From contig NZ_GL883828.1 of NCBI RefSeq assembly GCF_000205165.1, positions 1 through 54,417 of the forward strand: a DNA stretch of 54,417 nucleotides, in the 5' to 3' direction. The stretch is from Paraprevotella xylaniphila YIT 11841 (lineage in GTDB: Bacteria; Bacteroidota; Bacteroidia; Bacteroidales; Bacteroidaceae). The position numbers and the translations under genes are program-made. Of this stretch, positions 1 to 54,417 are shown one piece after another. The notes beneath the pieces were generated by a model, which worked only from the letters and a program-made list of their open reading frames with translations, made no database searches and had not been told where the DNA came from. Position 1 is the first letter of the stretch; each line of letters begins with the position of its first letter.

Positions 1-124
1 CGAACCACGGGATGCCGTTGACTATCACCGCCTGTTTTTCTGAATTTAAACAAAAATCCTTGCCTAAGACGAAAACAGGAGAGCAGAAAAGAACTATGAA
101 CGATAAAAATATCCTATATTGCAT
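1..124 (-). CDS. Partial exported protein, cut by the window edge
   Basis: An open frame begins with ATG at 124-122 and runs off the left edge after 41 codons. The N-terminus reads MQYRIFLSFIVLFCSPVFVLG, a typical signal peptide with a hydrophobic core and small residues before the cut. The mature start contains VIVNGIPWF, a phrase I associate with the first strand of secreted carbohydrate-active enzymes such as five-bladed propeller glycosidases. That is only a hint, because no catalytic residue is visible. It starts 52 bp after the GH28 stop and has no terminator before it, so it is probably the next gene of the same operon. Confidence 0.65.
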   Translation of the reverse strand, partial: MQYRIFLSFIVLFCSPVFVLGKDFCLNSEKQAVIVNGIPWF

Positions 125-176
125 TCCAAGTAAAATTATCTGTTGATATTAAAAGACTCCGGCTATTTCAACGCAG

Positions 177-1586
177 CTATTCAGACACCACATCCGGCCG
201 GATTTGCGAATAGTGTATGTTGTCCAACATCAGATTGATGACATTACGGCTTCGGTTGGATGCCCCCTTCGCTTTATCAACATAGACATCCCTAACAAAT
301 ATATCTTTAGGCTTCAACCGTTTATCACCAGAAAATTCATAGACATAATCAGCAGAGCCACATTTTATGCCCCTTACGTGAATGCCTTTTATGGAAGTGA
401 GGCGCTCTTCATAAGTAGGCACCAAATCCCTCCATTGGTACATGACATCCATATCCAACCCCACAAGGTAGCCTGTCTTATTACAGGTTATATCTTCCAA
501 ATGAATGTTTTCAACAAAACCTCCTCTTCGGCAATTGGTTTTAATGAAGAATAAACACCGTACAGAGCCAAGCACATCACAATGATGCATAAAGATGTTA
601 CGTATCCCTCCCGACAGTTCACTGCCTATTCCCAACAATGTATGTCCGGCCAGAATCTTACAATTCCTGATAACGATATTTTCACTGGGCGTATCCAACC
701 TCCACGCGTCCCGGTTCCGTCCCGACTTGATGACTACCGCATCATCCCCTTGGTCAAACGTACAGTTCTCAATCAGGAAATCACGGCTCATTTCCAAATC
801 TATTCCGTCATTGTTATGCCCATTAGCCTTTACATCAAGCCGACGCACAATACCTCCTTTGCACATATAAAGATGAATGGTCCAAAAAGGGCTCTCCCTG
901 ATGCTGAAGTCTTCAAGAAGCACATTCCGACAACGATTCAAATGTATCAGATGGGGACGGAGGTTATTCTCCCCTTCAGCCATTTGCCGTTTTTCCACCG
1001 CAATATCAGTGGATGCCATCTCATACAGTTTTTTCAATGCATCCATGTGGGCTTGAGGCCGGGCAAACCACTTTTTCCATGTCTCCATTCGCGGAGCCAA
1101 GGTCCCGCTGCCCGTAATGGCTATATTTTCACAATCATAGGCATAAACCAACGGAGAATAATTATAACACTCCATACCCTCCCATGAAGTCATGACAGCC
1201 GGAAGGTAATCTAAAGGAGTGTCCGTAAAACTCAGCACCGCCCCCTTCTCCAAATGCAGGTTCACATTGCTTTTCAAATGGACAGGCCCGGTCAACCATT
1301 CTCCTGCAGGAACGACCACACGTCCTCCACCAGCCCGATGACAAGCATCCACAGCCCGTGCTATAGCTTTTGTATTCAATACCTTTCCCCCTTCTTTTGC
1401 CCCATACCGGGTTATCGGGAAATCTTTTTGGGGAAATACGCATAAGTACACAGAATCCATAGGAAACGGCGCTTCCACTTCCACTTTCTGATGCTTTACG
1501 CCACCAACCCCTGCATACAACGGAAAAAACGACACGAGATATGCAGCTATAAACAAAATTCTCAAAATCATGGCCATATTATTCAA
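177..1586 (-). CDS. GH28 family glycoside hydrolase (polygalacturonase-like)
   Basis: A 469-residue exported right-handed beta-helix enzyme. Residues 1-25 form a signal peptide. The GH28 catalytic signature is present in order: NNDGID at about 258-263 (family NTD), the Asp pair in QGDDAVVIKSGRN at 281-282, and a GHTLLGIGSE segment near 314 (family GHG). FIKTN at 347-350 corresponds to the conserved RIK region. Known members cleave alpha-1,4-galacturonan or rhamnogalacturonan in pectin in the periplasm or at the surface. The gene lies 26 bp after the glycosidase at 1613-3220 and ends 52 bp before the partial exported gene at the edge, so it sits late in the exb-like operon. Substrate specificity (polygalacturonan, xylogalacturonan or rhamnogalacturonan) cannot be read from sequence. 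Translation could also start at the internal Met4 or Met6. Confidence 0.9.
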   Translation of the reverse strand: MNNMAMILRILFIAAYLVSFFPLYAGVGGVKHQKVEVEAPFPMDSVYLCVFPQKDFPITRYGAKEGGKVLNTKAIARAVDACHRAGGGRVVVPAGEWLTGPVHLKSNVNLHLEKGAVLSFTDTPLDYLPAVMTSWEGMECYNYSPLVYAYDCENIAITGSGTLAPRMETWKKWFARPQAHMDALKKLYEMASTDIAVEKRQMAEGENNLRPHLIHLNRCRNVLLEDFSIRESPFWTIHLYMCKGGIVRRLDVKANGHNNDGIDLEMSRDFLIENCTFDQGDDAVVIKSGRNRDAWRLDTPSENIVIRNCKILAGHTLLGIGSELSGGIRNIFMHHCDVLGSVRCLFFIKTNCRRGGFVENIHLEDITCNKTGYLVGLDMDVMYQWRDLVPTYEERLTSIKGIHVRGIKCGSADYVYEFSGDKRLKPKDIFVRDVYVDKAKGASNRSRNVINLMLDNIHYSQIRPDVVSE

Positions 1587-1612
1587 ATCAAATTAAAGAA
1601 CATAATAAACTT

Positions 1613-3220
1613 CTACCATGAAACCCTTAGTTCCTGTAATCGGGCCGCTTGTGCCCTTACTTCTCCGTCCACAAGGACAAAAAAGCCCTTGCCCCGTCCA
1701 TACCGTTTGCCCGTACGGTCGTAAAACACAGTCAAGACACGCCCTTGGTAACTCACGCCGTCAAGACAAAACCACTCCCAAGCTTGTGCCGGCACAAGAG
1801 GATGGACGACCACATTATCACCGGTTTGCGGACGGATACCGACCAGTCCGGAAATCAACAAATCGCAATACGTCGAATGGTTATAGTCTTTTCCTCTTTC
1901 CACACCTCCTTTTTCCGCAGACCATCCGCCATCCTTCCAAGAGGCCAGTCTCGTACGGGAAATCCAATCACCCGTATAAGGATTCTGGTTTTCGTCTATC
2001 CACGGTATGATACGGCCGTCCTCGCAAACCCTCCTTTGAGAACGGCTATATTTCAGGAACTGGTCAAAATAATCCTTCTCGGAAACGACATCCTGGCTAT
2101 AATTGTTCAACACATTTGCCAATGCCGTCAACGTGACAGAAGTGGCAAAAGGCCAAACCGGTCCGTTCCATTGGCACTCGTGCCCTTCGTAAGACAACCT
2201 GAAACGGGGATGCGACTGTTCTGCCGTAGTCAACCCGTAAGGGGCATTGAAACCACTGTCTGACTTCATGAACTTCCACGCCTCTTCAAACCCCTTCCCT
2301 TTTTCAGGAAGATTCATGTACCAAGGCGTATATCCTTGAAGTTCGCGCACATCCACAAACGTCCCCTTCCTTTCCGAACGAGTCTTGAAAAAACAGCCCT
2401 CTTCATCCCACAAACTGTCCTCGACCAACTTTCTGAGATGCCCGGCTTTCTCGTTATATGCCTTAGCCATATTCCCGTCGCCTAAACATCCGGCCATCTC
2501 AGCCAATGCTTTAGCCTCCCCATACATGTAAGCATTGATAGAAGGGCGTTTTCCGCTTCCGCCTATTTGCATCTCCATCCCATCCCGGTCATCATAAGTA
2601 CTAAACAAGCCATCCGGATTCCGGCCTATAAAATGTCCGCCATTGTTCCACCCCCTTTCCCAAGCCGCGTAATTCTTCACCAGTTCCGGAAACAAATCCA
2701 AGACTACATTTTGACGGCGCAATTTATAATACTCCCACAGTGCATTGGAAACCCAAAAGCTATACATTCTCGGATTCCCTTCCGAAAACCAGAAACGGGC
2801 ATAAGCATTCACGTACCCGGTGTCCCTCAACCAACGGCCTTCATAAATATGATGCGCCGCCGCACAGGCAATCGAGTTATATTTTCCGGACCAATACACT
2901 TTCGGAAGGAACTCTGTAAAAATGAATCCATGGGGTATCTTCTTGATATGTTTCCTAAAAGTCCACCAACGAAAATAGTATGTCGTCATCACCTCCTTGT
3001 CCGGACAATCAAAAAAGGGAATGTTTTCTTGGAGAAAAGCCCAAGACGAATCGTTAGGAACATGCTGAACATACAATTCATTGTCTTCCTGGTTAAAACG
3101 ATCTATATAACACTTGTAGTCAGAAGGACGCAAGACATAAAAATCCCTATCCCCGGCATGGGCATAAAGAAGCCCCACGATGACAGCACTTGCCACTGCC
3201 ATAAACCTTTTTTTCTTCAT
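1613..3220 (-). CDS. Secreted (alpha/alpha)6-barrel glycosidase, MGH1/GH63-like
   Basis: About 535 residues, starting at ATG 3220-3218 (MKKKRF). The longer open frame upstream of this lacks a plausible leader, while MKKKRF gives a clean signal peptide ending near AHAGD. The body is rich in aromatic helices: RWLRDTGYVNAY, NPDGLFSTYDDRDGME, WNGPVWPFATSV and YNHSTYCDLLISGLVG. This pattern is typical of the six-hairpin glycosidases related to GH63 and mannosylglycerate hydrolase (MGH1-like domain). Asp and Glu residues in these stretches are the likely catalytic candidates. The gene lies 35 bp after the TonB-like protein and 26 bp before GH28, so the three are probably co-transcribed. The family assignment is by motif feel and the substrate is unknown. 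Proximity to GH28 suggests a pectin-derived oligosaccharide. Confidence 0.7.
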   Translation of the reverse strand: MKKKRFMAVASAVIVGLLYAHAGDRDFYVLRPSDYKCYIDRFNQEDNELYVQHVPNDSSWAFLQENIPFFDCPDKEVMTTYYFRWWTFRKHIKKIPHGFIFTEFLPKVYWSGKYNSIACAAAHHIYEGRWLRDTGYVNAYARFWFSEGNPRMYSFWVSNALWEYYKLRRQNVVLDLFPELVKNYAAWERGWNNGGHFIGRNPDGLFSTYDDRDGMEMQIGGSGKRPSINAYMYGEAKALAEMAGCLGDGNMAKAYNEKAGHLRKLVEDSLWDEEGCFFKTRSERKGTFVDVRELQGYTPWYMNLPEKGKGFEEAWKFMKSDSGFNAPYGLTTAEQSHPRFRLSYEGHECQWNGPVWPFATSVTLTALANVLNNYSQDVVSEKDYFDQFLKYSRSQRRVCEDGRIIPWIDENQNPYTGDWISRTRLASWKDGGWSAEKGGVERGKDYNHSTYCDLLISGLVGIRPQTGDNVVVHPLVPAQAWEWFCLDGVSYQGRVLTVFYDRTGKRYGRGKGFFVLVDGEVRAQAARLQELRVSW

Positions 3221-3255
3221 CTCATTCTTCTTTAAATCACACAAAATATTGCCAC

Positions 3256-4842
3256 TCAGTCCGTAGCCACGGCATAGTCCTGAGGAATAATCAGGAAACT
3301 GAAGCCGGCAGCTCCTCCACCCCCGTTCTCCAAGCGGAGCAGGATGCGGTTCCACCCTTGGCGGAACGTGAAAGGTTCGATATGCTCGTCTATATGGTAC
3401 CAACTCGTACCCTTGTCCTGCCAGACGTCTTTCCCGTTAATCCACACCCGGCCGCTATCGTCCGTCCCGATGGCCACAAGCATGGTCGTAGCCTCATCGA
3501 AATACAATTCGGTATAGGCATAATAAGTGGAATGCCCCGTCGTGACAGGCACGGTATTGTGCATGGACTCGCTCTGCATGAATTTCCAACGCAAAGTCCC
3601 GTCCAACTGGACTTTCTCGCCTATCATCTTGACCGGGTGTGAATCGGTTTCTTCCGTTCCGACACCGACCTGCCCGTCCGTATAGACGGCATCAAAATCC
3701 ACTGCGATTTCAGGTTGGTGGACAATGGCAAAATCATCACGACCGTAATTTTCCCATGGCCCTATCATATACCACGTGTTCACATACAGCCATCCCTTAC
3801 GTTCCGCGTCTTTTGAAAAACGTCTGCCGGGCAAAGCTTGGGCTTTGACCATCATCTCATTCAAACGCGGACCACGATACTCGCTATAAGGTGTCTTTAC
3901 TTCATCATTGGCATAGTTCACTCCGCCTAAGCCTCCGTCTCCCCATCCTCCGCCGGGACTTCCGAATCCACCGGGCTGGCCTTGTCCGTTCCCAAGTCCA
4001 CCGCCGGGCTTACCGATGTTTCGCGGAACGCCGAAAAGGTTCTCCAGACGCGAACCTGCCAAGCCAACCTGCCGCGAAGCCTGTCCCAACAGCCCCCGGT
4101 AATTGTTCAGGTCTGCCGTGCTCCTCACGGACAACCCCGCACTGGCATTACTGCCCGCAGAACGTTTCCACTCCATTCCTCCGGTCTGCATCCGTATCAG
4201 TTTCTCAAAATCCGGCATGCGGGTTGCACTTTGTTGCATGGAACTGTATACTTCCGGAAAAGACAATCCCTTCTGCAACGTCTGCTTGGCCGCATTCACT
4301 GCCAAGTGGTTTTGTTGGATTTCCCGTTCATACTGCCGTAACATTTCATAGAGTTCCTGCACCGACGGCCGGTTGCCCAACGGAGGTTCGCCGGCCTGCA
4401 AGATGGCACGGGCCATGGAAACGTCGTTGGCATCCCTTGGAGCCGACGGCGGAAGCTTACGAGACTCCACTTGAGACAGCAACCGGTTCTTTTGGTTCCT
4501 CATCTTTTCCGCCATTTTTTGAAAATGCGACAACTGTGTTTTCAAATTCTTCTTCACGGATATTTCCGACTGCTCCACCAGTTCCTTCGCATACTGGGAA
4601 GGTAAAGCCCGATGTGCCTGCTCCATCTTCATTTTCTCGTTCAATTTGGCCGGTCTCGCCGCACGAGGTTTCAGTGCACCGTGATGTTTCTCCACCGCAT
4701 GTCCCTCCGGCAATTTCATCGTACCTTGCGTGGAAGATGGAGGGGCAGACAGGATGCCCCATGCCAATGCCGCACAGGCCACAAGCGCTATTCCCCAAGC
4801 CACGACGGTGACCTTCCAATCAGTTTTCGTTGTAGTGTTCAT
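3256..4842 (-). CDS. TonB-topology protein with coiled coil and C-terminal beta-sandwich
   Basis: A 528-residue protein with no family I can name. Seen in the sequence: a short cytoplasmic N-terminus and one transmembrane helix at about 11-31 (N-in, as in TonB), then a Pro/Lys/Arg-rich stretch. A long charged helical region at about 65-220 is likely coiled coil. A Gly/Pro-rich linker lies near 283-310. The C-terminal domain (about 340-528) has WYMIGPWENYG, GTDDSGRVWINGKDVW and FRQGWNRILLRLENGGGGAAGF, the strand signature of PA14 or galactose-binding-like jelly rolls. There is no TonB C-terminal domain. Its start overlaps the upstream exbD stop by 23 bp, which implies translational coupling. 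Inference: it takes the transducer place in an ExbBD motor and reaches across the periplasm to a glycan or an envelope partner. Confidence 0.75.
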   Translation of the reverse strand: MNTTTKTDWKVTVVAWGIALVACAALAWGILSAPPSSTQGTMKLPEGHAVEKHHGALKPRAARPAKLNEKMKMEQAHRALPSQYAKELVEQSEISVKKNLKTQLSHFQKMAEKMRNQKNRLLSQVESRKLPPSAPRDANDVSMARAILQAGEPPLGNRPSVQELYEMLRQYEREIQQNHLAVNAAKQTLQKGLSFPEVYSSMQQSATRMPDFEKLIRMQTGGMEWKRSAGSNASAGLSVRSTADLNNYRGLLGQASRQVGLAGSRLENLFGVPRNIGKPGGGLGNGQGQPGGFGSPGGGWGDGGLGGVNYANDEVKTPYSEYRGPRLNEMMVKAQALPGRRFSKDAERKGWLYVNTWYMIGPWENYGRDDFAIVHQPEIAVDFDAVYTDGQVGVGTEETDSHPVKMIGEKVQLDGTLRWKFMQSESMHNTVPVTTGHSTYYAYTELYFDEATTMLVAIGTDDSGRVWINGKDVWQDKGTSWYHIDEHIEPFTFRQGWNRILLRLENGGGGAAGFSFLIIPQDYAVATD

Positions 4843-5245
4843 CGTATGTTCGTATACCTATATTCGTTAAATTATAAAACTGGCAGGCATCCATCACCTC
4901 CACAAAACGTCCGAAAGGCGTATTCTTGTCCATGTCAATGCGTATCCGGCGGTCCGGAGTGGCAATACAGACATCCCGCAACTGCTCATGCAGGAAATTG
5001 GCCGTGCAAGGTTGGCCGTCCCAGTAAAAGTTACCTTCACTGTCCAACCCCACAATCGCCTGTTTGTCATCGGGCTTCAGCTTCACTGCAGCCTGCGATG
5101 CCGGCAAGTCCACCGGAATATCCCTGTTCTTGACCTTGGTCATAGTAGACACCAAGAAAAAGATAAGCAGCAGGAACACACAGTCTATCAATGGAGACAT
5201 GGAGACTTCTGGCTCCTCTTCGTTATTTCCCAAAGGTAGTTTCAT
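4820..5245 (-). CDS. ExbD/TolR-family protein (second copy)
   Basis: 141 residues. A short cytoplasmic N-terminus leads into one transmembrane helix, MSPLIDCVFLLLIFFLVSTM at about 16-35. This carries the conserved membrane Asp (Asp21) that ExbD, TolR and MotB use for proton-driven motion. The rest is a periplasmic domain of the ExbD/TolR type, which in known members binds the transducer or peptidoglycan. Its start overlaps the stop of the first exbD by 23 bp and its stop overlaps the start of the TonB-topology gene by 23 bp, so the proteins are likely made in fixed ratio. Two ExbD copies in tandem are common in Bacteroidetes, where they may form a heterodimer inside the ExbB pentamer. Confidence 0.93.
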   Translation of the reverse strand: MKLPLGNNEEEPEVSMSPLIDCVFLLLIFFLVSTMTKVKNRDIPVDLPASQAAVKLKPDDKQAIVGLDSEGNFYWDGQPCTANFLHEQLRDVCIATPDRRIRIDMDKNTPFGRFVEVMDACQFYNLTNIGIRTYDEHYNEN

Positions 5246-5693
5246 AAGGCTTTCCTCCTAAACGGACCCGCGTATGCGTGAATCCTTCCAACTGACATTG
5301 ATCGAAAATCTCTATTACCGTATTGACCGGAACCGACCGGTAAGCCGCCACCTCTATGGCCACATCCGTCCCCACCTTCTCACGCAAAGTATTCAGATAG
5401 GCATTCAAATCCCCGATGGGCAGATAATCGTTCTCCCCGGTATAGGCGTCATGGTTCGCCACCTCATAGACCTGCTTGTCCTCGTCCACGGCTATAATCA
5501 CGGTATTTTCACCCGAACGGGTCGTAGACAAACTGGAAGTCATCGCAGGCAACGACAGCGGTATCTGCATCTCCCATTTCTTCATCATGGTCGTGACCAA
5601 GAAAAAAATCAGCAACAGGAACACGCAGTCTATCAAAGGCGACATCTGGATGTCCACCTTTTCGTCTTCATCCAAAGGCAGTCTCATGCTCAC
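5223..5693 (-). CDS. ExbD/TolR-family protein (first copy)
   Basis: 156 residues with the same plan as its neighbour: an acidic N-terminus, a transmembrane helix containing MSPLIDCVFLLLIFFLVTTM at about 17-36 with Asp22 as the presumed proton-carrying residue, and a periplasmic domain. The helix is almost identical to that of the second copy while the periplasmic domains differ strongly, consistent with an old duplication followed by specialisation. Its start overlaps the exbB-like stop by 4 bp (ATGA), another sign of coupling. Role by family: stator partner of the ExbB channel in the inner membrane. Confidence 0.93.
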   Translation of the reverse strand: MSMRLPLDEDEKVDIQMSPLIDCVFLLLIFFLVTTMMKKWEMQIPLSLPAMTSSLSTTRSGENTVIIAVDEDKQVYEVANHDAYTGENDYLPIGDLNAYLNTLREKVGTDVAIEVAAYRSVPVNTVIEIFDQCQLEGFTHTRVRLGGKPYETTFGK

Positions 5694-7027
5694 ACGGTTT
5701 TCTTATTCAAATAAATCGTATTCACCACTTGTTCCACGCCCGTCTCGATTTGTGCCCCCAAATTGGATATCCGGCTTTTGAGGATGAAATATACGGCAAT
5801 GGAGGGCATGGCCACTATCAAACCGGCAGCTGTCGTAATCAACGCCTTGGAAATGGAGTCGGACAAGATGGAGGCTCCCCCCTCGTCACCGAAGAAAGCC
5901 ACAAGACCGAACGCCTCGATCATGCCCACAATCGTGCCGAACAACCCTAAAAGGGGAGACAGGGAAGAAATGACGGAAAGAGGATAAATGCGTGACAAAT
6001 GGCCACGGATGTCACGGGCCGCCATGTCACCGGCCGTCTGGCACACCGCCTCCCAGTCTGCATCACGATGCTCTACTATAAAGCCAAGGGCATTACCTAA
6101 AGTGGAAGGCTTCTTCCGGCAAAGGGCTACAGCTGCGTCGTAATCTTGCTTCTCGATGCATGCACAAACCTTCTCGGCCAGGCCTTTCGGTGCCAAACGC
6201 CCGCGAGTGGAAGTAAAGAAACGCTGAATCGTAATGACCAATGCCAAAATGCCCAATAAGTAAAGAGGATACATGATGAAACCTCCGGCCTTGATCTGGG
6301 CCACCCAGTCAATTTGCACCTTCTGCTCCGCCTCTTCATCCGTTTCAACGGGCACATCCTCCAAAGCCACAGAATCCATTACTGCGTCGTCTATCTCCTC
6401 TACAGCCGCCACCTTGCCCGGCAGAATCTTGGGAGCCACATCCGCAAAATCGTCCTGGGTAGCCCCTAAAATGATGTTGTCGAAACCGGCATCCCGACGG
6501 GTCGGACAAAGGAAGGATATATCGGTCAGTGTAAAATCGCCAAAGTCCTTCCATAAGTCCCGGGTCACAACCGTCCAACCACCGGTCACTTTGTCGTCCA
6601 CCTTCAGGCCCGACAAGTCTTTTCCCGGACCGGCCATATAAGTATAATTGTATTTCTTCCCCGGCGCACGTCCTTTCGCGTTTTTCGCGCCCAATTTCAG
6701 TCCGATTTCCTCCCCGCCCCATTTAATCCAAGAAAACGTGATATAACGGTATTGTCCCGGACCGGGATTCTCGCGGATAGGAATGGACAGTCCGCTAATC
6801 CGTGTAGGAGTTTCGGAGGGCTGCACATAAATATAATGCGTACTCCCTTCCCGGCATCCTCCTTCCCGGACAGCTTTGGGTTCGGAAACCTGCGCCCCTG
6901 TCGGCACTTTGTCCTTGAACACCTCATAACGCCCTTTTGCCCCGGCATGGGATGCCCCTAAAAAACAAGAGAGCAACAAAGCCCACACCACCGAACACTT
7001 TCTCTTCTTCTGCAATAAATTTCCCAT
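5690..7027 (-). CDS. ExbB/TolQ-family proton channel with exported N-terminal domain
   Basis: 445 residues, about twice the usual ExbB length. Residues 1-30 look like a signal peptide. Residues 31-190 look like a periplasmic beta-sandwich, with phrases such as GWTVVTRDLWKDFGDF and GFDNIILG that I know from carbohydrate-binding-type modules. An acidic linker (about 205-240) follows. The channel part has helices at about 248-270, 349-370 and 395-417. SPLLGLFGTIVGMIEAF at 357-373 and the ITTAAGLIVAMPSIAVY stretch at 397-413 are the MotA/TolQ/ExbB signature. First gene of the unit, behind a TATCTTTG box at 7067-7074. The fusion could let the motor sense or hold a periplasmic ligand, but this is inference. 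Confidence 0.9.
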   Translation of the reverse strand: MGNLLQKKRKCSVVWALLLSCFLGASHAGAKGRYEVFKDKVPTGAQVSEPKAVREGGCREGSTHYIYVQPSETPTRISGLSIPIRENPGPGQYRYITFSWIKWGGEEIGLKLGAKNAKGRAPGKKYNYTYMAGPGKDLSGLKVDDKVTGGWTVVTRDLWKDFGDFTLTDISFLCPTRRDAGFDNIILGATQDDFADVAPKILPGKVAAVEEIDDAVMDSVALEDVPVETDEEAEQKVQIDWVAQIKAGGFIMYPLYLLGILALVITIQRFFTSTRGRLAPKGLAEKVCACIEKQDYDAAVALCRKKPSTLGNALGFIVEHRDADWEAVCQTAGDMAARDIRGHLSRIYPLSVISSLSPLLGLFGTIVGMIEAFGLVAFFGDEGGASILSDSISKALITTAAGLIVAMPSIAVYFILKSRISNLGAQIETGVEQVVNTIYLNKKTV

Positions 7028-7066
7028 GATTGATAATATTTATATGATTATATGATTCCACATCGG

Positions 7067-7074
7067 CAAAGATA
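7067..7074 (-). promoter_or_regulatory. -7 box upstream of the exb-like operon
   Basis: On the minus strand the bases read TATCTTTG, an exact match to the Bacteroidetes -7 consensus TAnnTTTG, 40 bp upstream of the exbB-like start. No clear TTTG -33 element lies 19-21 bp further up. This supports transcription of the exb-glycosidase operon independent of the SusCD operon. Confidence 0.5.
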
Positions 7075-7284
7075 CCGAACACCGCCCTAAAACCGTTCCA
7101 TTTTTCATTCAATTATATGGCATAAATGTGGAAATCACACTTGATGCCGAAATTGATTCACTTTTGCCCATTTTCGTTCAGACAGGCATACCCGGTAAAA
7201 ACCGCTGCAAGACTCCCTGCTCCATGCCGCCCCCGTCAGCTTCTCCGTCGGCCCCACACCTCCAAAAAGTTTTCCAAAACATGT

Positions 7285-7604
7285 TTCATCTTTCAGGAAT
7301 CCCAATAAAACATTTGTAATTAACCGTTTAAGCCCTGAAAGATGAATAGGCGATGTTTCAGGCTGAAAAGCCCCACCCCTACAGGGAGGTTGGAAAAGCC
7401 CTTCTTCAGGACATCTTTTTTTCTGCGCCAAACGATTTTTCATTCTCCTGAGACTGATTTTCCGTTCTGCGCCAAACGATTTCACCACTTACGGCAGGAC
7501 GGATACATGCCACAACCTGACAAAAAGCTGAAAGATGGAATTATATCCTTCAGTCGCCAAACACGTTGGAATACAAACACTTGAAATCCATCCTGAAAGA
7601 TGAA
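7285..7604. repeat. Cluster of CCTGAAAGATGAA motifs
   Basis: Copies lie at 7285-7297 (reverse orientation), 7334-7346, 7528-7540 (CTGAAAGATGGAA) and 7592-7604. The first two form a perfect 13-bp inverted repeat separated by 36 bp. A half-copy, TTTCAGGCTGAAA, sits at 7356-7368. The cluster lies between the lipoprotein stop and the exb promoter. It could be an operator set or a decayed repetitive element. Confidence 0.6.
7423..7488. repeat. Three-unit 22-bp tandem repeat array (copy A)
   Basis: Units occupy 7423-7444, 7445-7466 and 7467-7488. Units 1 and 3 begin CTGCGCCAAACGATTT, while the middle unit begins CTCCTGAGACTGATTTT and is diverged. The same three-unit, 22-bp layout, again with a diverged middle unit starting CTC, occurs at 32280-32345. 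The period of about two helical turns would put equal bases on one DNA face. Confidence 0.8.
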
Positions 7605-7656
7605 CCCATTTTTCTGAAAATCCCTTGGTGTATAGACGAACCATAATGGAGGATAC

Positions 7657-8337
7657 TCATTCAAACAAGACTATGCTGTCCCAATCGAAATCCTTGTTCC
7701 AAATCATATAGGGGTAAGGAATCCACTTCCTATCCACATATAAACCGATACGGATATTATCCACGCTCCCGGCACTTCCATCATCCACATTAAGTATGGG
7801 CAAAGAGAGATAACGCCCCTGAGCATCCCCTGCATTAATCGCCACATGAACCAACTCCGCTTTGAATTTCAAGTCCAACGGACTTCCGTTCGACTCTTTC
7901 GTGCGGTCATAATAATAAGTCAAGAGGAAATAAGGCCCCATAAAGTCATGTGCATATCGCCGAATCTCAGGCACAGCATAAGCCCGGTAATAATCCGGTT
8001 GGAACTGGAGAATGATTTGAGTGGACTTGGCACGGAGATAAGCCTCACAATCCGGCTTGGACCAAGTGTCGAGATTATGGTCGGGATATTTCTCCAAATA
8101 CGTCCGGCAGACGTACGCCACACTGTCTAAAAGTTTCTCCTTCTCGTATGCAGACAAGGGGAATGGATTCTCGGCCCCTGTCTTCTTATCCGACAAGGCC
8201 ACAGGGCGGTATCCCTGCACCAGATAATAGTGTCGCTTTTGCGCCCGATATTCTTTCAAGACCTTTCTTGAACTGCCGCACCCACAAAATAAGAATATGC
8301 CCAAAAGCAATAAAATATTTTTTTCCATCATGTCCAT
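7657..8337 (-). CDS. Hypothetical lipoprotein
   Basis: 226 residues that I do not recognise. The N-terminus MEKNILLLLGIFLFCGCGSSRK is a lipoprotein signal with a Bacteroidetes-type lipobox (Cys at about 20, or 17 if translation starts at the third Met). The body is mixed alpha/beta with many Tyr and Asp residues and no known motif. It lies just after a strong terminator that ends the SusCD operon, with about 16 bp between the T-run and the first possible ATG. A separate promoter is therefore hard to place, and expression may depend on read-through. It is followed by the repeat-rich gap. Surface or periplasmic location is inferred from the lipobox only. Confidence 0.75.
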   Translation of the reverse strand: MDMMEKNILLLLGIFLFCGCGSSRKVLKEYRAQKRHYYLVQGYRPVALSDKKTGAENPFPLSAYEKEKLLDSVAYVCRTYLEKYPDHNLDTWSKPDCEAYLRAKSTQIILQFQPDYYRAYAVPEIRRYAHDFMGPYFLLTYYYDRTKESNGSPLDLKFKAELVHVAINAGDAQGRYLSLPILNVDDGSAGSVDNIRIGLYVDRKWIPYPYMIWNKDFDWDSIVLFE

Positions 8338-8353
8338 CTTCCTTAACTAATTT

Positions 8354-8389
8354 AAAAAAACGGAAAGGGTGTGGTGTTCACCCTTTCCG
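8354..8389 (-). terminator. Rho-independent terminator of the SusCD operon
   Basis: A perfect 11-bp stem, CGGAAAGGGTG (8361-8371) and CACCCTTTCCG (8379-8389), with a 7-base loop. On the minus strand it is followed by a run of seven T (8354-8360). It starts 10 bp after the stop of the last DUF4983 gene. Confidence 0.9.
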
Positions 8390-8398
8390 CCTTATGAT

Positions 8399-10111
8399 TT
8401 ATTGGTCACGCCATTGTTCTTCCATCATATAAGATGACAAGAAGCAATGCCCGTCCAACTCGTCCCCCACAGCATCAGCACCGCACAGCCAATAAATAAC
8501 CTGAGGTGCAATCAAGATGTTTTCCATCGCCAAATCTCCTGAAGACCTCTTTCCCGGTAAAGTATTGGCCATTTTCACAAAAACAGGTTTTTCCCTAAAT
8601 ACCATGTCTGGCATACCTTTCACTTTATTGGGTATAATTGAATCCGATTTCAACTCATCCGGTGAAAAGTGCCACTCCCCTATCAAGTGTCCACGCTGAG
8701 CCGCCCCTTCCGGTAACACCCAATAGTCCATATACTCATTGATATCCTCATCCTTCAAGAAAGTATCCCATAAACGTACAGAACCAGCATAGAAATTTAT
8801 GCCTGTATGCCCGACTTCCAAAGCCGTAGAATCATCTTCTACTCCCATATTTTGTGTTTCATCATATAACATCCTTTGCCCGTCATAAGACATAATATAC
8901 ATCCGTCCCCCCGAAGACAACGGCCCCAAGCCGGTATAAAAAGAATGCCACCTCGCATCATTAAAAGCATTGATTTCTTTCTCCAAAGCATTGCCTCCAC
9001 TGATATATATTTTCACTTTCTCCCTTTGACGGAACAGCCCCCACTTGCCTTTCCCCACAAAACGGTCCCAATTGTTTCCATGATAGGATTGCTTATCAGT
9101 AGGAATATTCCTCATATTGATTTCTACGGCAAGTTCCCGGTTAGGCCCTATTCCATATAAGGCCGTAGAGTCCTCTACTGCCGCCCAATTCTCTTTCGAG
9201 AAATATGCAGCCCACACAACCTCCCCTTTCATCTCGTACGAAGTATAATGAGGATAATAGAATATGCCGAAAATATCCCGTTCCGGATCTGTGTTGCCGC
9301 CGTAGCGACCGTCAGGCGTCCCCCCGTGGTTCGATGTCACGCACACCAACCAGTCTTCATAATAAGCATCTTCGCGAGCCTCAATCGTGGCCAACAATCG
9401 TCCCAAACCCGTATCTACCAACTTCAAGGCATTCAGGTATGATGCATTTTCAGCCACGAATCCTCCTGATTTTCCAGCCTCCAACACTCCTTTAAAGGCA
9501 GCCAATATCAACTGGTTATCTCCCTTTTCAAGTTGCCCCTGCAACACCTCCAACGTTTCTTCATCCGAAGAACTGGTTATCACGGATTGCATCCCACCGA
9601 CATAACGGTTTAAGTTGGGCCAAGGAGAAACGCACGACATCAATAAGTTCGGATCCTTATCCGAAACATACTGCACGATGGTCTTGGCATAAGTAACCGC
9701 CGCATCCCCTATCATGAAATCAGGAGTATAAGAATAATCCTTGATACGATGCATACGGGAATTCATCCCTGTGAGCATAGTGGCCCAAGTCAAAGGATCT
9801 TCCTCATCATACGACTCACGCCCTTCCGGCAGCAAGGCGTGGTCATCGGCGACCCCCGTCCAAACATACTTGCTATGCCCAAGCATCTTCTGCATGACCA
9901 GGAGGGTTCCTTTCTCCACCTCCTGCTTCACCACAGAACCCACAGCCCCGTCTATGTTGAGCCAAAGCACGTAACGTTTCACACTTTTTTTGGATGCCGC
10001 CGTGTCTTCTATCCCTCCGGCAATCGACTCAGGTGTATCATACTTCGTGCACGAAGCGTACAGCCCACATAGCAACACCAATACGTATTTGAATCGGTTC
10101 ATTATATCCAT
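8399..10111 (-). CDS. DUF4983-type surface lipoprotein (copy a)
   Basis: 570 residues and the last gene of the SusCD operon. The lipobox Cys is in GLYASC (about 21); Met4 is an alternative start. The N-terminal half resembles the alkaline-phosphatase/phosphodiesterase fold: VLWLNIDGAVGS near 48, a WATMLTGM helix, and DWLVCVTSNHGG near 255, which matches the SDHG metal site of that fold but with Asn replacing Asp. The C-terminal half looks like a LamG/concanavalin sandwich followed by a short tail. From memory this architecture matches Pfam DUF4983 proteins found beside SusD genes. It is a paralogue of the gene at 12258-14066. A role in glycan capture is likely and catalysis is uncertain because the metal ligands look incomplete. 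Confidence 0.75.
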   Translation of the reverse strand: MDIMNRFKYVLVLLCGLYASCTKYDTPESIAGGIEDTAASKKSVKRYVLWLNIDGAVGSVVKQEVEKGTLLVMQKMLGHSKYVWTGVADDHALLPEGRESYDEEDPLTWATMLTGMNSRMHRIKDYSYTPDFMIGDAAVTYAKTIVQYVSDKDPNLLMSCVSPWPNLNRYVGGMQSVITSSSDEETLEVLQGQLEKGDNQLILAAFKGVLEAGKSGGFVAENASYLNALKLVDTGLGRLLATIEAREDAYYEDWLVCVTSNHGGTPDGRYGGNTDPERDIFGIFYYPHYTSYEMKGEVVWAAYFSKENWAAVEDSTALYGIGPNRELAVEINMRNIPTDKQSYHGNNWDRFVGKGKWGLFRQREKVKIYISGGNALEKEINAFNDARWHSFYTGLGPLSSGGRMYIMSYDGQRMLYDETQNMGVEDDSTALEVGHTGINFYAGSVRLWDTFLKDEDINEYMDYWVLPEGAAQRGHLIGEWHFSPDELKSDSIIPNKVKGMPDMVFREKPVFVKMANTLPGKRSSGDLAMENILIAPQVIYWLCGADAVGDELDGHCFLSSYMMEEQWRDQ

Positions 10112-10124
10112 ATTTCAATTTGTT

Positions 10125-12245
10125 TTATCGTTTATAAAAAAATGTCCCAAACTCCGAAAACATTTGTTGCCTGTCCTTATGGAAGTTTTCAAAATTCTCT
10201 TCATCGCCTTCATTCGGTACGAACAAATTGGGCTTGTCGAATACCAAACGCAGGTAACGTGCCGTGACAGGCTGCGGGAAATCTATGAACTGCTCGTTTT
10301 TCAACAAACCGTCCACGGTCTGTTCCAAAACATACAGGTTGCTCCATTCCTGTTCGTCATGCTGTTCCAAACCGAAGCCTGAAGCATCAGTCGTCTGCAA
10401 CGTAAATCCGGAAATACAGCGTGCGTCCCCATTCGCATAATAAAAACCATCCATCGTCTGCTCCTTTCCCATGTCGATGACCACATAATATGGAAGTTCG
10501 CTCGGAGAATCCTGATGCCCTCCGTTATTGGGAGAAAGGTAAGAACTCCAGTAAGAGTAGGGATCACCATCCAGAAGATTGTCCGCAGTCTTCCAATCCG
10601 ACTCAGATTTATACTCCTTGTCCTCGTTTTCACGCCCTTCGCTGTCCCAAGCCGCAATCTTCCATGCGCTGCGGTTGGCACGGTAACGGAAAGACGAGGT
10701 TTCATATTGCCCCACATCCTCAAACGGATCCTCCGCCAACGGGTTTATTTTCCAGATTTGCTTGTCCAATAGAGGATAGCGTGAAGCATATTCACGCTCC
10801 GATCCGGAAACAGACATGCCCCAATGTTCATAGAAAGGAGTAAAATCCACCTGATAACGGTCGCAAAGTTCCCTGAAGAAACCCTCATAGTCGTTTCCGG
10901 CTCTTCTATCATGGCTTAATTTATCATAGATGTCCCATTTCGGTTTATCCTGATAATGGTTTTCATATTCGGCAATTTGGACACGCGGTAAAAGATATAG
11001 GGACTTTTTTCGGTTCGCCTCTTCTTTAGCCGTATACAAATCCGATGACATCCACTTGGAAGTATCCGCCTCTGCATAGGACAAAGCAACCGGAACTGTA
11101 GACTTAAAATCTATCCCCATGTCTGACAATTCTTGTTCCAAACCAATCTCCTTGTTCCTCTCATTCATCCGATACAGAGGCACATAAAAATATTCATCCT
11201 CCCATCCCGTCACTCCATTATAAAAATAACTATACTTTTCCGCCACCATGGAATACACATTGATAAAATGCAAATCAGCCACAGAGTCAATATTCAACAG
11301 GTCATCATAAAGACTGGCCGTACGTACCAACATCATCCCCTGTTCGTTATCGGAACGCCTCGATTTGTTTTCCCGCAATTGGACATCAAAGACAAAACGG
11401 TTGGGAAACATGGGTTGCGGATTTGCCGCATCGGATTCTTTGTCAAAGCCTTGGGTACGATAAATCGTCTCCAACATTTCATCCCACGTAGCCAAACATG
11501 CCTCCATTTCCATCGCAAAATCAGGACGTTGGGAGAAATACAAGTCCAACTGGCTTCGCTCTACGGAGAACGCCACGTTTTTTCCCCTCAATTCCAACCA
11601 AGGGACTGTCGTAGCTTTCACTTTCCGTTCCCACTCACGCACGTCGGTTTTCCCCAAGACAAAATCCGGAGCCGCATACACATTGCAGAATGTCAACGGG
11701 ACATCAGCATCCCCTTCTACATCCTGATCGCGCAACACCCAAAGATAACCTCCCAACGAGAAGCGTACGGTATTCTTTCCGGGATACAACGCTTTCCGAT
11801 AATAGGCAATAGGTTCACGCAAGCCGATATTGTCATTCGTCAAGTCTTCCGTGTGCATACCCACTTGGACGGTCAGTCCCCAAACATTATCCGGCACATA
11901 AACCGTCACCAATTCCCCTGCACCCGCATACAACCCACTGCTATAAATGGATTGTGGGCCTTCTTGCATAATCCCCAACTGGATATATTTACGGGATAAA
12001 TCCAAATAAACCACAGTATCTGCGATACGACGTTCTGAAGCCGTGTCCACCAATCCCGGAAACAAACGGGCTTTCTCGTACATGCTCACATCGATGCCCT
12101 GTACCGTATCCACTGTCACACGGGAGGAATCCGCCGCATTATCATCCCACCCGCTATCAAACTCGAAGTCACTGGCTTCACACCCTGAGAACAAAAAAGA
12201 CATCCCCAAGAAAGCCACTAATATATAGTTCACTAAATATCTCAT
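10125..12245 (-). CDS. M60-like lipoprotein with C-terminal F5/8C domain, HExxH missing
   Basis: 706 residues. Lipobox FLFSGC gives a lipid-anchored Cys at about 22. Residues 95-170 (YAGAGELVTVYVPDN and GKNTVRFSLGGYLWVL) resemble the N-terminal sandwich of M60/enhancin-like proteins. The phrases PNRFVFDVQL and FTPFYEHWGMSVS correspond to regions flanking the M60 catalytic core. No HExxH motif occurs anywhere, so proteolysis by the usual zinc site is not expected. Residues from about 535 form an F5/8 type C (discoidin) domain: LLDGDPYSYWSS, YYVVIDMGKEQTMDGF and ARYLRLVFDKP. The gene lies between the two DUF4983 genes with 12-13 bp gaps. Likely a glycan- or mucin-binding surface protein derived from a peptidase. 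Confidence 0.72.
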   Translation of the reverse strand: MRYLVNYILVAFLGMSFLFSGCEASDFEFDSGWDDNAADSSRVTVDTVQGIDVSMYEKARLFPGLVDTASERRIADTVVYLDLSRKYIQLGIMQEGPQSIYSSGLYAGAGELVTVYVPDNVWGLTVQVGMHTEDLTNDNIGLREPIAYYRKALYPGKNTVRFSLGGYLWVLRDQDVEGDADVPLTFCNVYAAPDFVLGKTDVREWERKVKATTVPWLELRGKNVAFSVERSQLDLYFSQRPDFAMEMEACLATWDEMLETIYRTQGFDKESDAANPQPMFPNRFVFDVQLRENKSRRSDNEQGMMLVRTASLYDDLLNIDSVADLHFINVYSMVAEKYSYFYNGVTGWEDEYFYVPLYRMNERNKEIGLEQELSDMGIDFKSTVPVALSYAEADTSKWMSSDLYTAKEEANRKKSLYLLPRVQIAEYENHYQDKPKWDIYDKLSHDRRAGNDYEGFFRELCDRYQVDFTPFYEHWGMSVSGSEREYASRYPLLDKQIWKINPLAEDPFEDVGQYETSSFRYRANRSAWKIAAWDSEGRENEDKEYKSESDWKTADNLLDGDPYSYWSSYLSPNNGGHQDSPSELPYYVVIDMGKEQTMDGFYYANGDARCISGFTLQTTDASGFGLEQHDEQEWSNLYVLEQTVDGLLKNEQFIDFPQPVTARYLRLVFDKPNLFVPNEGDEENFENFHKDRQQMFSEFGTFFYKR

Positions 12246-12257
12246 ATTCCTTATGCT

Positions 12258-14066
12258 TTAATCATTCGTTGTTAAATCCTTATAGGGAAGCGTACGCCCT
12301 ATCCCCGTCCATCCCCATGCATCAGGCACGGTAAATCCCAACCATTGGAAAGTTTGGAACGGTATATCGACCAGATTAATGGACGTTTGGAAATAGGTCT
12401 TGCTATAAGGCGGTTTGACATTGGTCTCTTCCGACATGCCCTGTTGCCACAAAACATTGGAAGAAAGTGTCATATCCGATTTCCCTGCATTCGGTCCACC
12501 ATAAATGGAACCATATTGGGAATAGTCAGGCAACACCTCCCCTTCATAATCCTCTTCCCGGTCGCAAGGCCAGTAACCAATCAAATTATCCCAATAAGGA
12601 TAATCTTTTCCCAGTTCATCCAATCCCGACAGTTTATAATTCTCAGCTATGAAATCAGCCGGCAATGCCACATCGTAGACTTGCACATTGGTCACATAAA
12701 TCTGTACTGTCGTGGAAGTATTTGAACGGAATATCTGCCCAATGGTAAGGGGAACTTTGTCTCCTGTAGAAACATCCACGGTCAAAGGTTCAAACTCTGC
12801 ATTCCCATGAAGATCCAAATGCCCGTCCGTATATTGACGGAACTGTTGTTTCTTATAATCAAAAACTACCGTCAATACATGCCATTTTTTATCGTTCAAC
12901 ACCGAAGCCTGGTCTTGAATCGTCCAAATCCGTTTTCCATCGAACCTGGACAAAAGCCTGAAATATTCCGCTCCGGTTTCCCAACCTTCCCCTCCCCGGG
13001 GTTCTGTTTGGATGGCCTTAGACACAAAATCCAACCAGTTCTCTCCTCCATTGGGATAGCAGACCATGAATTGGACGGTATAAGATGTGGTGTCTTCCCC
13101 CTCTGCCGGCAATTTGAAATCGAACAAAGACGGGTCATTGACTTTGGCATAATCGGTAGCCCCCGTTCCGGAATAGGCCGGAGTGAAATACTTATATACC
13201 AATCCCTCATCCGAAGAAGGAGCCAAAATGCGCTCTTCACCGAAACGTTCATTATACATCAAGGTAAATGTGTTGCGGTCTTTCATCTCATACACACTTT
13301 CGCCCGTATTGTCCGTGGCACCTCCATAATTGGACGTTACTACCACCAACCAATCCTCGGCAGCATAATCCGGACGTGCTTGCAAAGCCGCCATGACCCG
13401 TCCTATACGTTGATCCGTTTCGGAAAGAGCGACTATGACTTCATCCGTAGGCCACCCGGCACGCTCGCCTTCAGGAACAATGAAACCGGCTTCCAATCCT
13501 GCCTGCTGCACTCCATTGTATTCTATAATGGTCAATGAGGGTACCTCGCCCGTAGCCGACAATATTGCCTCAGCATCTTCCGTGATTTGCTCATCCGTAC
13601 CCCAACAAATCATATCGGCCTCATCCTTGCATAAGTCGGAAAACTCACGTTCAGATGCCAATACCGCAATACGGCTTTCACCGTCAAGTCCTTTAAGGCG
13701 TTCCAAAACCGAAGGCGTATCGGAAGAGCGCTCCAACATTCCTGTCAGCAGATTATCCCATCCCAGACGACTTCCGACCAACGTATCGGAACGGGTATCA
13801 GCCAAACCGTCAAACGTATACAACGCCTTTTCCATCATGCCTTTCAGCGTCATCACCTTTCTGTCATTATTTGCCTCCCTTACGGCCGTACCGCTCGCCC
13901 CGTCCACCACAATCCAAAGCACATGTTTCTTATGGTAAGCGAAATCCTCATTCGGATAATCCGTCCGCAAACCATCCACCAAGTCATCGTTACAGGCACA
14001 TAACGTAGCACCCATGCCACAAAAGACAGCCAATTTCCAAATGGTTCTTATCAAAATGTTTCTCAT
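12258..14066 (-). CDS. DUF4983-type surface lipoprotein (copy b)
   Basis: 602 residues. Signal peptide with lipobox GATLCAC, Cys at about 25. Domain order matches copy a: a phosphatase-like core (HVLWIVVDGASGTAV near 48, DNLLTGML, DWLVVVTSNYGGATDNTG near 240) and a C-terminal LamG-like sandwich (KKWHVLTVVFDYKKQQFRQY, TVQIYVTNVQVYDVALPADF), then a YWDNLIGYWPCD segment. The metal-site phrase is TSNYGG, so both the Asp and His of SDHG are replaced and it is probably not an active phosphodiesterase. It starts 17 bp after the DUF5008-type gene stop. The strong divergence between copies a and b argues for an old duplication with distinct binding roles. Confidence 0.75.
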   Translation of the reverse strand: MRNILIRTIWKLAVFCGMGATLCACNDDLVDGLRTDYPNEDFAYHKKHVLWIVVDGASGTAVREANNDRKVMTLKGMMEKALYTFDGLADTRSDTLVGSRLGWDNLLTGMLERSSDTPSVLERLKGLDGESRIAVLASEREFSDLCKDEADMICWGTDEQITEDAEAILSATGEVPSLTIIEYNGVQQAGLEAGFIVPEGERAGWPTDEVIVALSETDQRIGRVMAALQARPDYAAEDWLVVVTSNYGGATDNTGESVYEMKDRNTFTLMYNERFGEERILAPSSDEGLVYKYFTPAYSGTGATDYAKVNDPSLFDFKLPAEGEDTTSYTVQFMVCYPNGGENWLDFVSKAIQTEPRGGEGWETGAEYFRLLSRFDGKRIWTIQDQASVLNDKKWHVLTVVFDYKKQQFRQYTDGHLDLHGNAEFEPLTVDVSTGDKVPLTIGQIFRSNTSTTVQIYVTNVQVYDVALPADFIAENYKLSGLDELGKDYPYWDNLIGYWPCDREEDYEGEVLPDYSQYGSIYGGPNAGKSDMTLSSNVLWQQGMSEETNVKPPYSKTYFQTSINLVDIPFQTFQWLGFTVPDAWGWTGIGRTLPYKDLTTND

Positions 14067-14083
14067 TTTTCTTCTTTTTTACA

Positions 14084-15805
14084 TTAATGATCCAAGTTCA
14101 CTTCCAACATCAAGACGTTATTGGCTTTCTGGCCATTGAAACGGTCAAAACTTCCCATCAACAACAGTCCATAAGAGCCTAAAGTCGTTTCCGTTTCGGC
14201 CACATGATAAAGTTGGCCGTTAAAAGCCCCGGGCACATTGAATTTCTGTTGCGCCATACCGTCCATTTCCAGAATGAGGAATCCCAATCTCGGCACACCT
14301 CCATAAGTAGAGAACGTTCCGGACACAATCACCTTTTCCTTATCTATCAACTGGGCAAAATTAACCGTACCGCCCCCTATCTCACGAGGTACAAACGTTT
14401 CATCCAATGTCCCGTCAGGGTTCAACATGGCCATTTGCTGACGAGGCTGACCGTTGACATGTTTGAAACCTCCAACCACCATCATTTTATCCAAAGCCTT
14501 GTTATAACGCACCATGGTAACATTACCATCCGGTCCCGCACCCAAATTCTCCAAGAAAGCATGGTCCACATTTCCACCCGCATCCAAACGGACCATTCCC
14601 GGCACGGGAACACCGTCGAATGAAGTAAAAGAACCAACCAAAACCACTCCATCGTCCTTATCCATGCACGCATCTGCTATGATTCCACCCCCCGCGCCGG
14701 AATAGTGCCCAACCTTATCCACCAAACGATAAGTGGAGTCCAACACTCCACAGTCATCCATGCGGAATGCCGATGCGACCGGTGAAATACGCTGTTTGCT
14801 ATCGACATAAGAAGACGCATATTCATTACATACGTACTGCGTAAGATTACCCACCGCCACTATCTTCTGACCGGAAGTCACAAACGAACGTACAATGGGT
14901 TGCAGACTTCCACCATTCAGTTTGCTAAACGAATAACGGATAGGCTTGCCATTGCTCTCTTTTCCAGCATCCTCGAATACATATTGCTGCGTGGTGTCGG
15001 GATGGGCATTGGAACGCAACACCATGATATTGTTAACATATACCCTATCTTTCAAATCATACAATCCACCATTTTTAGGATTATACACTTCAAAAGCAGA
15101 GAACATACCGGATACCAACATACGCCCGTCTTCAAAAGCAGATATGGAATTAATATACGGAGGGGTATCCCCTTCAAAGGAGGAAGGTTTCACGCCATAG
15201 TCCGTACCAAAATCGGAAGAACTCCAACGGGTCACTACACCTTTGGAATTCACATGCCCGATGCACCAATGTTCATATTGGGCCAAATGCTGGAATCCTC
15301 CTACCAGATAGTTGTTTTGAGGCTTGCCATATTGGCTCACCGAACCATACACTATCCCATCCACCACTTTCGCAGACAAATCCCACGACTTATCTACCGA
15401 GATATTGCCTTCTATGGGAAAATAAGGGCCGTAAAACACTTGGTTTTCCATCACCAGATAAGTATTGCTCGACACGCACTCATCGGGAACCCTAACCGTC
15501 AACGTCGTATCGGTGGCTGCCAATATTTTGGTTTCCTGTTCCCCCAAATAGAATTTAAAAGCATATTCTCCCTTTTCCGGCACACAATAGTTCAATAACC
15601 CATCGGCCTTAAACACTACCGTATCTCCAGGATATCCCTTGGCCGGAACCGGATCTTCACTCAGCAACCTGAGGTCGAACTGCACTTTTCCACCTCCATA
15701 AGGATCTTCCGAAATGGAATGATCCAGTTCTTCACAACCGGAAAAACCGGTCAGCAAGGATAAAACCCCATATAAGCCCACGCCATATTTCATAACCAAT
15801 TTCAT
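14084..15805 (-). CDS. DUF5008-type lipoprotein with IPT-like and beta-propeller domains
   Basis: 573 residues. Lipobox LTGFSGC, Cys at about 24. Residues 45-130 read like an IPT/TIG or E-set Ig fold: a PGDTVVFKADGL strand and an acceptor-strand pattern ending at MENQVFYGPYFPI. From about 145 there are repeated blades such as GIIADACMDKDDGVVLVGSFTSFDG, KMMVVGGFKHVNGQPRQQMAMLNPDGTLDETF and KVIVSGTFSTYGGVPRLG. These resemble delta-60/DUF5122 beta-propeller repeats. From memory the N-terminal part is Pfam DUF5008. Its first four bases overlap the fasciclin gene stop (ATGA coupling). A surface glycan-binding protein is the likely role. Confidence 0.75.
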   Translation of the reverse strand: MKLVMKYGVGLYGVLSLLTGFSGCEELDHSISEDPYGGGKVQFDLRLLSEDPVPAKGYPGDTVVFKADGLLNYCVPEKGEYAFKFYLGEQETKILAATDTTLTVRVPDECVSSNTYLVMENQVFYGPYFPIEGNISVDKSWDLSAKVVDGIVYGSVSQYGKPQNNYLVGGFQHLAQYEHWCIGHVNSKGVVTRWSSSDFGTDYGVKPSSFEGDTPPYINSISAFEDGRMLVSGMFSAFEVYNPKNGGLYDLKDRVYVNNIMVLRSNAHPDTTQQYVFEDAGKESNGKPIRYSFSKLNGGSLQPIVRSFVTSGQKIVAVGNLTQYVCNEYASSYVDSKQRISPVASAFRMDDCGVLDSTYRLVDKVGHYSGAGGGIIADACMDKDDGVVLVGSFTSFDGVPVPGMVRLDAGGNVDHAFLENLGAGPDGNVTMVRYNKALDKMMVVGGFKHVNGQPRQQMAMLNPDGTLDETFVPREIGGGTVNFAQLIDKEKVIVSGTFSTYGGVPRLGFLILEMDGMAQQKFNVPGAFNGQLYHVAETETTLGSYGLLLMGSFDRFNGQKANNVLMLEVNLDH

Positions 15806-16584
15806 AACCTATCCTCCTCTTTCTTCCGAATAAGACATTCCTTTTCCCTGCGCTTGACTTCCTCCAAAGGCAAAATACCTGCCCCAATCGCTTTCTGCGC
15901 AAAGACATCGCGGTCGAAACCAAAATTATGGTTCGTAAACCTTATGACATGAACCACGCCGTTAAAGGGCTGAATGTCACACGAAGCCACATAAGCATTA
16001 ATCATATCCATACTGGCAAAATCGTTCACATAAGAATAAAGTATCTGGCGTGGACCGGCATATTTCACTCCAGAGGCATCATAGTACACGACTCCCATGT
16101 TCATAGGCTTGCCTGCCAACGAGTAATAAGCTCCACCCGGATAAGCTGAAACGGCTGCTGTATCCAACTGGGGGATATCTTTCAAGCAGTATTTCCCGGG
16201 AATGACATACATGGACAGGAACTCTTTCCATACTTCCGGTCTAATCTGCCGCAAATCTTTCACGCTGTCTTCTCTCATCGTGAAATACAACTTTCTACTC
16301 AGATAATCGACCGAAAAACTGATAGACCAGTCTGTCGGGGCAAAAAAGGTTATTTCACCATTTTGGAACACGGAATCCATTCCGGCATAATGGATCATTT
16401 CGACCAAGTCCGAAAAATAATGCTTGTCGGGATGCTGTTCCAAATAATCCAATACCGTACCGTTATAATACGGATTGTGTTTGCCCCCATCTTCCAAATA
16501 ATCGTCATTCTGGCAACCTATGGCAGAAAAAGAGAGCACGACAGCCCCAAACCAAATCAGAAAATTTCTAAGTGAATATCTCAT
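15802..16584 (-). CDS. Fasciclin-domain lipoprotein (first copy)
   Basis: About 260 residues. I start it at MRYSLRN (16584) because that gives a standard lipoprotein signal ending FSAIGC, and it leaves 25 bp after the SusD stop. The frame extends 8 codons further up. The body is one FAS1-like domain: YNGTVLDYLEQHP, then ITFFAPTD near 78 (the H1 motif of FAS1) and NGVVHVIRF near 215 (the H2 motif). FAS1 domains mediate adhesion or binding, and in SusCD operons they probably form part of the surface complex. A similar gene sits in the same place after the other SusCD pair. Confidence 0.85.
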   Translation of the reverse strand: MRYSLRNFLIWFGAVVLSFSAIGCQNDDYLEDGGKHNPYYNGTVLDYLEQHPDKHYFSDLVEMIHYAGMDSVFQNGEITFFAPTDWSISFSVDYLSRKLYFTMREDSVKDLRQIRPEVWKEFLSMYVIPGKYCLKDIPQLDTAAVSAYPGGAYYSLAGKPMNMGVVYYDASGVKYAGPRQILYSYVNDFASMDMINAYVASCDIQPFNGVVHVIRFTNHNFGFDRDVFAQKAIGAGILPLEEVKRREKECLIRKKEEDRL

Positions 16585-16609
16585 AAATAATAGTTTAAAG
16601 TACAACATT

Positions 16610-18151
16610 TTATTCCCAATAATTATTCAACGTAATCAACGTGTTATTCTCTTGTGCTTTCCTACTGATAGGCCACGTCCAAGCCCCTTCACGGAATTCA
16701 CTCTTGGTCATGGGATGATAACAATATTGATTGTTATAAACCTTTCCAGTCCGCACCAAATCATAGAAATAATGCCCCTCACCCATTAATTCACGTACAC
16801 GTTCCCAATAAATGGCATCTTTTAATTCGCTTCCGGACAGCGACAAAGTAGAAGCACCGGCACGTGCACGAATACGGTTGAGCAAACCGCAGGCTTTTCC
16901 ATCATCCGTACCTAATTCCGCCAAAGCTTCTGCATACAACAAGATGGCATCTGCCAAACGGAATACAATCTGATTACCCGAATTGGAGGTCACGCTCTTT
17001 CCATCATACAAGTCCACATGTTCAAATTTCTTCACTTCTTTAGGGTCTGTGTCCATGGTAGAGTAAATATTCTCATTAAACCAATACGTCACACGCTCGT
17101 CCGGTTCAGAAGGAGGATAAATCCGGGTCAGGAAATCATAAGTGTACTGAACGTATGGTTGACTACGGAGATCAAATACAGAATACATGACTTCGTTGGA
17201 ATAAATGGCATTTTGGTTAAAAACCTCATTCCCGTTAATGTAACTCAGATTTTGCACTATCTCGAAAATACCTTCATTGCTTCCCCCGCGGAACAACGTA
17301 GCCGTCTGGCTTAAGGGCAACAACGTGTAAGCATTACCGCTTTTTTCCACCAACTGCTCTCCATAATCCACCACAGCCTCGTAATAAGCGTTCTTCTGCG
17401 ACTCATCAAAACCAGCCAACCACATGTTCACATGCATCAATAGGGCCAAAACAGCCCCTCTTGAAGCCCGTATGGCTTTTTTATCCGAGGAGTATTGTGT
17501 CCAGGGCAAACAGGTTACATCCGGATCGTCCACTAAAATTTGGTTCAAATCCGCAGCAATGTTCTTCAGCACCGTTACCATATTGGTCCGCGGCAAAGGC
17601 TCCTGATGATAGGCATCCGTATAATAAGGCACATCTCCGAAATTACGCACTAAGAAGAAATAGGCCAAACCACGCATGAAAACAGCCTCAGCCTTATACG
17701 CCTTCTTTTCGTTTTCCGAGACACCCGTACGGTCAATCTCTTTCAAAAGGATATTGGCAGACTGGATGACTTTATAAAAGTTCTTCCATTGCATGATAGC
17801 CTCAGCCCGCTCATTATCATCATTCGGATAATGCTCCCTAAGCCCATTCAAATCATTAGACACCAAATCCTTAACATAATCTAAATTCCCATCCGTCTCT
17901 AACGGAGCACAACGCAAGTCCCCAGAGTAAAGGATATAACAGGATTTTTGCATCGTAGCGGCACGGAACTCCGTATAGATGCTGTTCACAAACCCTTCTA
18001 CGGATTGCACGGATGCTTCATCCCACATTTCATCTCCTGACAGGTGTTCCTCACTCGTCGTATCCATCAGTCCACAGCTCCCCAACAAACAAGAAGACAG
18101 GGAAGCCACTGCTATTATATATTTCATTTTAAATAATCGTCTCATATTCAT
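16610..18151 (-). CDS. SusD/RagB-family glycan-binding lipoprotein (pair 1)
   Basis: 513 residues. Lipobox LLGSC with Cys near 26. SusD landmarks: a helical TPR-rich core with YKVIQSANILLKEIDR, RGLAYFFLVRNFGDVPYYTD, a RASRGAVLALLMHVNMWLA helix, and near the C-terminus RLADAILLYAEALAELG, LLNRIRARAG, YWERVRELMGEGHYFYDLVRTG and NNQYCYHPM. It forms the lid of the SusC transporter and captures oligosaccharides at the cell surface. It begins 12 bp after the SusC stop. Met3 or Met9 could also be the start. Confidence 0.97.
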   Translation of the reverse strand: MNMRRLFKMKYIIAVASLSSCLLGSCGLMDTTSEEHLSGDEMWDEASVQSVEGFVNSIYTEFRAATMQKSCYILYSGDLRCAPLETDGNLDYVKDLVSNDLNGLREHYPNDDNERAEAIMQWKNFYKVIQSANILLKEIDRTGVSENEKKAYKAEAVFMRGLAYFFLVRNFGDVPYYTDAYHQEPLPRTNMVTVLKNIAADLNQILVDDPDVTCLPWTQYSSDKKAIRASRGAVLALLMHVNMWLAGFDESQKNAYYEAVVDYGEQLVEKSGNAYTLLPLSQTATLFRGGSNEGIFEIVQNLSYINGNEVFNQNAIYSNEVMYSVFDLRSQPYVQYTYDFLTRIYPPSEPDERVTYWFNENIYSTMDTDPKEVKKFEHVDLYDGKSVTSNSGNQIVFRLADAILLYAEALAELGTDDGKACGLLNRIRARAGASTLSLSGSELKDAIYWERVRELMGEGHYFYDLVRTGKVYNNQYCYHPMTKSEFREGAWTWPISRKAQENNTLITLNNYWE

Positions 18152-18163
18152 TTTTATTCATTA

Positions 18164-21100
18164 TCATAAACCGATAGTCAAACCCATGGAGAAAGTCCGG
18201 GCATTGGGATAACCTCCCGACTGGTCCCAACCGATAGAACTTACATTCTCCGGATTGATTCCTGAATATTTCGTAAAAGTGTAAAGGTTGTTCAAACTCA
18301 TCCGGATGCTGGCATGGCGGATGCGGATAAAGTCCGTCCACTTCTTAGGCAACGTGTAAGATAAGGTTATGGCATTAATCTTAAAATACGAACCATCTTC
18401 CAAAAACAATGTCTGGTCGGCACGGAACGGCTTTATCACGCTACTGTGCTGGTAATCGTATGGATTGGGATAATCCGCATGCGTATTGGTCGGAGTCCAA
18501 AAATCATACGCACTGATAGGAGTCAGTGCCGCATTCTTATACATCCCATCCCGACCTTCTATATTCGGGTCATTCAAAGATGCGAAATTATTAGCCAATA
18601 CCTGATTTACAATGTCACGACGAAGCGTGAACGAGCAACTGGTAAACAGAGCCAGATTCTTGTAACGCAGATTCACAGAAAGACCTCCGATAACACGCGG
18701 TTGGGAATTGCCGACAATCGCTTTATCTTTCTCATCTATCACATAATCCCCGTTCAAATCAGCCCAAATAGGATCACCAGCCTTGAAATACGCATTCGGA
18801 TTGTCGGCCGAAACACCTTCACCTCCGACTCTCAAACGAAGTCCCGTGGCAGGATCGACCGGCACATCTTCGTCTGTGGCATACACACCTTTATATACGT
18901 ATAAGAAATTAGACATGGCATTCGAACCCAACTTATTCACAACCTCCGCGTTAGAATTGATAATCATACGGGCTTCGTCCGGCAACTTTGTCATCACGTC
19001 CCGATTAATCGTAAAGTTCGTCATGATGTCCATGCTCCAGTTGCTTTTAGGACGGAAAGGACGAACCACCAAAGCCAACTCCATACCATAATTGACCAAA
19101 CTCACCTCAGTAGTAGGCACCATATCAAAACCGTTATGGTCGGCCAGTTCAATCGAACTCAACTGATTGTCCACTTGCTTATAATACCAATCTCCCTGAA
19201 AAGACAAACGATTGTTCCATAATCCGAAATCCAAACCCACATTCCATTGCGTTGTTGTAATCGGGTCTATATTATTATTCGGCATATTCTTGAAATCAAT
19301 GGGAATCACGGTATTACCATTATAAGTATCGCTTCCTAACAAGTAGTTTCCCCACACGTCATATTTCGTAGCCTTATATTTGACTACCCTACCCCATGAT
19401 GCCCGGATGGCAGAATAATCCACCCAATTCCAATTCAGTTTTTTAAAGAATTTCTCCTCATCGAAGTTCCAACGCACGCTCACACCGGGATTGACGACCC
19501 ATTTCACGCCCCGGCCGTAAGCTGAATTGGCTTCAGGACGTATGGTCGGCGTAATCACATACTTATCTTTTCCTCCTGTGGGATTTTTAAATCCTATAGT
19601 CGGAGCAATATTGAAAGACACGGTATTATCTTCCTCCGAAGTCACAGCCTCTGCCCATGAAGAAGCATAACCAAGCGGCCCCCATAAATAATCATTGACC
19701 AGTCCGGTCTGTCTGATTTCATTCCCGTTACTTCTATTGGAACTGATTTCTCCCGTCACGGTGAGGCCGTATTTAAGAATCCCCGTCGAACCAGAATAAG
19801 ACAAACTGGTACGCCCATAAAGCCTGTCGCTATATTTGCTCAATCCGTAAAGTTGTGCTTGATTGCTGTTCAACATACCGGGGGTGAACTTCTCATTTTC
19901 CGTATTGTTATAAATATACCCGGCCGTAACATTCCACCGGATATTCCACGGCAACTGATAATTCATGTTTATATTGGCATCGTACGAAACACTTGTCGTA
20001 TTTTGTTCCACCATCAAGGCTCCCAAAGCTGCATTCGAAGCACTATATATGGACGGAGGAGGCAGCAAGGAAGAAGCAGAAGCTCCACTGGCCACACCGG
20101 TCTGCTGCAGCGCGTTTCCACTTCCAGATCCCGTAATACCCAACGTGGCATTGACCCCGACATACAAATTGAACTTCTCTGTCGGCGCATATCCCATATT
20201 GGTACGGATTCCGTAACGGTTGAAGTCCGTATTGGTAATGATACCTTCTTCCGAATAATAGTTTCCGTTTATCTTATAATTGAATTTCGTACTTCCACCT
20301 TTTACCGACAAGTTGTAGGTCTGGTTTACCGTGCGACGATAATAATTCCCCTGCCAGTCCGTATTGTTATTGTAATAAGGATTCAAACTGTCTGTCAAAG
20401 CCTGATTCCCGTTCACATCATAATAACCATTCCAACGCGACGTGTCGTTTTGTAGAATTTGGTCGATACGGGACATTCGTTCTGCCCGTCCCACCAACAC
20501 ATCCCGAAGACGCGGAGGAATATTCACTTTCATATCCATTGAAAAATCAATCTGGGGTTTGGCTGAATTTCCACGTTTGGTGCGAATCAAAATCACACCG
20601 TATGCACCACGTGAGCCATACTGTGCCGTGGCTGCCGCGTCCTTCAATACTGTTATGTCCTCTATATCCTCGAAAGGCAGACTTGACAACGGGCTGACCC
20701 CAGAACCTGACAATAATCCATTAGCATCAAAATCACCTACATCTTCTTGCGGAATTCCATCAATAACAAATAGGGGAGCGGAAGAACCCAAAATATATTG
20801 TTGGTCATCTCCTTCACCTACACCCTGAATTGAAATATCAGATATACCCCGGATAGTATAAGTTCCGATTGAACCTGGCGCGCCATTGTTCTGCTGTACG
20901 TTCAAACCGGCTACCCGCCCTTGCAGCAACTCCATGACATTGGAAACCGGAGCCGGTGGCAAATCTTTTGTATTCACGACCGTTACGGAAGCTCCCACGT
21001 CAGCCCGACTCTGTGACTGGTAAGCCACCACCACCGTCTCGTCCATCGCATTCACGCTCTCTTCCATAAATACGTCCATGTCCTTTTTGGCTTTCGCCAC

Positions 21101-21373
21101 TTTCATTTCCACCGTCCGGAAACCCATATAAGAAAATATGAGAGTAGCATTACGGTCTGCCTTCAACCTGAAGCTTCCGTCCATTTTGGTTAATGCACCA
21201 TTTCCCTTCTCGCCCTTTTCACCACGGACCATGACCGTCACGCCGGGAATAGGTTCACTACTCTCGGCCAACCTCTCGTATACATGTCCGGAAACCTCCA
21301 CGACCTGCCCGTAAACCCGGTTCACGAATAAGGAAAACAGGCAAATCAAAGCCATGATATTTAGTTTCTTCAT
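18164..21373 (-). CDS. SusC/RagA-family TonB-dependent transporter (pair 1)
   Basis: 1069 residues. Signal peptide to about 22 (VYGQ). A carboxypeptidase-D regulatory-like domain at about 26-105 includes GVTVMVRGEKG and GSFRLKADRNATLIFSYMGF. A TonB-box region at MDETVVVAYQSQSRADVG precedes the plug (VMELLQGRVAGLNV, TYTIRGISD, IEDITVLKDAAATAQYGSRGAYGVILIRTK), and a 22-strand-type barrel ends in FSMGLTIGL. It imports oligosaccharides across the outer membrane using TonB energy, paired with the SusD downstream. It starts 20 bp after the DUF5007-type stop, so it is inside one long operon with the upstream SusCD pair. Confidence 0.97.
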   Translation of the reverse strand: MKKLNIMALICLFSLFVNRVYGQVVEVSGHVYERLAESSEPIPGVTVMVRGEKGEKGNGALTKMDGSFRLKADRNATLIFSYMGFRTVEMKVAKAKKDMDVFMEESVNAMDETVVVAYQSQSRADVGASVTVVNTKDLPPAPVSNVMELLQGRVAGLNVQQNNGAPGSIGTYTIRGISDISIQGVGEGDDQQYILGSSAPLFVIDGIPQEDVGDFDANGLLSGSGVSPLSSLPFEDIEDITVLKDAAATAQYGSRGAYGVILIRTKRGNSAKPQIDFSMDMKVNIPPRLRDVLVGRAERMSRIDQILQNDTSRWNGYYDVNGNQALTDSLNPYYNNNTDWQGNYYRRTVNQTYNLSVKGGSTKFNYKINGNYYSEEGIITNTDFNRYGIRTNMGYAPTEKFNLYVGVNATLGITGSGSGNALQQTGVASGASASSLLPPPSIYSASNAALGALMVEQNTTSVSYDANINMNYQLPWNIRWNVTAGYIYNNTENEKFTPGMLNSNQAQLYGLSKYSDRLYGRTSLSYSGSTGILKYGLTVTGEISSNRSNGNEIRQTGLVNDYLWGPLGYASSWAEAVTSEEDNTVSFNIAPTIGFKNPTGGKDKYVITPTIRPEANSAYGRGVKWVVNPGVSVRWNFDEEKFFKKLNWNWVDYSAIRASWGRVVKYKATKYDVWGNYLLGSDTYNGNTVIPIDFKNMPNNNIDPITTTQWNVGLDFGLWNNRLSFQGDWYYKQVDNQLSSIELADHNGFDMVPTTEVSLVNYGMELALVVRPFRPKSNWSMDIMTNFTINRDVMTKLPDEARMIINSNAEVVNKLGSNAMSNFLYVYKGVYATDEDVPVDPATGLRLRVGGEGVSADNPNAYFKAGDPIWADLNGDYVIDEKDKAIVGNSQPRVIGGLSVNLRYKNLALFTSCSFTLRRDIVNQVLANNFASLNDPNIEGRDGMYKNAALTPISAYDFWTPTNTHADYPNPYDYQHSSVIKPFRADQTLFLEDGSYFKINAITLSYTLPKKWTDFIRIRHASIRMSLNNLYTFTKYSGINPENVSSIGWDQSGGYPNARTFSMGLTIGL

Positions 21374-21393
21374 TTTTCAACTTCATTATAAGA

Positions 21394-22452
21394 TTAATAA
21401 TTATCCCTGAACTCAGGATTACCCCCAGAAAACACAAAGATGATATCCCAATGTCCTTCTTTATAAATGGCAAAATCAAAGGCCATGGATGCCCTTACAC
21501 GATAAGTTCCTCTCATCAATCGGTCATAAGCAAAAACCACATGGGCCTTGTCACCTTCTTTATTCGTATAACGAGTTGGCAATTCATTCAAAGGAATCGG
21601 ATACGCCACCTTGTAACGTACATAATCGTCCGTCATTTCCATATCGAAGCCATGAAGCAAATTCGTCCAATCTGTCTTAGAGAATTTCCGGGGAGAAATC
21701 GGTTCGTAATCCTTTGTCATGAAACGAAAAGTCAACGTATTGTCCTTAGACGTATTCTCCAGATTTTCGCGAAAATAGACCTTGATGTCTTCTTCATTCA
21801 TCACACCGAAGAAACCACTTGTACCCTCCTTATACATTCCTTGTACAGAAAGAGGATGTACAAAGTCCTCCGTGATGACTCCCGTCAGTTCATCTATGTT
21901 CGTCGGTTCATAATCCCGTTCACGTTTGGGTATTAAACGGAAACCCGTATATTCTTTCCAACCACCGGAATTTACCGCACGGATGTCAAATATGTAACCG
22001 GAATCCGGATCGCATTTGACGAACGACGAACGTGCATTGGCCCATAATATGACTTCTCCAGAATGCTTACGCACCTGCAACAGGCTACGATTCTCATATC
22101 CTCTTTTCGCCTCAATCTCCTCCAATGAAGTTTCGGTTCCCAAATAAGGGGATTTCCACACCCTCACAGGGAACTCATCCGTCAATTCCCGAGCCTCGCT
22201 ACCATCGTGGCGTACCACCCTGGAAATCGTAAATGTAAGAGGCTGAGTGGAATTCCCTGCACTGAAATTGTCGGATGCCACATTGTCACGCCCTAATACG
22301 GGACGGTACATCGTTTGCGTAAAGGCAGCATCCTTGTCAAAAGAGTCCAGACTCTCCGGCAAGAAGTTATCCACACAAGACTGCAACACGCAGCCTCCCA
22401 TAGCCACTGCCCACCAAGCGCATATATTATTTCTTTGTCTTTTCATTCCCAT
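21394..22452 (-). CDS. DUF5007-type SusD-neighbour lipoprotein
   Basis: About 352 residues when started at MGMKRQRNN (22452). The longer frame lacks a leader, while this start gives a signal with lipobox GCVLQSC. The start overlaps the fasciclin stop by 26 bp. The body is beta-rich: TMYRPVLGRDNVASDNFSAG, then a DSGYIFDIRAVNSGG block and a C-terminal YRVRASMAFDFAIYKEGHWDIIF block. From memory this matches Pfam DUF5007, proteins of about 350 residues that sit after SusD genes in Bacteroides. Function is unknown but a surface glycan-binding role is plausible from context. Confidence 0.72.
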   Translation of the reverse strand: MGMKRQRNNICAWWAVAMGGCVLQSCVDNFLPESLDSFDKDAAFTQTMYRPVLGRDNVASDNFSAGNSTQPLTFTISRVVRHDGSEARELTDEFPVRVWKSPYLGTETSLEEIEAKRGYENRSLLQVRKHSGEVILWANARSSFVKCDPDSGYIFDIRAVNSGGWKEYTGFRLIPKRERDYEPTNIDELTGVITEDFVHPLSVQGMYKEGTSGFFGVMNEEDIKVYFRENLENTSKDNTLTFRFMTKDYEPISPRKFSKTDWTNLLHGFDMEMTDDYVRYKVAYPIPLNELPTRYTNKEGDKAHVVFAYDRLMRGTYRVRASMAFDFAIYKEGHWDIIFVFSGGNPEFRDNY

Positions 22453-23221
22453 AATTATAAAATAATTGTTCCATTCCATTAAAACCAAACTCATGGCCGT
22501 CCGACAACACATGAACACAGCCATTATTTGCCATGATATCAAACGATTCCACTTCGGCCTTCACCCAAGTCGATGTAACTTTGGAATCCAACGTTTCTAT
22601 CAGACGCATATAACGTGTCCCGACCTCTTCCGCACCGGAAGCCGCTCCCCGGCCTACTTCCATACGCATCAAATGGCCATACGACATACAGGGCACTTCC
22701 GTTGCACCTACGTTCAACACATCCTCCATGGAATACCGTCCATCAAACAGGTAACAGTACAACATGGAATCCAATTGGTGGCGATAATCATAATGCCGCG
22801 TAATATAAATAGTATCGTTATCTTCAGTGGACACTTGGTGCACAATCGTATCCACCACGGTAAAAGGTTCTATCAACAAATCTTCCAACCCCAAATGCTT
22901 GCCTTTCCCATAAGCTTCACGATACCGGTTCAGACCGTCGAATGCCAATCTGAACGATTGGTCCGTTACAGCAAATAAAGTTACCTCTTTACGTTTCTGC
23001 AATGAATCTTTCAATCCAGGAAGGCGCCCTGCCAGAAAAAGCAAAGAATCATACGTTACATCAGGATGAGCCGCCTTATCCGCAAGATAATCATACAACG
23101 TTCCCTCATAACGCACCGTGGATTCTTCCAAGGGATAAGTGCCAGACTCATACTCCTGACAAGAAACCCATCCGAGCATCAAAGCTCCAAATACCAATAC
23201 ATTAAAAACAAACAGTCTCAT
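22427..23221 (-). CDS. Fasciclin-domain lipoprotein (second copy)
   Basis: 264 residues. Lipobox LGWVSC with Cys near 21. FAS1-like features: YEGTLYDYLADKA, the H1-like stretch EVTLFAVTDQSF near 85, and NGCVHVLSDGHEFGF at the end, matching the H2 motif. It starts 12 bp after the SusD stop and overlaps the next gene by 26 bp. It is only distantly similar to the fasciclin gene at 15802-16584, so the two SusCD-fasciclin modules are not a recent duplication. Confidence 0.85.
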   Translation of the reverse strand: MRLFVFNVLVFGALMLGWVSCQEYESGTYPLEESTVRYEGTLYDYLADKAAHPDVTYDSLLFLAGRLPGLKDSLQKRKEVTLFAVTDQSFRLAFDGLNRYREAYGKGKHLGLEDLLIEPFTVVDTIVHQVSTEDNDTIYITRHYDYRHQLDSMLYCYLFDGRYSMEDVLNVGATEVPCMSYGHLMRMEVGRGAASGAEEVGTRYMRLIETLDSKVTSTWVKAEVESFDIMANNGCVHVLSDGHEFGFNGMEQLFYNYGNEKTKK

Positions 23222-23233
23222 GGTACCATAAAT

Positions 23234-24802
23234 TTAATTATTCCAATATTCATTTTGCCGAATCAAATTATTCTGCCGGATAACCTCTTCGGATACCGGC
23301 CAGTAAATGCCTCCATTCTCCATCCTTGCTAAAAAATCCGGGTCATCCTGAAGAATACGCTGCCGACGAATCAAATCATACCAACGGTACCCTTCACCTA
23401 TCAGTTCCCGACGACGTTCTGCAAAGATATTGTCTATCAGCTTGTTCACGTCCTCCCCGAAATTTTTCTTGAACGACACTTGAGAAAGCCCACGCTTTAC
23501 CCGTAACAGGTTCAGTTGTTCCACAGCATCATCCACCCGGTTCAAAACCGCCAAAGCCTCCGCGCGCAACAACAGCATATCCTCCATACGGGACAAAAGG
23601 ATGGAAGAACCGAATACCGCAAAATCGCCATCCTTACCGGCTCCATTCTGCACCACATTGATCTTCCTGAAAACGGGCTTTGCATAAGTCATATCAATAT
23701 AAGCCGAACGGTATTTCGATCCGGCAACCGTATCTATGCCAAAACGTAAGTCTTTCCAATCGTCATATATACGGAAAAGAGAGTCCTTCGTTACATATAA
23801 GTCAGGATGTACCTTCCGGATGTAAGGTTCGCACAAGGTCCATTGTTCCAAATGCCCGCTCTGTGTCACATCTTTATTATCCATAAAATTAAAAGCCACT
23901 AAACGGTAAGGTGCATAAGTAGTATACGAAGCGTTGAAAAGACCTTTCGTATCCACAATATTATCCACTTCCAAAATATTCTGTAACGACCCAGTCATGC
24001 CTATCGCCTCATAGTTTTCCAATACGTAAGTGGCATAAGCCTCTGTATCGGCATAGTTCCCTTCCCAAGCCGACAAATGAGCCAGAATGGCATAGACCGA
24101 AAGTTTATTGAGCAATTTGCCTCTCCAAAAGGTAGGGTCTTGCCAATAATACTTATTATTGCTCGAACCGAACTCGAACGGAAGTTCGGCAGCTGCTGCC
24201 AACAGCTCATTCTTGGCATATTGCAAGACCTTGGCAGAAGAAGAACGGCCGATTTTCGGAAAAGAGCCATTGTCGTAAGAATAAGTGACCAAAGGGACAT
24301 CCCCCCAAATCCGTACCATATAAAAATAGGCCAGTCCGCGCAAGGCATGTGCTTGCGCCACATCCCACTTCAAAGTCTGTTCGGAATAGGCTTTGTCCTG
24401 TCCTAACACGTTTCCTACATTTTCTATAAATACGGAAGCCGCATTGACCACGGCATAAAACCTCCGCCAATCCGAAATTTCATCTATCATGGGAATATTA
24501 CGGTTCAAATCATTATGAATGATGGCATCCAAATCAGCTCTTCCGTATGCCGTAAAATCACCGCTGCGCAACTCTCCGCAAGCCCAATGGGTGTTATTAT
24601 CAGCTAATGCCGCACGCATCAAACCATACATACCCATTAATCCGGCACGGGCATCCTCCAACGTATTCCAATTATGCTCATCGGGCAACGTGTGATGCGA
24701 CTCGTTCTCAAGGAAATCCGAACATGCGGACATTCCGGAAACAACCACCAACGCACATATTCCCCATAAGAGTTCTCTCATGTATAAAACTATTTTTTTC
24801 AT
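23234..24802 (-). CDS. SusD/RagB-family glycan-binding lipoprotein (pair 2)
   Basis: 522 residues. Lipobox VSGMSAC with Cys near 27. Met8 (MRELLWG) is an alternative start. SusD signature: WNTLEDARAGLMGMYGLMRAAL, RRFYAVVNAASVFIENVG, ALRGLAYFYMVRIWGDVPLVT, WRGKLLNKLSVYAILAHLSAWEG, and the C-terminal DMLLLRAEALAVLNR, QLNLLRVKRG, IFAERRRELIGEGYRWYDLIRR and YWPVSEEVIRQN. It starts 17 bp after the SusC stop. It is clearly divergent from the other SusD, so the two pairs may take different oligosaccharides from one polymer. Confidence 0.97.
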   Translation of the reverse strand: MKKIVLYMRELLWGICALVVVSGMSACSDFLENESHHTLPDEHNWNTLEDARAGLMGMYGLMRAALADNNTHWACGELRSGDFTAYGRADLDAIIHNDLNRNIPMIDEISDWRRFYAVVNAASVFIENVGNVLGQDKAYSEQTLKWDVAQAHALRGLAYFYMVRIWGDVPLVTYSYDNGSFPKIGRSSSAKVLQYAKNELLAAAAELPFEFGSSNNKYYWQDPTFWRGKLLNKLSVYAILAHLSAWEGNYADTEAYATYVLENYEAIGMTGSLQNILEVDNIVDTKGLFNASYTTYAPYRLVAFNFMDNKDVTQSGHLEQWTLCEPYIRKVHPDLYVTKDSLFRIYDDWKDLRFGIDTVAGSKYRSAYIDMTYAKPVFRKINVVQNGAGKDGDFAVFGSSILLSRMEDMLLLRAEALAVLNRVDDAVEQLNLLRVKRGLSQVSFKKNFGEDVNKLIDNIFAERRRELIGEGYRWYDLIRRQRILQDDPDFLARMENGGIYWPVSEEVIRQNNLIRQNEYWNN

Positions 24803-24819
24803 TTGTTTTCCTTGAATGG

Positions 24820-27792
24820 TTAAAAACTACAACGGACACCCAACGTCACAGAACGCGGTATGCCCATACCGTAACCTCTATAATATCCATCGAAATCCAC
24901 TAACTCAGGATCGTCGCCACTGAATTTCGAGACGGTAAACAGATTGTTTCCTGACACATACACATATACATCATGTTCTGGCGTAGGAACAGAATACCCC
25001 AAGGTAATCGACCGCAACTTCAAGTAAGAAACCTTTTCCAAATACAAATCCTGATCTGCCCGGTAAGGATGCACCTCACTCAATGCATTGTAACGAGGAT
25101 AATCCATCGGGACATTACCGCTTTGCCAGAAGAAGATTTCCTTCACACCTGCCAGATTATCTCCTTTGTCAAGGGTTGTGAAATCATACTGTTGATAGGC
25201 CCTGTAATTCATGGCCGACTGTCCCGCCGCAAAAAAGAACGAAGCCCCCAAATCAAAACGTTTAAACTTCAGTTGAGTCGAGAACCCTCCGGTGTATTTC
25301 GGCAAAGAATGGCCTTTCAGGACTTTGTCCTCATCCGTTATCTTATTATCACCATTCCTGTCTACCCATTTCGGGTCACCGGCTTTCATTTCCACTCCAT
25401 TTACCGTCATCTTTTTCCCGTCTTTCACCGGGACTTCTGCATCGGATTGGTAAATCCCGTCATTCTGCAGGACATAAAAACGGTCTACGGCTTCTCCTAC
25501 CCTCAACAACCGTCCGTCGACCTCCGTTTGCTGAAGCCCACCGGGAAGGGCTGACAATTCATTGTGGTTGAAAGCAAAATTGGCACCGACCGACCATTGC
25601 CACCCGTCACCAGGCTGTTCAATCAACTTTCCGGTAAGAGACAGTTCCACACCTCGGTTCGTAATCTCCATACCTTGTTTATATTGCCCTGTATAACCAA
25701 ACTCATGAGCCACCGGCACCTTTACCAACAAGTCCTTGTCGCGATTGGAATAAAAAGCAAAATCCAACGTCAGACGGTCTTTCAACCAACTGGAACGCAT
25801 CCCGACCTCTGCCTTGTCCGCATAAGGCCATTTCACGCCAAAACCGACCCATCCGAACGTATAAGGACGGGTAGCCGTGGCATATTGGTTATAAGAACTG
25901 GGAATCCAAGAACCGCTCCAACCGATGTTCTCTGATGTATATTGCGGCCCCATCCCATAACGGTCGGAAGGAAGATAACGCCCGACACGTGCCCATGAAC
26001 CATATAAATCCAATCGGGACAACCAGGAAACATTTTCTAATAAAGAATGCTTGATACTCCATTGAACCTGAGCTGCCGGAGTAAAGAGCCAACGATGATT
26101 GGATTGCACGGTCGTCGCACCGTCATAACGTAATACCACACCGGCAGAAAGATAATCCTTCCATCGGTAAGCGATGTTCAAAGATGAATTCATGAAATGC
26201 ACTTCCTCCTGATCCAAGAAATTAAACAGTTCAAAACCTCCTCCCTTGGTACTATGCTTGTTATCGTCATCCCCGTCATAACCTTTGGAGTAATTATAAT
26301 GATAACGGTCCTGGTCCATGGAGCCGTTCACGTCGAAAGAAAGGCGATGGCCGTTTTCCATATCCCAATCATAACCCAAATAGAAGTCTCCTATAAAACG
26401 ACGGTTGTATCCGGAGTAATTCGACACATAACTCATGGACTCCATCATCGTAGAAGGCCAAAACGCATTCCTGACATCCGTCTCATAGTCGAATTTTACG
26501 GACAAGCCAGCCCTTAGAGCCTTCCACACATAATTCAGAGATAGGCTTCCGTTTATCGCCATGTTGTCATTCTTGTCATCCGTACCACTCAAATAAGAGT
26601 CATAGATGCCTGCCCCTTCCGTCGTCGGAGGTACGGGCGTAGCCAAAGACGGAAAATACTCCATTTCTGCATAACGGTCACGCAAGGTTTTGTTTCGCGA
26701 ACGCGATGCCTTAACGGCTTGCAAGATTGTGCTCACCGTCAGTCCTTTTACGGGCATCATGTTCAGATAGAAATCGATATTGTATTTCGAGTAATCCGTA
26801 TTGTCGGCCATCCCCTCATTGGTTGCCGTACCCACAGAAAACAAATAATTGGCAATCCCTTTACCTCCCCCGACGGAAGCATTCACGTTATATTGCAACT
26901 GGGGAGTGTTATAATAATCCTCAGCCCAACCCGGCGCCCCGAAAAACATGGGGTCGGTACGGTCTTTTAAATAAGCAGGAAGATAACGGTCCAAATCCGT
27001 GCCTTCGGGGTAAAATCCGGCACGGAAATTCCGCTCGTCGTTCGCGTTAGTCATCCGTACATCCCCGTTCGAAGCCATGGATGCCGTCAGACTGGCATCC
27101 ACTGTCACGTTGGGTCCTCCCTTATATCCGTCACGGGCCACGATCCAAATGGCACCGTTGGCAGCCAACGGCCCTAATTTTGCCAACTCATAAGGATCTT
27201 TTACGACTTCTATCGACTCGATATTGGCCAAATGCAATCCGGCCAAAAGGTTGGTCGCCGTACCCAATGGATTCACGTCGTTATTCTTCACACTATAAGA
27301 ATAGGCCCGGTTCTCTATCACCGGTACACCATTTATATATACGGCCGGCTGAGTGGACATGGCATCCACTTTAGAAAACAAAGGGACGGATGTTCCCCGC
27401 AAGAACATGGCTTGCTGCGTTCCGGGTTCCCCACTCGGCTCCTGTACATACAGTCCGGCCACCTTTCCTTTCAGGTTTTGCTGAAGGGAAATATAGGGCG
27501 AACGGTATACCTCCATCATCGCCACGGAATCAGGCGAACCTAACGCCGCGTTCCGCTTTTGCGCCTCATACCGGGAAAACCATCCTTTCTGCCCACCGGC
27601 ACTATCTTGCCGCAAAGAATCCTTTTTCAGACTTCCTCTCTTGGCTACCGACACAAGCTCCCCGGAGCCTGCTGACGACATGGGATACTTGTTTCTCATG
27701 CCATACGCATTTCCTACATAAAGCATGGAAAAGCAGCATGCCGTACAAACCGGATAGATGATTAGACGTATTGTCTTTCTCCTGTTTTTCAT
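24820..27792 (-). CDS. SusC/RagA-family transporter lacking the N-terminal extension (pair 2)
   Basis: 990 residues and the first gene of the SusCD operon. Signal peptide to about 30. A charged Lys/Ser-rich stretch (about 45-85) replaces the usual carboxypeptidase-D regulatory-like domain. The plug starts directly (LQQNLKGKVAGLYVQEPSGE, AMFLRGTSVPLF, PAVYINGVPV, IESIEVVKDPYELAKLGPLAANGAIWIV), and the barrel ends in SVTLGVRCSF with the C-terminal Phe expected for assembly. Within the class, extension-free forms exist and may use a different TonB or rely on another motor. A -7 box lies at 27821-27828 and the regulator gene lies 297 bp upstream. Confidence 0.95.
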   Translation of the reverse strand: MKNRRKTIRLIIYPVCTACCFSMLYVGNAYGMRNKYPMSSAGSGELVSVAKRGSLKKDSLRQDSAGGQKGWFSRYEAQKRNAALGSPDSVAMMEVYRSPYISLQQNLKGKVAGLYVQEPSGEPGTQQAMFLRGTSVPLFSKVDAMSTQPAVYINGVPVIENRAYSYSVKNNDVNPLGTATNLLAGLHLANIESIEVVKDPYELAKLGPLAANGAIWIVARDGYKGGPNVTVDASLTASMASNGDVRMTNANDERNFRAGFYPEGTDLDRYLPAYLKDRTDPMFFGAPGWAEDYYNTPQLQYNVNASVGGGKGIANYLFSVGTATNEGMADNTDYSKYNIDFYLNMMPVKGLTVSTILQAVKASRSRNKTLRDRYAEMEYFPSLATPVPPTTEGAGIYDSYLSGTDDKNDNMAINGSLSLNYVWKALRAGLSVKFDYETDVRNAFWPSTMMESMSYVSNYSGYNRRFIGDFYLGYDWDMENGHRLSFDVNGSMDQDRYHYNYSKGYDGDDDNKHSTKGGGFELFNFLDQEEVHFMNSSLNIAYRWKDYLSAGVVLRYDGATTVQSNHRWLFTPAAQVQWSIKHSLLENVSWLSRLDLYGSWARVGRYLPSDRYGMGPQYTSENIGWSGSWIPSSYNQYATATRPYTFGWVGFGVKWPYADKAEVGMRSSWLKDRLTLDFAFYSNRDKDLLVKVPVAHEFGYTGQYKQGMEITNRGVELSLTGKLIEQPGDGWQWSVGANFAFNHNELSALPGGLQQTEVDGRLLRVGEAVDRFYVLQNDGIYQSDAEVPVKDGKKMTVNGVEMKAGDPKWVDRNGDNKITDEDKVLKGHSLPKYTGGFSTQLKFKRFDLGASFFFAAGQSAMNYRAYQQYDFTTLDKGDNLAGVKEIFFWQSGNVPMDYPRYNALSEVHPYRADQDLYLEKVSYLKLRSITLGYSVPTPEHDVYVYVSGNNLFTVSKFSGDDPELVDFDGYYRGYGMGIPRSVTLGVRCSF

Positions 27793-28089
27793 ACATAATT
27801 TTAGTTAATTTGACAAGGCACAAATTTAAAGGCTTCTTAAAAAAAAGCGGGACTATTTTCAACCAACTTCATCCAATTTTAGACCAAATTTCAAATCCGG
27901 AGGACAATAATCATTCATTCATGGATGTTTTTTATTCAAAAACAAACGATAATGCCTTCATAATCTGATATTTAAAAATCAGTTGAATCTTTCTATGAAT
28001 CAAAGGCAAGATAAGAGGTTATACAAAGGGATGAAACCCATTTTAACCTTATTCCGAGTGGAATCCTTTTTCCATTTTCATCTTCGCCA
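27793..28089. other. Regulatory gap between regulator and SusCD operon
   Basis: 297 bp without a gene. It contains the SusC -7 box. On the minus strand there is an AT-rich stretch around 27855-27895 with two related phrases, AAATTTGG and AAAATTGG, 11 bp apart, which could be direct half-sites for the regulator. No terminator follows the regulator stop. Confidence 0.45.
27821..27828 (-). promoter_or_regulatory. -7 box upstream of the SusCD operon
   Basis: Minus-strand bases TAAATTTG match TAnnTTTG exactly, 28 bp upstream of the SusC start. A TTTG at -33 is not seen, which is usual for activator-dependent SusC promoters. The activator is likely the split hybrid regulator next door. Confidence 0.5.
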
Positions 28090-30825
28090 TCAATCCACAA
28101 GACCTCGCTTGCGCAGAAATTCCGTGGGAGTAATGCCGAACTGTTCCTTAAAACAGGTTGACAAGTACTTCGCACCGGAAAATCCGGTGGAATAAGCGAT
28201 GGCATCCAATGAGGTTTCCCCGCCCTCCAAAAGTTCGTAAGCATGTTTCAGGCGGATGTTTTTCACAAATTCCACAGGAGAAAGATCCGTAATAAGCTTT
28301 ATTTTACGGTAAAAGGAAGATTTGGACAGTCCTACTTCACGTGCAATGGTATTTATATCCACATCAATTCCTTTCTTCATATTATGTTCTATAATCGAAA
28401 TCACCTTATCCAAAAACTTCTGGTCGAGGGCAGACATCTTCAGCATGGCCGTCTTCACTTCCCCCTCCTGCCTGAAGTCCCTTTGGGCACTGCGTTTATG
28501 TTCCAGAAAGTTTTCCACCCGTGCCTCAAGCACCCTTAATTCAAAAGGTTTGGCCACGTAACCGTCACACCCTGCCTTATAACATTCCACCCGGTCTTCC
28601 GGGGCATTTTTTGCCGTCAACAAGATTACCGGTATATGGCTCGTATTAATATCGGATTTCAGCCGACGGCAAAGCTCAAGGCCATCCATATTCGGCATCA
28701 TCACATCACTGATAACCACATCCACGGCATGTTCTTCGATGACAGACTGGGCTTCCACCCCATCGTGTGCCAACAAGACCTTATGGCGACACATAAAGAC
28801 GCGGTGCATCACGTCTAAAAGGTCGGCATTGTCATCCACCAATAACATGGTTCCATTCACCTCACCTTGACCGCCTTTTTCTTCCAGTACGGCATATCCC
28901 GTAATTCCACCCTCTTCCTGCGGCAGCTCAAGTTCTTCTGCCGCAGTTATTTCCTCGCGGGGAGCAATTTCTTCCGGTAAATAGGCTGACTTGTCCACGG
29001 GTAAGAGGATTGTAAACTCCGTTCCCTCTCCCACCTTGCTTTTTAAGGAAATCTGTGCGTGGTGGATTTCCAACAGTTCTTTCACCAAAGACAGGCCTAT
29101 GCCGTTGGCTTCGGTGGCCGCATCGGTAGCGGCGGTATAGAACCGGTTGAATACAAAAGGCTGTTTCTCCACGGGAATACCCACTCCCGTGTCCTTGACC
29201 CGAATCAGCGCGGAACATACACCATCATGCTCCATAACGGAAAGAGAAACTGAAACCTCACCGCCCTCGTGAGTATATTTATAGGCATTGAACAACAGAT
29301 TATACAAGACTTTTTCCAATATGTCCCGATCGAAATATGCCGATTCAACACCTTGCTCTACCCGCACGGCAAAATACAAGTGCTTCTTGTCCATCAGCAC
29401 GGAGAAATTCATCCGGCACAGTTCTTCCACAAAGGCAGAAAGATTCCCTTCGGACACCTGCAACTTCATTTTGCCGTTCTCAATCTTGCGGAAATCCAAC
29501 ACCTGTTGGATGAGATGTTTCAGTTGCCGCAAACTATTCCTCATCTTGTCCAGTTGGGGAATCTTGTTCTTGTACGTCATGGCCATATCATCTATCAGGC
29601 AGGATATGATGGTGATAGGCGTAAGGAAATCGTGGGATATGTTCGTGAAGTAACGCAACTTGGCTTGTGTCAGTTCCTCACTCTTCTCCTTTTCTATCTG
29701 TACGATTTTCAATTCATTGCGCAGCCTGACACGATAAACGGCCCATCGGTAACATCCCAACAAGGCCGCAGCCACAGCCAATATATATAAGGTGTAGGCC
29801 CACCACGTCTCATACCACGCAGGCTGACGTATAATAGTATAGGATACCGTGTTCGGACTCCATCGACCTTCGCTGTCGGTAGCCCGTAGTTCGAGGACAT
29901 TTTCCCCCTTGGGCAATTTATTATAGTAGGCACGGGGCAGGTCGTTTCCTGTATACACCCAGTCATTATTCACGCCCTTAATCCGGTAAGCATACAATAT
30001 TTGCCGGGGAGAAGAATAATTCAACGTTGAAAAATCAATTTCAATATCATGGGCATCTGCCCCTAATATGAGTTGATGCGACAAGGCATCCATCCGGCAA
30101 TTTCCCGGGAAGTCGCCGTCCAAGATTGATTTTCCGGACACCTTCACATCCGTAAGCGCCACATCCACGGAAGAGGCCGTCCCGTCTAACCTGGAAGTTC
30201 CCTTGAAACAGGTTATGCCGCCGTCACGCCCGTAATAAAACATACCGTCACGGTAGGAACAGGCATTCCGTTCAAAAGAATGCACTCCCATATTATAAAG
30301 CCCGGCATACGATTTCACCACTTCGTTGTCCGGATTGAACTCCAACACATTCTTGGCGGTGGAAATCCATATATGCCCATCCTGGCCTGCCATGATGTCG
30401 TTGACCGTTTCATTGATATAGGTATAAAACAAAGAAGAATAGTCCTTGAAGGCATTCGTTTGCGCATCCCAAGCCTGCACGTTACCCTCCATCGTGCCAA
30501 TCCATACTTTCCGGTGCTTCACATCTGCACAAAGTGCCTCCACATTATTGGACAACAACCCACCGTCCCGTGCCGCGAAATGCCGGACGGCACATTCCAC
30601 AACCTTTCCGTCCCGGTATGCGGGAACCACACGGTAAAGCCCATGCCCACGGGTTCCCAACCAAAGGTTCCCCCAACCGTCTATCGCCATTGACGAAATA
30701 TCATGAACGTCTACACGCAATGTCGTCTGGATATCCCCTTCACCGTTGCACACAGCAAGACCATATTCGGTCACAATCCACACATTGCCGTGGGTATCCT
30801 CCTTCATCGCCAAAGGTACACCCAC
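28090..30825 (-). CDS. Hybrid two-component regulator, C-terminal fragment
   Basis: This 911-residue frame begins at a GTG but is really the rest of the gene that starts at 32192. Order: last Reg_prop propeller blades (1-235), Y_Y_Y domain (about 250-332), membrane helix (about 340-360), HisKA with His398 in NISHDFLTP, HATPase with N-box NLLFNAYKYT (509-518) and DTGVGIP, receiver with DDN at about 664 and phospho-Asp707 (SDVMMPNMDG), and an AraC-type HTH from about 815. These systems bind a specific oligosaccharide in the periplasm and activate the nearby SusCD genes. The frame is broken from the N-terminal part at the G11 run (30873-30883), so a functional full-length sensor requires a frame change or a different repeat length. 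Confidence 0.9.
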   Translation of the reverse strand: MGVPLAMKEDTHGNVWIVTEYGLAVCNGEGDIQTTLRVDVHDISSMAIDGWGNLWLGTRGHGLYRVVPAYRDGKVVECAVRHFAARDGGLLSNNVEALCADVKHRKVWIGTMEGNVQAWDAQTNAFKDYSSLFYTYINETVNDIMAGQDGHIWISTAKNVLEFNPDNEVVKSYAGLYNMGVHSFERNACSYRDGMFYYGRDGGITCFKGTSRLDGTASSVDVALTDVKVSGKSILDGDFPGNCRMDALSHQLILGADAHDIEIDFSTLNYSSPRQILYAYRIKGVNNDWVYTGNDLPRAYYNKLPKGENVLELRATDSEGRWSPNTVSYTIIRQPAWYETWWAYTLYILAVAAALLGCYRWAVYRVRLRNELKIVQIEKEKSEELTQAKLRYFTNISHDFLTPITIISCLIDDMAMTYKNKIPQLDKMRNSLRQLKHLIQQVLDFRKIENGKMKLQVSEGNLSAFVEELCRMNFSVLMDKKHLYFAVRVEQGVESAYFDRDILEKVLYNLLFNAYKYTHEGGEVSVSLSVMEHDGVCSALIRVKDTGVGIPVEKQPFVFNRFYTAATDAATEANGIGLSLVKELLEIHHAQISLKSKVGEGTEFTILLPVDKSAYLPEEIAPREEITAAEELELPQEEGGITGYAVLEEKGGQGEVNGTMLLVDDNADLLDVMHRVFMCRHKVLLAHDGVEAQSVIEEHAVDVVISDVMMPNMDGLELCRRLKSDINTSHIPVILLTAKNAPEDRVECYKAGCDGYVAKPFELRVLEARVENFLEHKRSAQRDFRQEGEVKTAMLKMSALDQKFLDKVISIIEHNMKKGIDVDINTIAREVGLSKSSFYRKIKLITDLSPVEFVKNIRLKHAYELLEGGETSLDAIAYSTGFSGAKYLSTCFKEQFGITPTEFLRKRGLVD

Positions 30826-30869
30826 GCCTGCCGCCTTTAAGTCTATGACCTTTTTAAGCGTAAAGGATT

Positions 30870-32192
30870 TTACCCCCCCCCCCGCGTTAAAAATACATAA
30901 ATCTTATGAAAGAATTTCGCGCCGACCCATACCTCGTCCTCTCGTGAGGAAGGAGAAAAGAATGCCGACACATCTCCCAAATCGTTCTGGAATTCCGGTG
31001 GAACCATGTCACGATAAAAAGACAAAGAGTTATCTGCCGGATTATACCACCCAAGCCCCAACCGGTCGTAATTGATCCAGAAAAGTCCTGTATTATCCTT
31101 AAAAACACCCCGGACGATAGGGCTTATCCCTCCGGTAATACCCTGCAACGGGGGTAAGGACAAGTTAGTGATTTGCGCATCGCTGAATACCAATTGGTAA
31201 GCCCCGTTCCCCGATGCAGACAGCCAAATATTGCCGTCACGGTCTCCATAAATACGGTTGAACAGGTTATTGGTCTGGGTTGCCAACTTTTCCGAAGGAA
31301 TGACGGTCAACCGGCCGTTCTCTGCCTGGGCCACCGTCAGCCCGTAATACCCCAGCATCCACAGACATCCCCAATGCTTGTCCTGATACAGGCAAAAGGC
31401 ATATTTCAGGTTTTGCATGTCCTTATCCTCTGCCCCGGACAACACATCTCCCACATAACAGACATTTGCCCCGGCATCCAAGTCCATCCGGAACAAGCCT
31501 TCACCCCAAGTGGAAAGCCAATACGTCCCGGACTCGTCCTGACAAAGCCGGAAAGGATTGTCCGTCTTGCCCAAACGGGGCATACGCTCAAAGCGGTTAA
31601 TCGTCCTATTGTAACGGTACAGGCCTTTTTCCCAAAAGCCTACCCATATCGTACCGGCATGGTCCTTGTAGACCATGTTCACGCTCGTGACCGGAAGGCT
31701 GGAATCGAACGACTCCACTTCCTTTAAATCCGGACTGACCCGGACCAGTTTCTTATAAGAACCCACCCAAATATACCCCTCGTCATCGGTCACGATGGAA
31801 CGGATTTCATAGTCTGTCAACAAAGAGTCTGTGAAAGAAATGAAGTGATTGGCCTTCTTGTCCCACGCACACATCCCTTTTTGCGTACCAATAAGGAGTT
31901 TTCCGTCCTTCGTCTCGGCAATATCCTTAATATCGTTGTGGGGCAACAATGCCGGGTACATGGGAGAAGAACGAAAGACATGAAGCCCGTAACCGTCGTA
32001 ACGGCACAGTCCGTCGGTAGTGCCCAACCAAAGCACGCCTTCCCGGTCCTGATGCAAGCAATAGACCTTATTGGAGGGCAACTGCCCCAACAACGGAAAC
32101 GGTTTCACTGAAATCTTATCCAAAAGGCCGGCGCAAGCCCAAGCCGCAGACAATGAAAATAAAAGGGAAAAAACTATACTTCTTTTTTTCAT
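30870..32192 (-). CDS. Hybrid two-component regulator, N-terminal sensor fragment
   Basis: About 440 residues starting at MKKRSIVF (32192). The frame extends 9 codons further up but this start gives a clean signal peptide ending AWACAG. It is the first part of the periplasmic sensor: repeated Reg_prop blades such as GVLWLGTTDGLCRYDG, GYIWVGSYKKLVRVS, GTIWVGFWEKGLYRYN and GTYWLSTWGEGLFRMD. It ends KIYVFLTRGGG and stops at TAA 30872-30870. One more G in the run (12 instead of 11) would read on as VKSFTLKKVIDLKAAG straight into the downstream frame. In the present form it would be a soluble sensor stub with no kinase. Confidence 0.9.
   Translation of the reverse strand: MKKRSIVFSLLFSLSAAWACAGLLDKISVKPFPLLGQLPSNKVYCLHQDREGVLWLGTTDGLCRYDGYGLHVFRSSPMYPALLPHNDIKDIAETKDGKLLIGTQKGMCAWDKKANHFISFTDSLLTDYEIRSIVTDDEGYIWVGSYKKLVRVSPDLKEVESFDSSLPVTSVNMVYKDHAGTIWVGFWEKGLYRYNRTINRFERMPRLGKTDNPFRLCQDESGTYWLSTWGEGLFRMDLDAGANVCYVGDVLSGAEDKDMQNLKYAFCLYQDKHWGCLWMLGYYGLTVAQAENGRLTVIPSEKLATQTNNLFNRIYGDRDGNIWLSASGNGAYQLVFSDAQITNLSLPPLQGITGGISPIVRGVFKDNTGLFWINYDRLGLGWYNPADNSLSFYRDMVPPEFQNDLGDVSAFFSPSSREDEVWVGAKFFHKIYVFLTRGGG
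30873..30883 (-). repeat. Homopolymer run of 11 G at a gene break
   Basis: Eleven C on the plus strand, eleven G on the coding strand, exactly where the regulator frame breaks. Lengths of 9 or 12 restore one continuous frame. Such runs slip during replication and are also prone to sequencing error. Confidence 0.9.
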
Positions 32193-32216
32193 GGTGCCCA
32201 ATCGCTTTTTCGGTTG

Positions 32217-32224
32217 CAAAAATA
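32217..32224 (-). promoter_or_regulatory. -7 box upstream of the hybrid regulator
   Basis: Minus-strand TATTTTTG matches TAnnTTTG, 24 bp upstream of the chosen ATG at 32192. This supports that start over the longer frame. The 22-bp repeat array lies 55-121 bp further upstream of this box. Confidence 0.5.
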
Positions 32225-32279
32225 ATAAAATATATGTCTACATGCCATATTTCTGCGTTCATTTTTCCCCTTAAATTTT

Positions 32280-32345
32280 CTGCGCCAAACGATTTTTCAA
32301 TCTCAGCCGAACGATTTTTCAATCTGCGCCAAACGATTTTCAAAT
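32280..32345. repeat. Three-unit 22-bp tandem repeat array (copy B)
   Basis: Units at 32280-32301, 32302-32323 and 32324-32345. Units 1 and 3 begin CTGCGCCAAACGATTTT. The middle unit begins CTCAGCCGAACGATTTTT. The layout matches the array at 7423-7488, including orientation relative to the plus strand and the diverged middle unit. It lies between the divergent regulator and CBM-protein genes. Confidence 0.85.
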
Positions 32346-32684
32346 GTGAAGAGCATGTTTTCCCGTCTTCTGGGAACACCCAAAAAGCACAGCTCCCGTC
32401 CCACAAAAATCCCCACATAAACGGGGAAACAGGTCTTTCCGCTGTCCTGACGGCCTGAATGATTTTTGCCATTCTTGAACGATAATTCTCCCGAACCGGA
32501 ATTAGATTGAATTTTGGCCTACTTTGAACAAAAATCGGCCTTGGGTTTTCTTATTTTTCATGAATTTTGCAGCGGTATAAAACAAGAGCGAAAGAACAGG
32601 TATGGTTTTGCAAGGTATAAAAGACGTTTTCAGGATAACGATTTATCAGACTGTTCATGTATCATTAAATAAATAGAGAAGACA

Positions 32685-34127
32685 ATGAAAAGGAAGTATG
32701 TAAAAGTCATAGCAGCCGTAATAGGGATGGCCATAATGAACGGTCATCCGCTTACGCTCAATGCAAAATCGAAAAAGAACCGGACGGCAACTCCGACGGG
32801 CATCACCATCCACGGATATGGAGAGACCGCATCGTTTTCCGTAGATTCCAAGAACTTGCGGACGGATGAGCCCATCCAAGTTTCGGCTACGCACGGTTTT
32901 GAAGTTTCTCCCCACGAAATTTCCCCCAACGGTAAAGGCTCTGTTACCGTGAAACTGGTAAGCTCCAAACGGCAAACTGACGGCAAGGTTATCCTGCGGA
33001 GCGGTGACACGCGTTACTACGTGGATGTAAAAGGAGAAGGGAAAGACCTTCCGGTCAAAGACTTGTCTGCCACACCCGTCTACAAAGGAGGGGGGCAGGA
33101 TTCTTTTGAAAAAGAGTTTTCACCCTCTAAAAACGGATATACCATAGAATTCAAAGTGGCCATTCCTGCCGATGGGAACGAGTTCAATCCCTTTGCCATC
33201 AATGCCGACGGACAGGGTTTCAAAAGCTATGTCACGTCTACGGCCTTCGGATTGTGCCACTCCACGTCCAAAGCCGACGGGTTCAAGAACCCTTCCACCA
33301 ACGTGACCGGCGGACGTGGAAAGTTCTATAACAACGACGGCAAAGCACACATTTACCGCATCGCCGTGATGCCGGACAACCGCGCATTCTTCTACCGCGA
33401 CGGCATTGCCGTGGACACGGTGCGCCTGCACGATTACGGTTTGCAGCCCGAATTCGCAAGCGGTAACGGGGACATCAAGGAAAACCTGCTAAAGAATCCC
33501 GGATTCGAAGGTGAATTTGAAGTGTTCGGGGTTAAAAATGCGGAAGACGTGGCTAAGGGCATAGAGGGATGGTACATTGACATACACGACTATTGGTGCA
33601 GCCAACAGTTCATCGTTCCTGAAGAAATAGACCAAGCCATAGGTGTCGACAATCATGTGGCACAAATCAAGCCCTACATGTGGGCCAACGGTTGGGGCAA
33701 CGGCAACATCAACCAAATCGTAGACGTGGCTCCTAATGAAACCTATACACTTACGGCACTGGTCAAAGGAGGCATCCGGGAAAAAGAAGGGACCTTGGCC
33801 GGCAGCATGTTTATCGAGGAGATGCAGAACCGTGAAAAGAGAGTCAAAGTGGACATTGCCAGCGATTCATGGGAAACATATTCCTTGGATTATACCACCT
33901 CGTCCGATTGTAAGCAAATCCGTGTGGTATTCCAAACGGAAAGTGGAAAATGGGGAGAGCACCGCAGCCCGTTGGAAGTAGACAACGTGAAACTGACCGG
34001 CGTATCGCGCCAATATACCCCCAAAATCGGTTTCACCAATCAGGACGCTCAAGTGGAATACTTCACATTCGACACCACAGGAGCCTACGCACCGGCATCT
34101 CCTGAAATCACGGTGAATATCAACTAA
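32685..34127 (+). CDS. Secreted carbohydrate-binding protein with CBM4/9-like C-terminus
   Basis: 480 residues with a signal peptide to about 27. There is a BACON/Ig-like strand set at about 36-115 (ITIHGYGETASFSVDSKNL, then YYVDVKGEG). A LamG-like region at about 130-255 includes YTIEFKVAIPADGNEF and HIYRIAVMPDNRAFFYRDG. A CenC/CBM4_9-like module follows at about 268-455: NLLKNPGFEGEF, NINQIVDVAPNETYTLTALV, WETYSLDYTT and LEVDNVKLTG. No catalytic motif is seen. It is first in the plus-strand operon and lies 14 bp before a GH43 gene, so it probably holds the substrate for that enzyme. Domain names are from strand phrasing and remain tentative. Confidence 0.7.
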   Translation: MKRKYVKVIAAVIGMAIMNGHPLTLNAKSKKNRTATPTGITIHGYGETASFSVDSKNLRTDEPIQVSATHGFEVSPHEISPNGKGSVTVKLVSSKRQTDGKVILRSGDTRYYVDVKGEGKDLPVKDLSATPVYKGGGQDSFEKEFSPSKNGYTIEFKVAIPADGNEFNPFAINADGQGFKSYVTSTAFGLCHSTSKADGFKNPSTNVTGGRGKFYNNDGKAHIYRIAVMPDNRAFFYRDGIAVDTVRLHDYGLQPEFASGNGDIKENLLKNPGFEGEFEVFGVKNAEDVAKGIEGWYIDIHDYWCSQQFIVPEEIDQAIGVDNHVAQIKPYMWANGWGNGNINQIVDVAPNETYTLTALVKGGIREKEGTLAGSMFIEEMQNREKRVKVDIASDSWETYSLDYTTSSDCKQIRVVFQTESGKWGEHRSPLEVDNVKLTGVSRQYTPKIGFTNQDAQVEYFTFDTTGAYAPASPEITVNIN

Positions 34128-34141
34128 CCTGCAAACGAAGC

Positions 34142-35575
34142 ATGAAGAAACTGTTTTTGACCATCGTATGCTTATGGGCATGGCATGTCCACTGTACGGC
34201 ACAACTTACCCAATTCCACCCGGGCGAAGTATGGAACGATGCCGAGGACGCTCCCATCAATGCCCACGGAGGCTGCGTGGTGTTCCACAATGGCACATAC
34301 TATTGGTTTGGCGAGGACCGCACGAAATTCGAATCGAACGGCGTCAGTTGCTACGCCTCCACAGACCTGTATAACTGGAAGCGCGTCGGACTGGCCCTGA
34401 AAGCCGACGGAACGCCCCGTGAAGACTTGAACGACATCTCGCAAGGCCGCCTTTTTGAACGCCCGAAGGTCATATACAACCCGAAGACCAAAAAATGGGT
34501 GATGTGGAGCCATTGGGAAAAATCGAGCAGCGACTACGGAGCCGCACGGGTATGCGTGGCCGTGAGTGACAGTGTCACCGGCCCTTATACTTTCTATAAG
34601 ACCTTCCGTCCGAACGGAAACGAATCGCGCGACCAAACGTTGTTCGTGGACAACGATGGAAAAGCCTACCATATATGCTCTACGGCTATGAACTCCAATA
34701 CAAACATTGCCCTCCTGCGCGATGATTATTTGGAACCGGAGGGGACAAACCTTCAAGTACTGAAAGGCGAAAAGTGTGAAGCTGCAGCCATCTTCAAATG
34801 GAAGGACGTATATTACGGCCTGTTCTCCGGTTGCACGGGATGGAATCCCAACCCCGGAAGGAGAGCCATGGCCAAGGACATCATGGGAGAATGGAAACTC
34901 CACGGCAACTTTGCCACCGACCCACTGAAACAAGTCAGCTACCGCTCACAACCTTGCTACGTGTTGAAAGTGGAAGGCCGGAAAGACGCTTTCATCTATA
35001 TGGCTGACCGTTGGAACCCCAACGACGTGGAACACTCCACTCACGTTTGGTTGCCTGTCAGCATGCGTTCGGGACTTCCTGTCGTCCGTTGGTACGACCA
35101 ATGGGATTTAAGCGTCTTCGACAAAATGTACCGCTACAAACGGGCTGCGGAAATCGTCTCCGGAAACATCTATGCCTTGTTGGAACAGCAGGCCGACAGG
35201 TTAGTGTCCAAACCGGCCAATGGTTTCACCATTGCTGACGACAATGATGAAATCAACCTGAACTTCATCTTCCAGACAACAGGCTCTCCTGATGTGTACA
35301 AGTTAAAAGACACGAAAAGCGGCAAGTTCCTGACAAACACTTTCGGTTCCTTACGCCTGAGCAACGAAGAAGCAGACAGCGATAACCAAAAATGGAAATT
35401 TATCCGGCAAACAGGCGGATTCTATCGCATACAAAGCCTGCAAGACCAGAAATTCATTTCCGTCTCAGGCAACAACACCTTCGACGGGACTCCTTTATAT
35501 CTCGCCACCGGAGGAGAACCGCACTACTTCGGAGTGTACTTCGATTCGGACAAATACGCATACCCTACATCTTAA
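34142..35575 (+). CDS. GH43 enzyme, exo-beta-1,3-galactanase-like, with CBM13-like tail
   Basis: 477 residues. Signal peptide to about 20 (CTAQ). A five-bladed propeller begins NAHGGCVVFHNGTYYWFGED. Candidate active-site residues are Glu106 (LFERPKV), Glu213 (KCEAAAIF) and Gln270 (YRSQPCYV). Their spacing (107 and 164) closely follows Glu102, Glu208 and Gln263, which I recall for the fungal exo-beta-1,3-galactanase of GH43_24, a group that uses Gln instead of a base Asp. Residues 340-470 look like a ricin-type trefoil (NQKWKFIRQTGGFYRIQS), as in the clostridial galactanase with CBM13. Likely acts on the beta-1,3-galactan backbone of arabinogalactan. GH43_34 is the alternative subfamily. Confidence 0.85.
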   Translation: MKKLFLTIVCLWAWHVHCTAQLTQFHPGEVWNDAEDAPINAHGGCVVFHNGTYYWFGEDRTKFESNGVSCYASTDLYNWKRVGLALKADGTPREDLNDISQGRLFERPKVIYNPKTKKWVMWSHWEKSSSDYGAARVCVAVSDSVTGPYTFYKTFRPNGNESRDQTLFVDNDGKAYHICSTAMNSNTNIALLRDDYLEPEGTNLQVLKGEKCEAAAIFKWKDVYYGLFSGCTGWNPNPGRRAMAKDIMGEWKLHGNFATDPLKQVSYRSQPCYVLKVEGRKDAFIYMADRWNPNDVEHSTHVWLPVSMRSGLPVVRWYDQWDLSVFDKMYRYKRAAEIVSGNIYALLEQQADRLVSKPANGFTIADDNDEINLNFIFQTTGSPDVYKLKDTKSGKFLTNTFGSLRLSNEEADSDNQKWKFIRQTGGFYRIQSLQDQKFISVSGNNTFDGTPLYLATGGEPHYFGVYFDSDKYAYPTS

Positions 35576-35614
35576 ACTATTCAATAAAAACACTTGAAAT
35601 TAGGTTAATGTTAT

Positions 35615-35647
35615 GTAAGTGCGTATCCGTGATGGCCTCGCACTTAC
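35615..35647 (+). terminator. Hairpin between the two GH43 genes
   Basis: A perfect 9-bp stem, GTAAGTGCG (35615-35623) and CGCACTTAC (35639-35647), with a 15-base loop. It is followed by TATCTTTA rather than a T-run. It could be a weak terminator or an RNA-processing stem. TATCTTTA at 35648-35655 is one base off the -7 consensus, so a new promoter for the second GH43 is possible. Confidence 0.45.
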
Positions 35648-35697
35648 TATCTTTAAAAAAAACTGCAATCATTTTATAAACATCAATTATCAATCTT

Positions 35698-38406
35698 ATG
35701 ATACAAAACAAATTACGAACTAAGGGTTATATCCTTGGTGTATTCTTGCTCGGCAACAGCTTACAGGGCATGGCCTCTACCGGCAAGACTGATGGCAAAC
35801 ATATAGTCATCGGGACTGTGATTAACCGACAGCCGCAGCTGCCCACAAATATCCAAATCGGGACGGACAAACTGGCTGTCAAATGGGAAAAGACAGATGC
35901 AAGCCTGTTTAATACGGCTTTCAAGCAAACAGAAATAAAAGGCGAAGTGAACCGGAAAGGCACAAAGGATACGGTTATGGCTTACGTGTGGACTTTGCCG
36001 GAAAATCTGGTGTACCTAATCGACGCAGGCCGTATCGCCCCACAATCTTCACAAATATTCGAGGCTGCCAAAGCTTTGCGCGGACAAGCCCTGTTCAACG
36101 ACAAACCGGATCAGAAATATACCTCCGCAACCGATTTATGGGGTTATGTGGAACGCGAACAACACGAGAACCAAAAGGTATATGTCAAAGCCGGGAACGA
36201 AGCCGACTGGGCTTCCTCTTACCTGAGTGACGGAAAGGATAAGGACGAGGGACTGACCTATAAACTGACCCTCCAACCGGGAAGATATAAAGTGTGGGTC
36301 GCCCATGTCCCCAATGTCAAGCTTAATTTTACCAGTTATCTCCGAGTGAACCAAAAGATATACGACACCAAACAGGTTTCCACCACCATAGCGGAAGACT
36401 GGGTTCATCCACCTGTCTGGGTCACCCATGAGCTGAAACTGGCACAGCCTGCGACTTTCACTTATGAAAGCAACAAGATCGGCGGAAAGGAATGGGAAAA
36501 CGGCAGCATCAGCCTGATTGCCGTGGAACAAGTCAGTGCCAATGTCGAACCGCCCTTCATTTCACCTTCGGGTGGTGACGTTTGGGGAAGCCAAACCGTA
36601 GAATTACAACATAAAGATCCATCGGTGGAAATCTACTATACGCTTGACGGCAGTGAACCAGACAAAAATAGCATAAAGTATTCCATTCCGTTCACCCTCA
36701 ATAAAACCACAAGGGTGAACGCCATCGCCTACAATACGGAAGGGGCCAGCAAGATGACCTCGGCCGACTTTGCCATCAGTACATGGGCTATCACGGCAAC
36801 TCCGTTCAAGCTCGTCGGCGAAAACGAAGTGAAGAACGTAAAAATCAACTGGATGCAAAGGAATGACGCAGACGTGTACAAAATATACCGAAACGGCACC
36901 TTAATAGGAGAGACCCGGGGAGACACTTACGATGATTACGGGTTGTCTTTAGGGGAAAATTACACCTATCATGTAGAAGGCTACAAAGAGGGCCGAAAGA
37001 TAGCCACATCGGAACCGCAGTCGGCCATGCCCTTCAGACCTTCGCAAGATTGCGACGTATACGACAACCGCAACGGTCAATATCTGAAAAATAGAAAAGG
37101 CGGCATCGCCGGAATGAAAATAGGAAACCTTTATTTCTCTTATAGGTTGGAAAGGAAGAAAAAAGCTGTAAGTGGACAGGAAAAAGACGGTTGGCTGCTG
37201 TCTGAATCTTATTCCAAGACTGGCAAGGAAGGAAGTTGGAGCACACCACGTGAAATCGCATTCTATCCGGGTGTAAACTTCGAAGGTATCGGTTTCCGTT
37301 ATAATGAAAAGACTGGCAAGGTCGTACTCTCCGCCCATTATGAAGACCAAGGAGGATATACTGCCGCCAAGATATTCCTTGCACAGATTACCCCGAAAGG
37401 CGGAATCGAAGTAGGTACCATGGAACGGCCATTAGGATATGACTCCCGCGACCAGGCTTTGTTTATAGACGATGACGGCACGGGCTACCTTCTCTCTGCC
37501 ACCAACATGAACAGCGATATCAATATCTACAAATTGGATGAGACGTGGACTCGTCCTGTCGCATTAGTCAATACAATATGTAAAGGACAACACCGCGAGA
37601 CCCCTTCCATCATCAAAAAAGACGGCGAATACTATTTCTTCAGCTCCAAAGCATCCGGATGGTATCCTAGCCAGGCCATGTATGCCTCAGCTGAGAAACT
37701 GGACGGGGTATGGACTTCATTACGGGAAATCGGTAACAACTCTACTTTCGGGGCACAGTTCAACAACATCCAAAGAAGGGGTACAAACCACGAAACATTC
37801 GGCGTGTGGAGTTACCATTGGGGTGCCCAATACCACCACAAAGACCCAGACGGGAACTTCCCGAGGATTTCCGTAGCCAAATTCAACAAAGGCTATGCTT
37901 CCATGGATTATTACCGTTATATCGAATTTTATGATTCATACGGCATCGTCCCCGTACAAAACGGCAGGAATCTCACGCTGAACGCACCGGCCTCTACCAC
38001 CACGGTTGGTGCCAACCCTCATACGGCATCCTGCATCACAGACGGAGCCGACATGAATTCCTCCGTTTACTTCCAGAGCAGCACGTACCCGTACGTCCTG
38101 ACCATAGATATGCAGAAAAAGGCCAAGATATCGGAGCTGAACTTGTCTACCAAATTGGTCAATGGTTCGGAAACGGCATATAAATACACAATCGAAGGGA
38201 GCGTAGACGGCGAACACTTCCAAACCTTGGTAGACGGAACGGATAACTGGCAAGTAGGGTTCCAGATACTCCCCATCACGGACTCATCGGTTTACAGATA
38301 CCTCAGGTTAACGGTACTGAGAATCATCAATGTGCATAACAATAATCCGGCCGCTTGGGCCGATGGTGTCTATGAGCTCACCGCATTCGGTACGCCCGTA
38401 GAATAA
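35698..38406 (+). CDS. Multidomain GH43 enzyme with CBM, FN3 and F5/8C modules
   Basis: 902 residues with a signal peptide to about 27. Domains in order: an Ig-like strand domain (35-115), a CBM-like sandwich (about 130-290), a chitobiase-type FN3_7 module (PPFISPSGGDVWGSQTVEL, EIYYTLDGSEPD, about 300-365), an FN3 module (about 370-445), a GH43 propeller (about 450-750) and an F5/8C domain (about 760-900). In the propeller, Glu in NFEGIGFRYNEKTGKV, Glu in HRETPSIIKKDGEYYF and Gln in TFGAQFNNIQ line up with the Glu/Glu/Gln set of the GH43 two genes upstream. Likely a surface or periplasmic galactan-active enzyme. Many binding modules suggest an insoluble or branched substrate. Confidence 0.82.
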   Translation: MIQNKLRTKGYILGVFLLGNSLQGMASTGKTDGKHIVIGTVINRQPQLPTNIQIGTDKLAVKWEKTDASLFNTAFKQTEIKGEVNRKGTKDTVMAYVWTLPENLVYLIDAGRIAPQSSQIFEAAKALRGQALFNDKPDQKYTSATDLWGYVEREQHENQKVYVKAGNEADWASSYLSDGKDKDEGLTYKLTLQPGRYKVWVAHVPNVKLNFTSYLRVNQKIYDTKQVSTTIAEDWVHPPVWVTHELKLAQPATFTYESNKIGGKEWENGSISLIAVEQVSANVEPPFISPSGGDVWGSQTVELQHKDPSVEIYYTLDGSEPDKNSIKYSIPFTLNKTTRVNAIAYNTEGASKMTSADFAISTWAITATPFKLVGENEVKNVKINWMQRNDADVYKIYRNGTLIGETRGDTYDDYGLSLGENYTYHVEGYKEGRKIATSEPQSAMPFRPSQDCDVYDNRNGQYLKNRKGGIAGMKIGNLYFSYRLERKKKAVSGQEKDGWLLSESYSKTGKEGSWSTPREIAFYPGVNFEGIGFRYNEKTGKVVLSAHYEDQGGYTAAKIFLAQITPKGGIEVGTMERPLGYDSRDQALFIDDDGTGYLLSATNMNSDINIYKLDETWTRPVALVNTICKGQHRETPSIIKKDGEYYFFSSKASGWYPSQAMYASAEKLDGVWTSLREIGNNSTFGAQFNNIQRRGTNHETFGVWSYHWGAQYHHKDPDGNFPRISVAKFNKGYASMDYYRYIEFYDSYGIVPVQNGRNLTLNAPASTTTVGANPHTASCITDGADMNSSVYFQSSTYPYVLTIDMQKKAKISELNLSTKLVNGSETAYKYTIEGSVDGEHFQTLVDGTDNWQVGFQILPITDSSVYRYLRLTVLRIINVHNNNPAAWADGVYELTAFGTPVE

Positions 38407-38429
38407 ATCGAACAACATTACCCCAAACA

Positions 38430-38463
38430 AATGGCACGACAGTCACAAACCTGCCGTGCCATT
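38430..38463. terminator. Bidirectional terminator
   Basis: A 13-bp stem with one mismatch, AATGGCACGACAG (38430-38442) and CTGCCGTGCCATT (38451-38463), with an 8-base loop. It has T-rich sequence on both sides (CGTTTTC on plus, TTTGTTT on minus). It separates the converging GH43 and FKBP genes. Confidence 0.85.
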
Positions 38464-38505
38464 CGTTTTCACATATCCATATAAAATTTATATTCCTGTT
38501 ACTTC

Positions 38506-39168
38506 TTATTTCCAGTCCGGAACGTCCTCTCCCGGTTCGTAATATTCTACCAGATTGGCATAAAACGTCAACGTGGAATAAGGCAGCACCGAACCTGCCG
38601 ACTGACTTCCGTAAGCCAGTTCAGAGGGTATATATACCCACCAGACATCACCTTTGTGCATGTATTGCAAAGCTGTGGCAAATCCGGGCACGGCACTCGA
38701 AACTCCCATCTTGGCCGGCACGGCAATCTGATTATCCAGTTCGCCCATGAAAGACTGGGAGAACACCTTACGTTCTTCCACCCATTCTCCGTTCACCATA
38801 TTCTGGGTAGGCATCAGATAGCCCCGGTAATTGACACGGACCGTGTCGGACCATGTCGGTCTGTCCGTTCCCGAACCCCGCTGCTCAATATACACGCAAA
38901 TCGAATCGGTCAACGCCCCAAGTATATTTTGGGACTTCGTCGTCGACTTGAACATACGCCAATTACAATAGGCTTCCCACTGATTACCATATAGTTTTTT
39001 GGCTTGCGCAATGGAGTCCCTTGCCTCGGCAGCTATTTGGGAAAAATATTCAGCATTCCGAGCCGGCCAGTTCGCATAAGCATCATACGTGTCATCTTCT
39101 TCTTTACAAGCCCCCAAAGTGCATAAAGAAAAAAGAACGACCGCCAGATACAATAAACCTTTTTTCAT
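38506..39168 (-). CDS. FKBP-type peptidyl-prolyl isomerase lipoprotein
   Basis: 220 residues. Lipobox CTLGAC with Cys21. The C-terminal half is an FKBP domain: DTVRVNYRGYLM, VFSQSFMGELD, VPGFATALQYMHKGDVWWVYIPSELAYGSQ and STLTFYANLVEY. These match the strand and loop pattern of FKBP isomerases, with some pocket aromatics retained. It probably helps fold exported proteins in the periplasm or on the outer membrane. It starts 23 bp after the glyS stop, so the two are likely one operon ending at the terminator at 38430-38463. Confidence 0.92.
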   Translation of the reverse strand: MKKGLLYLAVVLFSLCTLGACKEEDDTYDAYANWPARNAEYFSQIAAEARDSIAQAKKLYGNQWEAYCNWRMFKSTTKSQNILGALTDSICVYIEQRGSGTDRPTWSDTVRVNYRGYLMPTQNMVNGEWVEERKVFSQSFMGELDNQIAVPAKMGVSSAVPGFATALQYMHKGDVWWVYIPSELAYGSQSAGSVLPYSTLTFYANLVEYYEPGEDVPDWK

Positions 39169-39191
39169 TGATGTCCGTCTTTTAGGCAGGA

Positions 39192-40733
39192 TTACATAAT
39201 CTTTTTCAGCAACGAAGTGATGCTCACACGGTCTTCAATGATACCTTGCAAGTCGGCAATGTTCACCCGCTTCTGTTCCATCGTGTCGCGATGACGCAGG
39301 GTCACGGTATTGTCCTTCAGCGTATCGTAATCCACCGTCACGCAATACGGCGTACCAATGGCATCCTGTCGGCGGTAACGCTTGCCGATAGAATCCTTCT
39401 CATCGTATTTGCAGTTGAAATGGAAACGCAGGTTGCTGATGATTTCGTGCGCTTTCTCAGGCAGACCGTCTTTTTTTACCAACGGCATGACGGCCAGTTT
39501 TACCGGAGCCAATGCCTCCGGCAATTTGAGCACTACGCGAGTTTCCCCGTTTTCCAGTTTCTCTTCCTCGTAGCTGTGGCACATGATGGAAAGGAACATA
39601 CGGTCCACACCGATAGAGGTCTCAATGACATACGGCGTATAGCTTTCGTTCGTTTCGGGGTCGAAATATTCTATCTTCTTGCCCGAATACTTGGCATGCT
39701 GGCTCAAATCAAAGTTCGTACGGCTGTGGATACCTTCCACTTCCTTGAAACCGAATGGCATGTGGAACTCGATGTCACTGGCCGCATTGGCATAGTGCGC
39801 CAGTTTCTCATGGTCGTGGAAACGGTAGTTTTCCGCCCCGAAACCTAATGCCTGATGCCAAGCCATACGGGTCTTTTTCCACGTTTCGAACCATTGAAGC
39901 TCCGTACCGGGCTTCACGAAGTACTGCATCTCCATTTGCTCGAACTCGCGCATACGGAATATGAACTGGCGAGCCACAATCTCGTTACGGAACGCCTTGC
40001 CGATTTGTGCGATACCGAAAGGCAGCTTCATGCGCCCCGTCTTCTGCACATTCAAGTAGTTCACGAAGATGCCTTGGGCGGTTTCCGGACGCAGGTAAAT
40101 AGTGGAAGAACCTTCGGCCGTAGAACCGACCTCGGTCTTGAACATCAGATTGAACTGACGGACATCGGTCCAGTTGTGCGTGCCGCTGATGGGACACACG
40201 ATACCCTCATCCAAGATAATCTGTTTCAGTTCATTCAGGTCGCCCGCATTCATCGCATCGCTGTAACGTTGGTGCAACGCATCGCGTTTCTGCTGATGTT
40301 CCAACACGCGGGGATTGGTTTCGCGGAACTTCTGCTCATCAAAGCTATCCCCGAACTTCTTGGCCGCCTTGGCTATTTCCTTGTTTATCTTTTCTTCGTA
40401 CTTGGCAATCTGGTCTTCAATCAATACATCCGCACGATAACGCTTCTTGCTGTCGCGGTTGTCTATCAAAGGGTCGTTGAATGCGTCCACGTGCCCGCTG
40501 GCCTTCCACGTCGTAGGGTGCATGAAGATGGCGGCATCGATACCCACGATGTTCTCGTGCAGCAACACCATGCTCTGCCACCAATATTGCTTGATGTTAT
40601 TTTTCAACTCCACACCGTTCTGACCGTAATCATACACGGCACCCAATCCGTCATAGATGTCGCTTGAGGGAAACACGAAACCGTATTCCTTACAATGTGA
40701 CACTATTTTCTTGAATACATCTTCCTGAGCCAT
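39192..40733 (-). CDS. glyS: Glycyl-tRNA synthetase (class II, homodimeric type)
   Basis: 513 residues. N-terminus EDVFKKIVSHCKEYGFVFPSSDIYDGLGAVYDYG is the typical start of alpha2-type GlyRS. Class II motifs follow: GIFVNYLNVQKTGRMKLPFGIAQIGKAFRNEI (motif 2 with FRNE) and a C-terminal GVDRMFLS motif 3-like Arg, then an anticodon-binding domain with LAVMPLVKKDG. It charges tRNA-Gly in the cytoplasm. A -7 box sits at 40766-40773. It is divergent from parC. Confidence 0.97.
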   Translation of the reverse strand: MAQEDVFKKIVSHCKEYGFVFPSSDIYDGLGAVYDYGQNGVELKNNIKQYWWQSMVLLHENIVGIDAAIFMHPTTWKASGHVDAFNDPLIDNRDSKKRYRADVLIEDQIAKYEEKINKEIAKAAKKFGDSFDEQKFRETNPRVLEHQQKRDALHQRYSDAMNAGDLNELKQIILDEGIVCPISGTHNWTDVRQFNLMFKTEVGSTAEGSSTIYLRPETAQGIFVNYLNVQKTGRMKLPFGIAQIGKAFRNEIVARQFIFRMREFEQMEMQYFVKPGTELQWFETWKKTRMAWHQALGFGAENYRFHDHEKLAHYANAASDIEFHMPFGFKEVEGIHSRTNFDLSQHAKYSGKKIEYFDPETNESYTPYVIETSIGVDRMFLSIMCHSYEEEKLENGETRVVLKLPEALAPVKLAVMPLVKKDGLPEKAHEIISNLRFHFNCKYDEKDSIGKRYRRQDAIGTPYCVTVDYDTLKDNTVTLRHRDTMEQKRVNIADLQGIIEDRVSITSLLKKIM

Positions 40734-40765
40734 ACTCTATTCGTAAAATATTGATAAATCTTTCG

Positions 40766-40773
40766 CAAAAGTA
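40766..40773 (-). promoter_or_regulatory. -7 box of glyS
   Basis: Minus-strand TACTTTTG matches TAnnTTTG, 32 bp upstream of the glyS start, in the divergent glyS/parC gap. Confidence 0.55.
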
Positions 40774-40796
40774 CGCCTTTTTTTTCATTAAAATGT

Positions 40797-40804
40797 TATT
40801 TTTG
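40797..40804 (+). promoter_or_regulatory. -7 box of parC
   Basis: TATTTTTG matches TAnnTTTG, 28 bp upstream of the parC ATG. No TTTG -33 element is obvious. Confidence 0.55.
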
Positions 40805-40832
40805 CGTTAAAATAGATATATCATAAACAAAT

Positions 40833-43568
40833 ATGAGCGAAGACAAAGACGAGTTGACAGACCTGACTACGGAAACGCCTGAAGAGGACAACAATGCACA
40901 CTCCAATTACCAACCGGAAACAAATCCCCATGACAGCATTACACACCACTTGAGCGGGATGTACCAGAATTGGTTTCTGGATTATGCCTCTTACGTGATT
41001 CTCGAACGGGCCGTGCCCCATATCAACGACGGTTTCAAACCGGTACAACGCCGCATCCTGCACTCCATGAAGCGTATGGACGACGGGCGCTACAACAAGG
41101 TGGCCAACATCGTGGGACATACCATGCAATTCCATCCGCACGGAGACGCTTCCATCGGGGATGCCTTGGTGCAGTTGGGACAGAAGGATTTGCTCATAGA
41201 CTGCCAAGGGAACTGGGGAAACATCCTTACCGGTGACTCGGCGGCTGCTCCGCGTTATATCGAGGCCCGGCTTTCCAAATTCGCCCTCGACGTGGTGTTC
41301 AACCCCAAAACCACGGAATGGAAACTTTCATACGACGGACGGAACAAGGAACCGGTGACGCTTCCGGTCAAGTTCCCGCTGCTGTTGGCCCAAGGCGTGG
41401 AAGGCATTGCCGTGGGCTTGTCATCCAAAATCCTGCCGCATAACTTAAACGAGATATGCGATGCCGCCGTAAACTACCTGCATGGCGAACCGTTTCAACT
41501 TTACCCGGATTTCCTGACAGGAGGAAGTATCGATGTAAGCAAGTATAACGACGGCGGACGAGGGGGCGTAGTGAAAGTACGTGCCAAAATCACTAAGATA
41601 GACAACAAGACGCTGGCCATCCGTGAGATTCCATACGGAAAGACCACCACAACCCTGATTGACTCCATTCTGAAAGCCATCGAAAAAGGCAAAATCAAAG
41701 TACGCAAGGTAGAGGACAACACGGCTGCCGAAGTAGAAATCTTAGTGCACCTGACGCCGGGAGTAAGCTCGGACAAGGCATTGGATGCTCTCTATGCCTT
41801 TACCGACTGCGAAGTCAGTATCTCGCCCAACTGTTGCGTCATCGACGACAAGAAGCCTTGCTTCCTGACCGTCAGCGAAGTACTGAAACGTTCAGTGGAC
41901 AACACGCTCGGACTGCTCCGCAAGGAATTGCTCATCCGAAAGGGAGAGCTTCAAGAGAGCCTGCATTTTGCCTCGCTCGAAAAGATATTCATCGAAGAGC
42001 GGATTTACAAAGACCGCAACTTCGAACAGGCCAAAGATATGGACGCGGCCTGCACACACATCGACGAACGGCTCACGCCCTTCTATCCGCAGATGATAAG
42101 GGAAGTGACCCAAGACGACATCCTCAAACTGATGGACATCAAAATGGCCCGGATCCTGAAATTCAATAAAGACAAGGCCAACGACGCCATCGCCCGGATG
42201 AAAGATGAGATCGCACGCATCGACCGCGACTTAGACAACATGGTGGAAGTCACCTGCAACTGGTTCCGTATGTTGAAAGCCAAATACGGCAACGAACATC
42301 CGCGTCATACCGAACTGCGCAATTTCGATACGATCGTAGCTACCAAGGTGGTGGAGGCCAACGAAAAACTGTATATCAACCGCGAAGAGGGCTTTATCGG
42401 CACATCGCTCAAAAAGGACGAATTCATTGCCAACTGTTCCGACATCGACGATGCCATTATTTTCTACCGCGACGGAACTTATAAAGTCATCCGTATCAGC
42501 GACAAGACGTTCGTGGGCGAAACGGAAAGAAGCAAGGCTGAAAAGAAAAAAGCCGAAATCATCCATGCCGCAGTTTTCAAACGCAACGACAAACGGACGA
42601 TTTACAATGTCGCCTACCGGGACGGCAAGGACGGTTTCTATTACATCAAGCGTTTCAATGTAACTTCCATCACCCGCGACCGTGAATACGACCTGACACA
42701 AGGCAAACCCTTTTCACGCGTCGTCTACTTCACGGCCAATCCGAACGGAGAAGCGGAGGTCATTAAAATTACCCTGAAACCCGCCCTGAAACTCAAAAAG
42801 ATATTTGTGGAAAAGGATTTCAGTACTGTGACTATCAAAGGCCGCCAAAGCATGGGTAACATTTTAAGCAAAAACGAGATACAGCGTATCGGCCTGAAAT
42901 CCCACGGCGGTTCTACCTTGGGCGGACGCAAAGTATGGTTCGACCACGATGTCAACCGCCTGAATTACGACGAGCGGGGAGAATACCTGGGTGAGTTCCA
43001 CAGCGAAGACCTGATTTTGGTCATCCTGAAAAGCGGAGAGTTCTACACGACCAATTTCGACGTAAACAACCATTATGAACCGGGCATACTCCGTATCGAA
43101 AAATTCTCACCGGACAAGATATGGTGTGCCGTTCTCTACGATGCCGACCAACAAGGTTATCCTTACGTCAAGCGTTTTGCGTTCGAACCGAGTACCAAGC
43201 CCCAAAGTTTCATGGGAGAAAACAAGGACAGCCGCTTCGTCTTGCTCACGGACGAAACCTATCCAAGGTTGCAAATCACGTTCGGCGGGCACGACAGCTT
43301 CCGCGACCCGCAGGAAATTGATGCGGAAAGTTTCATCGGCATAAAGAGTTTCAAAGCGAAAGGCAAACGGCTCACCACGTTCGATACGGCAACCATTACC
43401 GAACTGGAACCCATACGCCGGCCGGAACCGGAAACCGAAGAAGCCGTGGCGGAAGAAACGGAAGAAAAAGACACAGAAAAGGAGAATCTGGATCCGGATG
43501 CCGGTAAAAGCCAAAGCGACATCATAGATGAGCTTACCGGGCAAATGAAACTTTTTGAAGACGAATAA
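40833..43568 (+). CDS. parC: DNA topoisomerase IV subunit A
   Basis: 911 residues. An acidic N-terminus is followed by the breakage-reunion domain: YASYVILERAVPHINDGFKPVQRRILHSM, HPHGDASIGDALV at 101-113, and the catalytic Tyr142 in AAPRYIEARLS. A GyrA/ParC C-terminal beta-propeller region follows (VYFTANPNGEAEVIKI, GGSTLGGRKVWFD), and the tail is acidic. It decatenates chromosomes with ParE. At the position of the quinolone-relevant Ser in enterobacterial ParC this protein has Ala106, followed by Ser107. That is probably native to the group rather than acquired. GyrA is the alternative, but the short C-terminal part without a GyrA box and the N-terminal form favour ParC. Confidence 0.92.
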   Translation: MSEDKDELTDLTTETPEEDNNAHSNYQPETNPHDSITHHLSGMYQNWFLDYASYVILERAVPHINDGFKPVQRRILHSMKRMDDGRYNKVANIVGHTMQFHPHGDASIGDALVQLGQKDLLIDCQGNWGNILTGDSAAAPRYIEARLSKFALDVVFNPKTTEWKLSYDGRNKEPVTLPVKFPLLLAQGVEGIAVGLSSKILPHNLNEICDAAVNYLHGEPFQLYPDFLTGGSIDVSKYNDGGRGGVVKVRAKITKIDNKTLAIREIPYGKTTTTLIDSILKAIEKGKIKVRKVEDNTAAEVEILVHLTPGVSSDKALDALYAFTDCEVSISPNCCVIDDKKPCFLTVSEVLKRSVDNTLGLLRKELLIRKGELQESLHFASLEKIFIEERIYKDRNFEQAKDMDAACTHIDERLTPFYPQMIREVTQDDILKLMDIKMARILKFNKDKANDAIARMKDEIARIDRDLDNMVEVTCNWFRMLKAKYGNEHPRHTELRNFDTIVATKVVEANEKLYINREEGFIGTSLKKDEFIANCSDIDDAIIFYRDGTYKVIRISDKTFVGETERSKAEKKKAEIIHAAVFKRNDKRTIYNVAYRDGKDGFYYIKRFNVTSITRDREYDLTQGKPFSRVVYFTANPNGEAEVIKITLKPALKLKKIFVEKDFSTVTIKGRQSMGNILSKNEIQRIGLKSHGGSTLGGRKVWFDHDVNRLNYDERGEYLGEFHSEDLILVILKSGEFYTTNFDVNNHYEPGILRIEKFSPDKIWCAVLYDADQQGYPYVKRFAFEPSTKPQSFMGENKDSRFVLLTDETYPRLQITFGGHDSFRDPQEIDAESFIGIKSFKAKGKRLTTFDTATITELEPIRRPEPETEEAVAEETEEKDTEKENLDPDAGKSQSDIIDELTGQMKLFEDE

Positions 43569-43569
43569 T

Positions 43570-44472
43570 ATGTCTCACTTCTTACCGGCCTATACAACCG
43601 TTTCGTCCCGAATGTCCCGCTCCGTCAGAGAGCGGGCACTCATTTTCTTATTAGCCATAGGGACATTTCTTGGTATCAGGCCATGCCAAGCCCAAGATGC
43701 CGCCCCCCTTCCGGAAAACCGCTATACGACACACGCCACACTCTTCGGTGCGGGACGCACAAGCCTATACGAGACTTACCTGTCTCCCTCCACTTATACC
43801 GGGCCTCACCTGAGCATTCTGCATGAGACCTTACGTAAAACCCACTGGTTAGACGGACGCATCACGACACAAAGCATCCTCGACGGATTTTTTTGTTATA
43901 CCTCCAACCGGGCCGGAAACTCCGACGAACTGGGGGGCAAGATAAATTATTCCATCGGTTGGCATTACAACTGGGTCGTGGGCAGACGGTTGCGGCTGAT
44001 GGCCGGAGGAGAAGTCCATGCCGGACTGGGAGCGATTTACAACAACCGTAATTCCAACAATCCGGTACAGGCCAAGGCTGACATCGACATAGACGCATCC
44101 CTGATGGCCGTCTACCCGTTCCATATCCGCAAAGTACCCTTCACCGCCCGCTACCAAACCAGCCTGCCGCTCATCGGAGCCATGTTCTCCCCACGCTACG
44201 GACAGTCTTACTATGAGATGTCATTAGGCAACTATGACCACAACGTATGTTTTACTTATCCGGGCAATGCGCCGTCCATGCGCCATTTCCTGACATTGGA
44301 CTTTCCCATTGCAGGATTTACGTTCCGGGCCGGCTATTTGTGCGACATCCGCCAAAGCCGTGTAAACGGACTGCGCAGCCATATCTGGAACCATAGTTTC
44401 ATGATAGGCTACGTGAAACATTTCAGCTTCGTCAAACGTAAAGAGCCGCAACACCGCCCGTTTATCCTGTAA
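43570..44472 (+). CDS. DUF3316-type outer-membrane beta-barrel protein
   Basis: About 300 residues from the ATG at 43570, one base after the parC stop. A TTG further up overlaps parC and is unlikely. Met at 43612 is another possible start and gives a more usual signal peptide ending PCQAQ. The body alternates hydrophobic residues with many Tyr, Arg and Gly, as in a small barrel: LGGKINYSIGWHYNWVVG, RLRLMAGGEVHAGLGAIYN, and a C-terminal HSFMIGYVKHFSF. From memory it matches Pfam DUF3316. Function unknown; it probably sits in the outer membrane and is co-transcribed with parC and the S41 peptidase. Confidence 0.78.
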   Translation: MSHFLPAYTTVSSRMSRSVRERALIFLLAIGTFLGIRPCQAQDAAPLPENRYTTHATLFGAGRTSLYETYLSPSTYTGPHLSILHETLRKTHWLDGRITTQSILDGFFCYTSNRAGNSDELGGKINYSIGWHYNWVVGRRLRLMAGGEVHAGLGAIYNNRNSNNPVQAKADIDIDASLMAVYPFHIRKVPFTARYQTSLPLIGAMFSPRYGQSYYEMSLGNYDHNVCFTYPGNAPSMRHFLTLDFPIAGFTFRAGYLCDIRQSRVNGLRSHIWNHSFMIGYVKHFSFVKRKEPQHRPFIL

Positions 44473-44484
44473 CCCACCATCGGT

Positions 44485-45501
44485 ATGAAACATTACATCT
44501 TTTTTATATTCTGCGCCATTCTCGCCCTGCTTTTCTGCCCGAGTTGCATTCGTGAAGAAGAGCCGGACAACACGCCAGTCAATAATTTCGAGACACTTTG
44601 GCGCATTATCGACACCCAATACTGCTTCCACGACTACAAGGTGCAGGAAGGATGCCTGCCGTGGAACGAGGTATATGCCAAATACCGTCCGCACGTACAT
44701 GACGGAATGACTTCAGCCCAACTATTCGAAGTCTTATGCGACATGCTGTCCGAACTTCGCGACGGCCACGTCAACCTTTATTCTGCTGCCGACGTAGGCC
44801 GTTACTGGAGCTGGCATGAGAATTACCCGAGTAATTTCAACGACAGTGTCCACCAAATTTATTTGGGGACGGATTACCGCATCGCCGCCGGCATGTATTA
44901 CAAGATTCTCGACGACAACATCGGTTATATATATTATGGAAGCTTCAGTTCCGGCATCGGTGAAGGCAATCTGGATGAAGCCATGTATTATCTGCGCTTG
45001 TGCAACGGACTGATTGTGGACGTACGCAACAATTCCGGCGGCACGCTGACCTACGCCGAACGATTGGCCGAACGGTTCACCAACGAAAAACGACTGGTAG
45101 GCTACATCGCCCATAAAACCGGAACGGGACACAATGATTTTTCGTCCCCCGAAACCGAATACATCGAACCGTCGAAAGGCATACGTTGGCAAAAGAAAGC
45201 CGTCGTGCTGACCAACCGTTCGTGTTATAGTGCCACCAATACGTTCGTACGCGATATGAAAGAATGCCCCTTGGTCACCATTATGGGCGACCGCACAGGT
45301 GGCGGTTCCGGCCTCCCCTTTTCGTCCGAACTCCCCAACGGATGGTCTGTCCGCTTCTCCGCCTGCCCGATGTACGATGCCGGAATGAACCAAATCGAAT
45401 TCGGTATCGAACCGGACACTTGCGTATCGCTCACACAAGAAGACCTGGCACGCAACAAAGACACAATGATAGAAGCCGCACGAGAATTTCTGAAACGATA
45501 A
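44485..45501 (+). CDS. S41-family peptidase lipoprotein
   Basis: 338 residues. Lipobox FCPSC with Cys21. Tail-specific-protease fold: MLSELRDGHVNLY, NGLIVDVRNNSGGTLTYAERLA and the nucleophile Ser249 in VLTNRSCYSATNTFV, then GDRTGGGSGLPFSSELPNGW. There is no PDZ domain, so it is the short form seen in Bacteroidetes. It likely cleaves a periplasmic or surface protein. It begins 13 bp after the barrel-protein stop. The tRNA-Leu promoter starts at its stop codon. Confidence 0.92.
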   Translation: MKHYIFFIFCAILALLFCPSCIREEEPDNTPVNNFETLWRIIDTQYCFHDYKVQEGCLPWNEVYAKYRPHVHDGMTSAQLFEVLCDMLSELRDGHVNLYSAADVGRYWSWHENYPSNFNDSVHQIYLGTDYRIAAGMYYKILDDNIGYIYYGSFSSGIGEGNLDEAMYYLRLCNGLIVDVRNNSGGTLTYAERLAERFTNEKRLVGYIAHKTGTGHNDFSSPETEYIEPSKGIRWQKKAVVLTNRSCYSATNTFVRDMKECPLVTIMGDRTGGGSGLPFSSELPNGWSVRFSACPMYDAGMNQIEFGIEPDTCVSLTQEDLARNKDTMIEAAREFLKR

Positions 45502-45533
45502 TTTGGCCAAGCCGATAAATCTTTCTATCTTTG
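45502..45533 (+). promoter_or_regulatory. Promoter of tRNA-Leu
   Basis: TTTG at 45502-45505 and TATCTTTG at 45526-45533, separated by 20 bp. Both elements match the Bacteroidetes sigma-ABfr consensus with ideal spacing, and the tRNA starts 13 bp downstream. Confidence 0.85.
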
Positions 45534-45546
45534 CAGCCGTCTTACC

Positions 45547-45628
45547 GCGCCTGTGGTGAAATTGGTAGACACGCCAGACTTAGGATCTGGTGCTTTGCGG
45601 CATGTAGGTTCGAGTCCTATCAGGCGCA
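45547..45628 (+). tRNA. tRNA-Leu (anticodon TAG)
   Basis: The acceptor stem GCGCCTG pairs with CAGGCGC. The anticodon stem CCAGA/TCTGG encloses TAG at 45581-45583. GGTTCGAGTCC forms the T arm, and a variable arm of class II size is present. CCA is not encoded. It reads CUA-type Leu codons. Confidence 0.95.
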
Positions 45629-45633
45629 CAGAA

Positions 45634-45681
45634 AAAGAATCCTGAACACTTATTGATGGGGTGCTCAGGATTTCTTTTTTT
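45634..45681 (+). terminator. Terminator after tRNA-Leu
   Basis: A long imperfect stem, AATCCTGA and CAC pairing with GTG and TCAGGATT, is followed by TTTCTTTTTTT ending at 45681. It closes the tRNA transcript. Confidence 0.85.
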
Positions 45682-45760
45682 ATGGACATCAAAAGCCTCC
45701 TTCCGGCTTGGCTTTCGCAATCCCAATCCAACTTGTCTGTACCCAATACCAGAAGCGGCC

Positions 45761-47227
45761 TTATTGACAAACAACCTTCCGTACCTTGCCCTCAGGGAAC
45801 TTCACAATGTTAACCGTACCACGACGAAGAGCATCCAAACGTTCTCCGGTGAGCGAGAATATCTGACAATCGTTTCCTATATGTTCAACCTGCACTGCAT
45901 GAATATCCGACTCCTCATCAAACTTAGCTTGGGCTTCTTCGGCATCCTTCTCGATTTGCCTTATAATTTTATAGGTTCCGGTATAATCCACCGTATAACT
46001 TTCCGTGAACAGCCATCCGGCGTACAAACTGTCAATCTCATATTTTTGTTGGTCGATAACCTCTTTTGCCGCAGCCAGTTCATCCTCAAAGTCTGCGGCA
46101 ACATCTGCACATTCGGTCGCAATAGCTTCCCGAACCTCTTGTAACTTCGTATAAAGTTTATCTATCCTATCTAATGCCCTATCGTACACAGTCCTATTTC
46201 TCCGTTCCAACCACTTATAATTGTTGGCAATCAAGGTATCCACCAACTCGCGCCCACGCGTCAGGTACTTTCCATCCACCTCGTTAGGGCTCCGGTCCAC
46301 ACAATAATCCATCAGGATAACCCCCGTAGGTCCCGCTTCATGCGTCTGCAAATACTCTATAATAGCCGCATTCGTGTAGGTCGCATTCTCGCGATAACCA
46401 TTAGCTGTAGATAGCGACCCGGGATAAGCCGATGCAAAGTTAAATACCCACACCACGTCCGACTCGTCTTTTGTCACATGTTTCGTACTATGTTCCAACA
46501 TTTCGGTTACCGCGCTTACCTTCTTGGCCACACCTCCTTCACTATCTTTCGTATTGGCATAATCCTGCACCCACAAAGGAGATTTATAATCCAATGCCGC
46601 GCTCTCCCCTATAATACTACACGAAGACTGTGCATTCCAATCCAACCAACCGCACCAACTTTGGAAAAAACCGCCTGTTATCGGTTTGACGGCATATTGG
46701 TCACGGCTCAACAGCAAGATTTTCCCCCGCATGTCCCCTACCGTCAAATTCCGCCGGAACGGCACAAAATAATCCTTCAAATCCTCACGCGACAACAATT
46801 CGCGCAACATGGTTTCATACGTGGCTTTATCGTTATCGTAATTGGAAGCATACAAACAATGGATTATCGCAAATTCGGAAGGATGAGCTTTCAACGAATC
46901 CCGCAGCAAATACAAAGCGGCATCAAAACGAAGTTTCGTCTCAGAAATACCATGGTTGATATTCAGATAGTCATCTTTCACCTTCGGGCGGAAATCGAAA
47001 GCGCGGATACCGATGGACCACTGTGTGGCCACATCTATGTCTTGGCACTGGGAAAAGGTTGCCAAAGTAACCCCGTTCCCCGTAGCTGCATCATGCGTTC
47101 CGGGAATAGAAACTTGGGATACAAAAAGATTGTCCGGCAGACGTTTCATCCAATCTCCAGCTTTCACATGGGCACTCATGCAAAGCATCAGTAATAAAGT
47201 AAAGTAAACGTTTCTCATGATTCTCAA
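45761..47227 (-). CDS. PI-PLC-like secreted phosphodiesterase with C-terminal sorting-like tail
   Basis: 488 residues with a signal peptide to about 23. The PI-PLC X domain has catalytic His45 in SIPGTHDAATG, Arg80 in AFDFRPK and His92 in LNINHGI, the same order and spacing as the bacterial enzyme. A helical, charged region at about 345-410 is likely coiled coil. The last 35 residues (IFSLTGERLDALRRGTVNIV, then GKVRKVV) look like a type IX or Por secretion C-terminal domain. Substrate may be phosphatidylinositol or a related glycolipid. Met4 is an alternative start. It is a monocistronic gene between the tRNA and umuC. Confidence 0.88.
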   Translation of the reverse strand: MRIMRNVYFTLLLMLCMSAHVKAGDWMKRLPDNLFVSQVSIPGTHDAATGNGVTLATFSQCQDIDVATQWSIGIRAFDFRPKVKDDYLNINHGISETKLRFDAALYLLRDSLKAHPSEFAIIHCLYASNYDNDKATYETMLRELLSREDLKDYFVPFRRNLTVGDMRGKILLLSRDQYAVKPITGGFFQSWCGWLDWNAQSSCSIIGESAALDYKSPLWVQDYANTKDSEGGVAKKVSAVTEMLEHSTKHVTKDESDVVWVFNFASAYPGSLSTANGYRENATYTNAAIIEYLQTHEAGPTGVILMDYCVDRSPNEVDGKYLTRGRELVDTLIANNYKWLERRNRTVYDRALDRIDKLYTKLQEVREAIATECADVAADFEDELAAAKEVIDQQKYEIDSLYAGWLFTESYTVDYTGTYKIIRQIEKDAEEAQAKFDEESDIHAVQVEHIGNDCQIFSLTGERLDALRRGTVNIVKFPEGKVRKVVCQ

Positions 47228-47371
47228 AAATTAAAAGGTTCCTAAAAATTGTTTTTCTTTCTATTACAAAGGAAGCAAATGTTTCCAATATCAGAATGAC
47301 AATCAGGAGAAAAAAAACGGATCAAGGGTTCATTTTAGCATAAAATAACATAAAGAGGTAAACTGAAGCTC

Positions 47372-48652
47372 TCACACTTTCACTACCAAGACCTCATCCA
47401 GATTCGTCGTATAACGTCGCGAAGCGTATTGCCTCTCCGAAGCATATTCCTGTTCAGCCCCCAATGCAGCCACTTTCACCACGTTATGCCCGTTCTTACG
47501 GTTTATCTCATCCACGGCACGTATCAATGCCCCACGCTTTCCACGATCCATCTTATCAAACAAATCCGTTTGAACCGCTTCACGCGGTGACAAATCCCAA
47601 ACGATAACTCCGGATTTCTTATAGTCGAAGCCCCCGTCATGCGCATGCAACCGCAACGCTTCCAAAGCCGCATGCACGATTTCGGCCGTATCCTGTGTCG
47701 GTACGGGCATACGTACCTGTTGTTGAATCATATTGCCGGGAACATCTGTCCGGAAACGGCTAGTATAGGCAAACACCGTGACTTGTCCGCAACAAGTACC
47801 TTGTTCGCGCAACTTACGGGCACACTCCGAAGCAAAATAAGCCACGGCCTCTTCCAAGACATGCCATTCAGACAATCCATGCCCGGGAAAACTGCGGCTC
47901 ATGCAAATACTTTTTTTATAAGGCAAGTCATCCAAAGCAATACAGCTCTCGCCCTGCAATTCGCGCCACGTACGGACTCCGGCCACTGAAAATTCATGGC
48001 GTACCCATCCTTCGGAACGGCACACGAAATCCCACGCCGTACGGACGCCATGGTATTCCAGAACCTTTTGCATGCGACGGCCTATGCCCCACACGTCGCC
48101 GACCGCAAACCGCCTCAAGGCCTTCTCGCGCTTCTCTTCCGTATCTATTAAACATACCCCCTCGTATGCCGGATAACGTTTGGCATATTTGCTAGCCATC
48201 TTGGCCAATGTCTTGGTCCCGGCTACACCCAACGAGACTGGTATCCCCACGCCCTTTCCAATCTTGCGCACAATATCCCGGCCATACCCGCGCAGAAACT
48301 CCGCATCCCCCATTCCCGTCAAATCAAGTACGGCCTCATCCACACTATAAATATCCAACCGGGGCGTATAAGCCGAAAGCAAAGACATCACCCGCCGGCT
48401 CATGTCGCCATAAAGCGAAAAGTTACTGGAAAACACCGCCACCCCATGCCGCGCCACCACGTCGCGCACCTTGAAAAACGGCTCCCCCATCCGGATGCCC
48501 AAAGCCTTGCTCTCGTTGCTCCGCGCAATGACACATCCGTCGTTGTTGGAAAGCACCACTACTGGCTTGTCCCGCAAGTCCGGACGGAACACCCGTTCGC
48601 ACGATACAAAGAAATTGTTGCAGTCCACCAACCCGAACACCCCATCTTTCAT
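47372..48652 (-). CDS. umuC: Y-family DNA polymerase, UmuC type
   Basis: 426 residues. Palm motifs GLVDCNNFFVSCERVF at 6-21 and YSVDEAVLDL near 102 hold the metal-binding Asp and Asp-Glu. SNNDGCVIARSNESKALGI is the finger region. There is a helix-hairpin-helix (DVWGIGRRMQKVL) and a C-terminal little finger with the UmuC-type tail. It performs error-prone synthesis past lesions with UmuD'. Its start overlaps the umuD stop by 4 bp. Confidence 0.95.
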   Translation of the reverse strand: MKDGVFGLVDCNNFFVSCERVFRPDLRDKPVVVLSNNDGCVIARSNESKALGIRMGEPFFKVRDVVARHGVAVFSSNFSLYGDMSRRVMSLLSAYTPRLDIYSVDEAVLDLTGMGDAEFLRGYGRDIVRKIGKGVGIPVSLGVAGTKTLAKMASKYAKRYPAYEGVCLIDTEEKREKALRRFAVGDVWGIGRRMQKVLEYHGVRTAWDFVCRSEGWVRHEFSVAGVRTWRELQGESCIALDDLPYKKSICMSRSFPGHGLSEWHVLEEAVAYFASECARKLREQGTCCGQVTVFAYTSRFRTDVPGNMIQQQVRMPVPTQDTAEIVHAALEALRLHAHDGGFDYKKSGVIVWDLSPREAVQTDLFDKMDRGKRGALIRAVDEINRKNGHNVVKVAALGAEQEYASERQYASRRYTTNLDEVLVVKV

Positions 48653-49086
48653 CCTTTATGCAGTTTTTTAATGACGTAAGTCACCACGCCCCAAACCCTG
48701 AAATCATTTTCTCCCGTAATCTTTATCGGTTGGAACTCTTCGTTGGCGGGGACAAGCCAAGCACAACAGTTTGCCGCATCGAGCCGGAACTGTTTGAGGG
48801 TGAACTCCCCGTCGATACAAGCCACCACATAGTCTCCCGTCCGAGCCTCGAGCGACTTGTCCACCACTACCAAATCCCCGTCCTCGATGCCGGCACCGGC
48901 CATGGAATGACCAGACACCCGGGCATAGAACGTCGTCTCACGATGCCGCACCAACTCTTTATTCAAATCAATACCGCCCGACATGTAATCCTGCGCCGGG
49001 GAGGGAAATCCGGCTCTTACCCCCTCCTCGGAATAAGGAAGAACCTGCGGTACCGACAAGTCGACCGGGCTTATGCTTAGTTTCAT
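48649..49086 (-). CDS. umuD: UmuD-type self-cleaving protein
   Basis: About 145 residues from MKLSIS (49086). Met at 49095 is also possible, and the frame extends to 49158. The family length is about 140. The cleavage site AG lies in VRAGFPSPAQDY. The nucleophile is Ser in GHSMAGAGI and the base is Lys in EFTLKQF, as in the LexA/S24 peptidase fold. RecA-stimulated cleavage yields UmuD' for the translesion polymerase. A TATCTTTG box at 49100-49107 is so near that the transcript would have almost no leader. Confidence 0.93.
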   Translation of the reverse strand: MKLSISPVDLSVPQVLPYSEEGVRAGFPSPAQDYMSGGIDLNKELVRHRETTFYARVSGHSMAGAGIEDGDLVVVDKSLEARTGDYVVACIDGEFTLKQFRLDAANCCAWLVPANEEFQPIKITGENDFRVWGVVTYVIKKLHKG

Positions 49087-49099
49087 CTCATCCATACGG

Positions 49100-49107
49100 C
49101 AAAGATA
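49100..49107 (-). promoter_or_regulatory. Possible -7 box of umuDC
   Basis: Minus-strand TATCTTTG matches TAnnTTTG, but it lies only 13-20 bp upstream of the chosen ATG. Initiation about 7 bp downstream would give a leader of a few bases. No LexA-like operator was recognised. Confidence 0.4.
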
Positions 49108-49175
49108 CGATATTTTACCCATTACGGATGCTGCGACACCACGCTTTTCCTTTGTCATCCGTCATTCCTTACCAA

Positions 49176-49219
49176 GAAAAAACAATCGCACGGCAACCTC
49201 ACAAGAAGTTACCGTGCGA
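49176..49219 (-). terminator. Terminator of a lost gene upstream of umuD
   Basis: A stem of TCGCACGG and AAC (49186-49197) with GTT and CCGTGCGA (49208-49219), with one mismatch. On the minus strand it is followed by GTTTTTTC. It lies just after the decayed frame at 49256-49375 and shields umuDC. Confidence 0.8.
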
Positions 49220-49255
49220 CCCTTATCCTTTCGGGAAAAGACTATCGGAGCATCC

Positions 49256-49375
49256 TCATTTCAATACCTTCTTGCCGCCCACGACATACACGCCGGGACG
49301 CAAACCATCCAAAGCCCTGGAAACAGGCACTCCTGCCTTCATCCTCATACAGGAAAGCAACAGAAGATTTTCAAG
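49256..49375 (-). pseudogene. Remnant of a gene ending in a type IX secretion-like tail
   Basis: A 39-codon open piece ends GLRPGVYVVGGKKVLK and a stop at 49258-49256. This is the classic end of Bacteroidetes C-terminal sorting domains (Gly-x-x-Pro-Gly-Val-Tyr). It has no start or signal peptide, is preceded by a stop, and is followed by its own terminator. The upstream 600 bp has no related frame, so it is probably the 3' end of a deleted secreted protein gene. Confidence 0.6.
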
Positions 49376-49972
49376 TCAAAAACGCATAGTTTACATTTTT
49401 TGGACCAAATGCACAGCCCAAACATCGGACTGACAATCTGTCAAAACCTCCCTCACGAGAATCGCCCATTGGCAGGTTCCTCCGGCACGAACCGAAAATA
49501 AACGATTCTCGCGAAACGGGATACTGACAAAAGGGAAGGACACAAAGGCGTTGGGAAACAAAACGGAACGGAAAGAAGGACTTTGTACGCCCGGATCAAA
49601 CGTGGCGTAAGCCCCAACCGGAAACCGCTGACTTTTTGCCGGATGTTTTCGTACATGAGAATTCACCAGATATCTCCAAGAAACGGAATAAAACCCGATT
49701 GCACAGGCATTTTTCGCCCTCTCCAATACCGTCACGAGGACTACTTCAAAAAGTTCTGCGGAGAAACATTTTCCGTTTGCAGCCAAATGAAAAATCATTC
49801 GCCTGCAAACGATTTGCATATATGCAGGTTTACGTTGCATAAGACCTGCATAACTAAATATTTATGCAGTCCGGATACTTTTTTGAATCGTATTACACCG
49901 TATTTTATCTTCCTCGGGAACTCCAAAAACTAACAAAATGTTACTTATACATACACGTCACGCGGATATCAA

Positions 49973-52597
49973 CTATTCGGGAATGACTTCCTGCATGTAA
50001 ATGGCTGCCAAGCTCCATGTGGCCGCATCGTTGGTACATACCACGGGATTCTCGTCCACCGGTGCTGGGACCTCGGGCACCTCCACACGGCGCACCGTGA
50101 AAGGTTTGTCATTGTGCCACACGTGCCACAGCTCATCCCAAGCTTCGGCTGCCAGTTCCCGGCTTCCCGTCTGGGCGGCGGCATAGGCCGTAAGGCGCGT
50201 CACGGGAAAAGGATTGTGCGTAATCGTGCGCGCCTTCTCCTTGTATTCCCGGGCAAAGGTGAGCCACGTGCGGTTCCATTCCGGCAAGTCTATCATTTCC
50301 ATCAGCTCGTTCATCACTTGGAAACCGCCCATGATGGTGGTCAAATGTTCGGTGCGCTGCAAACCGGGGTCTCCCTCGTAGCTCAACACGCCCGTGGCAG
50401 GGTCGAAACCCAACACGCCCGGCCCTGTGAAGATGCCGTGGGGCAAGGCCGAGATGCTCTTCATGCCTGCGATGATTTTGTCGCGGTAAGCCGTGTTGCC
50501 CGTCCGTTCCCATTCCGTCATCCAGTTTCCGGCGTAGGCCAACCAATCGGGCCCGACACGCAAACGTGCCGGAGCCGTACAGGGATACTTCTCACGCGGA
50601 AGAGCCAACCTCATCGGATCGATGTCGTAAAGCTTTTGTTCGGCATCGCGCACTTCGGTCATCAGGTCACCGCTGCGCTCATCCGTGGTCAGATAATAAT
50701 AGAAACGGTTCCACGCCGCTTGGCTGATGCGTGCCTCCTTCGCTCCACACCCCCAGTGGCTCACGTTGTGGCGCGAACCTAACCCGGCCATCGGGCCAAG
50801 ATGGTACACGTCGCATTCTGTCGTATGACGACTCATGGCCACGGCCATCCGCCAAAGGTCGGCACGGCCTGTCCGCAGGAAACTGTACCACAACCACATG
50901 TTAGAGGCCAGTTCCGTGTTATCCCACGCATATCCTCCCACGTCATACCTCCACGTATGGCGCACGGAATCGTAGGTGTGCATAAAGTCACCGTAGTTCC
51001 AGAAACCGTACCAACGATGTTGATCGACAGCCTTCACATAATAGTCCAAATAGTCTTCCAGACGGTCCTCCACCCGTGCCCGCTTCGGGTTGCTCCGGTC
51101 GGGCAGGCTCCACACCCCAAAGGCATGCTTGGCGTGGAGGTATTCCGGTGTGCACAACAAGGGGGCGTCTTCGGCCAACATGGATGCCGTCCGGGCTACC
51201 GTCTCCTTTCCCCCATAAGCCACAGACGGAACGAGAGTCAGCGTATGGGTACGCGCCACACCGTAGGGCGTGCTCATCCCTTCCTGCACGTCCTCATAAC
51301 TGGCCTCCAAATCGTGCGCCACATCGTCGTAATGCCGCAAGTCCATCGGCCCTGCGTCGGGACTCCACATCCATACGGTCAGGCTGGCATTCCGGGCAGC
51401 GGCACTGTCCACCTGCAAAGCCGTGGGATAGGATTGCCAAAAATCTTTCAGAGCCACGCCCAATCCGCCGCTTACGTCTCCGGCAAACACATAACCCGGC
51501 GCACGGGTTCCCGAGAAAGTCCCAATCCACGGACGGTCGGCATGCGTACGTTTACGGATAGAAAAAGCGTCGGCCGTCGTCTGGCTCAACCGGAAACCGT
51601 CCCACACCGCCCAACGGTCGAGAAGATGACGGTTCTTGGCATCGAACTTCTCATAGGCCGGTATGCGTCCGCCACGCATCTGCCTCGCCTGCCAATCCTT
51701 TTTCCCATCCAACGACAACACGCGACGGCCCACCAAAGGCTGCACCGGTTCCGCCCATACCCCACCATCGGCCGTGGCGAAAGCTATGTGACGATTGTAA
51801 ACGGCCTCGCGCATGGGAACCTCGAAACGGATGCCCAGACTACGGATGAAATCGTGATCCATGTCACCATCGAACACAAAAGTATGTACCATCTTGACTT
51901 GTTCGCTCCCGGCATAAAAATAAAAGCGTACGGTGAACGGAAGCCATTTCCGCCCCGTGACATCGTTCGCATAGCGGCCTTCCGCCCGCACCAATACCCG
52001 GACATCCCCGGCACGTTCCACCGTGACGCGTTCCACTTGCCCGCGATAGCCGGTGAAATGCAATACCGCCTCTCCTTCTGCCGACGGACGGTCCTGCGTG
52101 GAGCACAGCAAGGCGGCTTGTCCGCCTACCGTCTTCCCTCCGTAGCGGAGGCTGTCAAGCAGGCAACCACCCAGTTTGGGAATATAAGCCTCAACCTTTC
52201 CGGTGGACACCCGGAAGAAAGAGGGTGTCTCGTCCACCCGCACCTTTGCCCCGGAACGGTTCTCTTTTTTGGGTTTCTTCAAGATGGTTTCAAAACGGAT
52301 GTCTTCCGCTTCTTCCGGTATCACGGCGGCCACTCCGGCCCATTTGACCGAACCGTCCGGCCAGTAAGCCAACGGCCAACAGTCCGACGGGATGTCCGTC
52401 CCGTCCCCGTATTTCAACACCACACGGCCATCGGCCTCCAGTTCCCCCTTCAGGAACGGAATGCCCAAACTGACCGGACGGTCAGACGAAGGCCGCGTAC
52501 CGACCCAACGCAAATCGCCCGAAACCTTGTTTTTACCATAAAGTCCCATGGAAAGCATGGACAATCCCATACACAAAATTGAAATCAGGTTTTTCAT
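49973..52597 (-). CDS. Exo-rhamnogalacturonan lyase-like protein (PcRGLX/YetA type)
   Basis: About 874 residues from MKNLISIL (52597), which gives a signal peptide; the frame extends 8 codons further. The N-terminal third is beta-rich (DGTDIPSDCWPLAYWPDGSVKWAG is a phrase I know from the PcRGLX/YetA family). The middle has FYFYAGSEQVKMVHTFVFDGD, and the C-terminal part is an alpha/alpha toroid with WYGFWNYGDFMHTYD, WDNTELASNMWLWYSFLRTG and HNVSHWGCGAKEARIS. Known fungal members split rhamnogalacturonan I from the chain end (PL26). The local GC content appears higher than in the SusCD operon. It is divergent from the GH105 gene, whose product could act on the unsaturated sugar released. Confidence 0.82.
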   Translation of the reverse strand: MKNLISILCMGLSMLSMGLYGKNKVSGDLRWVGTRPSSDRPVSLGIPFLKGELEADGRVVLKYGDGTDIPSDCWPLAYWPDGSVKWAGVAAVIPEEAEDIRFETILKKPKKENRSGAKVRVDETPSFFRVSTGKVEAYIPKLGGCLLDSLRYGGKTVGGQAALLCSTQDRPSAEGEAVLHFTGYRGQVERVTVERAGDVRVLVRAEGRYANDVTGRKWLPFTVRFYFYAGSEQVKMVHTFVFDGDMDHDFIRSLGIRFEVPMREAVYNRHIAFATADGGVWAEPVQPLVGRRVLSLDGKKDWQARQMRGGRIPAYEKFDAKNRHLLDRWAVWDGFRLSQTTADAFSIRKRTHADRPWIGTFSGTRAPGYVFAGDVSGGLGVALKDFWQSYPTALQVDSAAARNASLTVWMWSPDAGPMDLRHYDDVAHDLEASYEDVQEGMSTPYGVARTHTLTLVPSVAYGGKETVARTASMLAEDAPLLCTPEYLHAKHAFGVWSLPDRSNPKRARVEDRLEDYLDYYVKAVDQHRWYGFWNYGDFMHTYDSVRHTWRYDVGGYAWDNTELASNMWLWYSFLRTGRADLWRMAVAMSRHTTECDVYHLGPMAGLGSRHNVSHWGCGAKEARISQAAWNRFYYYLTTDERSGDLMTEVRDAEQKLYDIDPMRLALPREKYPCTAPARLRVGPDWLAYAGNWMTEWERTGNTAYRDKIIAGMKSISALPHGIFTGPGVLGFDPATGVLSYEGDPGLQRTEHLTTIMGGFQVMNELMEMIDLPEWNRTWLTFAREYKEKARTITHNPFPVTRLTAYAAAQTGSRELAAEAWDELWHVWHNDKPFTVRRVEVPEVPAPVDENPVVCTNDAATWSLAAIYMQEVIPE

Positions 52598-52712
52598 GAT
52601 GCTACAATTATCTACATGCAAAATTCAACATAACTTCCGTAATTTCCAATTTTATCGGAAAATAAATTTTAAAAAACCGCAGGATTATCCTCTTACGTTA
52701 CGGATTTATTCC

Positions 52713-52743
52713 TAATTTTGCATTTGGATTACCTGTATTTTTG
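52713..52743 (+). promoter_or_regulatory. Candidate -7 boxes upstream of GH105
   Basis: TAATTTTG (52713-52720) and TATTTTTG (52736-52743) both fit TAnnTTTG, 69 and 46 bp before the ATG. Neither has a well-placed TTTG, so which is used cannot be told. Confidence 0.4.
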
Positions 52744-52789
52744 CGACAATCCGACACAGATTATTAACCTGATTTTATAAACGAGACGC

Positions 52790-54211
52790 ATGAAAACCAT
52801 CTGCAAAGCCTGCTTCCTTGCCGTAGGCATCCTATCCCTCGGTCACTCCGTCACTGCACAGGAAACTGAAATCAACGACATGACCACTCCGTTGCACTTG
52901 CTCCAACCGGAATACAAAGTACCCTATGGCAACCTGACCGTCGAACAAGTCAAGAAAGACATCGACCGGGTGTTCGCCTACATTGAGCAGCATACCCCTG
53001 TACGCGTATTGGATACCGACGGAAAAGAAGTGACCGACTACCGACACATCCCCCACGGCTCCACGCTCGACCGAGGCACATTCCGCATCGGAAGTTATGA
53101 ATGGGGCGTGACTTACCAGGCACTGCTGGATGCTTCCGAAGTGACAGGAGATGCCCGGTACAAAGATTACGTCGTCCGCCGTCTCAGATTCTTGGCCGAA
53201 GTCGCTCCGGGATTCCGCAAGCTTTACGAACAGTACAAAGATACCGACGCACAGATGGAACAAATCCTGCACCCGAAAGCATTGGACGATGCCGGAGCCA
53301 TGTGTTGCGCCATGATGAAGGCGTGTATCGCCGACCCGTCCTTGCCGCTGTCCGACCTGATAGAAAATTATTTCGCTTTCATCGAACACGGACAATACCG
53401 CCTGCCCGACGGCACATTCGCACGCCACCGCCCGCAACACAACACCATCTGGTTGGACGACATGTTCATGGGAGTCCCTTCTTTGGCCTATCGTGGCATT
53501 TATAAAAAAGAGGAATCCACAAAATATTTCAACGAGGCGGCCAAGGTCAGCCGTCAGTTCATCGACCGCATGTTTGTACCGGAAAAGGGGCTTTACCGCC
53601 ACGGTTACGTAGAAGGACTGGCACAACAGCCCACTTTCCATTGGGCACGTGCCAACGGATGGGCCATACTGACCAACTGCGAACTGCTCGACGCCCTGCC
53701 CGAAGACCATCCCGACCGCCCGTTCCTGCTCGAACAACTGCGCCGCCACATCAAGGGATTGGCGGCCTACCAAAGTTCGGAAGGTTTCTGGCACCAGCTT
53801 GTGGACCGCAGCGATTCCTACTTAGAAACTTCGGCCACGGCCATTTATGTATATTGCATCGCCCACGCCATCAACAAAGGATGGATAGAAGGCATCACTT
53901 ACGGCCCGGTGGCGCAGCTCGGATGGCATGCCGTCAGTACGCAAATCAAGGAGGGCGGGCAAGTGGACGGTACTTGCGTGGGTACAGGAATGGGATTCGA
54001 TCCTGCGTTCTACTACTACCGTCCGGCCAACTATCAGGCCGCCCACGGTTACGGTCCCGTCATCTGGGCCGGTGCGGAAATGATACGCCTGCTCGGTCAT
54101 TGGCATCCACGCACGAACGACAGCGGCTTACATTATTATAAAGTGAAACAAACCAACCCTTCTCCGCTCTTCTACCTCACCGAAGACGGGCAAGGAGAAG
54201 CCGTAGAATAA
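52790..54211 (+). CDS. GH105 unsaturated rhamnogalacturonyl hydrolase
   Basis: 473 residues. Signal peptide ending SVTAQ (about 24). (Alpha/alpha)6 barrel with HNTIWLDDMFMGVPSLAYRG near 217-236, which contains the WLDD motif whose Asp hydrates the double bond in the YteR/YesR family. Further motifs are WARANGWAILTNCELL, GFWHQLVDRSDSYLETSATAIYVYCIAHAI and GTCVGTGMGFDPAFYYYRP. It removes the unsaturated galacturonyl residue left by rhamnogalacturonan lyases. Export suggests periplasmic action. It fits with the RGLX-like gene upstream. Confidence 0.93.
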   Translation: MKTICKACFLAVGILSLGHSVTAQETEINDMTTPLHLLQPEYKVPYGNLTVEQVKKDIDRVFAYIEQHTPVRVLDTDGKEVTDYRHIPHGSTLDRGTFRIGSYEWGVTYQALLDASEVTGDARYKDYVVRRLRFLAEVAPGFRKLYEQYKDTDAQMEQILHPKALDDAGAMCCAMMKACIADPSLPLSDLIENYFAFIEHGQYRLPDGTFARHRPQHNTIWLDDMFMGVPSLAYRGIYKKEESTKYFNEAAKVSRQFIDRMFVPEKGLYRHGYVEGLAQQPTFHWARANGWAILTNCELLDALPEDHPDRPFLLEQLRRHIKGLAAYQSSEGFWHQLVDRSDSYLETSATAIYVYCIAHAINKGWIEGITYGPVAQLGWHAVSTQIKEGGQVDGTCVGTGMGFDPAFYYYRPANYQAAHGYGPVIWAGAEMIRLLGHWHPRTNDSGLHYYKVKQTNPSPLFYLTEDGQGEAVE

Positions 54212-54339
54212 ACAGTTACTACATCACCGTATGTGCCCGGCGTGAAAAAGACGGTTTCGAGGACAGCAAAGCATGGTTCGATTACTTGCGTCTGTGGAAA
54301 ACCGAATTGGACAGCCCGTGCACCGCCAGCGTCCGATAA
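54208..54339 (+). pseudogene. Possible 3' gene remnant after GH105
   Basis: An open piece without a start codon runs into a stop at 54337-54339 and ends WFDYLRLWKTELDSPCTASVR. It overlaps the GH105 stop in another frame. The aromatic, protein-like composition hints at the tail of a removed gene, but a chance frame is possible. I do not recognise a family. Confidence 0.3.
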
Positions 54340-54387
54340 ACAAGAGGCATACGGAAAGACCGAAACAATCCCCCGGTTGCACCACTG

Positions 54388-54417
54388 TGAAGTGCCCCCA
54401 AAAAGTTGGACGGGTTA
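54388..54417. mobile_element. Probable IS3-family insertion sequence end, cut by the window
   Basis: The last 30 bases read TGAAGTGCCCCCAAAAAGTT and then GGAC, close to the terminal repeats of IS3-family (IS150-group) elements, which typically begin TG and contain CCCCAAAAAGTTGGAC. No transposase is visible because the window ends. The gene remnant beside it fits a site of past rearrangement. Confidence 0.5.

Follow-up and report, generated by a model that had tools for sequence, protein, structure and literature searches.

Results

Gene Layout of the Cassette

The window, i.e., the whole 54,417-nucleotide stretch of Paraprevotella xylaniphila YIT 11841 DNA that we analyzed, carries on its minus strand at 3256-7027 the genes for an ExbB, two ExbDs (ExbD1 and ExbD2), and a fourth protein that we call X, which are then followed by two glycosidase genes.

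5690..7027, minus: ExbB, 445 aa, ExbB/TolQ-type channel subunit with a signal/anchor and a large periplasmic N-terminal domain (PF01618, E 6.7e-20, above cut-off)
6458..6931, minus: CBM-like periplasmic beta domain of ExbB (residues ~33-190; model, block pLDDT 59-87)
5223..5693, minus: ExbD1 (PF02472, E 6.9e-20; listed with a GTG start; the conserved start is the ATG at 5687)
4820..5245, minus: ExbD2 (PF02472, E 1e-34; 23-bp overlaps with both neighbors)
3256..4842, minus: X, candidate non-TonB transducer, 528 aa (10 aligned relatives, 51-81% identity)
4750..4818, minus: transmembrane anchor of X (residues 9-31; helix H9-31 in model and sequence; no His)
4036..4650, minus: helical stalk of X (residues 65-269; model, block pLDDT 52-89)
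3871..4020, minus: glycine-rich linker of X (residues ~275-324; sequence; block pLDDT mostly 25-37)
3280..3825, minus: PA14/CBM35-like C-terminal domain of X (residues 340-521; Foldseek on a low-confidence model)
1613..3220, minus: MGH1-like glycoside hydrolase (PF22422, E 1.8e-67; likely ATG start at 3220, 35 nt after X)
177..1586, minus: GH28 (polygalacturonase family) glycosidase (PF00295, E 2.2e-20)

A preliminary description of this DNA had proposed an ExbB-ExbD-ExbD set with a fourth gene and two glycosidase genes behind it, and all of these open reading frames are indeed in place, with motor domains above their curated cut-offs (71.6 bits against 22.9 for MotA_ExbB, 119.8 and 71.8 bits against 25.4 for the two ExbDs). 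The overlaps of 4, 23, and 23 bp that it listed stood in part. The two 23-bp overlaps, between ExbD1 and ExbD2 and between ExbD2 and X, were confirmed and are also present in Paraprevotella clara (L003), whereas the 4-bp overlap between ExbB and ExbD1 hinges on the GTG start of ExbD1; the P. clara gene starts at the ATG equivalent to 5687 here, which leaves a 2-nt gap to ExbB instead. An HMM scan found ExbB, two ExbDs, and X together in 12 of 14 related loci, the two exceptions being a locus cut by its contig (L004) and a short fragment (L016). Since the genes co-occur this often, the set is not a chance arrangement, and a four-gene motor is well supported.

Conserved Channel Residues in the Motor Subunits

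When the ExbB model was searched with Foldseek, TolQ/ExbB structures were returned, and Thr365, Thr398, and Thr399 are invariant across 11 aligned ExbBs. Among the relatives, the Thr of the GxxGT motif is kept in 49/51 ExbBs (exceptions L115 and L127) and the second Thr pattern in 38/51; of the 13 ExbBs outside this pattern, at least 6 still have Thr-Thr in a variant of it. The conserved Asp noticed earlier in each window ExbD is present in both, and every one of the 84 ExbDs from the relatives has it (a motif search located it in 80, and it was read by eye in the other 4). These channel residues suggest that the four-gene motor is driven by protons. The window pair consists of one ExbD1-type and one ExbD2-type protein, a pairing seen in 31 of 33 two-ExbD loci; outside it fall L131, in which both are ExbD1-type, and L087, at a contig start. 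A Ser in ExbB TM1 is found in 18/19 single-ExbD and 7/32 two-ExbD loci, a contrast that is weak because Bacteroidota housekeeping control ExbBs (L001, L025, and L044) also lack this Ser.

The periplasmic part of ExbB is predicted to be CBM-like. Foldseek with the ExbB model matched CBM11 (6r31, E 3.1e-4) and glucuronyl C5-epimerases, matches whose assignment to the N-terminal domain is ours. MotA_ExbB was the sole Pfam family in ExbB in a Pfam scan, with no match to DUF2341 or DUF3450.

Domain Content and Fold of X

The fourth protein had been described as TonB-like in its N-in topology and as devoid of a TonB domain. Both points hold, the first on the strength of sequence and model: X consists of an N-in anchor, a helical stalk (H65-76, H82-126, H161-191, H195-202, H212-220, and H242-269 in the model), a glycine-rich linker, and a weakly modeled PA14/CBM35-like C-terminal domain. 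No Pfam or NCBIfam family scored above cut-off in the window X, which also gave no Pfam match to GldM domains and no PADLOC match. TonB_C and TolA matched neither it nor any of 36 X proteins scanned, and no vWA Pfam match was found in these 36 proteins or in 34 C-domains. Judged by its domain matches, X is neither TonB nor TolA.

The C-domain was modeled poorly (block pLDDT 26-61). Foldseek nonetheless aligned it, with low TM-scores, to GH3 beta-glucosidase 3ac0 (E 1.3e-4), GH66-type and GH31 enzymes, CBM35 2w3j (E 5.4e-4), and PA14 6m8m (E 1.5e-3). PA14 is the Pfam family that the C-domains match most often: with E values up to 1 admitted, 7 of 34 relatives have such a match (best E 0.0043), the window domain itself having none. 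We regard X as a candidate transducer in which a predicted sugar-binding-like C-terminal domain stands in place of the TonB tip. Two further leads were discarded: PDB sequence matches to X profiles were short, repeat-driven, or weak and were judged to be chance, and a defense system was indicated in PADLOC only by ZorA matching ExbB at E 0.08, with no Zorya match for the ExbDs or X.

The Anchor Motif and Split X Genes

The anchor of the window X has no Ser-x3-His of the SHLS motif. Ser/Ala-x3-His is found in 17 of 18 evaluable single-ExbD relatives: in 11/12 with a fused X (10 with Ser, L127 with Ala, and L130 without the motif; L112 was not evaluable and was left out) and in 6/6 with a split X. 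Among two-ExbD relatives, Ser-x3-His occurs once in 36 (0/33 and 1/3 more), and this single case (L169) weakens the rule that two ExbDs always mean no His; in two others, L012 and L131, a His sits at the edge of the transmembrane segment, outside the motif. Fisher tests of these contrasts leave relatedness out of account. The His, kept in most single-ExbD relatives and absent from nearly all two-ExbD ones, offers a natural comparison for arm-motor coupling. The split genes belong to one lineage of six loci, where X is divided into a TonB-like anchor-plus-coil gene bearing the Ser-x3-His and a neighboring C-domain gene. Their presence as separate neighbors is a Rosetta-stone sign that the halves of X function together.

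Glycan Genes Around the Cassette

The polysaccharide-locus setting proposed earlier was borne out, the cassette lying among glycan genes. Its window neighbors are glycosidases, phosphodiesterase-like genes, and M60 genes, with no tol-pal neighborhood, and a two-SusCD locus, which includes a hybrid two-component regulator, is also in the window. The MGH1-like gene is, from its position, probably cotranscribed with the cassette. In B. finegoldii (L010), GH88, DUF2264, and GH28 lie immediately downstream, the GH28 being 63% identical to that of the window, and GH43 is immediately downstream in a Dysgonamonadaceae MAG (L012) and in Sphingobacterium (L013). A codirectional glycosidase right after X was seen in the window and these three loci only; glycan genes are on the opposite strand in L003 and L009, an outer-membrane barrel gene is found in L005, and hybrid regulators adjoin L012 and L014. 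Glycan loci abound in the genomes of gut Bacteroidota, so this nearness is partly to be expected. Among the Verrucomicrobiota and Planctomycetota loci listed, for which few neighbors were scanned, no common glycan neighbor was evident. Fold and gene context together suggest that the cassette has a role with glycans.

Distribution of the Cassette and of the X Domain

The cassette was found in 1/395 Bacteroidota genomes and 5/399 genomes of the family, counts that both include the window's own genome, a rarity that speaks against a housekeeping motor. The same description had pointed to Planctomycetes and Verrucomicrobia, where the X-domain does recur beside ExbB/ExbD genes: in 31/31 proteins of the Verrucomicrobiota sample (one of these lies at the start of its contig and has ExbD alone beside it) and in 10/22 proteins of Planctomycetota. 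The other 12 Planctomycetota proteins are away from motor genes (seven of these are short proteins, and one lies at the end of its contig), as are 2 of 6 matches with fetched surroundings from a further search (E 1e-6). The chance of an X-domain falling within 6 kb of MotA_ExbB would be of the order of 1-2%, by single-genome arithmetic on G796 (7 matches, 6.1 Mb). The C-domain of X marks a motor family that is larger than the cassette and recurs in Verrucomicrobiota and Planctomycetota.

Six loci from small genomes with the order ExbD1-X-ExbB-ExbD2 (L095-L099 and L109) had been guessed to be Akkermansia, a guess that was dropped because none of the six has an M60 peptidase match. Genome G821 does have an M60 protein, matching PDB 7sci_A, an entry that we take to be from A. 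muciniphila, over 486 residues with 1129.6 bits. It has no X-domain match at E 1e-6, nor, at the same threshold, do G818, G824, G827, G830, and G860, each with 3-4 M60 matches. The two-ExbD locus of G821 (L166) lacks X and includes a TPR gene of 1101 aa; by its position, L166 may be Akkermansia mucin utilization locus 1 (MUL1). MUL1 was rejected as the same system.

Discussion

The cassette resembles TonB-ExbBD and TolA-TolQR in its ExbB and ExbDs with channel residues, in its N-in arm with a single transmembrane segment, and in the Ser/Ala-x3-His of most single-ExbD relatives of X. It differs in that X has no TonB_C or TolA domain, the two ExbDs are unlike, ExbB has a CBM-like domain, and the four-gene set includes no tolB/pal or tonB.

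The nearest published kind is the vWA force transducers, which adjoin TolQ-like and paired TolR-like genes and are reported in PVC bacteria and Bacteroidetes (PMC12204202). They have in common with the window a pair of unlike TolR/ExbD genes. The window differs in that X ends not in vWA but in a domain whose low-confidence model is PA14/CBM35-like, and in that the anchor of its X has no SHLS His; the shared cassette, moreover, includes no TPR gene. An extra N-terminal part on the channel subunit is shared with the long ExbB of Serratia, which has a periplasmic extension (PMC9008036), and with A subunits carrying extra domains, e.g., DUF2341 or DUF3450 (PMC12505986), but the part present here is a ~160-residue CBM11-like domain, matching neither DUF, in an operon with X. 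MUL1 is tied to glycan accumulation (PMC13174399), and Amuc_0546 has been called a "biopolymer" transporter (PMC11480725). If L166 is MUL1, ExbB and two unlike ExbDs would occur there too in a locus tied to glycan accumulation, although with the TPR gene and without X.

On the best reading of these findings, X represents a transducer class of its own that is new, whereas its motor is of a type already known, and pectin-type glycans are what the system is used with here. With confidence evenly divided, we propose a dedicated PMF motor of the ExbBD/TolQR kind with X as its arm, here most likely serving pectin-type glycan use. Five ExbBs would form the channel and the ExbD1-ExbD2 pair its axle, and force would pass into the periplasm along X as the moving arm, from the helical stalk through the flexible linker to the PA14/CBM-like domain. 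X might in this way bind and move a glycan or a glycan-linked envelope partner.

A Tol-like motor that maintains the envelope, with X pulling at peptidoglycan, at LPS, or at an outer-membrane lipoprotein and with the glycosidase neighborhood being incidental, seems to us unlikely. The motor family is shared with TolQR, sugars or proteins of the envelope are among the ligands that PA14/CBM-like folds can bind, and no common glycan gene was evident among the few neighbors scanned in the Verrucomicrobiota and Planctomycetota loci listed; yet the cassette is rare and patchy in Bacteroidota, unlike a housekeeping system, and several of these bacteria have glycosidases and hybrid regulators next to it. 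Less probable still is a role like that of GldLM in type IX secretion, with the motor supplying the energy for glycosidases or lipoproteins to be exported or assembled at the surface. The codirectional glycosidases would fit, and GldLM and AglRQS are described as related-type motors for surface processes (PMC9389320), ones that have special partners and are of the ExbB/MotA type or 5:2 in makeup, with two MotB-like subunits in AglRQS; however, the shared four-gene set contains no secretion component and X does not match GldM. That ligand binding by X and ExbB alters the motor state and signals to a regulator, making the cassette a glycan sensor, would suit its two CBM/PA14-like periplasmic domains and the hybrid two-component regulators near some cassettes, but appears very improbable, since X, ExbB, and the ExbDs match no cytoplasmic signaling domain and the regulators own sensor repeats. 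We give hardly any weight to X simply taking the place of TonB for the SusC transporters encoded here, despite the SusC/SusD pairs in the window and the Ser-x3-His-like anchor of single-ExbD relatives, because TonB_C is missing from all 36 X proteins scanned and the arm of X is helical and glycine-rich, unlike that of TonB, which is proline-rich.

Starting from the preferred reading of X as the arm of a dedicated motor, a bolder version can be put forward tentatively: X would be a new TonB-independent class of PMF transducer with a PA14/CBM-like tip. It would have its home in Verrucomicrobiota and Planctomycetota, from which gut Bacteroidota would have acquired it, and would power the capture or uptake of large glycans across the envelope; ExbD1 and ExbD2 would form a heterodimeric axle, and the contact of X with the motor would no longer depend on the His of TonB and TolA. 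Periplasmic uptake of large polysaccharides is reported for Verrucomicrobiota (PMC13174399). Of the arms that ExbBD-type motors use, only a few are understood so far, and this motor may power the handling of glycans across the envelope in a way not yet described. A conserved arm tipped by a sugar-binding-like domain would make the powering of large-polysaccharide uptake directly testable.

A two-ExbD cassette in Paraprevotella and its distribution

The cassette consists of four genes, the last encoding X, a 528-aa candidate transducer:

5690-7027, minus strand, ExbB
5223-5693, minus strand, ExbD1
4820-5245, minus strand, ExbD2
3256-4842, minus strand, X

A preliminary description had claimed overlaps of 4, 23 and 23 bp. 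Both 23-bp overlaps are real in the window ORFs, while the 4-bp overlap exists only with a GTG start, and the gene in the Paraprevotella clara locus (L003) begins at the ATG equivalent to 5687. Upstream of ExbB, short direct repeats are visible by eye at 7135-7488, which may be non-coding repeat DNA; an open frame there is 78% identical to its counterpart ahead of the P. clara cassette. The window's genome has two MotA_ExbB matches, one in the cassette and another elsewhere (L001), with ExbD-like frames adjoining the latter by eye.

The cassette is real, conserved and rare in Bacteroidota. A scan of genome contigs gave 14 related loci, 12 of which carry ExbB, two ExbDs and X by HMM scan; the other two are cut by the contig (L004) or a short fragment (L016). 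With profile A1, the cassette was found in 1/395 Bacteroidota genomes and in 5/399 genomes of the window's family, the window's own being counted in both. A search in Planctomycetes and Verrucomicrobia, as had been proposed, also gave matches: 20/288 Verrucomicrobiota genomes (the phylum of genome G796) and 11/199 Planctomycetota genomes (that of G797) match at 1e-10, though often the match covers only the C-domain of X. The C-domain profile A4 matched 17/87 genomes of the family of G796 at 1e-6.

Anatomy of ExbB and X

In the ExbB model, a signal/anchor precedes a beta domain at residues ~33-190, with block pLDDT of 59-87, and the channel part follows. Foldseek matched it to TolQ/ExbB and also to CBM11 (6r31, E 3.1e-4) and glucuronyl C5-epimerases; we read the latter two as belonging to the N-domain, the aligned ranges not being printed. 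The X model has a single N-terminal helix, continues through a helical stalk and a glycine-rich linker, and ends in a weakly modelled C-terminal domain (block pLDDT 26-61). The top Foldseek match of X is the GH3 beta-glucosidase 3ac0 (E 1.3e-4), an enzyme with a PA14 domain. After it come further glycoside hydrolases, CBM35 domains and PA14 lectins; TM-scores are low throughout. PA14 is the commonest Pfam match among X relatives (7/34, best E 0.0043), the window's own C-domain having none. Pfam gave no TonB_C or vWA match in the window X or the scanned relatives, which bears out the original remark that the fourth protein has no TonB domain.

The X C-domain is tied to these motors strongly, but not exclusively

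This follows from counts in three sets. We scanned the surroundings of the Verrucomicrobiota and Planctomycetota 1e-10 matches with cassette-built profiles, as far as the contigs reach. The 34 Verrucomicrobiota match rows represent 31 proteins in 20 genomes: 17 lie with ExbB and two ExbDs, 13 with ExbB and one ExbD, and one, at a contig start (L087), with ExbD only. The 24 Planctomycetota rows represent 22 proteins in 11 genomes, with two ExbDs in four cases, one in six and none in 12; these 12 comprise six short pieces in genome G1228, a short frame (L106), one reaching a contig end (L105) and four further unlinked proteins (L133, L134, L136 and L137). Among six A4 matches with surroundings fetched, four have ExbB and two ExbDs beside them, and the other two (L172 and L174) are unlinked.

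Several loci depart from the window's layout. L172:7781-9910 is a 709-aa C-domain-like frame with an N-terminal hydrophobic segment, and the 15 kb fetched hold no ExbB/ExbD match. The pieces in G1228 (L104:123-434 and L122-L126) are scattered and about 86-246 aa long; this genome, in the G797 phylum sample, also has one whole cassette, in L104. For the 179-aa Pirellulales frame at L106:7603-8142 (the same as L016:7707-8246), the matched parts are the opening TM1 region of the ExbB channel profile and the final part of the X C-domain. No ExbD turned up in its vicinity, and the frame is a degenerate or very reduced fusion. In the G796 phylum sample, G900, G897 and G906 each have, besides a cassette of the window type, another in the order ExbD1-X(about 950 aa)-ExbB-ExbD2 (L087/L095, L088/L109 and L089/L096, respectively), and L091:9748-10578 is a 276-aa frame of no Pfam family between ExbD2 and X. 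In the Akkermansia muciniphila-like G821, L166:1298-8626 has ExbB and two ExbDs that differ in type, with a TPR protein of 1101 aa and another protein of 347 aa close by and X absent; the locus may be MUL1.

The anchor motif varies with ExbD number

According to PMC12215075, Ser-x3-His (SHLS) is common to TonB and TolA anchors and touches ExbB/TolQ TM1. Ser/Ala-x3-His occurs in 11/12 evaluable fused X proteins of single-ExbD loci (ten Ser, and Ala in L127; L130 lacks it and L112 was not evaluable) and in 6/6 split ones. The motif is absent from the window X and from the first set of two-ExbD X (0/33); among those added, L169 has it, L170 and L171 lack it, and L092 and L173 could not be evaluated. 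The totals are thus 17/18 single-ExbD and 1/36 two-ExbD relatives, a comparison whose Fisher values ignore relatedness. Where there is one ExbD, it belongs to the ExbD2 type (19/19 loci); where there are two, each type is represented once in 31/33 loci. Since 32/33 two-ExbD rows fall in one clade of the C-domain tree (support 100/99; L169-L173 not in the tree), the motif may have changed on one occasion or on a few.

Split X was found in six loci, all single-ExbD (L113, L114, L116, L118, L119 and L120). By eye, the gene preceding the C-domain protein encodes a Ser-x3-His anchor and a long, probably coiled stretch, and the C-domain protein itself starts with a signal-like sequence. Because these separate neighboring genes match both halves of X, they are a Rosetta-stone sign of joint function.

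Genomic context and origin

The locus upstream of the cassette combines two SusC/SusD pairs and GH43 genes with a hybrid two-component regulator, fasciclin-like proteins and an M60-type peptidase. At 8399-14066, the M60-type peptidase, which also bears an F5/8 type C domain, sits between two proteins with weak phosphodiesterase/sulfatase matches, one also with a LamG-like match, a gene mix unusual for a pectin-type locus. Directly after X on the same strand come an MGH1-like glycoside hydrolase and GH28 in the window, GH88, DUF2264 and GH28 in Bacteroides finegoldii (L010), and GH43 in a Dysgonamonadaceae MAG (L012) and Sphingobacterium (L013). Glycan genes downstream are on the opposite strand in L003 (GH43) and L009 (GH88 with DUF2264), L005 has an outer-membrane barrel gene downstream of X, and hybrid regulators adjoin the L012 and L014 cassettes. 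As such genomes are rich in glycan loci, this glycosidase nearness is partly to be expected.

The C-domain tree places the window in a 15-row clade (starred) together with Bacteroidota, the Akkermansiaceae MAG L015, G897, G900 and G906. This clade lies inside a larger two-ExbD clade that also holds rows from the G796 and G797 phyla, which suggests that Bacteroidota received the cassette from Verrucomicrobiota. G897, G900 and G906 nest among Bacteroidota, at forks with bootstrap of only about 80-87, which suggests that it was later transferred back.

A putative glycan-directed motor

Among the systems known, the vWA transducers (PMC12204202) come closest; X differs from them in having no vWA match in Pfam. 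For one verrucomicrobium, PMC13274419 designates TolQ/ExbB and TolR/ExbD genes as a TonB-dependent system. We recognized no description of the cassette among the matches listed, as titles and abstract openings, in open-licence literature without preprints, a scope that makes this absence no proof of novelty. X would be a transducer class for which we found no description, on a motor type already known.

By homology, the channel and the ExbD pair would form a 5:2-type motor. The CBM-like domains of ExbB would surround this motor. X would dock on it by a contact not using the TonB/TolA His, and motion would pass along the stalk and through the linker to the PA14-like tip, where a glycan or a glycan-linked partner may be bound. 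Our confidence is strong that the cassette is a motor and moderate for its putative glycan role.
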